Shown one piece after another: positions 1 through 64,000 of a DNA stretch of 64,000 nt. The notes beneath the pieces were generated by a model. That model did not search any database. It was not told the DNA's origin and worked only from the letters and a program-made list of their open reading frames with translations. This stretch comes from Gammaproteobacteria bacterium (lineage in GTDB: Bacteria; Pseudomonadota; Gammaproteobacteria; Arenicellales; Arenicellaceae). The DNA lies in NCBI GenBank assembly GCA_017854775.1, contig JAFMHC010000002.1, positions 17,099 to 81,098 on the forward strand. Direction: 5' to 3'. The position numbers were made by a program, and so were the translations under genes. Numbering within the stretch: the first letter of the stretch is position 1; each line of letters opens with the position of its first letter.

Positions 1-347
1 GAAATGCGTTGATCTGGTGTGGAGCCGATGTCAATAGACAAGACATCAAACTCAATATCCGCTTGGCCTTCCAGGTAAACGCATTTCAAATCTGGGTCGA
101 CACCGTTGCATCGAGCTTGAATCCACCTAACACCCGCACGACGACATAATTGATTAAGGTCAATATTCGTTTCTGCCAGTGAATAGTGGCCAGCAACAAA
201 ACCCGGTAGCATTCCTGAATACGGCGTCAGTAACTTTTCTGAAACCAAGGTAACACGCACCCCAGCAATGGCTTTCATCGCCAAAGCTTTGATTAGCAAT
301 ACGTGTGTATGCCCTCCACCCAGTAATACCAAGTCTCTAATAAACAT
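1..347 (-). CDS. N-terminal part of FAD-dependent pyridine nucleotide-disulfide oxidoreductase, as found fused to or associated with selenide water dikinase (SelD); runs off left edge
   Basis: Reverse-strand translation from 347: MFIRDLVLLGGGHTHVLLIKALAMKAIAGVRVTLVSEKLLTPYSGMLPGFVAGHYSLAETNIDLNQLCRRAGVRWI; GGGHTH dinucleotide-binding start; directly upstream of mnmH. In-frame alternative start at 365. Not in the ORF track because it is open at the edge. Confidence 0.8.
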   Translation of the reverse strand, partial: MFIRDLVLLGGGHTHVLLIKALAMKAIAGVRVTLVSEKLLTPYSGMLPGFVAGHYSLAETNIDLNQLCRRAGVRWIQARCNGVDPDLKCVYLEGQADIEFDVLSIDIGSTPDQRI

Positions 348-367
348 AGGATCTCTAGTAAACATGT

Positions 368-1531
368 TCAGAGCCTAGCGTGCTGTGAAACCGCTAGGCT
401 AGCGGCAACCGAATGCCCCTGAATACTCTGCTGATTACTCTCAAGCCAATTGGTGATTTCTGACCAATTACCAGACAACACAAGGCGTGATTCACTTTTA
501 GTTTGGTAATGCTGATAAAGTGCGTCGTAGTAGTCCGTCAGTAGCATCTCGATAAACTGATAAAAGCCAGCCGAGTCATTTTGCTCACGCAGCAAACTTG
601 TTGCGTGGCTAAGTAGCTCAGACATCTGTTGAAATTTAAGCCCCCCCAAGCGCTTTTTTATCCGTTGCAGACTGCCCAATGCGTCATCGTATAAAGCGGC
701 GTAAGGGTCGTCGCTACCGCCACCATAGTGTAGCAAACTGTGCTCAACATAGTCTTGATACAGACGCGCAACTCGATCAGCCATACTCGCCTGTAACAAC
801 AATACCGGCGCGCGTGCCATCGCCTCTTGCAGCACTTTTGGTAAATGAATCCGACCGATTAAATGCGACTCCGCTTCGATTAACACCGGCGCATCACTGC
901 GCGCTTCGCAGCGTAACCAGTCAATTATTATCTGATTTTCCCAATCAATTTGCGCCGGTTGTGGTTTAAATGTTTTCCCAAACGCGCTACCTCGATGATT
1001 AGCACGACCCTCTATGTCGACAGCACCCAGCCGCCCATCAATAAGTTGGGTTTTGCCAATCCCAGTCGCGCCACTTAACAAAATAATATTACCTTGCTTG
1101 CATAAGCGTGTCAGTTGCTCAAGTAAATAACGCCTTAATGCTTTATAACCGCCCTCGACAATCGGATAGTGCAATCCGTCGTCGGCTAACCATTGCTGTG
1201 TTATTTTCGAGCGCAGCCCTCCACGAAAACAGTACAGATAGCCATCGGGGTTGTCGGCGATAAACTGCTTCCAGCTGGCAATGCGCTGTGCGCGAATATC
1301 GGGCGTGGCTAAACCTAGCCCAAGATTGATTGCGGATGGCTGACCATGCTCGGCATATTCATTGCCAATAAGGTGACGCTGTCGATCGTTTAATAGAGGC
1401 AAATTGCTTGCAGTGGGGAAAGCACCCGCACAGAATTCGACTGGCGCCCTGACGTCCATCAGCGCAACATCCTTTAAAAACAGCGAGCTGAACTGTTCGA
1501 CACTTAGATCGTCTCTATTGCTATCCGGCAT
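368..1531 (-). CDS. mnmH: tRNA 2-selenouridine synthase
   Basis: Rhodanese-like N-terminus with YCFRGGLRS active-site loop and P-loop GATGIGKTQLI; MnmH/SelU architecture. Confidence 0.93.
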   Translation of the reverse strand: MPDSNRDDLSVEQFSSLFLKDVALMDVRAPVEFCAGAFPTASNLPLLNDRQRHLIGNEYAEHGQPSAINLGLGLATPDIRAQRIASWKQFIADNPDGYLYCFRGGLRSKITQQWLADDGLHYPIVEGGYKALRRYLLEQLTRLCKQGNIILLSGATGIGKTQLIDGRLGAVDIEGRANHRGSAFGKTFKPQPAQIDWENQIIIDWLRCEARSDAPVLIEAESHLIGRIHLPKVLQEAMARAPVLLLQASMADRVARLYQDYVEHSLLHYGGGSDDPYAALYDDALGSLQRIKKRLGGLKFQQMSELLSHATSLLREQNDSAGFYQFIEMLLTDYYDALYQHYQTKSESRLVLSGNWSEITNWLESNQQSIQGHSVAASLAVSQHARL

Positions 1532-1639
1532 CGGCTATTTTTTGTCAGGTTAAGGTTGCTTAGAGTGTAACGTAGACCCGCATTTAACGTGGTGGTATCG
1601 GTCTTCATGGCCTGGCGAATCAGTAAAGATAGACCCTAA

Positions 1640-3280
1640 CTAACTTTTAACGACTTTTTTAGCAGCCTTCTTCGATACCTTTCTGGCAACTTTGTTAGTT
1701 GTTTTCTTAGCAACCTTCTTAGTTGTTTTCTTCGCTACCTTTTTAGTTATTTTCTTCGTTACCTTTTTAGTTATTTTTTTCGTACTAGCACCTTTTTTCT
1801 TTGCTTTTATCGGCTTTCGAACAACGGCTGCCTTAGGGGTAACTAAGCCAGTTGCTTGTTCAAGCTCGACTAAAGAGTGCTCCATGTATTCAATCAGCCT
1901 TTGTACTTGTGGCATAGATCGGCGACAGGCGGTAATGCCAAAGTCGACATTTTGATCATAGGAAACGAGGGTTATATTAAGCGCGATACCTTCGGTGACA
2001 ATTGACGCCGGATAAATTCCATCCAAACGAGCACCATCCCAATACATCGCCTTACGCGGCCCAGGCACATTTGAAATAATGGTGTTATACGGCGGTAACC
2101 TGCTCATTAAACCAAGCGGCATCAATAGTAAGCCAGGTGCCTGAATCAGCTGCAGCATCAGTGCTGCTTCTTTGGGCTTCATACCTTTGAACAGCGCTTT
2201 ACCAGCAACCATCGACGCCTGTATTTTGCGAAAGCGCTTAATAGGGTCAGCAATATCGGTGGCTAAGTCGGCACTGATGGCACCAACCGCATTGGAAGAA
2301 TCAATGTCACCTTTTTCGCGCAATGAAACAGGCACCATGGCCTTCATCGATTGTTCAGGTAATTCACTGTGCTTTTGTAGATACAGACGTAAGCCGCCGG
2401 CACACATCGCCAGCACGGCATCGTTGAAGGTTCCGTCCATGGCTTTGCCGGCCGCGCGGATTCTCTGGAACGACCATGATTGCGCTACGAAGCGTCGAGC
2501 CCCATCAACGTGAGTATTAATCGAACTGCGAGGTACATTTTGCCATGGTAACGCCAAAGCGCCGCCCTTACCTCGCCAGCCATTTACATAGCGCTTGAGA
2601 GAACTAAAAAGATGAATGCTACTATCAAACAATTGCTTTAGCGATTCAGCCACATTACGCAGTTCTTGGTCGCTCATACCCTCGGAGTGAATTTTCTCTA
2701 GTTGCTCACGGTAACGACGCTGCGACTCTACCGAAAAAGCCGACCCTTGACTGCGGGCATTTTCATCGTAAGAGTACATGCTCTGGGTGAGGTGCATCGA
2801 ACGCGCGCCATCTACGGCCGCATGATGAAACTTGGAGTAAGTAGCAAACTGTCGGTTTTGCAAACCTTCAATTAAATGCATTTCCCACAGCGGGCGGTTT
2901 CGATCTAATAAAGTGCCATGCAACCGCGAGACCAAGGCAAACAACTCTCGGTAACGTCCCGGTTTAGGCAGGGCCGAATGTCGAATGTGGTACTCGAGAT
3001 CTACCGATTCATCTTTCTGCCAATACAATGGGCCCGCTAAACCAAGACGACCCATTTTAAGGCTATCGCCGAAAGGAGACTGAAGGTCGTCGCCCGAACG
3101 AAGCTCGTCTCTGAGGCGATGCAAAAATTCCTGCTCATCGGCATCAGGCGGCAAAGTAAAAAGGTGAATGCCGCCAACGTGCATTGGTGTTTCACGACTC
3201 TCCGCGAGTAAAAACGCGGTGTCCATCATACTTAGTTTTTTCATATCCGAGCAGCCTTGACCTTGATGTGATTGTTGCAA
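1640..3280 (-). CDS. Wax ester synthase/diacylglycerol acyltransferase (WS/DGAT) with Lys-rich C-terminal tail
   Basis: HHAAVDG catalytic motif, MDTAFLLAESRETPMHVG N-terminus, ISNVPGP motif; tail of TKKITKKVTKKITKKVAKKTTKKV repeats. Probable start is the internal MKKLSMMD. Confidence 0.92.
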   Translation of the reverse strand: MQQSHQGQGCSDMKKLSMMDTAFLLAESRETPMHVGGIHLFTLPPDADEQEFLHRLRDELRSGDDLQSPFGDSLKMGRLGLAGPLYWQKDESVDLEYHIRHSALPKPGRYRELFALVSRLHGTLLDRNRPLWEMHLIEGLQNRQFATYSKFHHAAVDGARSMHLTQSMYSYDENARSQGSAFSVESQRRYREQLEKIHSEGMSDQELRNVAESLKQLFDSSIHLFSSLKRYVNGWRGKGGALALPWQNVPRSSINTHVDGARRFVAQSWSFQRIRAAGKAMDGTFNDAVLAMCAGGLRLYLQKHSELPEQSMKAMVPVSLREKGDIDSSNAVGAISADLATDIADPIKRFRKIQASMVAGKALFKGMKPKEAALMLQLIQAPGLLLMPLGLMSRLPPYNTIISNVPGPRKAMYWDGARLDGIYPASIVTEGIALNITLVSYDQNVDFGITACRRSMPQVQRLIEYMEHSLVELEQATGLVTPKAAVVRKPIKAKKKGASTKKITKKVTKKITKKVAKKTTKKVAKKTTNKVARKVSKKAAKKVVKS

Positions 3281-3416
3281 CCAGACAATCAGTATACTGA
3301 AACTGCATCAAGTGTATATATCTACTCATGTCAAGCTTGCGCTAGCTTGAATCAATTTTTGCAAGTCACGCTCACCCGCTCTAGGCTATACTCGATGCAA
3401 ATTAACAAAGGTTTTT

Positions 3417-3923
3417 ATGATGAGTAATACAGAAACAGCAGTATTGGCCGGCGGATGCTTCTGGGGCATGCAAGATCTAATCCGTGGGTTATCAGGCGTA
3501 AAGCAAACTCGTGTTGGTTATACCGGTGGAGATGTACCCAATGCCACTTATAGAAACCACGGTAGCCATGCTGAAGGCATCGAGATCGAATTCGACCCTC
3601 AAGTCATAAGTTTTAGTAAGTTACTGGAATACTTCTTTCAGATTCACGACCCTTCAACTTTGGATCGCCAGGGTAATGACCTCGGTGTCTCGTATCGGTC
3701 TGAAATATTCTATACCTCTGAGGAACAAAAAGAGGCGGCCGATAAAATGATCGATGCCGTTAATCAATCAGGCTTATGGCCCGGCAAGGTAGTGACTAAG
3801 GTGTCTCCTGCTGGCGACTTTTGGGAGGCTGAACCAGAGCATCAAGATTATTTAGAGCGCTACCCACAGGGCTATACCTGCCATTTCCCTCGAGCTGATT
3901 GGGTATTGCCCAACGCTGATTAG
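3417..3923 (+). CDS. msrA: Peptide-methionine (S)-S-oxide reductase
   Basis: GGCFWGMQ active site, [22 protein letters not shown]. Confidence 0.95.
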
Positions 3924-4066
3924 AGTGCCGAGAGCTGACTAAAGTGCCGAACGCTGAATAAAGTGCCAAACGCCTGCTAAGTCAGCCGCGTTGAACTGTT
4001 GAACTAAAGCCGCAGCTATTTCTTGAACTTCAGCCGCGGCACCTTCTTGAACTTCAGCCGCGGCGC
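3912..4066. repeat. Two short imperfect tandem repeats between msrA and the epoxide hydrolase gene
   Basis: About 19-bp units (aacgctgattagagtgccg / agagctgactaaagtgccg / aacgctgaataaagtgcca), then two copies of ttcttgaacttcagccgcggc. Confidence 0.7.
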
Positions 4067-4067
4067 T

Positions 4068-5210
4068 TTAGAGCGGCATACTTCGCAAGCATTCTCTTAG
4101 CTGTTTTACAAATAACTCTGGCACTTCCATCGCTGCGAAGTGCCCTCCGCCTTCGTTCTCTTGCCAAAACTGGATGTTTTTAAAGCGCTGCTCGGCCCAA
4201 CGACGCGATGGCTGAATAATTTCGTTCTCAAATATGCTAGCCCCCATCGGCACGGTCACTTCTGATAAATCAGATTTAGCAAAACTATGCCAATACAAAC
4301 GTGCCGAAGAGGCCGCCGAATTGCTTAACCAATAAAGAGAAATGTTGTCGAGAAGATGATCTTTGCTAAAGCTATTTTGCAAGGCATCAGGTCCGGACCA
4401 TTGATGAAATTTCTCTAAAATCCAAGCCATCTGACCGACAGGTGAATCGGCTAAAGCATAGCCAATAGTCTGTGGCCGCGTGCCTTGTATCGCAGCATAG
4501 GCCGAACCATCCTGCAGATACTTTTGATACTGAGCTAGGGCCTTGGCTTCTTGTTCTGTGGGCGTATTCATTATGGCCTTATCAGGTGCCCCGACTACCA
4601 CAAGGTTGACATGAATGCCGGCGCAATGACCTAGGTCTTGCGCACCAATAGAAGCGGTAATCACTCCACCCCAATCACCCCCTTGAGCAAAGTATCGTTG
4701 ATAACCTAGGTTCACCATCAATCGATCCCACACACTGGCTATTTTCTCGGTAGTCCAATCAGCACTGGTTGGCTTAGCCGAGAAACCATAGCCTGGGATC
4801 GATGGCAATACTAAGTGATACGCGTCTTCGGCCTTGCCGCCATACTTGGCGGGGTTTGTTAGTGGGCCGATAAGCTCGATAAATTCAAGCACCGAACCTG
4901 GCCAACCGTGAGTCATAAGTAAGGGCCGTGCATTTGGCTCTGGCGATTTAATATGCAAAAAATGGATGTCTACCCCATCAAGTTCCAGCAGATACTGAGG
5001 GTAGCTATTCAGCCTTTCTTGGCAAGCAAACCAGTCGTAATCATCGCGCCAATAATCACTGAATTCTTTGACAATATCGAGTGGAATTCCCTGACTCCAA
5101 TCGCTTACCGTTTGTTTTTCCGGCAAGCGGCTATTCGTCAAGCGTTGCTTTAGGTCGTCAATCGCACTTTGATCAATGTTAACTCTGAACGGGCGGGCAA
5201 TGTTGGTCAT
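4068..5210 (-). CDS. Epoxide hydrolase-type alpha/beta hydrolase with N-terminal EHN domain
   Basis: HGWPGSVLEFIELI, GGDWGG nucleophile motif, typical EHN N-terminus. Confidence 0.9.
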   Translation of the reverse strand: MTNIARPFRVNIDQSAIDDLKQRLTNSRLPEKQTVSDWSQGIPLDIVKEFSDYWRDDYDWFACQERLNSYPQYLLELDGVDIHFLHIKSPEPNARPLLMTHGWPGSVLEFIELIGPLTNPAKYGGKAEDAYHLVLPSIPGYGFSAKPTSADWTTEKIASVWDRLMVNLGYQRYFAQGGDWGGVITASIGAQDLGHCAGIHVNLVVVGAPDKAIMNTPTEQEAKALAQYQKYLQDGSAYAAIQGTRPQTIGYALADSPVGQMAWILEKFHQWSGPDALQNSFSKDHLLDNISLYWLSNSAASSARLYWHSFAKSDLSEVTVPMGASIFENEIIQPSRRWAEQRFKNIQFWQENEGGGHFAAMEVPELFVKQLRECLRSMPL

Positions 5211-5435
5211 GTTGAACTCGAATAATGTTTACAGGCCGCCTATATTACAGCAGGCGATTACGTTTAGATGAAATAAGCCATCGAAGATGTCGATACCTCA
5301 CACAACATTTTAGTGCCGAAATGCTAGTGGCTTTTGCCGTAAATAATGGCCGCCAAAAAGCATGCTCACAATGTAATAATGGAAAAGCCAAATAAAAATG
5401 CAACCATTTTGAATTAGCCTCGTCATACCTATTAT

Positions 5436-5999
5436 ATGCAGCCTGAAATTGAACTCGTTACTCTAGCCAAAGCTGGAGACATGCAAGCTTTTCAACGTCT
5501 TGTCGAGCTTAATAGCGGCAAGATGTACGGTGCTGCCTATCGAATACTCAAAAACAAAGAACAGGCTGAGGATTGTGTGCAGGAAGCATTTTTAAAAATG
5601 CATCTCAAACTCGATACATTTAATCAACAATCAAAATTCAGCACCTGGCTCTACTCGGTGACGGTTAATGTGGCGCTCGATTTACTGCGTAAAAATGCCA
5701 AGCATGCTCAGTGCTCAGATTATGACTTCGATCAAATACCATCAGCTAGTACTAATAGCCCAGAAAAAGCCGCCTTGCTCAGCAATATTGGCCGCGTCAC
5801 AGAACGAGCCATTAGCCAACTGAACGACGATCTCCGAGTTGCTTTTATATTGCGTCACTATGAAGAACGCAGTATCGAAGAGATTAGCCAGATACTCGAG
5901 CTTAATGCCAGCACCGTTAAGAGCCGCATATTTAGAGCCGTTGGCCGACTTCGCAAAACTCTGCAACCAAAGGTAGGTGACTATGAAACCCTGGACTGA
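5436..5999 (+). CDS. ECF RNA polymerase sigma factor (sigma-70 family)
   Basis: Region 2 (AEDCVQEAFLKMH.STWLYSVTVNVALD) and region 4 (EEISQILELNASTVKSRIFRAVGRLRK). Confidence 0.93.
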   Translation: MQPEIELVTLAKAGDMQAFQRLVELNSGKMYGAAYRILKNKEQAEDCVQEAFLKMHLKLDTFNQQSKFSTWLYSVTVNVALDLLRKNAKHAQCSDYDFDQIPSASTNSPEKAALLSNIGRVTERAISQLNDDLRVAFILRHYEERSIEEISQILELNASTVKSRIFRAVGRLRKTLQPKVGDYETLD

Positions 6000-6831
6000 A
6001 GAAGATCTTATCTTGCTCTACTACCAAGAGCTTGACCCCGCTCTAACGCGAGAAATTGAGCAAGCCATGGCTGAATCTAGCAAACAATCTGTTCAACTGC
6101 GGCGTGATTATGATGCCCTATGCAAAATGTTGGGTGATGCCCTAGAAAGTGACGTGCCAGAACCCAGCGCAGATCTCAATCAACAAATTATGCTGGCTAT
6201 TCGTGAGGCTGAAGCTAAAAAACAACAAACCGCAACCGTCAGGTCAGAATCAAACCAGCAGCACAGACCTGCAATAGCGGAGAGCTTGGGAGAAAGAATG
6301 TCTCGCTGGTTGGCTGGCTCGCTCGACAGTAAGCTAAGACCTGCGTTGATGTTCTTGTTGTTCGCAGTCATTGGAATATTCTATTTAGGCCGCTGGTCGG
6401 CGATGCCTTTAGAGGCTCCTATTGTTGATCTCGGAGCTCCTAGCAAAATCGAACAGAGCTTTCGCCCAAGCGACGACGCAAGCCGACGAGTGTTGCTGAC
6501 AAATGTAAGCTCTCATATTGAAACAAGCCAGCGCCTGCTTACCTTAGTAAGCAATGGCGGCGATGGGCTGTCGGGCGAGTTAGAACCTCGGCGTCAAATG
6601 ATAGATGAACTAATTAGCTTCAACCGCCTGTATCGACGAGTAGCGGTACGCTCTGGTGACACTATGCTGGCGAATGTTCTGCAACAAATGGAATCGGTTC
6701 TATTAGAGATAAGTCACACCAAGAGCAGCGATGACGCTCAGTGGAACAAAGTGCGTGAACGACTGGACGGCACAGACTTGCTGTTCAAGTTAAAAGTCAC
6801 CGACAAAAGGATAAACCACGAGCTCATTTAG
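5977..6831 (+). CDS. Probable anti-sigma factor, single transmembrane helix
   Basis: Overlaps sigma gene stop; cytoplasmic N-terminus, TM segment ALMFLLFAVIGIFYLG, then extracytoplasmic part. Confidence 0.65.
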   Translation: MTMKPWTEEDLILLYYQELDPALTREIEQAMAESSKQSVQLRRDYDALCKMLGDALESDVPEPSADLNQQIMLAIREAEAKKQQTATVRSESNQQHRPAIAESLGERMSRWLAGSLDSKLRPALMFLLFAVIGIFYLGRWSAMPLEAPIVDLGAPSKIEQSFRPSDDASRRVLLTNVSSHIETSQRLLTLVSNGGDGLSGELEPRRQMIDELISFNRLYRRVAVRSGDTMLANVLQQMESVLLEISHTKSSDDAQWNKVRERLDGTDLLFKLKVTDKRINHELI

Positions 6832-6956
6832 AATCGCAACCACCACAAAATAAATCGCTGAGAAAAAAACAAAACCATTCGGCGATTACTGCGTCATAAC
6901 TTGAAAGCAACTCAAGAGAAATAAAAATGAACGAAATCAAATTAAGAGGCACCGAG

Positions 6957-8153
6957 ATGAAAGCAAAATTTAGTCAGCTTTGTAAAAAAAAATCATTGGC
7001 GATCGCAATTGCGCTTATGTTGGGCGGCCAGACTGTCATGGCCCAAGAAGGTCTGTATGAAAAAGGTCAAATACAGTTAGATAACAAAGAGTATAAAGCC
7101 GCCCGAGACACCTTTGCCGACTTGGTACAAACTGGCAGTGCCAAACAAGACGCGGCACTGTATTGGCTGGCCTACTCGCAATTCAAAAATGGCTATGATC
7201 AACGAGCACTAAACACTCTTTCTCAATTGGCACGCGATCACTCTGAAAGCCGATGGTTGGACGACGCAGCCGCTTTGAAAATTGAAATTCAAGACGAGAA
7301 CGGCCAGAGCATTGATGTTGATAATGAAGAGATGAAGCTCTATGCGCTGAACTCACTGATGAATTCGCCGTCTGAAAAATCCTTCGGAATCTTGAAAAAA
7401 CTGCTTGCGGGTAACAGTTCCAAGCAGGTTAAAAATAGAGCTCTATTTGTCCTCAGTCAAATCAACGACCCTAAGGCATTTGATTTTATTTCGGTACTTG
7501 CCGGCGATAGTACAAATACGCAACTTCAAGAAGAGGCCATACGGGTATTAGGTATTTCAGGTTCTGAACAGTCAATGACGCAGCTGATTAATATATATCG
7601 ATCGTCCGATAATGAAGCAACTAAAATAAAAATTCTGCACAGTTACATGATCGCTGGCCAGAGTGAGCAGCTTATTGAATTAGCTAAGTTGGAGTCAAAC
7701 CCTGTTCTTAAAAAGCAGGCGATTCACTTAGTTGGGGTGATGTCCAATGCCGATGTATTACTGGAGATGTATCGCAGCGCTGAGTTTAAAGATTTTCGTA
7801 GCGAAATATTACACGCCCTGGCTATCGGTGATGGCGCAGAGGCCTTGCTCGAAATTGTTAATTCAGAAGAAGACCAACAACTGCTAACCGAAGCCGTACA
7901 AAAAGTGGGCATAAGCGGCAACGATGCAACAGCTGGCTACTTGGCAAAAATATACCAAGAAAACGATAATAGTGAGGTTCGAAAAGCCGTCATACAGTCA
8001 TTGTTCATTCAGGACGATAGTGCTGGGTTAAGCAATATTGTGAAGACCGAAAACGACCCTGTGTTAAAGCGCGAGGCACTGCAGAAACTCTCACTATTGG
8101 GTTCTGACGAATCATTGAAATTCTTCGACGATATATTGAACGGTGAGGACTAG
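6957..8153 (+). CDS. Exported HEAT-repeat protein with N-terminal TPR-like region
   Basis: Signal peptide (KKKSLAIAIALMLGGQTVMAQ); repeated helical ~30-aa units. ORF opens at 6927; 6957 ATG fits the signal peptide better. Confidence 0.8.
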   Translation: MKAKFSQLCKKKSLAIAIALMLGGQTVMAQEGLYEKGQIQLDNKEYKAARDTFADLVQTGSAKQDAALYWLAYSQFKNGYDQRALNTLSQLARDHSESRWLDDAAALKIEIQDENGQSIDVDNEEMKLYALNSLMNSPSEKSFGILKKLLAGNSSKQVKNRALFVLSQINDPKAFDFISVLAGDSTNTQLQEEAIRVLGISGSEQSMTQLINIYRSSDNEATKIKILHSYMIAGQSEQLIELAKLESNPVLKKQAIHLVGVMSNADVLLEMYRSAEFKDFRSEILHALAIGDGAEALLEIVNSEEDQQLLTEAVQKVGISGNDATAGYLAKIYQENDNSEVRKAVIQSLFIQDDSAGLSNIVKTENDPVLKREALQKLSLLGSDESLKFFDDILNGED

Positions 8154-8157
8154 ACCA

Positions 8158-9408
8158 ATGCGCAATTTAAAAGTGTTCAGTATCATTGCAGAAGCGTTCG
8201 CGCTTTCACTATTACTAACAGCACTAGCAGCGAATGCCGAAACCAAGCCATTGAGTGGCAAGCAACACGGCATAGAGTTGCAAGATAGCATAGCCAAGAC
8301 CATCGATGCAGTCGCCGATAGCAACGGTAAATGGTTTAGCTATCAAGTAGCAATGGAAGCTAATAACGGTATGCCCTGCTGCCTAATAAGCGATACCGAA
8401 TCGAGTTGCAGCCTCGACAATAGAACTAATAGTTGGTCGTCTTCTATCAGCCAGTCGGTAGATTCGAAAGTGCTGAATGTCTATTTCAAGATCCATCGTG
8501 GCGAAGCTTCAGATCTCTTCTTGGCCGGCAGCGAATGCAAGGTAAAGACCGGCAGCAATATCGTTTACAGAATAAATGACGTCGCACAAAAGCCAAGTAT
8601 TTTGTTTCTCAAAGGGCTTGCCGAAAAAGACACAAAGAACACGCAAGTCGCGCATTCGGCCTTAGCGGCTATTGCATTACATCAGGGTAGCGATGCGCAT
8701 AATTTGCTAGAGAGGTTCACAGACAGTGACAACGAAAAGCTAAAATATGAATCGATATTCTGGCTTGGCCAAGCCAGAAATAGAGCGGGCTATGAATCTC
8801 TATTGAACATTGTTGATGACAAGGCCAGAGATAATTCAACGCGGCTCAAGGCAGTTTTCGCCTTAAGCCTAAACAGCGATGAAAATTCATCTGAAAAATT
8901 AGTGCAGCTTGCAAAGCACAGCGAGAATCAAAAAATTCAGGCTGAATCGTTGTTTTGGCTGGCACAGAATCACCAATCAAAGGCGACTAATGTAATCGAC
9001 TATATTTTGCAAAACAGCGACAACGGTTATGTCCGAAAGAAAGCCGTTTTTTCGTTAGCACAAATAAGTACCAAGGCAAGCTGGCAACAACTCATCGAGT
9101 TGGCACAGAACCCCGCCGATAGAGAAGTGCAGCAGCAAGCTATTTTCTGGCTGTCACAAAATAGCGATCAAAACCCAGTATCTATTCTAATGGCTTTGGC
9201 AAAGGGTAAAAGCCCCGCGTCAGTGAAGAAAAAAGCGATCTTCGCGTTAGCGCAATTAAAATCGAGCCAATCAACACCCGCCCTGAGCGAGCTGATCGAA
9301 ACGGCAACCGAGAGATCGGTAAAAAAAGAAGCCTTCTTTTGGTTAGGTCAGTCGGATGACCCTAAGGCATTAGACTACCTTGAAGGCGTATTAACGGCGA
9401 ACCGTTAA
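8158..9408 (+). CDS. Exported HEAT-repeat protein
   Basis: Signal peptide (MRNLKVFSIIAEAFALSLLLTALAANAE); repeated A(I/L)FWLAQ-type HEAT units. ORF also open from 8143. Confidence 0.8.
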   Translation: MRNLKVFSIIAEAFALSLLLTALAANAETKPLSGKQHGIELQDSIAKTIDAVADSNGKWFSYQVAMEANNGMPCCLISDTESSCSLDNRTNSWSSSISQSVDSKVLNVYFKIHRGEASDLFLAGSECKVKTGSNIVYRINDVAQKPSILFLKGLAEKDTKNTQVAHSALAAIALHQGSDAHNLLERFTDSDNEKLKYESIFWLGQARNRAGYESLLNIVDDKARDNSTRLKAVFALSLNSDENSSEKLVQLAKHSENQKIQAESLFWLAQNHQSKATNVIDYILQNSDNGYVRKKAVFSLAQISTKASWQQLIELAQNPADREVQQQAIFWLSQNSDQNPVSILMALAKGKSPASVKKKAIFALAQLKSSQSTPALSELIETATERSVKKEAFFWLGQSDDPKALDYLEGVLTANR

Positions 9409-9415
9409 TACGCGA

Positions 9416-9442
9416 CCAAGAGCCGATAGCATCGGCTCTTGG
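9416..9442 (+). terminator. Terminator-like hairpin after the HEAT-repeat genes
   Basis: Perfect 11-bp stem CCAAGAGCCGA-TAGCA-TCGGCTCTTGG 8 bp after the stop; no strong U-tract. Confidence 0.6.
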
Positions 9443-9553
9443 TTAGCGCAAAGTGGTATAACGGCAACCATAGTCACTGTCGTCGATAAAGACTGCGCAT
9501 GATTTTACTATATTCAATTGTGTCTTAAATAGTTCGGCTGCCAACCATTACTA

Positions 9554-10108
9554 CTACGTGGCCCAGCTAAATTCTTCAAACGCTTTGTCGACCGGTGTAA
9601 CCGCTAAATGGTTAATATAATTGCTCAACACCTTCTGTGAGATACCCAAGACAATTTCAAGTAATTGCTGATTATTATACCCGGCTTCGAAAAAAGCGGC
9701 TGACGATGGCTCACTTAAATACCCACGCTCGCGCACAAGCTCAAGTGTGGTTTGGTGCAATACTTGTAACTTGCTGGTAGGCATCTGTGTACGATTACGC
9801 AACGCGTCGATGATCGACGCATCTACCTTCATCATGTGTGCGATGCCAGTATGAGCGGCAACGCAGTAGTGACACCCATGCTCGACATTTATTGTTTGCC
9901 AAATAATCGTCAGTTCGTCAGCATTAAAGTCGGACTTTTCAAACTGCTGATGCAGAAATTTATAGGCTTCAAGCACGCCTGGCGATTCGGCCATTACCGC
10001 ATGCAAATTAGGGATCATCCCAAAATCCTTAAATGATTGTTCCAGTAAAGGTTTACTCGCTTCTGGCGCATTCGATTGATTATAGAGTTGCAGCTTCATT
10101 GTTTTCAA
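9554..10108 (-). CDS. Carboxymuconolactone decarboxylase/AhpD-like family protein
   Basis: EHGCHYCVAAHTGIAHM matches the CxxC...H AhpD/CMD motif. Confidence 0.85.
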   Translation of the reverse strand: MKTMKLQLYNQSNAPEASKPLLEQSFKDFGMIPNLHAVMAESPGVLEAYKFLHQQFEKSDFNADELTIIWQTINVEHGCHYCVAAHTGIAHMMKVDASIIDALRNRTQMPTSKLQVLHQTTLELVRERGYLSEPSSAAFFEAGYNNQQLLEIVLGISQKVLSNYINHLAVTPVDKAFEEFSWAT

Positions 10109-10308
10109 TTTGTGTTTTAGGTTGAAAGAATTGTGTAATTTGGCGTACGAATTTGATTGTAGTAGCCATCAGCCATATTGGTGATGCAGGTAAATGGTTT
10201 GTCGTTGTTTTCGACCGTTAAAACGCTGTGACGGCGTTAAAACCCGTTATCTGCAAATAAAATACTAAGCGGCTTAAATACTAAGCGACTTACGGTATCA
10301 AGCCAGTA

Positions 10309-10890
10309 TCAAGCGACTTGGCCCTCTTGATATAAAGACAAGTAATCGCAGATACCGTCTAAGTCTTTGACTTGACTCAAGTAATCAATCGCTTGATCGT
10401 AGTTCAACCATGATTCAGAAAAGTGGTTTTGAGCTTCATCAAGCCAAGCCTTATGCGGCTCCTCAAACACCTTCATGGCATGAATGTGAACATGCAAAGC
10501 ATCAATCTTCCATGTCTTCTCACCTTGCCCAAAAGACCAGTTGTAATAACCGCTGCCAACACGTATTAATTTAGACGATTGCTCACGCATCAGCACCAAC
10601 CATTTGATTCCTCTAATTGGGTTTTGCTCTAACAATAAGCCGCTCGCTGCGTCAGGTTCGATAACATAATAACTACGGACTTTTTCAAAATCATCGTGGA
10701 AACTAGCAAACATTTCTTCGGCGATTGTCTTTGCACCAACAATTTTTGCTGGAAACTCGATCACGTCTGTATCGATATCAAAGGTGACAACAGCCTGCTC
10801 AGAAAAGATGCTTTCAATTACGGCGGGGATATTGTTATCTTTGCCTTCAAAATATTGGTTTAATAAATGCTTAAAAATAGACTTACTCAT
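10309..10890 (-). CDS. SnoaL/NTF2-like fold protein
   Basis: Size and pattern of a SnoaL-like domain; operon context. Confidence 0.45.
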   Translation of the reverse strand: MSKSIFKHLLNQYFEGKDNNIPAVIESIFSEQAVVTFDIDTDVIEFPAKIVGAKTIAEEMFASFHDDFEKVRSYYVIEPDAASGLLLEQNPIRGIKWLVLMREQSSKLIRVGSGYYNWSFGQGEKTWKIDALHVHIHAMKVFEEPHKAWLDEAQNHFSESWLNYDQAIDYLSQVKDLDGICDYLSLYQEGQVA

Positions 10891-10919
10891 ACTGAATATC
10901 CGGTTTTATTAAAGTGTAT

Positions 10920-11480
10920 TTACATCCAAATGCCATCATACAATTGGCGCTTAGCTCTGACTAACTCTGACGTCGCTTGAATCGCTGGCTTGAAGGTTAA
11001 GCCATATTTATTCGGCTTGTCGTAGTACGGAAAATCGCGCAACCTACCCTCCAAGCTGACGGTCATTCGCTTACCTTCGCCACGATCTCTCGCCCATACG
11101 GCAAAATCGATCAAGCAGCCTGGCGGTACGGGGTGACCATACTGTGCATCAATACGTGTAAAGGCGGTTACCTCTCCGTTAAACGGGCCACACATAGCGG
11201 TAAAAAGTAGCGTCGCAACTTGATTAATATCTTGTGTGAGATTAGTGCCGGGATACATTGCCGCATCATCAAAATGGCCATGAAAATGCGGGTCGGTGAT
11301 CGAAATACCGCGTACTGCGTGTACCCAACCACGTTCAAAATCGTGATCTTTTATCCAGTCAATGGCCAGTACCGGCGACTCATGGCGCATAAATGTTTTG
11401 CACTTAGTATGAGAAATTATGCCGCTACCTGTTCCACTAAGCTCGTTAATGATGGAATCAAAACTCAAATCGTCATTCAT
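10920..11480 (-). CDS. Hotdog-fold (FabZ/FabA-like) dehydratase
   Basis: DPHFHGHFDDAAMYPGTNLTQDINQVATLLF resembles the FabZ FxGHFPGxPxxPGxxxxEAxAQ region; next to an ACP gene. Confidence 0.7.
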   Translation of the reverse strand: MNDDLSFDSIINELSGTGSGIISHTKCKTFMRHESPVLAIDWIKDHDFERGWVHAVRGISITDPHFHGHFDDAAMYPGTNLTQDINQVATLLFTAMCGPFNGEVTAFTRIDAQYGHPVPPGCLIDFAVWARDRGEGKRMTVSLEGRLRDFPYYDKPNKYGLTFKPAIQATSELVRAKRQLYDGIWM

Positions 11481-11547
11481 AATATTGAATATCTTGCTGA
11501 AGTTATCGATAAAAAAGCGTTGGCAATTAAGCCGCTTGATTATTCTG

Positions 11548-11805
11548 TTATTGTTTAATCGCGGCTTGAATATGAGTCACCAGCGTGTTCAAAGATTCGG
11601 TCGCTTGTGGCGGCATTTGATCTAGATCTATGGGAATGCTGTATTTTGTTTCAATAAAAATACGCATCTCAGTCTGCGCTAAGCTGTCCATCTCGAGAGG
11701 GTCATCGAGCTCTAAAAATTCCGCTTGTTGCATTGCAAGATCCTCTATCAATGCCGTCCGAATTGTACTTTCAATTTGTTTGAAATCTTCCATAAATAGC
11801 TCCAT
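11548..11805 (-). CDS. Acyl carrier protein
   Basis: 85 aa, DPLEMDSLAQTEM phosphopantetheine-site DSL motif, acidic helical profile. Confidence 0.85.
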   Translation of the reverse strand: MELFMEDFKQIESTIRTALIEDLAMQQAEFLELDDPLEMDSLAQTEMRIFIETKYSIPIDLDQMPPQATESLNTLVTHIQAAIKQ

Positions 11806-11896
11806 AAAAAGCGCGGAGTAAGCGTCGTTACCTTACTCCGCTAACAGGTTAGGGTTAGGTAGCCCGTTGGTTTGTTTACCTAATTAGTCAATCAAA

Positions 11897-12859
11897 TTAC
11901 TTCTTGCAACCATGGCGGCGTGGTTTAAACGCTGTTTGCGGCTCAACCAACACTTCGCCAGAGGTTGGAAATGCCATTTGATTCCCGGCGTATACTCCAG
12001 TTGGAGTCCCGGCCCATGTTGCCGCTGGTGAACCACCATAGAGTTGCGCATCCCAGTGATAGAAGGCCGATACATAGCTAGTGCAAGATTCGGCACCGGC
12101 CTCACAGGCTCGAACCAAGTCATAACTGAGCTCGATTTTGACCGACCCACACCCTTTAGCATCGGTTGTTATAGAATTTGGCAATCCACCTAGTGGAACC
12201 GCATAGCCAGCCTCGTCGCTTGTAAGCGGGTTCCGAGCGCCAACATCCCACAACGTATAAAGTGCATGTGGAAACGCGTCTCGCACAGTGATGTAGACCG
12301 TTGAACCTAGACCATTACGTCGTTTAGCAACGGTCATGCGGCCAGAAATTTTTTCCCAATCGCCGACTGTCGGATTTGCTGCAACGCCTTTTTTGCGATG
12401 CAACGCTGGGCCTGTACCCAATGCTGGAAATTCAGGCGTAGCGACACGTTGGTCTAGAGCGGTAAATGAGCCTCCAAAGACGTTATTACCAATCTCACCT
12501 AGTGGCACATTGATTGAATTAGGGTCGACTTCGCCGCCTGGGTTAAAAAAGTTCAAGAATGATCGAGTGGTCGCTACTAACGAATTACGGTCGGTTTGTG
12601 GCGTAATGGTTCCAGATTCAGTCTCACCCGCTTGGTAAACGCCAATTTCTTCGATAGATGGCTGCACGCTCAACATAGCAACATTGGGTGCGACTTGAGA
12701 GTAGTCGCCAATCGGTTGGCCATTATAGGTATTGATACCATGCACCACGTAGCCAGGAATACTGGTTACTTGGTAGCGCTTTCCAGCGTTAGCTGACAAG
12801 CTCAAACTCAGCAGAGAGAGCGATAACGATAGAACAAGAGTTGATTTTTTTAATTTCAT
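11897..12859 (-). CDS. Exported protein of unknown function
   Basis: Strong signal peptide MKLKKSTLVLSLSLSLLSLSLSANA; no family recognised. Confidence 0.7.
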   Translation of the reverse strand: MKLKKSTLVLSLSLSLLSLSLSANAGKRYQVTSIPGYVVHGINTYNGQPIGDYSQVAPNVAMLSVQPSIEEIGVYQAGETESGTITPQTDRNSLVATTRSFLNFFNPGGEVDPNSINVPLGEIGNNVFGGSFTALDQRVATPEFPALGTGPALHRKKGVAANPTVGDWEKISGRMTVAKRRNGLGSTVYITVRDAFPHALYTLWDVGARNPLTSDEAGYAVPLGGLPNSITTDAKGCGSVKIELSYDLVRACEAGAESCTSYVSAFYHWDAQLYGGSPAATWAGTPTGVYAGNQMAFPTSGEVLVEPQTAFKPRRHGCKK

Positions 12860-12907
12860 AATAATATTTTTTTAGGTTAGTTGGTTGGTTTGATTGGTAA
12901 GCAGCAA

Positions 12908-14359
12908 TTAAGCAATATGTCGCATTGATTCCAGACTTACTTTTTTGCCTGTTTCGGTACGTTGAATGTCATCCACTAAATAGAAATTAGTCGGCATTGA
13001 AGCTCGTGGGATTAACGACATTAAGGCAAGTTTTACGGTTGCGGAATTCACACCTTTATCGACATAAATAAGCGCTTCAGCGATTTCTCCTTTATCTTTA
13101 TCAGGCTTACCAATAACCCGTGCGTCAAGAACACCCTCAATACTTAATAGGTGTGACTCGACCGAAGCAGGAAAAATCTTTTCTCCGTTCTGAACAATGA
13201 TGTCTTTGATTCTGGTAACAAAGAAACAGTCGTTGCCAACCATCTCAAAGATATCTTCGGTATAAACTTCGTCATGTTTTCCTTTTGCCATTTTCAATTT
13301 TCCATGACGGTAGTAACCCAACATTTTGGTCTGGGTAGAAATTACTAATTCGCCTCTTGAGTTATTTAGCGGATCGGTAGATAAGCGAAATGTACAACAA
13401 TCCAAGGGGCTCCCTAACGGCGCCAATTGAGTATCAGGCCAATCACAATTATCAAAACGCCAAGTAGCAACACGCGGGCCAGCCTCGGTTAAGCCATAAG
13501 TAGAATACAGCTCACAATTCGGGTGATTCTGACGAATCTGCTTCGCGGTTTTAATCGGCAAGGCATCACCACCCAAGGTCATGACTCTTAGCGAGGGACT
13601 TTCAATAACTAAGTTTTTTGCAAAGAATGGCGTCAACCCAATCACAGAGACCGATTGCTCGGAAAACCATTGCTGATCAAAGTTCACGTTTAGATTGGTC
13701 AAGGTGATTGTGCATCGATAAATCAGTGCGCTGATTAAATTCGCTACTAGGCCATAGCTGTAGTAAAGCGGCAAAGCACAGGCCACAACATCATCTTGTT
13801 GCAGGCCGATCGCCTTACCATGACACTCAGCGTTACGGTAAATATTGGCGAAGGAGTTGAGTATTGCCTTTGGTTCACCGGTTGAACCCGAGCTGAAAAT
13901 CGCTACCGCTGCAGACTTCAAATTGGCTTCGTCGAGCGACGCCGAAGAAGGTGAAGTCTTCAAGAGGCTCAAGCCACCTAAAGAAATTGCTAGATGCTCA
14001 TGAGAGGCTTGTTTGTCCAATGTTTTTGCAAGCGTTTTAACCAGCACATTGCTGCCAATAAACGCATGCAACTGAAAACCTTCAACCGTCTTTTGTATTT
14101 TCTTAATCGGAGTAAACGGATTACTAACAAAGACGACAGCCTTATTGCTCCATGCGGCTAATAGCGCAATGACACTGTCTGAGTCATTACTCATATTAAG
14201 CAGTACGGGTACACCCTTGGTAATTCCGTTGCGAGTCAATAGCTGTTGGTAACGACTAACTTCAGAGACAAGTTCACGCCCACTTAGTGTACGTTTTTTA
14301 TCGATAAGAATTGGCTTTTCAAGACCATTCAACGGTGCCAATAAATCTTGGATGTTCAT
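12908..14359 (-). CDS. AMP-dependent acyl-CoA/ACP synthetase (ANL superfamily)
   Basis: AIFSSGSTGEPKAILNS (A3), YSTYGLTEAGP (A5), RIKDIIVQNGEKIFP. Confidence 0.92.
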   Translation of the reverse strand: MNIQDLLAPLNGLEKPILIDKKRTLSGRELVSEVSRYQQLLTRNGITKGVPVLLNMSNDSDSVIALLAAWSNKAVVFVSNPFTPIKKIQKTVEGFQLHAFIGSNVLVKTLAKTLDKQASHEHLAISLGGLSLLKTSPSSASLDEANLKSAAVAIFSSGSTGEPKAILNSFANIYRNAECHGKAIGLQQDDVVACALPLYYSYGLVANLISALIYRCTITLTNLNVNFDQQWFSEQSVSVIGLTPFFAKNLVIESPSLRVMTLGGDALPIKTAKQIRQNHPNCELYSTYGLTEAGPRVATWRFDNCDWPDTQLAPLGSPLDCCTFRLSTDPLNNSRGELVISTQTKMLGYYRHGKLKMAKGKHDEVYTEDIFEMVGNDCFFVTRIKDIIVQNGEKIFPASVESHLLSIEGVLDARVIGKPDKDKGEIAEALIYVDKGVNSATVKLALMSLIPRASMPTNFYLVDDIQRTETGKKVSLESMRHIA

Positions 14360-14502
14360 AGTTACTTCTCCTTCTTGACTATCAATACTCTGCCCAAAGC
14401 CTTAATTTAGACGGTTTCTGGATAAATCTACCATCGCTATTAAAATGCATTTGCATCAAGCCCTGTATGCTTCTTCCTATACAAACAGGGCCCTCATCGC
14501 TA

Positions 14503-14784
14503 TTACGGTTTAATCAGATGAAATACCGCATCCATACCTTTATCTCGTAAAGGAATCAGCGCCTGGTATTCGTCACTCTTGTACCAATTATTAGCGCTGT
14601 CTTGATCTGGAAACTCAAGAATGATTTTCATTTTGCTGTGGTCGTCACCGGTTAATGTTTCTATCGGCCCCTTGGCCAAAAACTTGCCGTTGTATTTTTC
14701 TAACGTTGGCCCTGCGGCCTCACTGTATTTTTTCAGGCTGTCAATATCGGTTGGTGTGATGTCTGCGACGATAAATGCGCTCAT
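14503..14784 (-). CDS. DUF1330 family protein
   Basis: 93 aa, AFIVADITPTD...YSEAAGPTLEKYNGKFLAKG; characteristic of DUF1330. Confidence 0.85.
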   Translation of the reverse strand: MSAFIVADITPTDIDSLKKYSEAAGPTLEKYNGKFLAKGPIETLTGDDHSKMKIILEFPDQDSANNWYKSDEYQALIPLRDKGMDAVFHLIKP

Positions 14785-15222
14785 TTATGAAACTCCATAT
14801 TAGTTAATTTAAACTGATTATTTTTACTGCTCTAAATCGAAAAAAGATTAACCGACCTGTTGAAATTGGGTGCCTATTACGTCTTCTCTAAGAGGGATTG
14901 AGGATTGGTAATTTGGCGAGTCGTAACATCCCACTGTTATTTCATCAAATCGAACAAAACGGGTTATTTGCATCTCAAAACTCGATCAGAGCTTGAGTAG
15001 AATTTTTGTTAAAAATTCGCCACAATATTCAATTAATTATTGCGTCCACTTGCGCTGTATAGATTTAATTTTTCTACCTTCTTTGGAGTAAAATTAAAAC
15101 TAATCTAAGACGTCGCTGGTTTTCTTTGCTGCTATTTAGAGCATTATTTGGTACGAAATTAATTCTATTCGTCATATATCAACTGTACAATAGTCAGCTA
15201 CTACACTCACTGTTAAGTTTTT

Positions 15223-16119
15223 GTGAACAACTTACGTCATCTCCCAAAAATGCTGGTTTTTGCAGCCGTAGCAAAAAAGGGGTCGTTTACTCAAGCGGCT
15301 AAGTATCTTGGTGTTTCTAAATCAGCCGTTAGCCAACAAATTAGTGTGCTTGAATCTGAGTTAGGCGTTAGCTTGATTAACCGCACCACACGCGGAATAT
15401 TTTTAACGGCGGTGGGTAAACTAATTTATTACCGTTGCGACTCATTACAAGATCAAATCGATTCACTCCTTGAAGACATTGATGACGCTCTGAAAAATCC
15501 GCGCGGCCGATTTACCGTTACATTCCCACATTCTCTAGAGCACCTTGTGATTTTGCCGGCCATTGAGAAGCTGTGCCAAGAATTCCCTGGGCTGCAACCA
15601 AAGTTGATTGCCAGCGATCAAACACTCGACTTGGTAGAGCACAGTATTGGTCTCGCGATTCACGCCGGTGAGCTGCCTGACAGCAGTTATAGAGCACTGC
15701 CGATTGGCATTATGACCGAGATATTTTGTGCCTCACCCAGCTATTTAGAGAAACACCCAGCGCCTAAAACTGTGGCTGAATTAGAACAACATAGCTGGAT
15801 TGCCACTGACTGGCAAAAACGTAGAATGCCGGTTACTTGCACACAAAGTCTAACGACTGAAACCGCATCGCTAAATCAATATGCAAGTGTAAATACATTA
15901 CCAACGGCGGTAGGCATGGCTCTTCGGCATATGGGTATTGTGCTATTACCAAGCCTCGCGGTTAAAGAATTAATTAATCAAGGTGAATTGGTGCCCCTGC
16001 TAGATCATATTGAGGGCCCGAGTTGGCCAGTTTATGCGCTGCATGCTTATCAAAACAAAAAGCCGGTTTACGTGACACGTTTTCACCAATTAGTATCCAG
16101 GTTTTTTGAAAACGCTTGA
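15223..16119 (+). CDS. LysR-family transcriptional regulator
   Basis: N-terminal wHTH GSFTQAAKYLGVSKSAVSQQISVLESELGVSLINRTTRG; GTG start; divergent from the ACP cluster. Confidence 0.93.
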   Translation: MNNLRHLPKMLVFAAVAKKGSFTQAAKYLGVSKSAVSQQISVLESELGVSLINRTTRGIFLTAVGKLIYYRCDSLQDQIDSLLEDIDDALKNPRGRFTVTFPHSLEHLVILPAIEKLCQEFPGLQPKLIASDQTLDLVEHSIGLAIHAGELPDSSYRALPIGIMTEIFCASPSYLEKHPAPKTVAELEQHSWIATDWQKRRMPVTCTQSLTTETASLNQYASVNTLPTAVGMALRHMGIVLLPSLAVKELINQGELVPLLDHIEGPSWPVYALHAYQNKKPVYVTRFHQLVSRFFENA

Positions 16120-16244
16120 CTATTTTATTGCACAGTTAGTGTCGGGCTTTATGCAAGTTCGTTGTACCCCCTTACAACGATTTTAATTACAAAGCCTGAC
16201 GGGGTACCGATACAGCTTTAAAACCTAATTGCATAGACTCTGTA

Positions 16245-17399
16245 TTAACGCGGAAATGTCAAAATAATCTCTGGGTTCTCAGCACTCAATGTTGTGTTTA
16301 AAAATTCATTTGCTTTCTCGGCGCTAGCGCCTGACTTTAAATGCACATCAAAGAATGAACCAATGGCTATGCGAGTTAACCATTGTTGTTTTAAGCCGTT
16401 CATCGATGGCCCTGGCAATTCAGGGCAAGGTGGGGCCACCACTACATCGCGCAACACACCACGGGTGTTGGGTATTACCGCATCCCAACGCTCTGGCAGA
16501 TCCAATTTTGACAACATAAAGCCCATGAAGGTGCAGCCCAAGTTATCTGGGTTTTCCATCCACCGAAGTGGGTTTCCTACGTCGGCAAAGCCCAGATGTG
16601 TGCCCTTATCCATGCTGATAAACCAGCCATTGAGATTTCTAGCCCTCACTTGCGTGGCATTCTCGGGCTCAGGTACCACGCGATCCATAGTCCCTGATAT
16701 CAATAAGGATTTTACCTCGAGGTTGATAGCATAAAACTGCTTACTGAATGCTTCTAATGGCGGAGCCATCATCACCGCTGCCTTTATGCGCTGATCCTTA
16801 AGGTCAGGGTGAAACGAGACCAATGCCGTAGTCAGCCCGCCCAATGACAAGCCCATAGTGCCAATACTATCTGCGTCAACTCGCTGGTACATTAAGCTAT
16901 CAGAGTCGTTGTTCAACCTTAATACCTGATCAATCACCGCACTCACGTCGCCCGGCTGATTAACAACATCAAGTAGCTGAGGGACGTCTGCTGGAGACCG
17001 ATTTTGGCTCAACGGGAAATCCACCGCTGCAACCACATAACCATTACTGGCAAGGTATTTTGCAATGTGACTGCTCTCCTTATGATAACCAGCGAAGCCA
17101 TGGCTATATATTATTAAGGGATGCGCTGATGTTTGACCTTTAGGAAACCAGATTGCGCCGTGAAGAGTTCGCTTATCATCGCCCTCGTAGCCACCCAATG
17201 CAGGCGTATCGCGGCTAAGATCAACAATATCCAAATCCATCTTAGCGACCGAATAATCAGCTTGATTTAACCTCGCCTTTGACTGGCTATTTTCAGCTAA
17301 GTCTTCGGGTGCATTTAACAACCATAAACCGAATAATATAATTCCCACTGCGGCCCAAAAAAGCACAGTCCATTTAACAATAAATTTTAGTATCTTCAT
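16245..17399 (-). CDS. Membrane-anchored or exported alpha/beta hydrolase (dienelactone hydrolase/PAF-acetylhydrolase-like)
   Basis: N-terminal TM segment; IYSHGFAGYHKES; GLSLGG nucleophile elbow. Confidence 0.8.
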   Translation of the reverse strand: MKILKFIVKWTVLFWAAVGIILFGLWLLNAPEDLAENSQSKARLNQADYSVAKMDLDIVDLSRDTPALGGYEGDDKRTLHGAIWFPKGQTSAHPLIIYSHGFAGYHKESSHIAKYLASNGYVVAAVDFPLSQNRSPADVPQLLDVVNQPGDVSAVIDQVLRLNNDSDSLMYQRVDADSIGTMGLSLGGLTTALVSFHPDLKDQRIKAAVMMAPPLEAFSKQFYAINLEVKSLLISGTMDRVVPEPENATQVRARNLNGWFISMDKGTHLGFADVGNPLRWMENPDNLGCTFMGFMLSKLDLPERWDAVIPNTRGVLRDVVVAPPCPELPGPSMNGLKQQWLTRIAIGSFFDVHLKSGASAEKANEFLNTTLSAENPEIILTFPR

Positions 17400-17477
17400 T
17401 CACTGATCTTAACATGAGGTTGCTCCGAATGAGCTCGCCTTACTCTATTCGGTCGCCCGCCATCGGGGCTTCAATTT

Positions 17478-18571
17478 TACTTATTGCGACACCGTTGTGC
17501 CACGCCAAACCGACCGAAAACCATGCGTTGTCATAAAAAATATTTAGTGGTTTCATGATCCGCAGTAATTCGACCTAGCGCTTTCGCTATCAGCACCATC
17601 GCTTCAAGCATTTGATTTTTAAGAGATTTTTAAATAAAAAATTCTTTTGAATCCAATTTATTGAAAGTAGCATCTAAGTTTATGTAAGCAGCAATCATGC
17701 GGCTAAAAAACATAACTGGAAAAAAATATCATGAAAAACCTATCAATCAGCCTAGCACTTATCGTAGCGTTATCAGCAAGCCAAGGCGCGTTTGCGGAAC
17801 TAAAACAGATTAGTCAAAGCCCCACTTCGGGAATCGAAAAAATCGTCGTTGTTGCGCAACCAGAAGTTGCCAATTTTGAAATCTTCAGCTTAAAGCGCGG
17901 TGAGCAAGCAATACATCAAATAATGGATATCGTTGCTGATAGCTTAGATAACAAAAAGACGGTAACAGTTCAGCAATCTTCAAAAAATGATATTTCAATT
18001 TAATGTCGGTTAACACCGTTGAAGACTGTAAATCGGAGTTTTTTAAAAACCCCGATTGTTCACAAAAAGAGGTAACTTATAAATTGGATGCATTCTAAAC
18101 AGCATCCAATTTATTGTTGGTTAAGTAAGCCTCATTGCTTGTCCCCCCATTGTTTAACTTCATCACTTGTCACCCTTTCATCACTTAGCACCCTAAGAGT
18201 TAGCAGGCAAATCAACCTGATTGATCATTAGCTCCCCGCCACTTTGATTTTCGATAGCACGTTGCCAGACGATTTTTCTATTTGCTGACGCAGTTCAGCA
18301 CCCTGACCGAGCATCTGCAAAAAATCCTTAGTATGGAGCACTAAAAACGTTCTAAAACCATCCAAAATCACACTGGCTATGCGCGTTGTTTGTTGCAGCA
18401 AGGCCATCCCCTCAAAGCAATCACCACTTCCAATAAGGATAATTTGTTTATCCGGCACAACTCGGATCGCACCCGAGCAAATAAAATCCTTAGCATCTGG
18501 CGGGCCGCCTTTTTCAGAAATGGCCTCGCCTGACAGAGCTAATCTAGGTTTCATCAATTTGGCCATATCAA
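17478..18571. repeat. Unit 1 of a ~1.1 kb tandem direct duplication (small exported gene plus truncated antiporter 3' end)
   Basis: TACTTATTGC..GTGCCACGCCAAAC at 17478 recurs at 18581; the 90-aa ORF and antiporter tail follow in both units. Confidence 0.85.
17731..18003 (+). CDS. 90-aa exported protein of unknown function, copy 1
   Basis: Signal peptide MKNLSISLALIVALSASQGAFAE; identical to copy 2 except at the C-terminus. Confidence 0.75.
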   Translation: MKNLSISLALIVALSASQGAFAELKQISQSPTSGIEKIVVVAQPEVANFEIFSLKRGEQAIHQIMDIVADSLDNKKTVTVQQSSKNDISI

Positions 18572-18575
18572 GCAG
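18228..18575 (-). pseudogene. Truncated duplicate of the C-terminal cNMP-binding region of the CPA1 antiporter
   Basis: Translation aligns to DIAKLLKPRLALPGEVIFEKGGPPDAMYFISSGAIRIVLDKQTIIIGSGDCFGEMALLQQ with many substitutions; N-terminal ~750 aa absent. Confidence 0.85.
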
Positions 18576-18580
18576 AATAC

Positions 18581-19640
18581 TACTTATTGCAACGCCTCTG
18601 TGCCACGCCAAACAGGTCGAAAACCAAGTGCTAGCCTACCACTGATTTTTGCTGATTTCATGATACCTAGTAATTCGACCTAGCACTTTCGATATTGGCA
18701 CCATCGATTCAAGTGTTTGATTTTTAATCATTTTTTAAATAAAAATCTCTTTTGAATCCAATTTATTGAAAGTAGCATCTAAGTTTATGTAAGCAGCAAT
18801 TATGCGGCTAAAAAACATAACTGGAAAAAAATATCATGAAAAACCTATCAATCAGCCTAGCACTTATCGTAGCGTTATCAGCAAGCCAAGGCGCGTTTGC
18901 GGAACTAAAACAGATTAGTCAAAGCCCCACTTCGGGAATCGAAAAAATCGTCGTTGTTGCGCAACCAGAAGTTGCCAATTTTGAAATCTTCAGCTTAAAG
19001 CGCGGTGAGCAAGCAATACATCAAATAATGGATATCGTTGCTGATAGCTTAGATAACAAAAAGACGGTAACTGTTCAACAGTCTTCAAAAACTAACGTTT
19101 CGATTTAATGTCCTCCAACACCATTAAAGACCTTAGGTCGGAGGCTTATACGAGCTCCGACTTACTTCCCAAAAGTAGTAACTTATAAATTGGATGCCAT
19201 TTAAACAGTATCCAATTTATAATCAATTTAGTAACCCATCTTAAGTAAGCTAATCAGCCCTATCATTTAACCGACTAGTCAGCTTGATTGATCATTAGCT
19301 CCCCGCCACTTTGATTTTCGATAGCACGTTGCCGGGCGATTTTTTCTATTTGCTGACGCAGCTCAGCATCCTTATCAAGCATCTGCAAAAAATCCTTAGT
19401 ATGGAGCACTAAGAGCTCGCTAAAACCATCCGAAATCACACTGGCTATGCGCGGTTTTTGTTGCAGCAAGGCCATCTCCCCAAAGCAATCTCCACTTCCA
19501 ATAATGATAGTTTGTTTATCCAGCACAATTCGGATCGCACCCGAGGAAATAAAATACATAGCATCTGGCGGACCGCCTTTCTCAAATATGACCTCGCCTG
19601 GCAAAGCTAATCTAGGTTTCAGCAATTTGGCTATATCTAG
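18581..19640. repeat. Unit 2 of the tandem duplication
   Basis: Same order as unit 1; its antiporter tail is part of the intact gene. Confidence 0.85.
18836..19108 (+). CDS. 90-aa exported protein of unknown function, copy 2
   Basis: As copy 1; C-terminus SSKTNVSI instead of SSKNDISI. Confidence 0.75.
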   Translation: MKNLSISLALIVALSASQGAFAELKQISQSPTSGIEKIVVVAQPEVANFEIFSLKRGEQAIHQIMDIVADSLDNKKTVTVQQSSKTNVSI

Positions 19641-21842
19641 TTGGGCGGTTTGCTCCAAATTCTCAAAGAAGGTCATTTTAGACACCAGTGTATTTGCGTC
19701 CAGACCCAAGTCGAGAGTGAGTTTTTGATTTAACTCACGGTAGCGCTCGCTCATACCCTCCTTTAATTCACTGGCAACTTCTTTGCTAATCAACGAACTG
19801 GCTAGCATGTCTTTGTATTGGTTCTGTTCAAGTCGCATGGCAGTTTGTTGTAACGCCCTTTTCTCAAGTGCTCTGGCGTACTCTGGGTAACCAGCGCGAA
19901 GCACATCCAGTGCTTGCTCAGTTTCGAGGTCACGACGTGCTAATAATTTTTGCAGTTTGCTTGCCACGTCAGCGCCAAGCATGTCGCCGAGTTGAATTAC
20001 AACATTATCTCTGAGTTCATGTAATACCGTGCACTCGGCTTCCAAAACCTGAAAGCGGCTGGCTAAATTATTAGCCAACATTGGTGAATACCCAAACGTA
20101 CGTTGAATCCTCATTGCCAGTTTAGTATGCCAATGAAAACCGAGTTTGCGGCGATAATCATCGAGATAGGCATCAAGCCCGCGATGTTTGATGCTATCGC
20201 TTAGATCGGCTGCCAGCCGGAATAGACTGCGTGCAGTATCAGGAGAAATCTCACCGCGATCTAACATCCTTGCGTAAGCTTTGTTCTCATTCATGCAAAT
20301 CATACGCAGGCCAATCAGCAGCCAATCTTCATCGCTTAAACTATTGTCTGAGACTTTGTTTGAACTGGCTTTTATTAATTGCTCATAGGGTTGAATAACC
20401 TGTTTGGTTCTGGTTTCACCGATGTGCATAGCACGCGGGGTCTTTTTGACTCGCTCGCTTACGCTAGCCATTGCTTTTGAGAACGCTCGGTCGCGAATCG
20501 CCGCATCAGCAGGCCCAAGATTGGCTAGGCCAAAGGCGCGCATTACCAGTGACACCGTGGTGGCATTAATGGCTAAGGTGAATAACACAAAGCCTGTCAC
20601 CATGACGCCTAAAAATTCTTGTATCTCTGGCGCAAAACCATCGTTTTCTATTACCGCTAGTGCCAAAGCTAGAGACACCGCACCACGTAGGCCACCCCAG
20701 AACATCACCGCTCGGTAACCAGTACTTACTTGCGCCGACCAACCCAAGCGGCTCATTATCGGCACCAAACCAAAGATAATTGCGAAACGGGCAACAAAAC
20801 CAGCCAGCAAAAGCACCGCCAGCCAGATAAATTGCTGGCTGTCCATGGCCGCCATTATCGATGGCACTTTCAAGCCAACTAGAATAAAGATTACCGAATT
20901 AGCCACGAAGCCAATCTGCTCCCAGACTTCTTCTAGCCCGTGCCAAGCGCTTTGAGTAATCACACTGCGACCACGAGAGCCAAGCACCAGCGCAGCAGTC
21001 ACTACGGCCATAACACCGGACACATGTAAGCTGTGCTCAGCAATTATGAAAGATAGATACGCGAGAGAAATAGTTAGGGTAATTTTAGGTAAGTTGGAAT
21101 CACCGATATGCACTAACAAGAAGCAGATAAGTCGAGCCGTGAGATAGCCGACGATGATGCCACCGAAAAATACTTTAACAAAAGAGCCTAAGCCACTTAA
21201 CAAAGTAGGGTCAGACTGACCCAGTAGCATGGCAGAGATAATGGTGAATACCACAATCGCGGTAGCATCGTTGAATAGGCTTTCGCCTTCTACCAGAATA
21301 GCTAAGCGCTGCGGCGCACCTAGATCTTTGAAAATCGCCACTACGGCAACTGGGTCGGTGGCGGACACAATCGCGCCCAACAATAAGCAAGCTAATAGTG
21401 GAACGTGGGTTATATAGGCCATGGTGAAACCAATCACCGCAGTCGAAATGAGCAAGCCAACAATCGCCAACATTAAAATCGGCGATATATCATCGAACAA
21501 ACGTCGCACGTCAATTGATAACGCAGACTCAAATACCAGCGCCGGTAAAAAAACGAAAAACACCGCTTCTGAGGTTATCTGCATTGAATTCAATGCCAGA
21601 ATAAATTCATGCAAAAAACCGAGCTCTGGTAGCCGTAATACAAACTCCGAACCGAGGCCGATTAACACGCCGACTGCGGCTAACATAACCGTAAAAGGGA
21701 TTTTGAGCCTAGCCGCCAACGGCACAACCAACACAGCCAAGGCAAGCAAACCAGTAATTCCAAACACCAACAACATCGTGTGGTGATCAGCCGTTTGGGC
21801 TATCTGAGCCGCTTGTTGAACTGAGTCGGAGGCGTTATTCAT
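19275..21842 (-). CDS. CPA1-family Na+/H+ antiporter with C-terminal cyclic-nucleotide-binding domain
   Basis: ATDPVAVVAIFKDLGAP, EGESLFNDATAIVVF, WGGLRGAVSLALAL; C-terminal cNMP domain SGAIRIVLDKQTIIIGSGDCFGEMALL. Confidence 0.92.
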   Translation of the reverse strand: MNNASDSVQQAAQIAQTADHHTMLLVFGITGLLALAVLVVPLAARLKIPFTVMLAAVGVLIGLGSEFVLRLPELGFLHEFILALNSMQITSEAVFFVFLPALVFESALSIDVRRLFDDISPILMLAIVGLLISTAVIGFTMAYITHVPLLACLLLGAIVSATDPVAVVAIFKDLGAPQRLAILVEGESLFNDATAIVVFTIISAMLLGQSDPTLLSGLGSFVKVFFGGIIVGYLTARLICFLLVHIGDSNLPKITLTISLAYLSFIIAEHSLHVSGVMAVVTAALVLGSRGRSVITQSAWHGLEEVWEQIGFVANSVIFILVGLKVPSIMAAMDSQQFIWLAVLLLAGFVARFAIIFGLVPIMSRLGWSAQVSTGYRAVMFWGGLRGAVSLALALAVIENDGFAPEIQEFLGVMVTGFVLFTLAINATTVSLVMRAFGLANLGPADAAIRDRAFSKAMASVSERVKKTPRAMHIGETRTKQVIQPYEQLIKASSNKVSDNSLSDEDWLLIGLRMICMNENKAYARMLDRGEISPDTARSLFRLAADLSDSIKHRGLDAYLDDYRRKLGFHWHTKLAMRIQRTFGYSPMLANNLASRFQVLEAECTVLHELRDNVVIQLGDMLGADVASKLQKLLARRDLETEQALDVLRAGYPEYARALEKRALQQTAMRLEQNQYKDMLASSLISKEVASELKEGMSERYRELNQKLTLDLGLDANTLVSKMTFFENLEQTAQLDIAKLLKPRLALPGEVIFEKGGPPDAMYFISSGAIRIVLDKQTIIIGSGDCFGEMALLQQKPRIASVISDGFSELLVLHTKDFLQMLDKDAELRQQIEKIARQRAIENQSGGELMINQAD

Positions 21843-22046
21843 TATTGTCTTACTTATATTTTTAACGAGTATAACAGGTAGTTTCAGAGCGGCGCGCCTA
21901 GAGCCAATTGATCGTCAAAGAGATTAACTAACCAAGCAATTAGGGACACAAGTGGGAAAACTTAAAGTCTGACCACTTGAGCGATATCACGAGGTTGATC
22001 TAGCTGACTACCTACAATACCGACGACCGGCTAAATTTTAAATAAA

Positions 22047-23024
22047 TTAGATCAACTCTTGAGTCTTGGCCCATGCTAAAAACAACTCGGGCCAAATAGC
22101 GATCAGCTTAGCACGCGCTTCTGGTAATCCAAAACCATGGCCACCCTGTACAAACAAATGCATCTCTACGGCAATTCCCTTAGCCTTTAACGCTTCGCGC
22201 ATCACCAAGGAGTTTTCGACCACGACACTTGAATCATCTTCGGCGTGGATCAGAAAAAATGGCGGAGTCTTCTCGGTCACATTCAGGTGTGGCGAATGCA
22301 ATTTTTCTAGTGCAAGGGTGGCATCATTGCCAATTAACCTTTTTCTCGAGCCGGCATGGGCTAACGGTGAGCTCATCGAAATCACTGGGTAGATAGGCGC
22401 CGCGACAGAGGGCCTAGCCGATAGTTCGTCGGCCGAATCTACCGCTGAATAGGTCTTTGTATCAAACCGTGTTGCCAAATCGGCACACAGATGACCTCCG
22501 GCAGAGAAGTCCATCGAAGCCACACGCTCAGGGTCAATTGCATAGTCTTTTGCATGCGATCGAATTAGACGCATGGCGCGTTGAGCGTCCGACAAACAAA
22601 CCTCAGCTCCTGCCGCCCAGCCCTCATGCGGCAAACGATATAAAAGAACAAATACGGTAAACCCTCGCGCCGATAACCAACGCCCGAGCTGATAACCTTC
22701 TTTATCAACCACCACTCGTTGATAACCGCCACCGGGCGTGATCAAGACAGCCGCCCCATTTACGACCTTAGGCCGAAACACCATAAGCCGAGGCTGAGAT
22801 ATTGCCACCACAGCTCGGTCCATTAAAGCAGGGTTCTCACTTCGTTCAATAACCGTTTCATTCAAGCGTATGAGTGGTTGACCTGGTGCGCCGTGAGGCC
22901 ATAGATCAATGCTTTGATCAGGCTCGGCTATGCCAATCAATGGCGTCACTGTTTGAGCACTAAGCTTGTACGTCGCGCCAGAGGTTAATGCACCAACTAA
23001 AAGGTTTCTACGATTTATCTTCAT
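22047..23024 (-). CDS. Exported alpha/beta hydrolase, putative carbohydrate esterase
   Basis: Tat/Sec-like N-terminus MKINRRNLLVGALTSGATYKLSAQ; ITPGGGYQRVV oxyanion region, DFSAGGH elbow; last gene of the pectin operon. Confidence 0.75.
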   Translation of the reverse strand: MKINRRNLLVGALTSGATYKLSAQTVTPLIGIAEPDQSIDLWPHGAPGQPLIRLNETVIERSENPALMDRAVVAISQPRLMVFRPKVVNGAAVLITPGGGYQRVVVDKEGYQLGRWLSARGFTVFVLLYRLPHEGWAAGAEVCLSDAQRAMRLIRSHAKDYAIDPERVASMDFSAGGHLCADLATRFDTKTYSAVDSADELSARPSVAAPIYPVISMSSPLAHAGSRKRLIGNDATLALEKLHSPHLNVTEKTPPFFLIHAEDDSSVVVENSLVMREALKAKGIAVEMHLFVQGGHGFGLPEARAKLIAIWPELFLAWAKTQELI

Positions 23025-23188
23025 ATTAAACCTCGATAAACAAAGTAATTAGAGCTCTTGGTGCAAACGGCTCTAGGTAGATGAGCAAAAGATCAATTGC
23101 CTAAACACCTGCTTGTTCACGCGGTGGCGGCAATAAAAAGCCACCAAGTGATTCTTTATAATGGTGGAAAAACAACAGCCAGGCCAAG

Positions 23189-26020
23189 CTAATCACGCTT
23201 ATTCATAACACCAGTTAACCGAGCCATTTCACTGGCCGCGAGCAAGAATGCACCGATGCCATGAGCATCATCATCAACTCGATCGGTTGAAACATAGTAA
23301 TCATAGCTTCCGCTACGGTAGGGTTCTCCGCCCAGGCCTGCAGAACGACATACGTCGATCACATGAATGCGGCCGTCAGGGTCTTGACGAATAATATGTT
23401 GCATCAGCCCGCCATAAGCTCGGTCGGCGATGGCCCCATAGTGAGCATCTAACAAGCCTAAGCGAACACCTTTGGCGATCGAATAGGTAAACATCGACGA
23501 GGCCGATGCTTCAAGCCAATTACCAGCTCGATCACCCTGATCAGTCACCTGATACCATAAGCCGCTGGCATGTTGATATTCAGCCAGAGCATCAACCAAG
23601 CGCACCAGTATCTGGTTTAGAGATTGTCGCCCAGCATGCCCCTCGGGCAGGTATTCAATGGTGTCGACGAGAGCCATCGCATACCAACCCATAGCGCGAG
23701 ACCAAAAAGCGGCAGAACGGCCGGTTGTGGGGTCGGCCCAAGGCTGCAGCTTGCTTTCATCCCAGGCATGGTAGAGCAAACCAGTTTGCTGATCTCGGGT
23801 CTTTTGTTCGATAATAATAAACTGATCGACTATGTCATCAAAAGCCGCAGGGTCGCTACCAAAACGTGCTTGGTATTGGGCATAGAAAGGTTGCCCCATA
23901 TAGAGACCGTCTAACCAAATTTGCCAAGGGTATTTACGTTTATGCCAAAACCCACCGCTCTGCGTGCGTGGTTGCCATTTCAATTGCGTTCGTAGACTCT
24001 CAATCGCACGTCGATAACGTACGTCCCCAGTACGCTCAAACAGCTTAAATAGAAGCCGGCCTGCACTAATAGAATCGATATTAAATTGATCCATTTTATA
24101 GGACTCAATTTTTCCTTGCTGGTCGACAAAATGATCAACGTATGACTTGATATAATCTAAATATTGCGACGACTGGTGTTGGCTATCTAGCTGCTGCATT
24201 CCCAACAGTACTAAGCCGTGAGTATAGCTCCACACGTAGGCGCCATCTGACTTACGCATTAACCAAGGTTTGGGGAAACGCTTAATATGTTGAGAGGCTA
24301 AGGCGTGTGCTTTGTTTTCTAAGCCAACCTCGGCCTCACTTGCATGACTCAGAGAGTTTTCGCTACGCGCTATACTAGCTTTGATTTTTGCAAGTTTTCG
24401 CTCTGGATCCCAAAGCCCATTAAAGGTTTGTTGTGCGCTGATATTCGCTTGCTCATGGCTTATATTGTCATTAAGCCACGAGTAAGGTTTACCCTCTTTA
24501 CTTGAGCCAAAATAATAGGCTCGATCGCCCCAAAGATTAGCTCGATTCTTAGACTTGTCGTTATAGCTGACCCGAAAGATAGCTTGATCGGCTAAGTTCT
24601 TAGAGTACCGATTGTTAATTAAATAGAACTGCGCATCGTAGTGTCGACGGCCAAGAATAAAATTGCTCACACCATCAAAAGATGAATTTTTAATTACTAA
24701 TTTTTGACTCTTTTGGCGTTGCCCATCATGCCAAATCGCCGCCGCTCCACCACGGCTAAAAAACTCACTATCGGTAATGTAGCTCCAACCTCGCGGACAG
24801 ACAAAATCGGTATAACCTTCGAAGTACGCGCGCCGATGATAGTACTGACCAGAGTCCTTGTTCCAAAGACTAACTGTATCAGCACCGCCGGTTATAAAGG
24901 CGCTGTCTTCGGTGATAATACGGGTACCTTCGAGTAACCGCATTGCAAACTGATGCGAATTATCGCCTCTAGCAATACCGTAGTCGTTAACCACCCGCAG
25001 ACGCATAAAGGTAAGATCGCTGGCTTTTATATTCACCGTCGACGCACCCCAATCATCGTCATGGATGGCACGCCAATTTGCCCGCAACAACGTGGTTTTC
25101 AAGGTGGTCTTATCACGCCCTTGGCCAACAAACGCTATGTTATCTCGAGTAATCAATAGCTGCTCTTCGAATAGCCCTTCACCAATTAGTATAATCGCCG
25201 GCTCGCGTGAATCGTTGAGGTGCTCTAACGCTTGCTGAACATGGGTAAAGTCGCCCGAACCATCTTGTTCTACACGAATAATAGTTGGGCTCTGGCTGAC
25301 TTGTTTAACTAAGCCTATGCGGTCTAACTCAGTGGCAATAATGGCCGCTACTCGGTAAGCACCGTATTCTGAAAAATGGCTATCATCCTGCTGCTTGTTG
25401 AGCCCCTCATCGAAATGCAAATAGAGAGACTTACTTGGCTGTTCGCCAAAGTCAGACACTAGCTTACGAGTCAATTGGTTAGCATCAATGAGCGCTACTC
25501 CGCTGGCTTTTGACAAATCTCTTACCGCTTGCGGGTACGCGCCATGAGTTGCCACCAGCTCGCCATCTACGAATTTTCGCCGCACCACCGGTGTGACTAG
25601 TACAGGAGTTACCTGGTGGTCGCGCGCTAGCGCCACATAACGACTAAGGTATTTTGGGTAGTCAGTGTTAGCGGCGGCATAGCGGTCAGGGCTATCGAGT
25701 TTTTGATCATTATGCCCAAATTGAATTAATAAAATGTCGCCGGGGTTTAGCCCAGCCTCTAGCTGATCGAAGAAGCCTTCCTCAATAAAGCTTTTTGAGC
25801 TTCGGCCAGATTGCGCCAGATTAACAACCGTATACTCGCTTCCATAAAATGAGCTTAGCACTTGGCCCCACCCCATTCTCGGGTAAACATCTTCTCCATA
25901 GGTGCTAGCGGTACTGTCTCCGACAATATGAATGGTGCGTGCGTCGGCCGCTGATTGAAAACAGGCAGAGCACAATATCAGCAGAAATAAACTGGCAACG
26001 AGGCCGCGGTAGTTATGCAT
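23189..26020 (-). CDS. Trimodular pectin-degrading enzyme: CE12-type SGNH esterase + CE8 pectin methylesterase + GH105 unsaturated (rhamno)galacturonyl hydrolase
   Basis: IHIVGDSTASTYGEDVYPRMGWGQ (CE12/SGNH); VEQDGSGDFTHVQQALEHL, EGLFEEQLLITRDNIAFVGQG, YFEGYTDFVCPRG (CE8); YAWSYTHG-like start and KRKYPWQIWLDGLYMGQPF, FWSRAMGWYAMALVD (GH105). Signal peptide from 26020 (MHNYRGLVASLFLLILCSACFQSAADA); ORF open to 26107. Confidence 0.9.
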   Translation of the reverse strand: MHNYRGLVASLFLLILCSACFQSAADARTIHIVGDSTASTYGEDVYPRMGWGQVLSSFYGSEYTVVNLAQSGRSSKSFIEEGFFDQLEAGLNPGDILLIQFGHNDQKLDSPDRYAAANTDYPKYLSRYVALARDHQVTPVLVTPVVRRKFVDGELVATHGAYPQAVRDLSKASGVALIDANQLTRKLVSDFGEQPSKSLYLHFDEGLNKQQDDSHFSEYGAYRVAAIIATELDRIGLVKQVSQSPTIIRVEQDGSGDFTHVQQALEHLNDSREPAIILIGEGLFEEQLLITRDNIAFVGQGRDKTTLKTTLLRANWRAIHDDDWGASTVNIKASDLTFMRLRVVNDYGIARGDNSHQFAMRLLEGTRIITEDSAFITGGADTVSLWNKDSGQYYHRRAYFEGYTDFVCPRGWSYITDSEFFSRGGAAAIWHDGQRQKSQKLVIKNSSFDGVSNFILGRRHYDAQFYLINNRYSKNLADQAIFRVSYNDKSKNRANLWGDRAYYFGSSKEGKPYSWLNDNISHEQANISAQQTFNGLWDPERKLAKIKASIARSENSLSHASEAEVGLENKAHALASQHIKRFPKPWLMRKSDGAYVWSYTHGLVLLGMQQLDSQHQSSQYLDYIKSYVDHFVDQQGKIESYKMDQFNIDSISAGRLLFKLFERTGDVRYRRAIESLRTQLKWQPRTQSGGFWHKRKYPWQIWLDGLYMGQPFYAQYQARFGSDPAAFDDIVDQFIIIEQKTRDQQTGLLYHAWDESKLQPWADPTTGRSAAFWSRAMGWYAMALVDTIEYLPEGHAGRQSLNQILVRLVDALAEYQHASGLWYQVTDQGDRAGNWLEASASSMFTYSIAKGVRLGLLDAHYGAIADRAYGGLMQHIIRQDPDGRIHVIDVCRSAGLGGEPYRSGSYDYYVSTDRVDDDAHGIGAFLLAASEMARLTGVMNKRD

Positions 26021-26107
26021 AGTTAGAGTTCCTAAATTCAGAATAGACGATCTTATTTTGAAAAAATTCAACAATAGCGCGACCACGGTGGCTCCCGACT
26101 TAGCCAA

Positions 26108-27022
26108 CTAGCTCGCGATAATCGCGCCACGATGTTGAATCACTTTTGAGGCCAGTGTGTGGCCATTTCGACAGGCACTGGTAACCGATGAACCAGATAA
26201 GCGGGCGCTCAGATAGCCGGCATTAAATGAATCTCCAGCCGCCGTTGTATCAATTGGAGTGGTAGGCACAGAGGCAACAAATTGTTGGCCAGACTTAGAG
26301 CTGGCGAGGCAACCCTCGCTGCCCATTTTGACAACGATCTCAGGCACTCCAAGCTGGCTAATCGCGTCAATAACGTCAGTTGCTGCTTGATAGCCAAATA
26401 AGCTCGACTCATCTTCAAACGTAGGTAGGGCAATACTAGTAATCTTATACATACGCTGGTAGGCCACTTTTGCCGCGTCTTCGCTCTGCCATAATGCCGG
26501 GCGATAGTTTCCATCGAAGATGATCGACCCTCCGCTGGCATGAAAGGCCTCCAAAAAAGCCAAGAGGCTTTGTCGTGCTGGCTCAGACAGAATCGCTAGG
26601 CTAATGCCGGAAAGATATATGTGCGAATAGCTAGTAAGCGAATCAAACACCGCCGAGGCCTGAGATTGCTGATCAAACATTTTGCTGGCCGGCGAATTTT
26701 TACGCCAATAGAAAAATGACCGCTCGCCATCTTCATCGACGTCAATCAAATACATGCCTGGCACCGAGTCAGGCATGAGAACCACGTTGTCACAGTTAAT
26801 GCCCTCGGCCTTCCATTGAGAAATCAGCCAATGGCTCATCGGGTCATCACCAAGCGCCGTGACATAACTCACATCGGTGCCGGCTCTAGAAAGGTAAATA
26901 GCTGTATTTAACGTATCACCGCCGTAACCCATTTCCATTGGCTTGGTATTTTTACTCGCGACGGCACCTAATTGCCGTAACTCCAGCATACACTCACCAA
27001 TTATTGCTACACGTACAGACAT
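26108..27022 (-). CDS. kdgK: 2-keto-3-deoxygluconate kinase (PfkB family)
   Basis: PfkB signatures GYGGDTLNTAIYLSR and DTTAAGDSFNAGYL; context with kduI/kduD. Confidence 0.88.
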   Translation of the reverse strand: MSVRVAIIGECMLELRQLGAVASKNTKPMEMGYGGDTLNTAIYLSRAGTDVSYVTALGDDPMSHWLISQWKAEGINCDNVVLMPDSVPGMYLIDVDEDGERSFFYWRKNSPASKMFDQQSQASAVFDSLTSYSHIYLSGISLAILSEPARQSLLAFLEAFHASGGSIIFDGNYRPALWQSEDAAKVAYQRMYKITSIALPTFEDESSLFGYQAATDVIDAISQLGVPEIVVKMGSEGCLASSKSGQQFVASVPTTPIDTTAAGDSFNAGYLSARLSGSSVTSACRNGHTLASKVIQHRGAIIAS

Positions 27023-27085
27023 GGGTTAACTCAGATAATAAAATAGTTAGGTTTCAAATTGACGCCGCAAAGATGGTGATATGCC

Positions 27086-27877
27086 TTATTCGTTAGCGGG
27101 CTTACCAATGGTCGCCAAGATACCGCCATCAACATAAACGACTTGCCCGGTGACAAAATTACTCGCCTCCGAACCTAAAAATACAGCCGCGCCCTTTAGG
27201 TCATCTGGATCGCCCCACTTGCCGGCCGGCGTGCGCTGAATAATGAATTCATTAAATGGGTTACCATCAACTCGAATTGGCTCAGTTTGACTAGTGGCAA
27301 AATAGCCCGGCCCAATACCATTAACCTGCACATTAGATTTAGCCCATTCGGTGGCCATACTGCGGGTCAGCATTTTCAGCCCGCCTTTAGCGGCGGCATA
27401 AGCGCCAACCGAATTACGGCCTAGCTCTGACATCATTGAACAGATGTTAATGACTTTGCCGCCGCCGCGCTTAATCATCGACGCGACCACTGGCTTAGTC
27501 ATCACAAACACGCCCGTCAAATCAGTGCGAATTACCTCTTCGAACTCCGACACCGGCATATCGAGCAGTGGTATTCGCTTAATTATCCCAGCATTATTTA
27601 CCAGAATATCAATCGGACCAATATCACGTTCAATCGAGTCAACAGCGCTTGCAACGGCCTCTTCATCAGTCACATCGAAACGATAACCATGCGCCGTAAT
27701 GCCGGCCTTTTGGTACTGCTCGACAGCGACAGCAATTTTTTCATCACTGGAACGACCATTAACCACGACCGTCGCCCCAGCCTCGCCCAAGCCCATGGCC
27801 ATCGACATACCCAAGCCATGTGTGGCCCCAGTTACCAAGGCAATTTTACCGGATAAATCAAACAACTTATTGGTCAC
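27086..27877 (-). CDS. kduD: 2-deoxy-D-gluconate 3-dehydrogenase-like SDR
   Basis: SDR: GATHGLG, NNAG, YAAAKGG; adjacent to kduI. Confidence 0.85.
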   Translation of the reverse strand: MTNKLFDLSGKIALVTGATHGLGMSMAMGLGEAGATVVVNGRSSDEKIAVAVEQYQKAGITAHGYRFDVTDEEAVASAVDSIERDIGPIDILVNNAGIIKRIPLLDMPVSEFEEVIRTDLTGVFVMTKPVVASMIKRGGGKVINICSMMSELGRNSVGAYAAAKGGLKMLTRSMATEWAKSNVQVNGIGPGYFATSQTEPIRVDGNPFNEFIIQRTPAGKWGDPDDLKGAAVFLGSEASNFVTGQVVYVDGGILATIGKPANE

Positions 27878-27879
27878 GG

Positions 27880-28734
27880 CTAGTCTCCCGCTGAAGCAAA
27901 ATCGGCAGGGCTAATTTTATCCATATCGTCATAGTCTAGATTTTCGCCAGCCATGCCCCAGATAAACGTGTAGTTTGACGTACCGGCACCCGAATGAATC
28001 GACCAAGTTGGCGATATAACAGCCTGTTCATTGGCCACCCAAATGTGCTTTGTTTCCTGTCGTGGCCCCATGAAATGGCATACCGCCTGATCTTCAGGAA
28101 CTTCGAAATAAAAGTAGGTTTCCATGCGTCGGCCATGAGTATGCGCTGGCATTGTATTCCACACGCTGCCCGCTTTAAGCTCGGTCATACCCATCTGCAA
28201 TTGGCAGGTTTCTACCAAACCAGTAACTAATAGCTTATTGATTACACGATGATTGGATGTCTCCAATGACCCTAACTCGACCTTAATTGCGTCATCCAAG
28301 CCGACCTTTTTAACCGGATAGCGATGATGGGCTGTGGCCGAATTTAGATACAACTTGGCAAGGTTTGACGGGTCAACACTTTCAAATGAAACTGCTTTTG
28401 TGCCAGCACCAACATACAAGGCTTCTTTGTATGCCAACTCATAGGTGTCACCATCAACGTTAACCAAAGCAGGCCCACCAACATTAATAATGCCAAGTTC
28501 ACGTCGATCGAGAAAATGTTTTGCTTTCAGTGGGTTTACCGCGTCGAGCTCTAGAGGGCCGTCAGCAGGGCAAGCCCCACCAACGATAAAGCGATCAATT
28601 TGCGTGTAAACCAGGTTAATTTCACCTGCTACAAAAAGCCCGTCTACATGAAAATTTTCTCTAAGACGAGCCATGTTGTAGTGCTCATAGTCTGCGGGAT
28701 GCACAGCATACCGCTCCTGATAATTTGTCGTCAT
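27880..28734 (-). CDS. kduI: 5-dehydro-4-deoxy-D-glucuronate isomerase
   Basis: MTTNYQERYAVHPADYEHYNMARLRENFHV; MPAHTHGRRMETYFYFEV; WSIHSGAGTSNYTFIWGMAGEN. Start 28734 chosen over 28812. Confidence 0.93.
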   Translation of the reverse strand: MTTNYQERYAVHPADYEHYNMARLRENFHVDGLFVAGEINLVYTQIDRFIVGGACPADGPLELDAVNPLKAKHFLDRRELGIINVGGPALVNVDGDTYELAYKEALYVGAGTKAVSFESVDPSNLAKLYLNSATAHHRYPVKKVGLDDAIKVELGSLETSNHRVINKLLVTGLVETCQLQMGMTELKAGSVWNTMPAHTHGRRMETYFYFEVPEDQAVCHFMGPRQETKHIWVANEQAVISPTWSIHSGAGTSNYTFIWGMAGENLDYDDMDKISPADFASAGD

Positions 28735-28738
28735 AACC

Positions 28739-31159
28739 TTACTCTTTAATATTTGATAGTATTGAAATTTGCACGCCTGCCATGATTGCAGGAGCCAAGC
28801 CTTTAGGATCATTTGAAACTAGTCTTTCGCTCATGTAGTAGCGATAGCTGCCGTCACGGCCAAAACCCAAACCAGCCACTTCGCAAATATTATTTAGGTG
28901 ATATGAACCGTCTGTATGAATTGAGACAAACTCCTTAACCAAGCCGTTATAAGCTTTCAGAGCCGGTTCCTTATATTGCTCTGGTAAGTAGCCCTGAATG
29001 ATACCTTTAGCAAGAAAGTAAGTGAACATAGCGCTACCAGATGCTTCAAGGTAATTTCCCGGCGCGGTTGGCATATCCATAATTTGATACCACACTCCAG
29101 ACTCATCTTGAGTGCTTAGCAAGCTATTCGCCAACTCGGGAATAATATCTAATAGCGGTTGTCGCAAGTCTTGTCTATCTACCGGTATCACATCCAAGAT
29201 GTCCACCAACGCCATGGCATACCAACCTAAACCACGCGACCAAACATAGCGTGACCTTCCAGTTTCAGGATCAGCCCAAACTTGCTGCTTAGCTTCATCC
29301 CAAGCATGAAAATACAAGCCTGTATCGGGGTCACGCAAATGGGCACGAGCTATCACAAACTCATTCACCGCTTCTTTCAATTTATGCTCGTCGTCTTGCA
29401 TCAAACCGACTCCCGCTAAGAACGGCATCCCCATATACACGCCGTCTAACCACAACTGGTGGGGGTAACGTTTTTTGTGCCACAGCGCACCCTCTGAGGT
29501 TTTCGGGTGTTTCTCCAAAGACGACGCGAGAATATCAATCGCTGCTCGGTACTTTGCTTCACCGGTACGAGCGTATAATCGCTGAATCATCTTACCGCTA
29601 TTGATATCGTCAATATTGTACTTGGTGGGCACGTAACCCTTAATCACTTCAACCGGATCAAGATAACTGTCCATCACGCGTTTAGCGTATTGGCTTAAAT
29701 ACACTTCTTTATTGACCTGCGCCACATCATCAAGCGCCTGCATTAACAAACCGGTGGTATAGGTCCATTGGGTTGTACGATCGCGCACATTATCAAATTT
29801 TCCATGGATTAAACTATCACCACGACGTTCGGTTTCAGACTTAGCCAATTGTGCTGATATTTCAAGCGCGCTCAAAGTCTGCAAACTGCGGGAACTCTGT
29901 GACTGAATACGAAGGCGGGGAGCTAATGTACGGCGCTCGACTTCAGTCTCAAGGGCGGTAATAAATTGCTCGCGTGTTTGCACTCCATCTGTTTGACCAG
30001 ACCATAAGGCTCCAAAGGCATATTGCACATGGGTGCCACGAGGCTTAAGCACCACAACATAGCTATTTTGGTCTCGCGTTTGCTCAACAAAATCACGTTT
30101 TTTGAACATCAGCAGCATGCCTAAATTATCATCAAACAAGCTTTGCTTGCCAAAACTGGCTACATAACTCCAAGCTTCACCGGTAATATCGAGGTCACCG
30201 ATTAGCAATTCACTGCCTTCATGCGCAACCAATCCAATGGCGAGATTGTCGAGTGGCGCTGAAGTATTAAGATTTACATCGACCATCGGGCTTCCAGCAC
30301 GCATCGATAGATCTGCCTTCAGATCAACGGTCGATGAGCCTGTGTTCCATTGCTTATAGTCGATCGCCAATGCCGAATAAAGTGGGCCATTGACCGTCAC
30401 CGTTGCTGAGCGCTGCTCTACCTTTGAAACAAATTCGACCTTCTCACCATTCCAAAAGCCATAACCACCAGCGCCTAGACTTGATCCAACTTTCAATATA
30501 TCGGCACCCCAGTCGGCCATCTTGTGATAGCTGTCATAGCCGTCTTGGCCAACATTCTGCAGCACCATCTTTTCGGTTTTTTTACCAAAGATATCAAAGC
30601 CATTACGCCAATCAAGATAGATTCGGTAACCTATCTGGTCACTTTCAATACCGGGGCCTTCATAGCGAATGTACTCACTATGGTCGGTGTATTGAGGCGG
30701 AGGAGTAATTTCGCTAACGTTGTTAAACTCGCCGCCAAGGTATTTTTTGCCCTGCCACTTGCCACCTTGCTTGATTGACACCTCGGCCTGAGTTCTAGTG
30801 ACCAACGGTTGCTCAACAACGTTATTATCAATAACAAATTCTTGTGTCTCATTTGCTTGAAGCTGGGTAACAAACAACACCTTGTCATGCTTTTTGTCGC
30901 CATCCATGTCAACCATTTGTGTGGTCACTGGCTTGCCATTCAGCCAAACCTGCACGGCCTCACCGGCAACCGCACCTAATTCATTCATCGACACGCTAAT
31001 CACCGTATCAGGCCTTGCAAAGGTCGAAGGATTGGCTACGCTAATACGAGCAATTGCATCTACGGGTGCCGCATCATTCTGCCCAACAGTTTTGACTTCA
31101 CCGGCACTGCAAGCGCTCGCGCCTAGCAGGAAAAAAGTGTTAATAAAAAGTTTTTTCAT
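28739..31159 (-). CDS. Lipoprotein with N-terminal DUF4861 region fused to GH105
   Basis: N-terminal FLLGASACS lipobox; DUF4861-like body; C-terminal GH105 motifs KRYPHQLWLDGVYMGMPF, YVWSRGLGWYAMALVDI. Confidence 0.85.
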   Translation of the reverse strand: MKKLFINTFFLLGASACSAGEVKTVGQNDAAPVDAIARISVANPSTFARPDTVISVSMNELGAVAGEAVQVWLNGKPVTTQMVDMDGDKKHDKVLFVTQLQANETQEFVIDNNVVEQPLVTRTQAEVSIKQGGKWQGKKYLGGEFNNVSEITPPPQYTDHSEYIRYEGPGIESDQIGYRIYLDWRNGFDIFGKKTEKMVLQNVGQDGYDSYHKMADWGADILKVGSSLGAGGYGFWNGEKVEFVSKVEQRSATVTVNGPLYSALAIDYKQWNTGSSTVDLKADLSMRAGSPMVDVNLNTSAPLDNLAIGLVAHEGSELLIGDLDITGEAWSYVASFGKQSLFDDNLGMLLMFKKRDFVEQTRDQNSYVVVLKPRGTHVQYAFGALWSGQTDGVQTREQFITALETEVERRTLAPRLRIQSQSSRSLQTLSALEISAQLAKSETERRGDSLIHGKFDNVRDRTTQWTYTTGLLMQALDDVAQVNKEVYLSQYAKRVMDSYLDPVEVIKGYVPTKYNIDDINSGKMIQRLYARTGEAKYRAAIDILASSLEKHPKTSEGALWHKKRYPHQLWLDGVYMGMPFLAGVGLMQDDEHKLKEAVNEFVIARAHLRDPDTGLYFHAWDEAKQQVWADPETGRSRYVWSRGLGWYAMALVDILDVIPVDRQDLRQPLLDIIPELANSLLSTQDESGVWYQIMDMPTAPGNYLEASGSAMFTYFLAKGIIQGYLPEQYKEPALKAYNGLVKEFVSIHTDGSYHLNNICEVAGLGFGRDGSYRYYMSERLVSNDPKGLAPAIMAGVQISILSNIKE

Positions 31160-31178
31160 TGTTTAGATCCGTTAGAAA

Positions 31179-32474
31179 TTAGTCAATCAAACCAAATGCT
31201 CTTGGCAACCATTCGCTTAGCCCTGGCACGTAAGTTACCGCCAGTAGCGCTAGAAACATTGCAATGTACATCGGCATAAGAGGCTTAACGATAGATGCGA
31301 CACGAGTCTTACCGACCGCACAGGCGACAAACAAAACGCTGCCCACTGGCGGGGTGCATAAACCAATCGATAAATTAAGCACCATCATGATGCCGAAATG
31401 TAGCGGAGTCATGCCCAAGGCGACCGCCACTGGCAATAAAATAGGAGTGAAAATAAGCACCGCTGGCGTCATATCTAAGAACGCACCAACCATCAATAGA
31501 ATCAGGTTTATGATCAGCAACACAACAATCGGATTATCACTCAGAGCTAATAGCGTTTGAGCCGCCAATGTTGGAATGTTCTCGTACGCCAGAATCCAAG
31601 ACATCGCAGTCGAAGTTGCTATCAGCAACATCACGATAGCGGTAGTTTTTGCTGATTTAACCAGCACCTCATAAAGCTCGGATACCGCTATTTCTCGATA
31701 GATAAATACCGATAAACCCAAGGCGTATAAAACTGCTACGGCACCGGCTTCAGTAGCGGTAAAAATGCCGCCCAATATTCCGCCAATCACCAAAACGATT
31801 AAAAACAGACTTGGCAACGCGGCCATGGTACTTTTTATCACCGTGGCTATTCGAACCCGCTCACCGCGAGGAAAGTTGTATTTCTTAGCGTATACGGCAC
31901 TCACCAACATCAAACCAAAAGCGACCAACATACCAGGCAGATACCCGCCAACAAAAAGTGCCGATATTGAAATTCCTCCACTGGCAACTGCATACACAAT
32001 CAAGATATTACTCGGCGGTATCAACAGCCCTGTAGTTGACGAGGCAGCGGTCAGCGCGGCATTAAATTCCTTCGGATAACCGTCCTTTTCCATTACTGGC
32101 ATCATGAAGCTACCAATCGCCGATGTGGCGGCGACAGCAGAACCCGAAATGGCACCAAAAAGTGTGCACGAAATCACGTTAACAAAGGCTAAACCACCAG
32201 GCAACATACCCACTAGCGAGCGAGCAAAGTCGATTAATCGACGCGCGATTCCGCCCTGCCCCATTAACTGACCGGAGAGAATGAAAAAAGGGATCGCTAA
32301 TAATGAAAAACTATCGAGGCCGCCAGCCATTCGTTGTGCCACGGTGGTCAATGCAGGCAGTGCATCAACCGATAGCAACATAGTACACACGGTGGCGATG
32401 CCAATTGAAAAGGCAATCGGTACGCCGAGTATCAGCAATACAGCAAATACAAGGAGTAGAACTAAAATGGTCAT
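31179..32474 (-). CDS. TRAP transporter large permease (DctM type)
   Basis: 12-TM DctM pattern; LLIPPSNILIVYAVASGGISISALFVGGYLPG. Confidence 0.92.
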   Translation of the reverse strand: MTILVLLLVFAVLLILGVPIAFSIGIATVCTMLLSVDALPALTTVAQRMAGGLDSFSLLAIPFFILSGQLMGQGGIARRLIDFARSLVGMLPGGLAFVNVISCTLFGAISGSAVAATSAIGSFMMPVMEKDGYPKEFNAALTAASSTTGLLIPPSNILIVYAVASGGISISALFVGGYLPGMLVAFGLMLVSAVYAKKYNFPRGERVRIATVIKSTMAALPSLFLIVLVIGGILGGIFTATEAGAVAVLYALGLSVFIYREIAVSELYEVLVKSAKTTAIVMLLIATSTAMSWILAYENIPTLAAQTLLALSDNPIVVLLIINLILLMVGAFLDMTPAVLIFTPILLPVAVALGMTPLHFGIMMVLNLSIGLCTPPVGSVLFVACAVGKTRVASIVKPLMPMYIAMFLALLAVTYVPGLSEWLPRAFGLID

Positions 32475-32965
32475 ACGACAACCTCACTGGAATCATTCAA
32501 CAGCGAGACAACACTGTAATAGACAATTAACACACCGCTGAGCGGAAGCACTGAATAGACGTAAGCCATCGGTAAGCCGAGTACGGCGGTGCTCTGTTTT
32601 AGCTCATAGGTAAGCTGCACCAAAGCGCCACCACCGATCACTAAAACAGCCAAGCCGAAGAGACCGCAACAGATATCACTAAAGATACGCAAGCGTAGCC
32701 TCCCAATATTACCAAATCTTTGTTCTAGAATATCCAGCCCTAGATGCGCTTTTTCACGATATGCATAGACGCCACCAAGCAAACCAACCCATATTAGCAA
32801 GGTAAGCGCCACCTCCTCTGTCCAAGCACTAGGGTCGCCAAGGATATAGCGCGAGAGCACTTGCCATGCGACTACCACCACCATCATCGCCATGCAAAGC
32901 GCAACTAAAAAACGGACACTCTTATCAAGAAATTTGGTCATAGTAGTACTCCTATAGAGCGTCAA
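32471..32965 (-). CDS. TRAP transporter small permease (DctQ type)
   Basis: Four TM segments; AWTEEVALTLLIWVGLLGGVYAYREKAHLGLD. Confidence 0.92.
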   Translation of the reverse strand: MTLYRSTTMTKFLDKSVRFLVALCMAMMVVVVAWQVLSRYILGDPSAWTEEVALTLLIWVGLLGGVYAYREKAHLGLDILEQRFGNIGRLRLRIFSDICCGLFGLAVLVIGGGALVQLTYELKQSTAVLGLPMAYVYSVLPLSGVLIVYYSVVSLLNDSSEVVV

Positions 32966-33947
32966 TCGAATTAAGCACGTCGCCGATCGGGGTTCCCTGA
33001 TACGCGGCCTTCATTTCTTTCACAGATTCGATAAACGGGGCTTTGTCTGGCCGGATGATTTCTACTCCACTTGCTTCGATTGCCGCCAACGCGTCATCGC
33101 TGGCTTTCTGCCAAAGCTCACCTTGAAATTTAACGCTGTCGTCAGCCGCTTGCTGCAACCAAACTTGTTGCTCGCCATTAAGGCTATTCCATATGTGCAA
33201 ACTCATTAACAAGATGTCTGGTACAAAAGTGTGCTCATCCAGAGTGTAATATTTGCTAACCTCATATTGACGAGAGTCATACAAGCTGGGCGGATTATTT
33301 TCAGCGCCATCGACCACGCCTTGCTGTAAAGACGCATATAGCTCGCCCCATGAAATTGGGGTCGCTGCACCGCCCATGGCGGCAATCATATCGACTGAAG
33401 TTTGACTTTTTTGAACTCTGATCTTTAAGCCTTTTAAGTCTTCGGGAGTAGTGACTCGCTTTTCAGTAGTATAGAAACTTCGACTTCCGGCATCGTAGTA
33501 ACCCATGCCGCGTAGGCGTACTTTTTGCGGCGCCAATAAGAGCGAGCGACCTATTTCGGAGGTGAGTACTTTTTTGAAATGAGCTTCGCTCCTGAAAACG
33601 TATGGCAAGCTAAAGACTTTCATTTCAGGCACGAAACTTTCAAGCGGGCTAGACGAAACCTTGGTCATTGCAAGGCTGCCAATTTGCAGCAATTCAACTA
33701 ATTGCCGCTCCGAGCCTAGCTGACCACTTGGGTAGATTTCTATCGTAAGCTTACCGGCCGAATAAAGAGCCACTCTATCAGCCATATGAACCATCGCCTT
33801 ATGCACTGCAGACCCGGTATCAAGCGCGTGACCTAGCTTCAATATTGTAACGTCGTCTTTCGCTTTACACGACGCGACCAATATAAGCAGCGAAACCAGC
33901 AGCACCTTGTTAAAAAATTTAACCGAAAAAACCATTCTCCTCACCAC
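32952..33947 (-). CDS. TRAP transporter substrate-binding protein (DctP type)
   Basis: LGHALDTGSAVHKAM, GSERQLVELLQIGSLAM, LKGLKIRVQKS, GVVDGAENNPPS; lipoprotein signal. Confidence 0.93.
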   Translation of the reverse strand: MVRRMVFSVKFFNKVLLVSLLILVASCKAKDDVTILKLGHALDTGSAVHKAMVHMADRVALYSAGKLTIEIYPSGQLGSERQLVELLQIGSLAMTKVSSSPLESFVPEMKVFSLPYVFRSEAHFKKVLTSEIGRSLLLAPQKVRLRGMGYYDAGSRSFYTTEKRVTTPEDLKGLKIRVQKSQTSVDMIAAMGGAATPISWGELYASLQQGVVDGAENNPPSLYDSRQYEVSKYYTLDEHTFVPDILLMSLHIWNSLNGEQQVWLQQAADDSVKFQGELWQKASDDALAAIEASGVEIIRPDKAPFIESVKEMKAAYQGTPIGDVLNSIDAL

Positions 33948-34017
33948 GTCGGTATAACCGACTATTTTTACCGTCTGCTAATGCAGTTCTTATTTTTATT
34001 AGTATATATTATTTATT

Positions 34018-34033
34018 TTGCCACCGGTAGCAA
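34018..34033. promoter_or_regulatory. Predicted LacI-family operator upstream of the TRAP/pectin operon
   Basis: TTGCCACCGGTAGCAA, imperfect palindrome with central CG; identical to the site at 38884. Confidence 0.75.
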
Positions 34034-34236
34034 TTAACAATTCAATTTCTCCTTGAATTTTCATTAAAACCGTATCAGCCATGCCAAAAACTACCGCGTC
34101 AATGCAGTTCAGGCACCCATATTAATAGACATTATCAGAAAGACACCTAACTAAAGGTGTTATGAACTAAAGCACAGATTAGTACTGAAAAATCCACGCT
34201 TAGATTAGCTGGCAATCGGTCACGCACAAAACAAGA

Positions 34237-34268
34237 AATCCCCGACCAGCATCCGCTGGCCAGGGATT
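34237..34268 (-). terminator. Terminator-like hairpin after the TonB receptor gene
   Basis: AATCCCCGACCAGC-ATCC-GCTGGCCAGGGATT. Confidence 0.6.
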
Positions 34269-34299
34269 GCAAAGCCGTTTTAAAGGCTAAGCTTGGGGG

Positions 34300-36999
34300 C
34301 TAGAAGTTTGCTCGAACACCTGCAAAGAACTGACGCCCCGTACTATTGTATTCGCGAACTAGGTTTTGAGAACCGTTACCTGTAGTGTAACGACGCTCAA
34401 ACTCATCAGTTAGATTGATAACTTCAAAGGTAAACGTAACCGAATCATTGAAATTATAGAATGCACTGAAATCGACGTGCGTAGGTCCAGTGGTATTTTC
34501 AGAAAAGTTTCCGTTACTACCAATATTTCGAGTCACATAATCATCACGATTATTAGCTGAAATTCGCGCACCATATACATCTGTTTCATAATACATAGTG
34601 AAGTTATACGAATTTTCCGAAAGACCTTCTAATGGCGCAACTGTATCAACACCAGATCGAGTCACAATAGTCTCGGCATCAACGTACGAAAAGTTCATCA
34701 GCACACCTAGATTACTAAGGGCGCCTGGCAAGAAGCTTAATGCCTGTTGGTAGGCAATTTCAAATCCATCTAACTTAGTGCCTTGAGTATTCGCCGAGGT
34801 GCTGTAACGCCAAATAATGCTCGGGTCAAGTAACGCCGGCTGGCTAGGAAAAATAGCACTGACCACGGTTTGATCTTCCGGCCGTAGTGGCTCGAAAGTA
34901 GTCGGCGAAGAAATAAAGCTATCTATATCTTTGGTAAAGTAACTAAATGCCAACACACCTTCTTCGGCAAAGTACCATTCTAATGCCAAATTCAAATCAT
35001 CAGACACTAACGGCTCAAGCTGAGTGTTGCCGCCACTGATTGTAAAGTTCACATCGGTATAATCTTTCGACGGTGCCAAGCTATTTAAACCAGGGCGTGT
35101 CAATGTGCGCGCTAAGCCGGCTCTAAACACTAAATCTTCAGTCACATCGTAGGCGATATTTAGCGATGGCAAGAACTCACTGTAATCATTCGTTTCAACA
35201 TTAGCCGTATTAGTATCTAAAAAGCCCGTTGCTGTTACGTCAGTTTCTACATAACGGCCACCTAGATTAAGCTTAAATCCACGCCCACCAATTGTGGTGT
35301 CCAAGTTATAATCGACATATATGGCGGTTGTTTCCTCTTCAATAGTCCACGTTGGTATGCCTGGTCCGCGACGGGCAATGTATGGGCCTTCGCCAAATGC
35401 GGGTACGGCTCGATCAAAATCCAGAACTAAGAAGTTTAACTCTGTCGCAGAACCGTGACTGCCAGTATCATTGTAATTAAAGACCGTACCTAAATCAGCC
35501 AAATTTCTAGGGTCGTTTGATGCTCGCTCTCCCTCCAATGCGTCAACCACACGATCATTCATCATCGCGCCAATCTCTACACTACTGGTGTCACCAAGCT
35601 GCCAATCAAAATCTAAGCGAATGGTATCATTTTGACGGTCCACGCTGTCTCGTCGCATCCGCTCGCCGTCTAGGATCACAAAATTATCGACACTGGTCAC
35701 ATCGATATCATAGTCAATTGCAGCTACGTCGGCATTACCAGTAAAATCATAAGAGAAGTTGGTGCCTATTGGCGTCTCAATATTGACTCTGAATATATCA
35801 CCTTCATAATCAGAGCTAGCCGTGCCAATCATACCGCTGATAGTCATGCGGTCATTCAGGGTGTAATCGAAATCCAGAGTAAACTGATCAAAATCAGTAG
35901 TATCAAGGTTTTGGCGACTCTCTGTACGTAAACCTACTCCATCAAAATTGCCCGCTAATGCCACTATTCCGGTACTGTCTAGGGTAACAGTGTTAGGTGT
36001 GATAGCAGGGTATCCGAACGCACCACTACGTCGAAACTCAGCAAAGGAATTATAGCTATTGGTCTGTGATTCAAATTCGGAATGAACCCAGTTAACCCCC
36101 AAGGTCAGGTCATCTGATGGCTTAAATTGGACCGCTGCGCTGAGGCCTAAACGATCTTGCTCATGACGAAAACTGTCTTGTCTTGGCAAGCGTGGAAACC
36201 AAACATTGCTTAGATCGACACCATTTAACACATTGTTTGCAGCAAAAGGGCGGTCAGGCTGAGCCCACCGAACTGTACCAAAACCGTCTTGATCAGTTGT
36301 TCGCTCAGTGTATGCGACGGAGAATAAGTAACCGAATGTCTCGTCGTCGTTGGTGTCGCTGATTGTTGCTGTTAGTCGCGGGTCTGTTTCTTCGGATAGA
36401 TCGTTATAGCCGAGCTGCGCTGACACTGAGGCATTAAAGCCAGGCTTATCAAGCGGACGGAGTGTGTATAGATCAACACTGCCGGCAATACCGCCCTCTT
36501 CAATAGAGGCGGTGGGCGCTTTATTGATATCAATTCGGCTAAACAATTCAGCCGAGAAAACATTAAAATCGAAACTTCGGCTTCTATTGGTGCCACCAGA
36601 ACTGTCCAATCCGCCGGTTGACGCCGGCACTTCCATGCCATTCAAGGTAACATGGGTAAAGCCGGCTCCAAGCCCCCGCAACGAAACCTGTCGACCCTCG
36701 CCGCCTTGACGCACGATGGTTACGCCAGGAACCCGTTGTATTGCTTCGGCTAAATTCAGATCAGGCATTTTACCTATATCTTCACTTATAATACTTTCGC
36801 GCGCATTGACCGAACTTCTCTTTAGATCAGTGGCTCTTTTCAAACTTGATCGAAAACCGGTAACCACCACTTCTTCTAAAGTTTCTATCGAATCATTTTC
36901 TGTATTCTGGGCAAATACTGGCGCCGAAGCTGCCACAAGCACTCCACTGCCTACAGCCAGTGCAATTGCACGTGATATTGAATTTAACCGATGTCGCAT
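34300..36999 (-). CDS. TonB-dependent receptor, probably for pectic oligosaccharides
   Basis: TonB-box region ETLEEVVVTGFRSSLKRATDLKRSS, plug DLNLAEAIQRVPGVTIVRQGGEGRQVSLRGLGAGFTHVTLNGM, C-terminal aromatic GRQFFAGVRANF. Confidence 0.92.
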   Translation of the reverse strand: MRHRLNSISRAIALAVGSGVLVAASAPVFAQNTENDSIETLEEVVVTGFRSSLKRATDLKRSSVNARESIISEDIGKMPDLNLAEAIQRVPGVTIVRQGGEGRQVSLRGLGAGFTHVTLNGMEVPASTGGLDSSGGTNRSRSFDFNVFSAELFSRIDINKAPTASIEEGGIAGSVDLYTLRPLDKPGFNASVSAQLGYNDLSEETDPRLTATISDTNDDETFGYLFSVAYTERTTDQDGFGTVRWAQPDRPFAANNVLNGVDLSNVWFPRLPRQDSFRHEQDRLGLSAAVQFKPSDDLTLGVNWVHSEFESQTNSYNSFAEFRRSGAFGYPAITPNTVTLDSTGIVALAGNFDGVGLRTESRQNLDTTDFDQFTLDFDYTLNDRMTISGMIGTASSDYEGDIFRVNIETPIGTNFSYDFTGNADVAAIDYDIDVTSVDNFVILDGERMRRDSVDRQNDTIRLDFDWQLGDTSSVEIGAMMNDRVVDALEGERASNDPRNLADLGTVFNYNDTGSHGSATELNFLVLDFDRAVPAFGEGPYIARRGPGIPTWTIEEETTAIYVDYNLDTTIGGRGFKLNLGGRYVETDVTATGFLDTNTANVETNDYSEFLPSLNIAYDVTEDLVFRAGLARTLTRPGLNSLAPSKDYTDVNFTISGGNTQLEPLVSDDLNLALEWYFAEEGVLAFSYFTKDIDSFISSPTTFEPLRPEDQTVVSAIFPSQPALLDPSIIWRYSTSANTQGTKLDGFEIAYQQALSFLPGALSNLGVLMNFSYVDAETIVTRSGVDTVAPLEGLSENSYNFTMYYETDVYGARISANNRDDYVTRNIGSNGNFSENTTGPTHVDFSAFYNFNDSVTFTFEVINLTDEFERRYTTGNGSQNLVREYNSTGRQFFAGVRANF

Positions 37000-37150
37000 A
37001 TTTTTCTCCTCTGATATTAATGTATATCGTAGTTATTTGAGTGATTTGACTAAACAAGAATCTTTTTCACCCTATTTTTCTACAGCCTTACTCTTGAAAA
37101 CCATGAATCATCGACATGATTCACAAATTTCAATCAAAATGCAAGACAAA

Positions 37151-37166
37151 ATGCCATCGGTGGCAT
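37151..37166. promoter_or_regulatory. Predicted LacI-family operator upstream of the TonB receptor gene
   Basis: ATGCCATCGGTGGCAT. Confidence 0.65.
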
Positions 37167-37347
37167 AATTATTTTCTAGAAGGAAATCTACTGGGTTTTT
37201 TAATGGAAAACCACAAGATTGACATCAAGCAATTGATTAATATTACTATTTTTTACAGAAAAACAACCTAAATATACAAAATAGAGCAAAAAAAATATTA
37301 ATAAATACTATATATATGATATTTAAATTGGAGTATGTAGCTATAAA

Positions 37348-37363
37348 TTGCTAACGGTAGCAT
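37348..37363. promoter_or_regulatory. Predicted LacI-family operator between the TonB receptor and LacI genes
   Basis: TTGCTAACGGTAGCAT. Confidence 0.6.
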
Positions 37364-37611
37364 TTGTTTTTTGGCTCAGACGGGTTACGATCCATCACCG
37401 AGTTAGTATAGTGTCTAGTAAGATAGTTTTGAATAAAGCATATGCTTTATGACTTTCAGCTCATACCACCCAAGAATAAAAGGCGAAGCAAACATTTGAA
37501 AAAGAACACCTTAACCAATAGTGTATGCTCGAATGGAAACCTCAGCTATTCTCGAATAGCAGACTATTGTTAACCATGCCAATCACCACCTACGTTAGAC
37601 TAGAACTCTGA

Positions 37612-38649
37612 ATGAACGAACCACAAGATAAGAACTCTACCATCAATGATGTTGCTCGCCTTTCAGGCGTTTCGAAACGCACGGTATCAAGGGTTATAAA
37701 TAAGTCGCCTAAAGTTGGTAAGTCCACTCGAGACCGTATCCAAAAGATCATAGACGACTTGGGTTATAGCCCAAACGCACAAGCTAGGGGTCTAGCATCG
37801 CGACGCTCCTATTTGCTAGGCATGATTTACGATAATCCCGACGCGCTCTATATTAATGATGTCCAAAGAGGCGTTTTAAGTATCTGCCGAGAATTCGGCT
37901 ACGAACTTGTTGTTCACCCCTGCGACATGACATCGGACAGCCTAATTAGTGACGCAGTTAACTTCGCTAACAGGTCAAAGCTAGACGGTGTTATTGTACT
38001 TCCTCCAGTTTCTGAGAATAACGACCTAGCTGGTGCGCTGGGAAAAGCAGGCGTTAATTACGTTCGCCTTGCTTCTATCGCACTTGACACAGCCAAACAC
38101 GTAGTTATTTCAAATGAACGATCTGCAGCGGCGGCGATGGCCGAATACCTGGTGACGCTTGGCCATCGACGCATTGGTTATATTGCCGGGCCTCAAGGAA
38201 TGCGCTCTACTCGAGAACGGCTTGAAGGATTCTGTGACGCTCTCGAGATTCATGGCTGCAAACCTGATTTAGACATGATTGCCTTAGGCGACTATTCATT
38301 CGAATCAGGCATCAATTGCACGCGAGAGCTTCTCGCTAATGAGAACCCTCCAACGGCTATTTTCGCTAGTAATGACGAGATGGCTGTTGGCGCAATCAAC
38401 GCGGCAAAAGATATGGGGCTCGATGTTCCTAATGACCTCTCAATCGCTGGCTTTGATGACAGCATACTGGCATCTAGGATAATGCCATCGCTTACCACGA
38501 TACGCCGCCCAGTACAAGAAATGGCTCGTTTTGCGACAAGCAAATTGATTTCATCAATCGACGGTCGCGAAGAAGAAGCGAAAACACCGATCATGCTGGT
38601 TCCATCGTTAATTGAACGCTCCTCGACTCGAGCAATTGATCTAACATAG
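37612..38649 (+). CDS. LacI-family transcriptional regulator of the pectin locus
   Basis: TINDVARLSGVSKRTVSRVINKSPKVGKSTRDRIQKIIDDLGYSPNAQARGLASRRS; periplasmic-binding-like sensor domain. Confidence 0.93.
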   Translation: MNEPQDKNSTINDVARLSGVSKRTVSRVINKSPKVGKSTRDRIQKIIDDLGYSPNAQARGLASRRSYLLGMIYDNPDALYINDVQRGVLSICREFGYELVVHPCDMTSDSLISDAVNFANRSKLDGVIVLPPVSENNDLAGALGKAGVNYVRLASIALDTAKHVVISNERSAAAAMAEYLVTLGHRRIGYIAGPQGMRSTRERLEGFCDALEIHGCKPDLDMIALGDYSFESGINCTRELLANENPPTAIFASNDEMAVGAINAAKDMGLDVPNDLSIAGFDDSILASRIMPSLTTIRRPVQEMARFATSKLISSIDGREEEAKTPIMLVPSLIERSSTRAIDLT

Positions 38650-38883
38650 CCTTAAAGCTGTCAATACTTAGGTATATAGTTGCCCGGCAAGGAGTCGCTG
38701 GCACATGACTTTGAGGGCTTTTAATGCACATTCGAGCCCGCACAATTTCAACCAAACGCCTCAACACCGGCACGCCCAAACCTCTTCAAGCACCCTATCG
38801 AAACAGTTTCGAATCAATAGGGTGATCACAAACGGTTAGAAAACAATCTAAAAGGGACTAATTAAAATGTTCTAAATAGATTA

Positions 38884-38899
38884 TTGCCACCGGTAGCAA
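38884..38899. promoter_or_regulatory. Predicted LacI-family operator upstream of GH28-uxaA-uxaC operon
   Basis: TTGCCACCGGTAGCAA. Confidence 0.75.
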
Positions 38900-38950
38900 A
38901 AAGTACTATTCTTGGGCTTGGAGCACACCTCTGACTCAATAATAAAAACA

Positions 38951-40405
38951 ATGAGCACACATTTCATGACCAACAAAACACGGCGAATCCTTCTCAAGAG
39001 CATAGCAACCACATCGCTAGCTCCCGGCGTTTTTCTCTCAGGATGCAGCACATTAGAACAAACCTTAGCCGCAGATAAATGGGTTATGGCATCTGACATT
39101 CGCGCTCGCATTAAGTTACCCAAGATTCCCAAGGCCGACTTTTTGATCACCGATTTCGGAGCGCTTGGCGATGGCCAAACGGATTGTAGTCAAGCAATTA
39201 AAGAATCTATCGAAGCTGCCTCGGCGGCCGGTGGTGGGCGTATCGTGGTACCAGCAGGCGTTTTTATGAGCGGGCCAATTCACTTAGATAATCGAATTGA
39301 GTTACATGTTCAAAAGGGCGCAACGCTTTCTTTCATAAACGATCCAGACAGATATTTACCGGCGGTATTTACCCGCTGGGAAGGGGTTGAGTTTATGGGG
39401 CTCTCTCCATTAATTTACGCATTCGGGAAATCAGACGTGGCTATTACAGGGCAAGGTACCTTATTTGGTGGTGCCGACGATGACCATTGGTGGCCTTGGA
39501 AAGGCGGCAAAAAGCCCGTATCACCGCAAAATCAAAAGAAGGCGCGAACAGAATTATTTGCAGAAGCCGAAGCGGGTGTGCCGCCAGAACAGAGGCTATA
39601 TGCCAAAGACGCCTACCTTCGCCCTCCCTTTATTCAACTTTACCAATGCAACAATATCTTGATTGAAGAAGTAACTATCACCGGCTCACCATTTTGGCTA
39701 ATAAATCCAGTATTGTCGAACAGCATTACCGTCCGTGGTGTTACCTGTCATAGCTATGGCCCCAACAATGATGGGTGTAATCCTGAATCCTGTAACGACG
39801 TGCTTATAGAGAACTGCCTATTCGATACCGGCGACGATTGTATTGCGATTAAATCTGGGCGTAATGCCGACGGTCGCCGTATCAATGTGCCATCGCAGAA
39901 TATTGTTGTATCTAATTGCAATATGAAAGCGGGTCACGGTGGCGTGGTAATGGGCAGTGAGTTGTCTGGCGGAATACGTAACATCTTCGTCGAAAACTGC
40001 CAGATGAGCAGCCCTGACTTATGGAGCAGTATCCGAATTAAAACAAATGCGATGCGCGGAGGCTCTGTCTCCAATGTAAACGTGAGAGACATTGATATTG
40101 GCACAGTGCGTGACATGATCCTTATCAATTTTTTCTATGAAGAGGGTGACAACGGCCCGTTTACACCTCAGGTGTCGGGCCTTCAGTTCGAAAACATGCA
40201 CTGCGCTGATGCCAAACGAATACTCAATGTAAGAGGTTTTAAGCACGCCCCGATTAGTGACATATTACTAAGCAACATCACCATTGATCACGCAGAAAAG
40301 GCATCAATAGTTGAGAATGTAGATCGCATCCGCTTTATCAAAGTGCGTGTTGATAACAGCGACGTAAATCAACTCAGCGATCTACGCCTAGAGGCTGGTG
40401 TATGA
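38951..40405 (+). CDS. Exported GH28 polygalacturonase-family hydrolase
   Basis: NNDGCNPESCNDVLIENCLFDTGDDCIAIKSGRN and GHGGVVMGSELSGGIRNIFVENC (GH28 NTD, DD, G/QGH motifs). Start 38951 (MSTHFMTNKTRR) chosen over 38912. Confidence 0.93.
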   Translation: MSTHFMTNKTRRILLKSIATTSLAPGVFLSGCSTLEQTLAADKWVMASDIRARIKLPKIPKADFLITDFGALGDGQTDCSQAIKESIEAASAAGGGRIVVPAGVFMSGPIHLDNRIELHVQKGATLSFINDPDRYLPAVFTRWEGVEFMGLSPLIYAFGKSDVAITGQGTLFGGADDDHWWPWKGGKKPVSPQNQKKARTELFAEAEAGVPPEQRLYAKDAYLRPPFIQLYQCNNILIEEVTITGSPFWLINPVLSNSITVRGVTCHSYGPNNDGCNPESCNDVLIENCLFDTGDDCIAIKSGRNADGRRINVPSQNIVVSNCNMKAGHGGVVMGSELSGGIRNIFVENCQMSSPDLWSSIRIKTNAMRGGSVSNVNVRDIDIGTVRDMILINFFYEEGDNGPFTPQVSGLQFENMHCADAKRILNVRGFKHAPISDILLSNITIDHAEKASIVENVDRIRFIKVRVDNSDVNQLSDLRLEAGV

Positions 40406-41874
40406 ACAGCCTGCAAATTCATGCTAGCGACAACGTCGCCGTAGCACTAAAAGATCTAAGCCTAGGCCAAAATGAGCTGGGCGCAACACTGTCTAGCGAC
40501 GTAGCCAAAGGCCACAAGTTTGCAGTAAACGAAATTCGTGAGGGTGAATCCGTAATCAAGTACGGCCACCCCATCGGGCAAGCGATAAGTGACATTAAAG
40601 TTGGCCAACATGTGCACAGCCATAACCTTCGAACCAGCCTTAAAAGCGGCGAGCACTATACCTACGAGCCCACCGAGCAGAGCCTGTCGAGCGCACTTGA
40701 ACATCATCAAACAGACACTTTTAGAGGCTACCTTCGAGCCAATGGACAAGCCGGAACCCGAAACGAAATATGGGTACTCAACACGGTTGGTTGTGTCAAT
40801 GCGACAGCCGCGAGGGTCGCCAATGCGAGCAAAGCGATTACTTCGGTAGACGGCATTCATTCCTTTGCACACCCATTTGGTTGTAGCCAACTCGGCAATG
40901 ATCTCGATCACACGCAAAAAGTATTGGCTGCATTGGCGTCACATCCTAACACCGGAGGTGTTGTCATCATTGGCCTAGGCTGTGAAAACAATCAGCTGGA
41001 CCAACTGCTCGAACGCGTTGACCCTACTCAGAAAGAACGAATTCGCTCCTTTAGCGCTCAAAAAGTGCAGGATGAAGAGATTAGTGGCCTTAATGGAGTA
41101 CAAGAATTAGCCGAGATAATGGCCGCAGATCAGCGCACTGAACTGCCCGCATCGCGGCTTTCGCTTGGCATGAAATGCGGCGGCTCCGATTCCTTTTCTG
41201 GGCTAACGGCCAACCCATTAGTCGGGCAGATGACGGATCGTATTTGCGCAGCTGGAGGGCGAGCAATACTGACCGAGGTACCAGAAATGTTTGGTGCTGA
41301 GCAGCTGCTGATGAATCGCGCCATCAACGCTGATGTCTATAACCAAACAGTAAAGTTGATTGACGATTTCAAAGGTTACTTCACCGCTAACAAACAGCCC
41401 GTGTCAGAAAACCCTTCGCCCGGTAATATCGCTGGAGGCATCACCACGTTAGAAGAAAAGTCACTGGGTGCGATTCAGAAAGGCGGCTCGGCTGCAGTAA
41501 GAAGTGTTATCGACTACGGCGAAAGAACAACCGAGCAAGGCCTAACGTTACTAGAAGGGCCGGGAAATGATGCTGTTTCGTCTACCGCATTAACCGCGGC
41601 AGGCGCCAACCTCATTCTATTTACGACAGGGCGAGGCACGCCGCTCGGCTTTCCAGTACCAACTCTAAAAATCGCCTCTAATAGCGCTTTAGCTGCCAGC
41701 AAACCACGCTGGATTGACTTTAATGCCGGTGCACTTCTCGAAGGCCGTTCGATGCCAGATGTGGCGAGTGACTTATGGAATAAAATTTTAGATATTGCCT
41801 CAGGCGAACCCGCCAAAAATGAGCAAAACGACTACAGAGAAATTGCCATCTGGAAAACCGGCGTCACTCTTTAG
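40402..41874 (+). CDS. uxaA: Altronate dehydratase
   Basis: SAF-like N-terminus, GYLRANGQAGTRNEIWVLNTVGCVN, MKCGGSDSFSGLTANP; ATGA overlap with the GH28 gene. Confidence 0.93.
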   Translation: MNSLQIHASDNVAVALKDLSLGQNELGATLSSDVAKGHKFAVNEIREGESVIKYGHPIGQAISDIKVGQHVHSHNLRTSLKSGEHYTYEPTEQSLSSALEHHQTDTFRGYLRANGQAGTRNEIWVLNTVGCVNATAARVANASKAITSVDGIHSFAHPFGCSQLGNDLDHTQKVLAALASHPNTGGVVIIGLGCENNQLDQLLERVDPTQKERIRSFSAQKVQDEEISGLNGVQELAEIMAADQRTELPASRLSLGMKCGGSDSFSGLTANPLVGQMTDRICAAGGRAILTEVPEMFGAEQLLMNRAINADVYNQTVKLIDDFKGYFTANKQPVSENPSPGNIAGGITTLEEKSLGAIQKGGSAAVRSVIDYGERTTEQGLTLLEGPGNDAVSSTALTAAGANLILFTTGRGTPLGFPVPTLKIASNSALAASKPRWIDFNAGALLEGRSMPDVASDLWNKILDIASGEPAKNEQNDYREIAIWKTGVTL

Positions 41875-41909
41875 TTATACAAACTGAACACAGACATAGA
41901 TAAATAATC

Positions 41910-43331
41910 ATGAATACAGCACTTAACTCACTACTTGATCCAGACCGCTTGTTTCCGACCGGCACAAAGACTCGTGACATCGCTCGAGGCTTGTACAGCG
42001 CAATAAAGGACCTGCCTATTATTAGCCCACATGGTCATACAGATCCCCGCTGGTTTGCTGAAAATGAGTGCTTCACCGACGCAACCAGCTTACTTCTGAT
42101 ACCTGACCACTATCTGTTTCGTATGCTTTACTCGCAAGGTATTTCGTTGGAGAGTTTAGGCATACCTCGTGTTGATGGCGGGCCGGTCGAAACTGACAAG
42201 CGTAAGATTTGGCGAACCTTTGCCGCCAATTATCACTTGTTCAGAGGCACCCCTTCATCAATATGGATGGACCACGTATTCCACTCTGTGTTTGGTCTTA
42301 CTGAGCTCTTTTCATCCGCCACAGCCGATCAGTTCTACGATCAAATTACCGCCGATTTGCAGTCCGACGCCTACCGGCCACGCGCTCTGATGGACCGTTT
42401 CAATATCGAGGTAATTGCCACTACAGAAGGAGCAATTGATGATCTTAAACACCATCGCTCGCTGGCCGGTACGCCATGGGCAAAACGGGTTATTACCACC
42501 TTCAGACCGGATGATGCGGTTGATCCTGAGCGTGAAGACTTTGTTGAAAATGTGCGGCGTTTAGGTGAACTCACTGGTGAAGACACCTCTCAGTGGAGCG
42601 GCTATTTGGACGCAATGCGTGCTCGACGCGAAACCTTCCGAGAATTTGGCGCAACCGCGACCGACCATGGCCACCCAAGTGCCGCGACTGCAGATTTATC
42701 ATTGCCAGACTGTCAGGCCTTGTTCGCAAGGTGCTTATCAGGAGACGTTAGCGCATCGGATGGCGAATTACTTCGTGCTCAAATGTTAACTGAAATGGCC
42801 GGCATGAGCCTGGAAGATGGCATGGTGATGCAAATACATGCGGGCGCCAAGCGTAACGTCAACAAACCGCTATTCGAGCGCTTTGGAAGAGATAAGGGCG
42901 CCGATATGCCTTCGTCAACCAACTACATTGATGGCTTGTCGGCACTGCTTAATAAATACGGCAATGAGCCTAGCCTCAAGATCATTTTATTCACCTTAGA
43001 CGAAACAACCTATGCTCGTGAATTGGCGCCGCTTGCAGGCCATTTTCCATGCCTAAAGCTTGGCCCTCCATGGTGGTTTAACGACAGCCCTGAAGGCATG
43101 CAGCGATTTCGCCAGCAAGCAACTGAAAGCGCTGGATTCTATAATACAGTGGGGTTTAATGACGACACCCGCGCATTTCTCTCTATTCCCGCACGCCATG
43201 ATGTCGCGCGGCGTATGGACTGCCGTTTTCTAGCCACCTTAGTGGCAGAGGGACGAATTCGCCTGAACGAAGCCGAGCAGTTAGCCGAAGACCTAACCTA
43301 CAACTTAGTTAAACAAGGCTACAATATATAA
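41910..43331 (+). CDS. uxaC: Glucuronate/galacturonate isomerase
   Basis: ISPHGHTDPRWFAEN, KLGPPWWFNDSPEGM, FNDDTRAFLSIPARHDVARR. Confidence 0.94.
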   Translation: MNTALNSLLDPDRLFPTGTKTRDIARGLYSAIKDLPIISPHGHTDPRWFAENECFTDATSLLLIPDHYLFRMLYSQGISLESLGIPRVDGGPVETDKRKIWRTFAANYHLFRGTPSSIWMDHVFHSVFGLTELFSSATADQFYDQITADLQSDAYRPRALMDRFNIEVIATTEGAIDDLKHHRSLAGTPWAKRVITTFRPDDAVDPEREDFVENVRRLGELTGEDTSQWSGYLDAMRARRETFREFGATATDHGHPSAATADLSLPDCQALFARCLSGDVSASDGELLRAQMLTEMAGMSLEDGMVMQIHAGAKRNVNKPLFERFGRDKGADMPSSTNYIDGLSALLNKYGNEPSLKIILFTLDETTYARELAPLAGHFPCLKLGPPWWFNDSPEGMQRFRQQATESAGFYNTVGFNDDTRAFLSIPARHDVARRMDCRFLATLVAEGRIRLNEAEQLAEDLTYNLVKQGYNI

Positions 43332-44836
43332 TGCGGCTATCAGAAAAGTCTCTAGCACAGCTTCCTGCGGAAATTTCTAAACCCTTATATGATCGTGAGG
43401 CATTGGGAATAGGCATCGTTCACTTAGGCATTGGCGCGTTTCATCGATGCCATATGGCGGTATACACTGATGATGTATTGGTGACGCATGGCGGTGACTG
43501 GAAAATACTCGGCGTGTCATTACGTAGCAACACAATTCAACAGCAGCTAAATCCACAGGATGGCCTATACACCGTAGCGGTTAGGGGTAATGCCGATAAT
43601 TGTGAACGGGTAATCGGCAGCATTTCTGGCGTGCTCTACGCAGCTGAGCAATCCACAGAAATTGTCGACGCTATGGCCGCCGCGACTACACATATTGTGT
43701 CGCTCACAGTTACTGAGAAAGGTTATTGCCATGACCCGTCAACCGGTGAGTTAAACAAGCAACACCCCGACATCGTCAATGACCTAAGATACTTTGCCGA
43801 ATCCGTTGGCCAACTAAAATCAGCGATTGGCTTTCTGGTCGCAGGGCTTTCTCAACGTAAAAAAAACGCTGGTGGCCCGCTAACTATTCTGTGTTGCGAC
43901 AACCTTCCCTCAAATGGAGCCACTGTCGCTAAATTGGTGCTGCGTTTTGCGTCTATAATCGAGCCAGAACTTACTGATTGGATACACCACAATGTGCGCT
44001 TCCCAAGCACCATGGTCGATCGAATAGTACCGGCAATGGAACAAGATAGCGTTAATGATTTCTTTCAACGTACGGGGCTAGTCGATGAAGCGATATTACA
44101 AACAGAGCCCTTTACTCAGTGGGTAATTGAGGACGACTTTGCAGGCCCTAGACCCGCATGGGAAGATGTAGGTGTCACCTTAGTAAGCGATGTAGAGCCT
44201 TATGAAGAAGCTAAACTCAGAATGCTCAACGGCAGCCATTCAGCACTCGCCTACTTAGGTTATCTTGCTGGCTTCAAATATGTGCATGAGGCAATGACCC
44301 AGCCCGACTTACGTTACTTTATTGATACCTTTATGACCAACGAAGCAGCGCCATCGCTTGGTACCCAAAAAGGAATGGACCTCAATGACTATCGGCTACA
44401 GCTACAAGCTCGCTACGACAACAAAGCACTAGCACACAAAACTTACCAGATCGCCATGGATGGTAGCCAAAAAATACCTCAACGCTTACTCGGAACTTTG
44501 CGCCACCAGTTAAACACCAACGGCGTAATTAGCGCTTGCTGCCTCGCTGTTGCGGCTTGGATGCGGTATGTGATGGCGGAGGACGAAAACGGACTAAGTT
44601 ACCTAGTTCAAGACCCTATGGCGGTCATATTAAAGCAAGTCGCCAACAATAAAAAAGGGGACCCTCGCAAGCAAGTAATCGGTTTTTTAAGCATACAAGA
44701 TATTTTTTCAAGCGACTTAATAGCCGACCCGCGAGTTTGCGACGAGTTAACTTTTTGGTTGTCTGAACTGTGTGATAACGGAGTTCTTAGCACGCTTAAT
44801 ACATTCAAACAAAAAGTTAAGTTGACCAGCCCTTGA
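43331..44836 (+). CDS. Mannitol dehydrogenase-family oxidoreductase (fructuronate/tagaturonate reductase candidate)
   Basis: GIGIVHLGIGAFHRCHMAVYTDDVL; RMLNGSHSALAYLGYLAG. Starts at the uxaC stop. Confidence 0.85.
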   Translation: MRLSEKSLAQLPAEISKPLYDREALGIGIVHLGIGAFHRCHMAVYTDDVLVTHGGDWKILGVSLRSNTIQQQLNPQDGLYTVAVRGNADNCERVIGSISGVLYAAEQSTEIVDAMAAATTHIVSLTVTEKGYCHDPSTGELNKQHPDIVNDLRYFAESVGQLKSAIGFLVAGLSQRKKNAGGPLTILCCDNLPSNGATVAKLVLRFASIIEPELTDWIHHNVRFPSTMVDRIVPAMEQDSVNDFFQRTGLVDEAILQTEPFTQWVIEDDFAGPRPAWEDVGVTLVSDVEPYEEAKLRMLNGSHSALAYLGYLAGFKYVHEAMTQPDLRYFIDTFMTNEAAPSLGTQKGMDLNDYRLQLQARYDNKALAHKTYQIAMDGSQKIPQRLLGTLRHQLNTNGVISACCLAVAAWMRYVMAEDENGLSYLVQDPMAVILKQVANNKKGDPRKQVIGFLSIQDIFSSDLIADPRVCDELTFWLSELCDNGVLSTLNTFKQKVKLTSP

Positions 44837-44915
44837 AACTGCGTGTAATTACTCAGGGTATTGCATAGTGTCTCTATGCTAACTTGAATAAAACTCTAAT
44901 AAGCTCTCTAACGAA

Positions 44916-45458
44916 TCACTCTGCCCTTGGGGGCTCTACCCCAGCGTCTACGGTTCGTGCTTTGAAGGCTTTTTTGGTAATGCCACTGACCTCAACCCAT
45001 GATTCATTGGGCACAAGCTTGGTAAGTGAGTAGTGTTTTAGTTTCCAGCCTTGCGGTGTATTCTCAAGCACAGCGGTGCCACGGAAGCGGCCCCACTTTT
45101 CTGATTCGACTATCTCGTCGACCCAGGCGACTGTTTTTTGGCTGTTGAAATTGGTGAAGCGTTTAATCGGTGTATACGACCAACCTTTGCCGTCCTTAAA
45201 GTGTTTGTTTACATATTTGGCGAATGCCTCGTATGGCCAGCGCTCCCAATCATCGGTGCCCATAAAGACACTGTCTTCGCTGAAATGGTCAAGATAACGG
45301 CGTTTATCACCTTGGTCAGCGGCGGCGTGAAAATCGTCCATTTTGTTATCGATAAGCTCGATTAATTCGCTTGCCAAAGGCTTAGTTTGTTTGGCAAACA
45401 CTGGGCTGCCGATCATACACACAAGACTAACTGCAATCAGAAGGTTTTTAATTTGCAT
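44916..45458 (-). CDS. Exported SnoaL-like/DUF4440-like protein
   Basis: Signal peptide; DQGDKRRYLDHFSEDSVFMGTDDWERWPYEAFAKYVNKHF. Confidence 0.75.
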   Translation of the reverse strand: MQIKNLLIAVSLVCMIGSPVFAKQTKPLASELIELIDNKMDDFHAAADQGDKRRYLDHFSEDSVFMGTDDWERWPYEAFAKYVNKHFKDGKGWSYTPIKRFTNFNSQKTVAWVDEIVESEKWGRFRGTAVLENTPQGWKLKHYSLTKLVPNESWVEVSGITKKAFKARTVDAGVEPPRAE

Positions 45459-45571
45459 GGTATTTTATTCTCTATATTGTCGGTAATGTGCCAAATTGAA
45501 TTGCATCAACAAGATCGCAACAATCGCAAAAAAACATAAGGCCAGATTGGTAAAGGCATGGCGTTACGCAT

Positions 45572-48500
45572 TTAGCTGTCAGCAAGCATCGGAGTAAAAC
45601 TTTCGGCTTCTTGTATTAGCAGCGGCGGCTGACTTACAACTCTGGGTTCTGTAATCAGTTTTTTAAGACCGGTCTCGACCGCTAAATATTGATCAATGGC
45701 AGGCTGTGTATGCTCGATATAAGCTGTCATCTCAGCAATAGTATCTGGGAATTCCTCAAGTAATGATGAATAACTTGATTGCTTATAAACAATGGCATGG
45801 GTTGTGGTTGGCCCAGTTCCCTCGCTTGCAGTTTCTCTAAGATGGTTACAGCCACTTAACAATGGATATTGCTTTCCCCAACAATGCCCGCCTAAATATA
45901 AAATGTCCCAGCTCTCAGTTTTCGCCTCCGCCAGACTGTTGGCAAGGCTGGTAAGTGTGGCCGCATCAAATATCACATCGTCTTCCAATACCAACACATT
46001 CTGGTGCCGATTTATCGATGCCGTTTGGATTATTGTTCGGTGAGACAAGGCGCACCCTATGTGGTGATTTTCGGGTGTTTCAATTGCCGAGAAACGCTGC
46101 ACTCGATGGCCAATACCAAGTAGATCGAATTGTGCTTTTACCGCGCTCCACCGAGCTTGATCGCGATCTAGGTTGATACAGTAGATAGCATCAAAATAGA
46201 AGAATGGATTATCAATTTCGGCTTCAATGTTAGCTACGATTTTGACGGTCTCAGCCTCGCCAATATGTGAATTAAAGTGTTCAATCATCGGGCCATTATC
46301 AATGCCCAATTCTTGATGCGCAATCATGTAATTACGCATACGGTCTGCCCAATTGAGCGCATAACGAGTGCCCATCGGTCGGTTAAAGCGATGCAGCCAG
46401 CGTAAAAACGGCAGACAGAGAGTTCGGCCACCGGCGCGGCGAACTTTCTCGTGTACATAGCCCTCTTCGCCTCCAAACCCGCTAAAACGTGGGTTTACTT
46501 GCGGCCAACTATCTTTGCGAAAAGCAAACAAACCGAGCCCTTGCATTGGGATATCAAAACCAGGGCCATCGAGCTCGTAGGCTCTCGGGTCTGTAGCCCA
46601 ACTCCCATACATACCAGCACCCCAACTAGGCGCAAAATGCGACGACAGCGAATGCATATCATCATTGACCAATGGCCCTTGAAGCAAATCGTGTGTATCG
46701 GGATTAGCGTCGATATAGTCCAGCAATTGTTTGATTGCGCCGGGCACAATCATCACATGTGAATCCATGCACAGAATGTAAGGCGAGTTAGTTCGATTAA
46801 TCAATGAAAATCGAGACCAAGTACCTTGAAAATTATCGCCTTGAATATAGCGGTAGTTGGGCATCGAATCGCCAAGCAACTTAAGCGCATCGGCGCAAAT
46901 GCCGGTGGGATTATTGTCGAGCACTACAAACTCTATTTGATCTAATATTTCTGGGTGGTACAAGCGGATTGCCTGCACTGAAAAATACACCCCATCGTAG
47001 TCGTCATAGGTTGCCATACCGATACATAACTTGTACTTTTTTGATGATACCGGCGGCGGCAGATACTCAATTGCGGGTGCATAAGGTGTGGTTTCTTTGA
47101 AACTAATCGCGCCATTGAGCGCGAGGTGACGCAAAGTGGTTTTAACGTCTTGGCTTAGGCTTTCAATGTCAGCTGGAAAGCGCTCGCCAAGAGACTCAAT
47201 AATAGAATCAACATTCTTAATTCCATCGCATTGCTCAATAATTAAATTAGTTGTTTCATTAGTAGTAAAACAATGCCCCGATTGCAGGTTTTCAAAGCGG
47301 CTCGAATCGTGTTCTCGAGATAGTTCCCAGCCGGTCACTATTTGTGGAATTAAAATCGAAGAGGATGATTTTTTCAAGTTTTTGGAAAGCTCGTTTTTAG
47401 TTGCCTGGGTAGCTGAAACGCTGATTGCTGAAGCAGCCGATCTCTGTGGTAAAAACTGTCTAGCAACAACATTATACGTTGTGTCTAGCGACATAATATT
47501 TTCTTCGGTGATCAGTCCTTGATGAAAGTTAGAAAAGTCTACTCTGGATTGGTCCCACCAAAGATGGTTCCACATATGCATGCTATAGACTTCTTGAAAA
47601 TCATCATCGAGCCCTTCAAATAGCGTGCCGATACCTTGATTCGTCCACATGTGTTTGAAAAAGAAACGCTGCGGAACTACATGCACTTTATCCGGAAATT
47701 CTAACGCCAGTGACGCCGCTTGCTGGCAAGAATGGGAACTCCAAGTGCCGTCAAATGATTTATAACTGGCCTCTAGCCATCGCTGCGCGAACTCTGAATT
47801 GGGTTCAGACATCAACAGCGCGTTGCACAACGAAGGCTTTTGTTGATTACTAACAGAGTCGATAACATCCTGCTCACGACCTATTACAAACGCGTGCTGA
47901 TAAAGCTCTTCGGGTATAGGGTTTACAAATAATGTATCCATGTCGGCGTACACACCACCGTACTCGATCAATTTTTTCAAGCGGATAAAATCAGCTTGAT
48001 GCGCATAATCAAGTTTAGACGCCTTAATAAACTGACCTTCCTGATGATCTTGATATGCGGCGTGCTGATGCACAAACGATTCCAGCTCAACTTCGATTAA
48101 AGTAAGGTGAGGTTTTATCAACTCCCAATATTCACCATACGGTTGATAGTGGTAATAAAAATGTAATGCGTTCGGTTTATTAACCTCTAGACAGGATTTT
48201 AAACAAAGGTAATAGGCAAGATGAAACGGTTCTGATTGCTCTTTAAGCCCGAATATAAAATGAAAAATTTTCGGAATATTAGTTTCCCGAGTTGTTTTTT
48301 CCTTAGCCGATTTCGCCCTAATTGATTTCGCCATAGTTGCTTTATAGAGTTGTGCACCAACTTGTGCTGAGTTATATTTTTTATGTAAATCTAATGCGAG
48401 TTTTTCAGCTTTTCGCCGTGCGCTATCAGGCGCGTTGAACAGCGTTTTTAGGTGCTCCGAAATAGACAGTTCGCTAGCTTGTGCCCACTGTTGGTCGCCA

Positions 48501-49516
48501 CTATAAGACGAGTTACCTCTTCCATCTATTACGTCTGTCAATTCATATGACGACAGATAACTTGCCTCATCTGTTAGAAAATCCAGATGCCCTCCCCAGC
48601 CAGTCGCAATCACAGGATTACCCATGCCGGCCGCTTCAAACATACCTAAGCCCCACCCTTCGCTGTGGCTAGTAGAAACAAAGCAATCTCCGAGTTGGTG
48701 CAATGCCGTGATGTCGTCATTAGTGACTTTATAATTAATCAACGCGATATGCGCGGGTGACTCATAGCCAGCAGCAATCTCAGCAAGCAATTGCTGGGTA
48801 TCGTGTTCACTTGCATCGGCTTCTGAGCGAGGGCCTCGAGCGGATGTTTTTAATACCAAAGAAACCGCATCAGCCGCGCTAAAACTGCTCAGATATGCGT
48901 TAACCAAATTCCACAGCGCCTTGCGAGCAGTCCAATCATTAATACAATAGAAAACGTAGTTTTCGCTCGGGACCCCGGTCAAACTGCACATATCGCTCAC
49001 TGAGGCATCGGCGATAGGGGGCATTTTGTTAAGAATATGAGGCACCACATCTATCGGAATTTTGACGCCCGAACGCTCGAATATTGGTCGATTAAAAGCA
49101 CACGGCACTAGCACCCGATCGAGCTGATTTATAAGATCAGGAAAATGCTTAGGCAGACAACTGGTTTCCCAAACGCTGTAGCCGATATGATATTGATTGC
49201 GCTCTTTTAGCAAAGGCCAATACTCAGGCACTGTATGCATTATTATGCAATGGTAATCGCTAATCGGCGTGAGACAATCTATTAACCTTTCAATTTGACT
49301 GTCTTCAGATAGACACTGTTTGAGTAATTCGCGAACTGCGTGTTTAGCTGATGGTGATCGATACCAAGGTTGGTAACCTGTTTCGGTCAAGATAAGCGGC
49401 ACCCAATAAATTGAACATTCAAGATCTAGCAGCGCATTCAAGTAACTGATTGCCGCCAAGCCATAGCCCGATGACTCAAGCAAGGAGTAGTATTTTATGC
49501 CATTGGTATTCACCAA
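45572..49516 (-). CDS. Multidomain glycosyltransferase: GT4-like + GT32-like + PqqD-like + GT2-like + GT25-like
   Basis: GT4: SHSEGWGLGMFEAAGMGNPVIATGWGGHLDFL; GT32: IPKIFHFIFG...YGGVYADMDTLFVNP; PqqD-like: SGHCFTTNETTNLIIEQCDGIKNVDSIIESLGERFPADIESLSQDVKTTLRHLALNGAI; GT2: KLCIGMATYDDYDGVYFSVQAIR...; GT25: AIYCINLDRDQARW...GCALSHRTIIQTA...NVLVLEDDVIF. Confidence 0.88.
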   Translation of the reverse strand: MVNTNGIKYYSLLESSGYGLAAISYLNALLDLECSIYWVPLILTETGYQPWYRSPSAKHAVRELLKQCLSEDSQIERLIDCLTPISDYHCIIMHTVPEYWPLLKERNQYHIGYSVWETSCLPKHFPDLINQLDRVLVPCAFNRPIFERSGVKIPIDVVPHILNKMPPIADASVSDMCSLTGVPSENYVFYCINDWTARKALWNLVNAYLSSFSAADAVSLVLKTSARGPRSEADASEHDTQQLLAEIAAGYESPAHIALINYKVTNDDITALHQLGDCFVSTSHSEGWGLGMFEAAGMGNPVIATGWGGHLDFLTDEASYLSSYELTDVIDGRGNSSYSGDQQWAQASELSISEHLKTLFNAPDSARRKAEKLALDLHKKYNSAQVGAQLYKATMAKSIRAKSAKEKTTRETNIPKIFHFIFGLKEQSEPFHLAYYLCLKSCLEVNKPNALHFYYHYQPYGEYWELIKPHLTLIEVELESFVHQHAAYQDHQEGQFIKASKLDYAHQADFIRLKKLIEYGGVYADMDTLFVNPIPEELYQHAFVIGREQDVIDSVSNQQKPSLCNALLMSEPNSEFAQRWLEASYKSFDGTWSSHSCQQAASLALEFPDKVHVVPQRFFFKHMWTNQGIGTLFEGLDDDFQEVYSMHMWNHLWWDQSRVDFSNFHQGLITEENIMSLDTTYNVVARQFLPQRSAASAISVSATQATKNELSKNLKKSSSSILIPQIVTGWELSREHDSSRFENLQSGHCFTTNETTNLIIEQCDGIKNVDSIIESLGERFPADIESLSQDVKTTLRHLALNGAISFKETTPYAPAIEYLPPPVSSKKYKLCIGMATYDDYDGVYFSVQAIRLYHPEILDQIEFVVLDNNPTGICADALKLLGDSMPNYRYIQGDNFQGTWSRFSLINRTNSPYILCMDSHVMIVPGAIKQLLDYIDANPDTHDLLQGPLVNDDMHSLSSHFAPSWGAGMYGSWATDPRAYELDGPGFDIPMQGLGLFAFRKDSWPQVNPRFSGFGGEEGYVHEKVRRAGGRTLCLPFLRWLHRFNRPMGTRYALNWADRMRNYMIAHQELGIDNGPMIEHFNSHIGEAETVKIVANIEAEIDNPFFYFDAIYCINLDRDQARWSAVKAQFDLLGIGHRVQRFSAIETPENHHIGCALSHRTIIQTASINRHQNVLVLEDDVIFDAATLTSLANSLAEAKTESWDILYLGGHCWGKQYPLLSGCNHLRETASEGTGPTTTHAIVYKQSSYSSLLEEFPDTIAEMTAYIEHTQPAIDQYLAVETGLKKLITEPRVVSQPPLLIQEAESFTPMLADS
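47090..47355 (-). other. PqqD-like domain embedded in the multidomain glycosyltransferase
   Basis: IPQIVTGWELSREHDSSRFENLQSGHCFTTNETTNLIIEQCDGIKNVDSIIESLGERFPADIESLSQDVKTTLRHLALNGAISFKE matches the PqqD pattern (..LNxTGxxIxxxCDGxxTVxEIxxxLxxxF....xxxDVxxxLxxLxxxGxI). Confidence 0.75.
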
Positions 49517-51465
49517 CCCATTTTACCGAAATATTTAATTCGAGCTTTAGCGCTAAAAAAAATAACAAGGTTGCATGAATGGTCTGGCTCTTCATGTTCT
49601 TGCATGGTCCGCCCCAGTTGATGTAATGCGGCTTTATCCATCAAAACCAACTCGGGGTTATGGCCCCTTTCGTGAACCCAATATATTTCAGCCTCGGTCC
49701 AATCAAAGAAATCGATGAACATCTCAAGCCCGTCAGGCTCAGTCGCCGATAGTAGTCCAGGACAAAATTCAAACACACACCCTAGGTGATCCCTATTTCG
49801 TTCAATTACATGGGTCATTCCCTTCAGCACTTTAAGCTCATGGCCTTGGGTATCGCTTTTAATAAAATCAATCGGTTCGCTGCAGTTTGCCAGATATTGA
49901 TCAAGCACAATAATGCTAACCTTTTGCTTTTCTCGATCGCCGTTATAATCGCCGCTATAGTTGAGACGATGGTCGCCTTTATTGCAACTCGATAGATGCA
50001 AATCAATCACTCCCGAATTGTCTGATAGACCATGATTTTCAATTATTACATTGTCTAATTGATTAGCTAATATATTGGCCTCGAGCAGGGAGTAATTCTC
50101 CGCTTCAGGTTCGAAAGCATAGACTTTTCCCTGTTCACCAACCAATTGCGCGAAAAGCACCGTGAAATAGCCGATGTTAGCCCCGATATCGATAACGTTA
50201 TCGCCAACCGAGATCAGCTTGCTAACTAAAGCAGTTTCAACCGGCTCCCAAATGTGGTCGGTCTTAAGAGTGTGACTGATTACTTGGTCGCCAGCTTCAT
50301 AAACCAGCAAACTAAATGGCCTAAGTCCGGCATTGGCAATATAGACCAGTTGTTTATGCTCGCTAGGCGCTAAAACGCGATTACTGTTAGTTGTGGCCTT
50401 TTTTACGTAGAGCCCTTCATCAGAATTGGCGCTTTGCATCGCGAGTAAATTCGTAGTTGGACAAATCATGTGTTTAGCAAAGCCGTCGGTGTTGAATGCT
50501 ACGACTTGTGAATCGGCTCTACATTGTTCGGCAAGAGCTTCAATATCTCTGCCACCATTGAATAAATCCATTCCAGGAGAATCATGCATTGGATAAAAAT
50601 CAAAACCGTCAATTGAATTTGGTCTTGGATTAATTAGTTCGGCCGCTGAACCGGTAGTCCACGAGTTGGCCCAGTGATGTACTGCAAAACAGCCCTGACT
50701 TACTAGTTTTTTCCTGAGAGTGTCACTTGCATTGGAGCCTTCAGCGAGATTGGAGCCTTCAGCGAGATTGGAGCCTTCAGCGAGATTGGAGCCTTCAGCG
50801 AGATTGGAGCCTTCAGCGAGATTGGAGCCTTCAGCGAGATAAGAGCCTTCAGCGAGATAAGAGTTTTCGGCGAGCAGCGATAACTCCGGCGCATTATTTA
50901 CGAACGGGCAAAAATAGCTTGAAGGGTAAACATTTACTCCTTGCCTTTTCACTTGCTCATAGACTTTTTGTAACATTACAGGGCCAGTGGAATTCAACAC
51001 ATCGTCGTGTAAGCCCGCGCAGGTCTCGTCTGTAATGAGAAAATCAATGACTGCTTTTAAAAACGCAGAACCGGGTTGCGATGCGAATAGCGCATTACAC
51101 AGTAATTGATCGAGTGATTGGTCGCGCGCATGTTCTCTTGGTTCTAGACCGATGACCAAGTTATGGCTGTCAAACAGACCATCTAATGGCTGCAGGCATT
51201 CAAAATCAAGATCGACATAAAGCCCCCCGTAATGATAAATCACCAGATAGCGAATCGCATCAGCGCGCTGTATATCACGCGAATAAGCAAAGTAAGTGCG
51301 GCTAAAGTGCGGATAAAATTGCTCGACAAATTCAGCACCATCAGCGTTGCTCCACAACTTGTATTGCCAACCAGGGTGATACCGCCTCCAAGACTGGGCA
51401 AACGCCGTCCATTCACTTGGAACCTGATCGGTTTTCCAAGTTTGGTGGATAATTTTAGGGATCAT
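49510..51465 (-). CDS. GT32 (OCH1-like) glycosyltransferase fused to FkbM-type methyltransferase
   Basis: MIPKIIHQTWKTDQVPSEW...RADAIRYLVIYHYGGLYVDLDFECLQP (GT32); DNVIDIGANIGYFTVLFAQLVGEQGKVYAFEPEAENYSLL...DFIKSDTQGHELKVLKGM (FkbM). Confidence 0.9.
   Translation of the reverse strand: MIPKIIHQTWKTDQVPSEWTAFAQSWRRYHPGWQYKLWSNADGAEFVEQFYPHFSRTYFAYSRDIQRADAIRYLVIYHYGGLYVDLDFECLQPLDGLFDSHNLVIGLEPREHARDQSLDQLLCNALFASQPGSAFLKAVIDFLITDETCAGLHDDVLNSTGPVMLQKVYEQVKRQGVNVYPSSYFCPFVNNAPELSLLAENSYLAEGSYLAEGSNLAEGSNLAEGSNLAEGSNLAEGSNLAEGSNASDTLRKKLVSQGCFAVHHWANSWTTGSAAELINPRPNSIDGFDFYPMHDSPGMDLFNGGRDIEALAEQCRADSQVVAFNTDGFAKHMICPTTNLLAMQSANSDEGLYVKKATTNSNRVLAPSEHKQLVYIANAGLRPFSLLVYEAGDQVISHTLKTDHIWEPVETALVSKLISVGDNVIDIGANIGYFTVLFAQLVGEQGKVYAFEPEAENYSLLEANILANQLDNVIIENHGLSDNSGVIDLHLSSCNKGDHRLNYSGDYNGDREKQKVSIIVLDQYLANCSEPIDFIKSDTQGHELKVLKGMTHVIERNRDHLGCVFEFCPGLLSATEPDGLEMFIDFFDWTEAEIYWVHERGHNPELVLMDKAALHQLGRTMQEHEEPDHSCNLVIFFSAKARIKYFGKMGW
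50731..50874. repeat. In-frame 18-bp tandem repeat (8 units) in the GT32-FkbM gene
   Basis: ATTGGAGCCTTCAGCGAG x6 exact from 50731 to 50838, then two diverged units; encodes (LAEGSN)n. Confidence 0.97.
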
Positions 51466-51724
51466 AGTAAATCGTCGCCCAAGTAGAGTGCACCGTCACT
51501 CTAGCAAAGAGTGGTCTAGAAGTTAACCATAAGAGACCTCAACCTAACTCAGGGACAAAGTAAAAAGACATTATGGACAGGTTTGTCCGTTAGTCTAGTT
51601 ATGCTGAAGTGTCATTAAGTTTATATTTACAAATTACTTCATATATAAGACGTATCACTTGGCATCGAAGTAATAATCGGGTTACATTATTACTAATTAT
51701 TAACTCTATCCAGTGCGCTTAAAT

Positions 51725-52501
51725 ATGTCCAACGAGAAAAATGATTCATTAGGCGGCAAAGATGTATCTTTGTCTAGTTCAACCACCGAACAAGAGCAAA
51801 CTGTTGGGGTAGAGCAAAAAAACGCTAGGCGTACAGTATTACGCAACACCCTGATTGGTGGTGGTGCCGTTATTTCAACCAGCTTTGTCCCAGACCAATG
51901 GAAAAAGCCATTGCTTGATTCGGTAATCTTGCCGGGCCATGCGCAAACTAGCGCTCCGATCATAGTTATGGGCGGCGGCAGTGGCATCTCAGTCACTAAA
52001 GCTGACAATAACGGATTCGAAGTTGACGATATTCTGGATATTTTCATCGGCCAAGCTTATGCCACAAGTGCTGCTTCATTGGAAGGCGGTTGCTTACTAC
52101 TCACCCTAGAGGGCTCGGTTGCAACTGTTTCACTGACCTTAAACGATAATGAAGTTGATACCAAAACCGGCACTATTGACGGAACAGCGGTTAGTGTTTC
52201 AGGCCTACATTCTGGATACACCGTCACGGCAAACTTAAATAGCGCTTCTGTGCCAACCAGCGCGACTGGCTCTGTTAGTGGCTTTGGCGAGACTGGAACA
52301 TTTGGTGTCTCAACCGCTGACCCAGTCTGTGCGCCGGTTGCTACGACTACGTCGGCACCAACTACGACATCCGCACCCACAACAACACCTTCACCGACTA
52401 CCACTCCGGCAGCCACAACAACGCCCACACCGACTACAACATCAATGCCGAACTCGAATATCACGTTTAATTTTAGTTTGTCGAAATCTATCTGGTCATA
52501 A
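51725..52501 (+). CDS. Exported protein with Tat-like leader and C-terminal Thr/Pro/Ser mucin-like tail
   Basis: NARRTVLRNTLIGGGAVISTSFVPDQWKKPLLDSVILPGHAQTS leader; tail TTTSAPTTTSAPTTTPSPTTTPAATTTPTPTTTSMP. ORF also open from GTG 51713. Confidence 0.75.
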   Translation: MSNEKNDSLGGKDVSLSSSTTEQEQTVGVEQKNARRTVLRNTLIGGGAVISTSFVPDQWKKPLLDSVILPGHAQTSAPIIVMGGGSGISVTKADNNGFEVDDILDIFIGQAYATSAASLEGGCLLLTLEGSVATVSLTLNDNEVDTKTGTIDGTAVSVSGLHSGYTVTANLNSASVPTSATGSVSGFGETGTFGVSTADPVCAPVATTTSAPTTTSAPTTTPSPTTTPAATTTPTPTTTSMPNSNITFNFSLSKSIWS

Positions 52502-52529
52502 ATCAGTCTTTCTTAAGACAAGTCGAATA

Positions 52530-52557
52530 TAGCCCTATGCCAATTGTGATAGGGCTA
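52530..52557. terminator. Bidirectional terminator-like hairpin between convergent genes
   Basis: TAGCCCTAT-gccaattgtg-ATAGGGCTA. Confidence 0.6.
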
Positions 52558-52575
52558 GCTCAATTCAAAATGTAA

Positions 52576-53232
52576 CTAGTCAAAGGTCACCATTCCGTTA
52601 TGGCGGGTGTAGACTGATGTGTCTACATGGATTTCGTAACCGAGCTCAACCAACTCTTTGCAAAGCCAGAAATCTTCCGACAAATATTCATCATCTGAGA
52701 TTCCTACTCTAAAGATATCGTAGTGAGTGACCGCCATCCCCTCTCGCCTGAGTAACTTATTTATCTTATAGGTCCGATCTTCTTTGATCGCATGCTCCAC
52801 TAAGGATTTCACTGCCGCACGTGATAGTAATAGCGCTGCAGTGCCGACTCGAGTCACCGATTGAACAATCGGTAGAACATTGAGTTTCGCGTCTGTATTT
52901 GGGGTCTGCTGCCCTTGCGCATCCTTACCCTTTAGGTAAACCGGTGCGCCGATAACATCTTTGTTATGGTTAAGCATCTGGGTGAGGCCCTGATGATCAA
53001 GAAATACATCTGCGTCAAGAAACAGAAGATGCGTGAACGCTTCGCTTTCCCAAAAACTGGCCAAAATAGTATTTCTAGCACGCGTGATTAAACTTTCATT
53101 ACCAATCGTCATAACTGCGTGGGGGATATTATTATGTACAAATCCGAGTATCGAATGCAAATAATCAGTATGTAGCATGCCATTGTATGCAGGTGTGCCA
53201 ATTAAAACATTTGGGGCTTGCGTTTGTTTCAT
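52576..53232 (-). CDS. GT-A fold glycosyltransferase-like protein
   Basis: VLIGTPAYNGMLHTDYLHSIL...ITRARNTILASFWESEAFTHLLFLDADVFLD (DxD). Confidence 0.75.
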   Translation of the reverse strand: MKQTQAPNVLIGTPAYNGMLHTDYLHSILGFVHNNIPHAVMTIGNESLITRARNTILASFWESEAFTHLLFLDADVFLDHQGLTQMLNHNKDVIGAPVYLKGKDAQGQQTPNTDAKLNVLPIVQSVTRVGTAALLLSRAAVKSLVEHAIKEDRTYKINKLLRREGMAVTHYDIFRVGISDDEYLSEDFWLCKELVELGYEIHVDTSVYTRHNGMVTFD

Positions 53233-53403
53233 AGAGTGCTTTTTAATTTGAATTATTAGAGACCGCTGCTAGTAAAAAGAAGGCGGTCGTCCGCGATCAT
53301 GAACCATCTTACTCTATTAACATTATGATACGACTCTCAGATATATTGTTAGCGTATTATTTTATCTCATGCGCGCCCGACACCACCACTAATTAAAATA
53401 TTT

Positions 53404-54897
53404 ATGTATCGCTTCTCTTACCTAATAACCTATCGTAAATCTGATCAAAGTCGGGAACGCAACCTGCACTATCTTTTGCAACAGCTCTGTCTTGACCCAA
53501 CACTGGAAATCATTATTGTTGAACAAGATGCTAAAAGCCAAGTAGGGAATTTACCGAAAACCAATATTAACTATGTATTTATTGAGAATACGGGGCGATT
53601 TAATAAATCATGGGGGCTGAATATCGCCGCTAACCACGCGAGCTGCGAGCGCCTTTTATTCGCTGATTCAGATATGCTAATTGATGCAGCCACATTAGAC
53701 CGAATTAGCGAAAAAATGGACGATGGTGCCGATGCCATCAACCCGTATGACGTTTTAGTTGACCTCAGCCAGCAAGAGACCCGGCAGTTACTAAGCCAAG
53801 CCCACGAGCTACATATTGATCGGTCTCCAGAACAGCTAAACCGAAAATCAATTGGTCAACACCTGCCGTTCTGCGGAGGCGCGTTCGCTATTACACGAAA
53901 ACTTTTCAACGCTACAGGCGGCATGGATGAACGTTTTGAAGGTTGGGGCGCTGAAGACGATGCAATGTCCAAACGGGTGGCTTTTTTTGCCGCCCAAGTA
54001 GCAACACTAAACAGCGTTGCCTACCATTTGTGGCATCAACCTAGCGAGCTCAACGGCATTGATCCGCAAAACTATATCCGCAACCTGTCGCTCTTAAGCA
54101 TGTACTACGAACGGCCTAAATCGTTCTACCATTCGACGGCGCAACGGGATCTCACGAATAACGCCCGCACCTCAAAATATAGCGCGGTTAATAAACCGCT
54201 GCAGGCAAACGACCACACCCCACTGATATCATGCCTATGCGTGACTCGTGGCAGAGTGTCACTATTAAAGCGTGCGATTGATTGTTTTCAAGCACAAACC
54301 TATGCGCGTAAAGAACTGATTGTGGTTAGTGAATCAGATGACCTAGAAACAAACGAGCTTTTGCGGCAGCTGAATATTAAAGAGATCCGCCACCATGTCG
54401 CCCCCATTGACCCAAAACAAAGCTTGGGTGATCTGCGAAATTTATCCATAAAAATAGCCAAGGGGCAGTTCATTTGCCAGTGGGACGACGATGATTGGTA
54501 TCACCCTCAAAGACTTTCGAAACAATTAAACTCAGCCTTGCAACAACAGAAACCGGCTTCGATTTTACCACGCTGGTTAATCCATCATCGAGAAAGTAAT
54601 AAAATTTACTGCTCTAACATTCGTTTATGGGAAGGTAGCCTATTATGCCGTAAAGACATTTTACCAGCGGGTGACGCCTACGATAATAGACGTAAAGGTG
54701 AAGACTCAATGTTAATCGAAAAACTTTTTGTCGAAGACCAGCTGGCAATAGAAGATTTTCCCGAGCTCTATATTTATTACTTAAACGGCGAAAACACATG
54801 GGATACAACGCATGCCGAAAAAATAATCGAGGCAAGTGTCGAGCTAAGCCCGCAAGATGCAAAGATTGTTAGAGACAAGATATCCGCACATCCTTAG
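53404..54897 (+). CDS. Tandem glycosyltransferase (two GT2/GT-A domains)
   Basis: Domain 1: YLITYRKSDQSRERNLHYLL...LLFADSDMLI...FCGGAFAITRKLFNATGGMDERFEGWGAEDDAM; domain 2: ISCLCVTRGRVSLLKRAIDCFQAQTYARKELIVV...GQFICQWDDDDWYHPQRL. Confidence 0.9.
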   Translation: MYRFSYLITYRKSDQSRERNLHYLLQQLCLDPTLEIIIVEQDAKSQVGNLPKTNINYVFIENTGRFNKSWGLNIAANHASCERLLFADSDMLIDAATLDRISEKMDDGADAINPYDVLVDLSQQETRQLLSQAHELHIDRSPEQLNRKSIGQHLPFCGGAFAITRKLFNATGGMDERFEGWGAEDDAMSKRVAFFAAQVATLNSVAYHLWHQPSELNGIDPQNYIRNLSLLSMYYERPKSFYHSTAQRDLTNNARTSKYSAVNKPLQANDHTPLISCLCVTRGRVSLLKRAIDCFQAQTYARKELIVVSESDDLETNELLRQLNIKEIRHHVAPIDPKQSLGDLRNLSIKIAKGQFICQWDDDDWYHPQRLSKQLNSALQQQKPASILPRWLIHHRESNKIYCSNIRLWEGSLLCRKDILPAGDAYDNRRKGEDSMLIEKLFVEDQLAIEDFPELYIYYLNGENTWDTTHAEKIIEASVELSPQDAKIVRDKISAHP

Positions 54898-54935
54898 TCC
54901 TAACGCCACTTACCTTGATCGCTAGGTTATAAATA

Positions 54936-55094
54936 GAGGCCTCTGCATAACTCTAGCACAAGATAAAATGGCTAATAGTTTCCGATATTTTTACCAAAAC
55001 ATCCGGCAATAGCTAGCTATTGCACTCAATTTTGATAAAAATCTTGAAAATATTTTCTCATTTTCCTTTTGCACTAGAGTTATGAAGAAGTCTC
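54936..55094. mobile_element. MITE-like element with ~27-bp terminal inverted repeats and 5-bp target duplication
   Basis: Left GAGGCCTCTGCATAACTCTAGCACAAG; right end reverse complement GAGACTTCTTCATAACTCTAGTGCAAAAG; flanked by AAATA at 54931-54935 and 55095-55099. Confidence 0.75.
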
Positions 55095-55107
55095 AAATAA
55101 CTAAAAT

Positions 55108-56376
55108 ATGAAAAACACAGAACTAGAGTTACTTAAGCCGATTGATAACGCAATTGTTGCTGCGTCCAAAGACATAAAAGTGCTAACGCGATTAAGTTGG
55201 CCAGCCAAGGTTAAGCGTACATTCCTCGACGACTGGCAACGTGGCAACCCGCGGTTACCACAAGTTGAATATAACATTAGTGATGACCTGAAGGCCTCGG
55301 CAGAATCCTTGCGCAAAGCCAAGCAAGAGCTGTCTGTGTTCGACCATCCACTAGCGAGCTATTTACATAAAACAGCCGATTCCTACCAAACTTTATGCCA
55401 TTTACTGGAATCTGCTGGCAGCCAAGATATGCTTGAACCCAGCCGTGAATTATATGGTGCCCCAGGTGATTTACTGGCTGATGGTCGTTTCAATAATCTA
55501 CAAGCCGCGCATCACTTTCTAGAATCCAGTGATCAGTTCAGCCGTGCCACACACCTGCATGAATCGGCCTACTGCTTACCAGCCGAGACCATTAAACAAG
55601 ACCTCGAAAGCAGACTGACTGAGGTTTTCCCCAAGGGTCTTTTAAGCGTCGTTACTGACCCTAACCTAGTATCAAAGGCCGCCGCAGGAGCCACTCGAAT
55701 TCGTCTGCGTGATGCAACCTGCTTTACTGAGTATGATTTAGAGCAATTGCTGCAGCACGAGATATTCATCCACAGCCTAACCGCATTAAACGGCCAAGCC
55801 CAACAAAATGCGAGTTGCTTTGGCTTGGGTGCGCCCCGCACTACCGGTGCCCAAGAGGGCCTTGCAACCTTTTCAGAACTGGTAACTGGGTCGATCGACA
55901 TAGATCGACTAGAACGAATCGCGCTCCGAACTATAGCAATTGACCAAGCGCTAAATGGCGCAGACTTTATCCAGGTATTTAAGTTCTTTCTAGAGCGCGG
56001 GCAGCCAGAAGATGAATGCTTCAACTCGACCATGCGAATTTTTAGAGGTGCCCCGGTTACCGGAGGCGCGGCGTTTACTAAAGACGGCGTTTACCTACAT
56101 GGTTTAATGCAGGTTCACACCTTTTTTAGCTGGGCAATGAGTCATCAAAAATTAGATCTATGTCGTTACTTTCTAGCAGGCCGAATGACCATCTCAGACG
56201 CAATAGAATTAGAGCCACTGTTCAATGATGGCACTCTGAAACAGCCGCGATATCTACCGCCATGGATGGCAAAAACCAGCGGTCTCGCGGGCTACTTAGC
56301 CTTCTCGGTATTTGCTGATAAATTATCGATTCAAGGCATCGCGGCTGATCATAACTTTCAGCGCTTTGAAGTTTAA
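55108..56376 (+). CDS. DUF1704 family (QEGLA motif) putative metallopeptidase
   Basis: LLQHEIFIHSLTALNG zinc-type motif and TTGAQEGLATFSELVTG, the hallmark of the flavohemoglobin expression-modulating QEGLA family. Confidence 0.88.
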   Translation: MKNTELELLKPIDNAIVAASKDIKVLTRLSWPAKVKRTFLDDWQRGNPRLPQVEYNISDDLKASAESLRKAKQELSVFDHPLASYLHKTADSYQTLCHLLESAGSQDMLEPSRELYGAPGDLLADGRFNNLQAAHHFLESSDQFSRATHLHESAYCLPAETIKQDLESRLTEVFPKGLLSVVTDPNLVSKAAAGATRIRLRDATCFTEYDLEQLLQHEIFIHSLTALNGQAQQNASCFGLGAPRTTGAQEGLATFSELVTGSIDIDRLERIALRTIAIDQALNGADFIQVFKFFLERGQPEDECFNSTMRIFRGAPVTGGAAFTKDGVYLHGLMQVHTFFSWAMSHQKLDLCRYFLAGRMTISDAIELEPLFNDGTLKQPRYLPPWMAKTSGLAGYLAFSVFADKLSIQGIAADHNFQRFEV

Positions 56377-56449
56377 TCAAATTAGTGCTTGATGATTCTG
56401 TAACAGCGTCGCTCACTGCGTTAAATCTCGCCCGAGCAACCAATGCTTG

Positions 56450-56884
56450 CTAATCGTCTTGCAAACGCTGCAAGCGCTCTTCTTGCTCTTCGAAGGCGGC
56501 TTTTATTTCCTGCATTACTGAATCGACATTGGCTGGGCGTGTATCGACTTCGATAATGCCAGTGAGCTTAGTATCAGGTTTGAGGTCACCTTTCTCATAC
56601 AGCTTCCAGATTTCTTTTGCGCATTGAGTCTTGAGTAATTCAGGTGCGAACTGGCCGTAGTAATTGGTCATGTTGCGCACATCACGCTCGAGCATGGCTT
56701 TTGCGTTGTTATTACCAGCCGCATTAACCGCCTGAGGCAGATCGATAATCACCGGCCCGACTTGGTCTACTAATACATTGAATTCCGATAAGTCGCCGTG
56801 TATTAAGCCAACGCATAACATACGAATAACATCTTGCATAACCACCGTGTGATCATGTCGCGCCCTCTCTGGGCTCAGTTCCAC
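56450..56884 (-). pseudogene. C-terminal remnant of a RIO1-type serine kinase
   Basis: GLIHGDLSEFNVLVDQVGPVIIDLPQAVNAAGNNNAKAMLERDVRNMTNYYGQFAPELL; N-terminal lobe missing. Confidence 0.75.
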
Positions 56885-56917
56885 ATCGTGACAGAATGCA
56901 TGCTAAACCGGCTTAAC

Positions 56918-57208
56918 TTAGTGCCATTCTGGTCTGTCCCCACGGCTTCTGGCGCTGTCACCCGTCGCTGAGTCAATAAACTCGACTTTTACTTCGGCCG
57001 ATGGAAACGTTACCCCATCTAATTCAAAATCACCGGTTTCTTGAACTTGGCCATTACTCATCGGCACTTGAGCGACAATCATTTTACATATGTTTGCTTG
57101 CCAAATTCGTACCGTGGTAATACCGTTGTGAGGTGCACGATCAGCCTCCATCAAACCATTGCTAATAGCAAACGACCCAACGACTGCGGTATCTAATCGG
57201 CAGAGCAC
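56918..57208 (-). pseudogene. Internal fragment of a PrpF-like isomerase
   Basis: VGSFAISNGLMEADRAPHNGITTVRIWQANICKMIVAQVPMSNGQVQETGDFELDGVTFPSAEVKVEFIDSATGD; PrpF signature, both ends missing. Confidence 0.75.
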
Positions 57209-57219
57209 GGGTACTTCAA

Positions 57220-57309
57220 TGAGTTCCCCGCTTTACGGTTCACCATTAGCGTCATGTCATGCTTCTTGGGATGGCTGATGAGCTTAAATACTTTAACCTC
57301 ACGATTCAT
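57220..57309 (-). pseudogene. Possible YcgL-like N-terminal remnant
   Basis: Reverse-strand translation from 57309: MNREVKVFKLISHPKKHDMTLMVNRKAG, then frame breaks; resembles the start of YcgL-type proteins. Confidence 0.3.
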
Positions 57310-57442
57310 ATGGATGGTGTTGCCAGACTAAGCCAGTACCACCTAGCTCTTGATAAGTTTAACCCATGCTAATCGTTGTAGAATTTCTCAATTCATAACA
57401 TCCAACTAATAATGAACCAAATTCGATTAATCACACAAGCGA

Positions 57443-58012
57443 CTACTTATTTTGTATTTCCGATAACAGCCATGCGCGTGCGGTTTGCCAACGTCGATCG
57501 ATCGTCCTTGATGACACTTCAAACAGTTCAGCAATATCGTTTAGCGATAATCCTGCGAAATACTTAAGTTTGACTATCTCAGCCAGCTCAGAATCATAAC
57601 GTCCAAGGTCAAATAAGGCATCGTCCAGATCGAGTAATTCCTTAGGTCTTATATCTTCAAGTAATAAACCTTCCTCGAGTTGAATCCGGTTATTATCGCC
57701 TTCACGGCTCTCACATAGGTGATAGCGTGCACGGTCAATTAGTATTCTACGCATTGCCTCAGCTGCAGCACCAAAATAATGCCTACGACTTTGCCAGGTC
57801 AGGTTTTTTAGCGTGCTTAGGCGCAGGAAGGCTTCATGCACTAATGCCGTAACACTAAGCGTGCAATTTTCAGATTCGCTTCTCAGGCGGTTGATCGCAA
57901 TGTGTTTTAGGTCTTGATAAATAAGCCTAATTAATTCTGATTCACTTGCAGGATTGCCTAGCGAGCTCTTATGTAAAAGAGTCGTTATCTCATCATAATT
58001 TTGGATTTCCAT
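57443..58012 (-). CDS. ECF-type sigma factor (Sig-70_X6-like)
   Basis: LVHEAFLRLSTLKNLTWQSRRHYFGAAAEAMRRILIDRAR and C-terminal LSLNDIAELFEVSSRTIDRRWQTARAWLL. Confidence 0.92.
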   Translation of the reverse strand: MEIQNYDEITTLLHKSSLGNPASESELIRLIYQDLKHIAINRLRSESENCTLSVTALVHEAFLRLSTLKNLTWQSRRHYFGAAAEAMRRILIDRARYHLCESREGDNNRIQLEEGLLLEDIRPKELLDLDDALFDLGRYDSELAEIVKLKYFAGLSLNDIAELFEVSSRTIDRRWQTARAWLLSEIQNK

Positions 58013-58071
58013 TTATCATTTTAGTCTAGAGCTAATCACTATTAACGTCAACTTAGAATAATGTATGTTAA

Positions 58072-58100
58072 GGAGCCTCTGATTGAGTCTAAATGATTTC
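58072..58100 (+). mobile_element. Isolated IS5-like terminal inverted repeat, left end
   Basis: GGAGCCTCTGATTGAGTCTAAATGATTTC, flanked by TTAA (58068-58071); 3 mismatches in 29 to the reverse complement of 62464-62492. Confidence 0.65.
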
Positions 58101-58394
58101 GGTTTATTTAACGGCTCTAGGTTTAGAAATATTGCAACCTATAAGTTAGTATCGCCTGATAGACAATATATCGTTAGATCGGATGTATGAGTAATTTTTG
58201 GTTCTTATCTATTCTCTTGGTGGTCACCCCGCATACCAAGCACTAGAAAATTCTAGCACTTTTTCTATAAGACTAGTTGGCGCGAATCATTTGATTTGAC
58301 ACAGTATCAAAACTCGCTAATTTTGCTTCAAGTGTCGCTTTTGACACACACTTAAAAACTACCATCACGCCAATCAACATATCTACCTTTTTGA

Positions 58395-58829
58395 CTACTC
58401 CCTACACCAAGCGCTATCGACGAGACTTTCTCTCAATAACTCTGCTTTCGCCGTATTTAAAGGCGCTGTAAAATAATTCCTAGTCGCAGTGAGGCTCTCA
58501 AGTACTGCACCACCAAATGGGCCGATACACTGTCCTGAAAAAGGTTGTGAGGCGGCGGTTTCACCAGACACAGTGAAAATTATGCTGCCGTGATCACCGG
58601 TGCTATACATCTCCTGTTGTATTGTTTCCCCAACACCAACCGAAGTACCTTCTCGCTCTTTGTCCCAACGGTCCAAGTTGTGTGTAATTGGAAACGGCGA
58701 CGATTCTGCAACATGTATATGGTTAGCAATGACATTGGCCCCTGCGTGATCAACATCAAACGCCGATATGCTTGGGAAATCGTGTGTCGACTGTAATTCA
58801 TTCTGAGATAACAACCTGCGAGTAATCAA
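58395..58829 (-). CDS. Hypothetical protein, 144 aa
   Basis: Open frame only; no family recognised, no clear signal peptide. Confidence 0.3.
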   Translation of the reverse strand: MITRRLLSQNELQSTHDFPSISAFDVDHAGANVIANHIHVAESSPFPITHNLDRWDKEREGTSVGVGETIQQEMYSTGDHGSIIFTVSGETAASQPFSGQCIGPFGGAVLESLTATRNYFTAPLNTAKAELLRESLVDSAWCRE

Positions 58830-59138
58830 TTTTACAACATAGCAAAAAGCAAGACACGGGCCAATCTCAGGTTCTGGGTAATTAGCGTGTCGGATTTATT
58901 ATCGCTGGCAATAAATATTTTCGGGCTAGTTTCTCTCGAATCGTTTATTAACATATAGTAAACGGATTAATATCTATGGCCGATTTGATGTTTTTCCCCG
59001 CAAAAACATTGTGTATACCGGGAGCAATCAAAGACCCCCATCACTAATTAACCGAGTATCGAATGAAGGATATATATAAAGAGACCTGAGCATAATTATC
59101 AGCAATCAAGTTACACAAATAAAGATAGGATATAGCTT

Positions 59139-61934
59139 ATGGCAGCTCTAAACAAACAACTTGAACGACAGTCAAAACCCTACAACTGGAATGAATTGAT
59201 ACGCTTGTTTGAGGAGTTATCAGAATTGCCGCATGCTGAAAGACAAGCGCAAATTTTAAACAAGAATGTCGACGCACTTACCCGATGTAAGTTAGAGAGC
59301 ATGCTCGATACGCTTGATAAAACTATTTCGCTGGTGGATATTCCCCTCACCTCCCGTATCGAACTAAATGATAAGTGGTACGCCGACCAATGGATAGGTC
59401 AGGAAATAAAGGGCTATCTCTTAGAGACTCTGTTGCATGAAGGCAGCATTGCCGGTGTGTTTATTGCTTCGCAAAAAGAGCCGGTACACCGGCAAGTGGT
59501 GATCAAACTGGTCAGACCCGATGCACCTAAAGAATACCTCGAGTTTTTCCGTTTCGAACAACGAGCTTTAGCAAAACTATCGCACCCCAATATTGCCACC
59601 ATCCATACAGTTGAGACCACCGAAGAAAGCCTGTCTTTTATTGTGATGGAATACATCGAGGGCACCACGCTGTCACACTTCTGTGACGAGAGCAAACTCA
59701 CGATCGAACAACGGCTTCAGCTATTCTTGCGGATTTGTGATGCGATTACCTACTCGCATCAACGCGGCGTTCTGCACCGTGACCTGAAGTCATCCAACAT
59801 CTTGATTCGTGAGTTTGAAAACCAACACATACCAACCATTATCGATTTTGGCATTTCCAGTGGCCTGAATGATCAAATCAAATGGAACAACGAACATTTG
59901 ATGGGTACGCCTGAGTACATGAGCCCAGAGCACGTTCTCAACATTAAAGATACTGACGCGCGCGCCGATGTCTATTCCTTAGGCATGGTGTTGTTTAGTC
60001 TGCTGGTTGGCCGCATCCCTTTTGATCGTAAAACGATCAACAAATTAGACAATGCTAAACGCATCTCTCTAATCGCCGAGTTTGAGGCTCCGGTACCCAG
60101 TATCCATTTTGAAAACCTTGCTGAAGATGCTCAAAATGAGATCGCCGAGCAGCGCAGTAAATCAGCCAGCCAGTTGGCGAAGCAGTTGAACAAAGAGTTG
60201 GATTTCATTTATCTAAAATCAACTCATAAAAATAGAGAAAACCGATATCAATCGGTATCGGAGATGGGAGCTGATGTCAGGCGCTACTTAAAAAATGAAG
60301 CTGTCTATGCCCACCCGGCCTCATTTCTCTATCGCAGTAAAAAACTGGTACAAAGAAATTATGTTGTTTCTATGTCAGCACTTTTAATTGCAGTATTGGC
60401 ATCATTATTTGTAGCCAAACTGATTGACCAAAACGGCGAGATCAAAGCAGAGGCCCAACGAGCACAGAAAGAAAAGCAAAATGCCGAGCAGGTGGCCTCG
60501 ATGATTATGGAAACAATTGGCTTTGCTAACCCCAGTGGCATGGCAAGTAAGGGTATGGCCTCAGTGGCTGGAATGCTAGATCATGGCTATCAAAACTTAA
60601 AACACACCAAAGGTATTTCGGCTAATTTAAGGGCAAAATTATTGCTCTCATTATCCGATGCCTTTCTTAGTATTGACGAATATTCAAAGGCTGACGAAAT
60701 AAATAGCATTATTCTGGAGGGTCTAGAAGTTACTAATAAAACTATTATTGTTGAGGCTCATTTAATGGCGTCGAAATCAGCGGCCAACCGAGCATTTTAT
60801 GACCTCGATATAGGTCACGCGAAGAAAGCCTTTGAATTTTGCGTATTAAATGACATCAAAGGGGCTGCACGCATCAAAAGCCAAATGGCTATCGGACGCG
60901 CCTATAGTTCTCGAGGACAATATACTGACGCCAACAAACAGTTGCAGGCCGCGCTAGAGTTATATAAGAAAGAAACTCAAGTAGATGAGACGTTGCTTGC
61001 CGAATTGTATTTTTTATTGGGTCAGGCTGCGTTTAGGGAAGATCGCTTAGACGAATCGGCATCCTACTATAGCCACGCTAAGACAATTGTCGAGAGGCAT
61101 TATACCGATGAACACCCTCGAGCACTTGAACTCGAATTCGGCGAAATTCAATTAGCTAATTTTGTAAAAAAAGGCAATGACAGAGTTCAGAGAGCAGAAA
61201 GACTACATGAAAATTTCATTAAGATCTGGGGCGAAAACAGCACACAAGTATTACTCATTCTGCCTGAGTTAGCGATCGGTTACGCTTCCGTTGATGAATA
61301 CGGAAAGGCCATTGAGACAACCAAAAAATACCTAAGCGTGCGCAAGCTTTTTGATGAAATACCAGGTGCTGCAACTGCTCGTGGATTATCAACTCTGGCC
61401 TATACTTACATTAAAAACAATCAGTATCGCGAGGCAATGGAAAGCGCTTCTGAAGCGTATGAATTAGTAACAAGCGACGAAAGTAATGCACAATTCACTA
61501 GATCAGATATTGCCGGAGTCACTTTAATGTTGGCTGGATCGTATGCAATGTTAAAAGAATGGGAAACTGCATTGCCGTATTATTCCGCCGCAATAGAAAC
61601 ATTTTCAGCGGCAGAAACGAAAAGTGCTCATTATCTATCATGGGCCTTATCAGATAGAGCCATGGTCTACGCTAATTTAGGTAAGTTTGAATTATCCCTC
61701 GCTGACGCTGCCTTGTCAGAAAGTATTGGGCAGACAGTCTATCCCGAGAATGATAAGCGGTTATCACAAAGAATGGCGACAAAGTTATATACAGAATTAG
61801 TACTAGAATGGGACCCAGAGAAATTCACGCTTCTAAAAGAGTCGTGGTCTGGCTATGTCACTAAATTGGGAGATAGTGATTTCAAAATGTATTCGATAAT
61901 CCAGCAATACATTTTGAGCAAAAATAACAAATAA
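59139..61934 (+). CDS. Membrane Ser/Thr protein kinase with C-terminal TPR repeats
   Basis: HRQVVIKLVR, GVLHRDLKSSNILI, IDFGIS, GTPEYMSPEH, ADVYSLGMVLFSLL; TM YVVSMSALLIAVLASLFVAKLI; TPR-like C-terminus. Confidence 0.93.
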   Translation: MAALNKQLERQSKPYNWNELIRLFEELSELPHAERQAQILNKNVDALTRCKLESMLDTLDKTISLVDIPLTSRIELNDKWYADQWIGQEIKGYLLETLLHEGSIAGVFIASQKEPVHRQVVIKLVRPDAPKEYLEFFRFEQRALAKLSHPNIATIHTVETTEESLSFIVMEYIEGTTLSHFCDESKLTIEQRLQLFLRICDAITYSHQRGVLHRDLKSSNILIREFENQHIPTIIDFGISSGLNDQIKWNNEHLMGTPEYMSPEHVLNIKDTDARADVYSLGMVLFSLLVGRIPFDRKTINKLDNAKRISLIAEFEAPVPSIHFENLAEDAQNEIAEQRSKSASQLAKQLNKELDFIYLKSTHKNRENRYQSVSEMGADVRRYLKNEAVYAHPASFLYRSKKLVQRNYVVSMSALLIAVLASLFVAKLIDQNGEIKAEAQRAQKEKQNAEQVASMIMETIGFANPSGMASKGMASVAGMLDHGYQNLKHTKGISANLRAKLLLSLSDAFLSIDEYSKADEINSIILEGLEVTNKTIIVEAHLMASKSAANRAFYDLDIGHAKKAFEFCVLNDIKGAARIKSQMAIGRAYSSRGQYTDANKQLQAALELYKKETQVDETLLAELYFLLGQAAFREDRLDESASYYSHAKTIVERHYTDEHPRALELEFGEIQLANFVKKGNDRVQRAERLHENFIKIWGENSTQVLLILPELAIGYASVDEYGKAIETTKKYLSVRKLFDEIPGAATARGLSTLAYTYIKNNQYREAMESASEAYELVTSDESNAQFTRSDIAGVTLMLAGSYAMLKEWETALPYYSAAIETFSAAETKSAHYLSWALSDRAMVYANLGKFELSLADAALSESIGQTVYPENDKRLSQRMATKLYTELVLEWDPEKFTLLKESWSGYVTKLGDSDFKMYSIIQQYILSKNNK

Positions 61935-62096
61935 GCTGAGTGCTAGAGAATGATCCAATAGAATTAAGTGGCTCTGCTTGATAATAGGAGGGATTGCACT
62001 AACTTATCGAGAACTTAGGAACGAAATAGAAATAGCTTGGAATATCTCTAATTGAGGCGGAAAACGCCGCTAATAGTGGGCTATTAGCAAGCCTAG

Positions 62097-62492
62097 GGAG
62101 CCTCTGATTAAGTATAAACGGCCTCTGTAAGACTTGAAGCGTACAGCTATTAGGCGCCGCTCGAGGCTAATAGCTGTAGTCCTTAGTGAGAGCGGAAACA
62201 ACGTAGATGTGCGCTTTAAGCCTTACTCTACGGGGATTTCAAGCGGATCCACACTCGGCGTTGCCTCCATGGATGGAGGTAAGGGGCGTGAGCTTGGAGC
62301 GGTAAGCCTTATTGTTTTTTGGCGTGACCAGTCATGCCTGCAAAACATCGTTGCATGGACCTCGGTACCCCCTTGTGGGGTATGCAACTTATTAGAGCAT
62401 TGCAGGGGGCGCTCCGCAGGAGCGAATTCCAAATGCCTTGATTGCGAATCAGCTTGAAGGCCAGAGATCATTTAGACTTAATCAGAGGTTCC
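62097..62492. mobile_element. MITE-like element, ~396 bp, no transposase
   Basis: Left GGAGCCTCTGATTAAGTATAAA; right end reverse complement GGAACCTCTGATTAAGTCTAAA. Flanks CTAG (left) and TTAA (right) both fit YTAR. Confidence 0.6.
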
Positions 62493-62688
62493 TTAACCAA
62501 TACCCTTACGGATATCGGGGGCGCAGCGGTACACTACACCTTACTGCGTAAGAGAATTTCACTCTTTGATCTAACGCCAGCTTCGCTTAGCGCACTGGGT
62601 GCCCAGCTTAAACTCGACCTAAATCTATGCGCTCCTAATCACCCGATTAGCAAAAGTAGCCATATATCACAGCAGCTCCACAACTTAT

Positions 62689-62716
62689 CATAATAATAAC
62701 TTAAGTTATTATTATG
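62689..62716. repeat. Perfect AT-rich palindrome
   Basis: CATAATAATAACTTAAGTTATTATTATG. Confidence 0.9.
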
Positions 62717-62721
62717 GCGCT

Positions 62722-62750
62722 ACGCCAATTATTTTAAAAATAATTGGCGT
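62722..62750. repeat. Near-loopless inverted repeat
   Basis: ACGCCAATTATTTT-A-AAAATAATTGGCGT. Confidence 0.9.
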
Positions 62751-62930
62751 ACTTTGCTTTGTTTCAACGCCTCAGTAGTTAATAGGTAATTTTTTGCTCA
62801 AACACTGAAGAAATTTATCGACTATGCCATGTGGCTTTGGGCTTAATTTTCGGCGCTAGATGCAGTAATTAGGGCCCCTTGTTCTCAGCTATTCTCAATC
62901 AACTTGTATTCAATAAAGGAGTGAATAAAC

Positions 62931-64000
62931 TTGACGAATCTATTAACATTCTCGAACCAAGATATATCGCGATATCGTCTAGATAATCGCCATATACCGG
63001 CTATTCATGCATCCCTTCTGTGTGATGAAGTAGAGAGCCTAGGTTTGGACAGCAAACCTGTAGCCCTTGCTTGTGGGCGTAAACGAGCAGACCTATTATT
63101 GCAGCATGAGCGAATCACGCCGATCGAGATATTCAAGGCCTTAGATGCGGCGATAAGTATTATAGGACACGATAGTTTTGGCTTCAGGTATGGTCGAATC
63201 ATTGATTCGATTAGTTCAGGTAGAACGACTCGCGTTGCGTTTAGTGCCCCCACCCTTAAAGAGGCAATCAACCGAGTTGTTCATTATACTCAAAACATAC
63301 CATGCGTCGTGACAGCAAATGCGGACATAAACGACGATAGATTCAGAGTAAGAATCAACCCGCCCTGGAGTAAAAAAATGCTGCCTATGTCGTTGCACCG
63401 CTTTTTTACAGAAGCTCATATGTCGCTAGTTTTTAAAAAAATGGTCGATTTTTTGGGTCGCCAACCAAGCGACGTTGTTTTGCGCTTTGGGCATGAAGAA
63501 CCCATTGGTGAAAACGGATTCAGAGATTTAAACATAAACGTGATGTACAACACAGGTGAGAACTCAATTTCGCTCACAAAAGCGGTGGGCGATGAACCGA
63601 ATGTTCAATATGTAAAATGCCTCTCCGACCAAGCAATCAGCCTGTGCGAGGAAAGACTCAAGGAGCATAGCCAGCAACATTTAACTAGAACAGAACAAGT
63701 AAAAATAATTGTTCTTAACTGGGAAGCACAGCAGAGCCCCACTCTTTGCCAAGTCGCGGAGCAACTACATATTAGCCCTCGAACCTTAACGCGAAGCCTT
63801 ACGCGTGAGGGCGAGAGCTTCCAACGTATAATTGACCAACAAAAATTTTACTTAGCCACGAAATTATTGACAGAAACAAACCTGACCATAGATTCGGTTG
63901 CGAATCAGCTGGGCTATAACGATTCCTCCAATTTCAGCCGAGCCTTCAAGAAGTGGGCAAACAAATCACCCAAAGAATTTCGTGAGGGACAGACCACAGT
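62931..64000 (+). CDS. AraC-family transcriptional regulator, TTG start likely, runs off right edge
   Basis: Open frame from 62931 to the end (TTG start or a downstream start; in-frame TGA at 62922); C-terminal HTH CQVAEQLHISPRTLTRSLTREGESFQRIIDQQKFYLATKLLTETNLTIDSVANQLGYNDSSNFSRAFKKWANKSPKEFR. Absent from the ORF track because it has no stop in the window. Confidence 0.9.
   Translation, partial: MTNLLTFSNQDISRYRLDNRHIPAIHASLLCDEVESLGLDSKPVALACGRKRADLLLQHERITPIEIFKALDAAISIIGHDSFGFRYGRIIDSISSGRTTRVAFSAPTLKEAINRVVHYTQNIPCVVTANADINDDRFRVRINPPWSKKMLPMSLHRFFTEAHMSLVFKKMVDFLGRQPSDVVLRFGHEEPIGENGFRDLNINVMYNTGENSISLTKAVGDEPNVQYVKCLSDQAISLCEERLKEHSQQHLTRTEQVKIIVLNWEAQQSPTLCQVAEQLHISPRTLTRSLTREGESFQRIIDQQKFYLATKLLTETNLTIDSVANQLGYNDSSNFSRAFKKWANKSPKEFREGQTT

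Follow-up and report, generated by a model that had tools for sequence, protein, structure and literature searches.

A conserved leader common to many unrelated proteins and linked to PqqD-carrying glycosyltransferases: a predicted RRE-guided modification system for exported proteins

The discrete RREs of lasso-peptide systems recognise their leaders through a short motif, [Y/W]xxPx[LVIFA] (PMC13381572). In the LPP systems of the Bacillota, an RRE is found together with an HprK-like kinase, an NTP transferase and a signal peptidase, and acts on precursors of 35–200 amino acids (PMC13381572). Two residues of the LPP RRE, N33 and D70, touch the leader: the N33A substitution nearly abolished binding and D70A lowered it. 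Fusions of RREs to glycosyltransferases have been catalogued earlier by RRE-Finder, without a substrate in the portions of those reports considered here (PMC7470986, PMC12710340).

Here we describe a candidate substrate for a fusion of this kind, a mucin-like, putatively exported protein of 258 amino acids encoded in a 64,000-nucleotide stretch of DNA (the window) from a marine gammaproteobacterium of the family Arenicellaceae (Table 1). The protein has no Pfam or NCBIfam family match, and its ATG start fits the N-terminal alignment with a syntenic ortholog. The initial annotation described an RR-containing leader, a C-terminal Thr/Pro tail and glycosyltransferase genes on both sides, and proposed that a PqqD domain may read the leader. 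The leader is present at the N-terminus of an open reading frame and domain matches bear out the glycosyltransferases and place a PqqD domain in the 1314 amino acid neighbour. The tail needs amending: the Thr/Pro repeats are real, lying at approximately residues 208–241 over a tandem array of 18/36-bp units (52356–52443), but they are not terminal, being followed by 16 residues conserved in the ortholog (NSNITFNFSLSKSIWS in the window protein, NANVAFNFSLSKSYWT in the ortholog). Single-sequence AlphaFold2 models of the PqqD segment and the substrate (mean pLDDT 44.7 and 35.1, respectively) were both too poor for use.

Table 1. Features of the candidate substrate and its neighbours, in window coordinates
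Feature	Position	Strand	Basis
Leader protein, 258 aa, candidate substrate	51725..52501	+	Open ORF; syntenic ortholog in L139
Leader (R35–S76), comprising twin Arg (R35-R36), hydrophobic stretch, W59-K-K-P-L-L-D-S-V-I-L-P70-G-H-A-Q-T-S76	51827..51952	+	Nine proteins of the genome matched by the leader profile
W59-S76: W-x-x-P-x-L core, predicted to be recognised by PqqD/RRE, followed by G-H-A / Q-T-S, signal-peptidase-I-like site	51899..51952	+	Conservation in 80 leaders; [Y/W]xxPx[LVIFA] motif of PMC13381572
Second conserved element ILDIFIGQAYA, residues 103-113, AxA-like	52031..52063	+	A[HY]A enrichment in leader-protein bodies
Thr/Pro stretch, predicted O-glycan acceptor	52346..52450	+	Thr/Pro composition, repeats, link to GT2 subfamily, ortholog alignment
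16-residue conserved C-terminus after Thr/Pro stretch	52451..52498	+	Alignment with G005 ortholog
Multidomain glycosyltransferase with PqqD, 1314 aa (GT4-like, Gly_transf_sug, PqqD, GT2, GT25)	45572..49516	-	Domain search
PqqD/RRE domain, residues 744-803, N33- and D70-equivalents kept	47108..47287	-	PF05402 E 8e-9; alignment
Domain of the GT2 subfamily (residues 829-1118) that goes with leader genes and Thr-rich tails	46163..47032	-	Subfamily profile and locus comparison
Gly_transf_sug and FkbM methyltransferase protein, 651 aa	49510..51465	-	Domain search; ortholog in L139
Glycosyltransferase-like protein, 218 aa	52576..53232	-	Weak Anp1 / GT21 match; ortholog in L139
497-aa protein with a pair of GT2-type domains, the first with a galactosyltransferase-like C-terminal region	53404..54897	+	Domain search; ortholog in L139

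The leader is not confined to this one protein. A protein search followed by a leader profile identified nine leader proteins in the source genome (E 7e-24 to 4e-10), the bodies of which are mostly unrelated to each other. Among 80 leaders taken from the source genome and related ones, the core residues are close to invariant (W 80/80, P 79/80, L 72/80, P 80/80, H 80/80, A 79/80), the H-A pair is usually followed by Q-T-S/T, and RR or RK lies upstream of the tryptophan in nearly all cases, most often by 19–24 residues. The consensus is WxKPxVxSVxLPAHAQTS. Leaders are found in 39 of 109 Arenicellales genomes, at up to 20 copies per genome, and in 20 of 74 genomes of one family of another phylum, the Desulfobulbaceae. 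The leader is a genome-wide tag common to many otherwise unrelated proteins, an observation that goes beyond the initial annotation. Among the matches listed in a literature text search for LPAHA there was only unrelated work, and a search for 'Arenicella' and 'glycosylation' returned no co-mention. One Desulfobulbaceae MAG encodes three leader proteins in tandem, two of them with Thr-rich stretches (L203:2036-3300).

A second element, approximating to [IL]LDFF[VI]xxA[HY]A, occurs across many loci, mostly 24–80 residues downstream of the leader. A[HY]A is present in 34 of 116 leader-protein bodies (4.6 in shuffles), usually preceded by a hydrophobic stretch, and the element resembles a further AxA processing site.

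Might the leader serve export alone, as a Tat or Sec signal whose end happens to be unusually well conserved, with its link to PqqD reflecting lineage history or shared genomic islands? All three of its elements, the twin arginines, the hydrophobic stretch and the AxA-like site, are typical of signal peptides. The near-invariance of W, P, P and H is unlike ordinary signal peptides, however, and we reject a generic Tat signal, since in a phylum-wide sample of 249 genomes the source genome was the sole match and the 248 others gave none (E 1e-6). The Tat signal model TIGR01409 does not match the window protein, whilst one paralog reaches 15.6 bits against a cut-off of 16.7. A further argument against this improbable explanation is that, in two phyla, every leader-bearing genome also has PqqD and the two are tightly co-localised.

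In the Arenicellales, PqqD is present in 39/39 leader genomes but only 12/70 leaderless ones, a count that ignores phylogeny; by genus, the figures are 13/13 with the leader and 5/18 without (Fisher 4e-5). Within the Desulfobulbaceae family, the corresponding numbers are 20/20 and 32/54 (Fisher 3e-4, a statistic that again ignores phylogeny). The genes also lie close together, by counts made likewise without regard to phylogeny: among the PqqD matches listed in relatives, 17 of 150 have a leader gene no more than 10 kb away (3.3 expected), rising to 11 of 46 where PqqD is in an ORF of more than 200 amino acids (1.3 expected), and in Desulfobulbaceae leader genomes 17 of 49 matches are within 7 kb (0.4 expected). 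Most leader genes in fragmented genomes have no PqqD gene nearby and action in trans must therefore be assumed there. The initial annotation had staked its proposal on a genomic association between the motif and PqqD-glycosyltransferase genes, and such an association is found, both in these genome counts and in the PqqD-glycosyltransferase fusions that adjoin leader genes.

Further support for leader recognition comes from the residues involved on each side. The leader core W-x-x-P-x-[LVI] matches the published RRE motif (PMC13381572). The PqqD protein encoded at C101 in the source genome has as its best match PDB 9x8z, a PqqD family protein that we infer to be LppB because it carries Asn and Asp at the expected offset, the companion entry 9x90 having the Gly and Gln reported for PbaB1. 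Aligned on 9x8z, the PqqD domain fused to the window glycosyltransferase has Asn and Asp at the positions equivalent to N33 and D70, and amongst the fused PqqD domains the Asn is found in 33 of 42 and the Asp in 29 of 42. Together with co-occurrence and co-localisation, this makes it very likely that PqqD/RRE domains read the leader, as the initial annotation had suggested.

What, then, might the PqqD domain bring to the leader protein? In the 1314 amino acid protein it sits between the Gly_transf_sug and GT2 domains. Orthologs of this protein, the leader protein, the 497 and 218 amino acid proteins and the Gly_transf_sug–FkbM protein are all found together in G005. (The Gly_transf_sug–FkbM protein contains in-frame LAEGSN/LAEGSY repeats, encoded at 50740–50890 on the minus strand; its G005 ortholog is 604 amino acids long.) At L132, four PqqD-carrying proteins surround a single leader gene, the partner domains being Gly_transf_sug, a PIG-L-like domain, GT2 with GT25 (in this third protein PqqD was detected by the local profile only) and a GT2-type domain. 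PqqD–glycan-enzyme fusions similarly adjoin leader genes in L104, L129, L130, L139, L140 and L153. That several glycosyltransferases, an FkbM methyltransferase and, at L132, a PIG-L-like protein should be gathered around single leader proteins would also suit a role for the leader protein as carrier or primer of a surface polysaccharide, with the PqqD-glycosyltransferase as the polymerising enzyme. We consider this very improbable: in the set of neighbours examined we recognised no gene for polysaccharide export, nor any polymerase gene, and the leader-protein bodies are highly diverse.

Elsewhere in the window, the cluster is adjoined by a gene (55108–56376, plus strand) for a protein resembling MATCAP / QEGLA-motif putative tyrosine carboxypeptidases (PF08014 E 7e-108; TIGR02421 282.9 bits against a cut-off of 338.7). 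A likely uronate/pectin utilisation operon lies at 37612–44836 (plus strand), with ORFs, judged by eye, for a LacI-type regulator and for polygalacturonase-, altronate dehydratase-, uronate isomerase- and mannitol-dehydrogenase-like proteins.

The GT2 domain that follows PqqD in the 1314 amino acid protein belongs to a tight subfamily of 18 copies, found in 15 of the 109 Arenicellales genomes, all 15 of them leader-bearing, and 13 of the 18 copies are within 5 kb of a leader gene. Thr-rich stretches, which are present in 13 of 104 leader proteins, occur exclusively (13/13) in genomes that have this subfamily. Leader proteins at loci beside the GT2 are Thr-rich in 8 of 14 cases compared with 5 of 90 elsewhere (Fisher 1.1e-5, ignoring phylogeny), a conservative count because one of the five, L142, adjoins a GT2 in the overlapping locus L222. 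No PqqD was detected on three GT2 copies adjoining tailed leader proteins (L023, L122, L123). In Desulfobulbaceae loci L202, L257 and L262, this GT2 forms a fusion with an HprK-like kinase and is found beside poly-Thr or Thr/Pro leader proteins, and the cassette loci of this family without the GT2 (L259, L260, L263 and L269, for example) have no Thr stretches. The proposal in the initial annotation that the Thr/Pro stretch receives glycans gains indirect support from this tracking of Thr-rich tails with one GT2 subfamily, and we regard the stretch as quite likely to be a glycan acceptor. Many leader proteins have no Thr-rich stretch, however, and the residues modified in these must therefore differ.

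A further leader ORF in the source genome (G000:C216) was rejected as another tailed substrate: its leader is degenerate (W-T-N-A) and two in-frame stops precede the tail. At this locus (L026:5162-11929), the ORF with its Pro/Thr/Ser tail lies beside a gene for a 1200 amino acid protein with hydroxyproline-arabinosyltransferase-like, PF11397 GlcNAc-transferase and 2OG-Fe(II) oxygenase domains, and a second PF11397 protein is encoded nearby. Possibly, a tail is hydroxylated on proline here and the resulting Hyp glycosylated.

A second context for PqqD, also beyond the initial annotation, is a cassette of a nucleotidyltransferase (PF14907), a discrete PqqD protein and an HprK-like kinase. Such cassettes travel with the leader too: one adjoins a leader gene at G000:C101 in the source genome, and others are found in several relatives and in most PqqD-carrying Desulfobulbaceae loci. 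The cut-offs of the HPr-rel-A system models (TIGR04352, TIGR04353) were not reached (HprK_rel_A 112.8 against 200 bits at C101; TIGR04353 22.3 against 35 bits at L202). The leader genes and cassette of L202 have a signal peptidase I gene close by; signal peptidase I in Desulfobulbaceae cassettes would also be in keeping with the export-only explanation considered above. The third PqqD of the source genome (G000:C125; L022:7448-9842) is accompanied by nucleotidyltransferase-like and kinase-like ORFs, with no leader gene nearby.

These cassettes raise an alternative for the modification itself, namely that the leader is indeed a PqqD tag but that the main modification is LPP-like, a phosphorylation or sugar-phosphate transfer by the cassette enzymes, with the neighbouring glycosyltransferases building another glycan and the Thr/Pro stretch serving as linker or phosphorylation site. 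The cassettes at C101 and in the Desulfobulbaceae loci are in its favour, as is the precedent of the lasso enzymes PsmK and PsmN, which place a phosphate and a hexose on a C-terminal Ser (PMC9266682). The PqqD of the window is fused to glycosyltransferases, however, with no kinase or nucleotidyltransferase adjoining, and the Thr-rich tails follow the GT2 rather than the cassette, and we consider this alternative unlikely.

On balance, we think it probable that an RRE-guided system modifies exported proteins, that the leader protein of the window is amongst its substrates and that the Thr/Pro stretch of this protein is O-glycosylated via the PqqD-glycosyltransferase. In the mechanism that we infer, the leader would contain both a twin-Arg export signal and a W-x-x-P-x-[LVI] element gripped in the cytoplasm by the PqqD/RRE domain. 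As this domain is built into a multidomain glycosyltransferase, leader binding would bring the Thr/Pro stretch to the glycosyltransferase active sites for O-glycosylation, and the neighbouring glycosyltransferase and FkbM proteins may add more sugars and methyl groups. Export would follow, after which signal peptidase I would cut the leader at LP[A/G]HA/QTS. The tag probably selects which exported proteins receive the sugar modification, because it travels with PqqD joined or linked to glycosyltransferases in two phyla. More tentatively, at a little below an even chance, a single leader tag may, prior to export, route a genome-wide set of unrelated exported proteins, numbering as many as 20 in one genome, through glycosyltransferases and kinases that carry PqqD, which would amount to a Gram-negative, leader-guided, mucin-type O-glycosylation of whole proteins. 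A ~40-residue leader peptide and a ~95-residue PqqD domain would allow a direct test of the prediction. If it holds, leader-guided modification reaches beyond small natural products and takes in sets of exported proteins, many hypothetical exported proteins with a leader ending LPAHAQTS acquire a role, and the leader becomes a portable tag for steering glycosylation in the bacterial cytoplasm.

How does this system compare with those already described? Like LPP (PMC13381572), it has an RRE with an HprK-like kinase and NTP transferase, a signal peptidase I, an aromatic-x-x-P leader core and precursors with a conserved N-terminus and a variable C-terminus. The arrangement of discrete RRE, kinase and NTP transferase beside a precursor is present at G000:C101 and in the Desulfobulbaceae but absent from the window cluster, where the RRE is instead fused to glycosyltransferases. 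Also unlike LPP, the leader has W, ends LPAHAQTS with a twin Arg upstream and does not match the LPP motif YxxPxVLxHQxIxFETxxS, and the substrates reach ~500 amino acids, are scattered over the genome and occur in other phyla. With the paeninodin-type lasso peptides (PsmK / PsmN; PMC9266682, PMC13381572) it shares a WxxP leader read there by a discrete RRE, and an HprK-like kinase and nucleotidyltransferase, which in those systems attach phosphate and hexose, but here the candidate substrates are whole exported proteins, and no lasso cyclase or B2 leader peptidase match was found among the six window proteins scanned. The GT2 subfamily resembles the GT27 mucin-type GalNAc-transferases in its invariant D-x-H and its GGEE...H-x-F end, and matches polypeptide GalNAc-transferase 9 weakly (E 0.08), and the candidate substrate has an acceptor-like Thr/Pro tail; the subfamily differs in being bacterial and, on our reading, leader-guided, and profile searches return generic GT2 rather than GT27, so that the motifs are suggestive and GT27 membership is not claimed. 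As in the RRE-Finder fusions (PMC7470986, PMC12710340), PqqD/RRE is joined to a PF00535 glycosyltransferase; those fusions are named by architecture only in the portions considered, whereas the present analysis ties a leader and a family of candidate substrates to such fusions, in two phyla. Because the defining features of LPP and lasso systems tested in the window cluster were not found there, we file the system with neither; judged from sequence, it appears to work like RRE-guided, RiPP-like modification, its substrates having a conserved leader and a variable remainder and its RRE/PqqD being encoded with the substrate.
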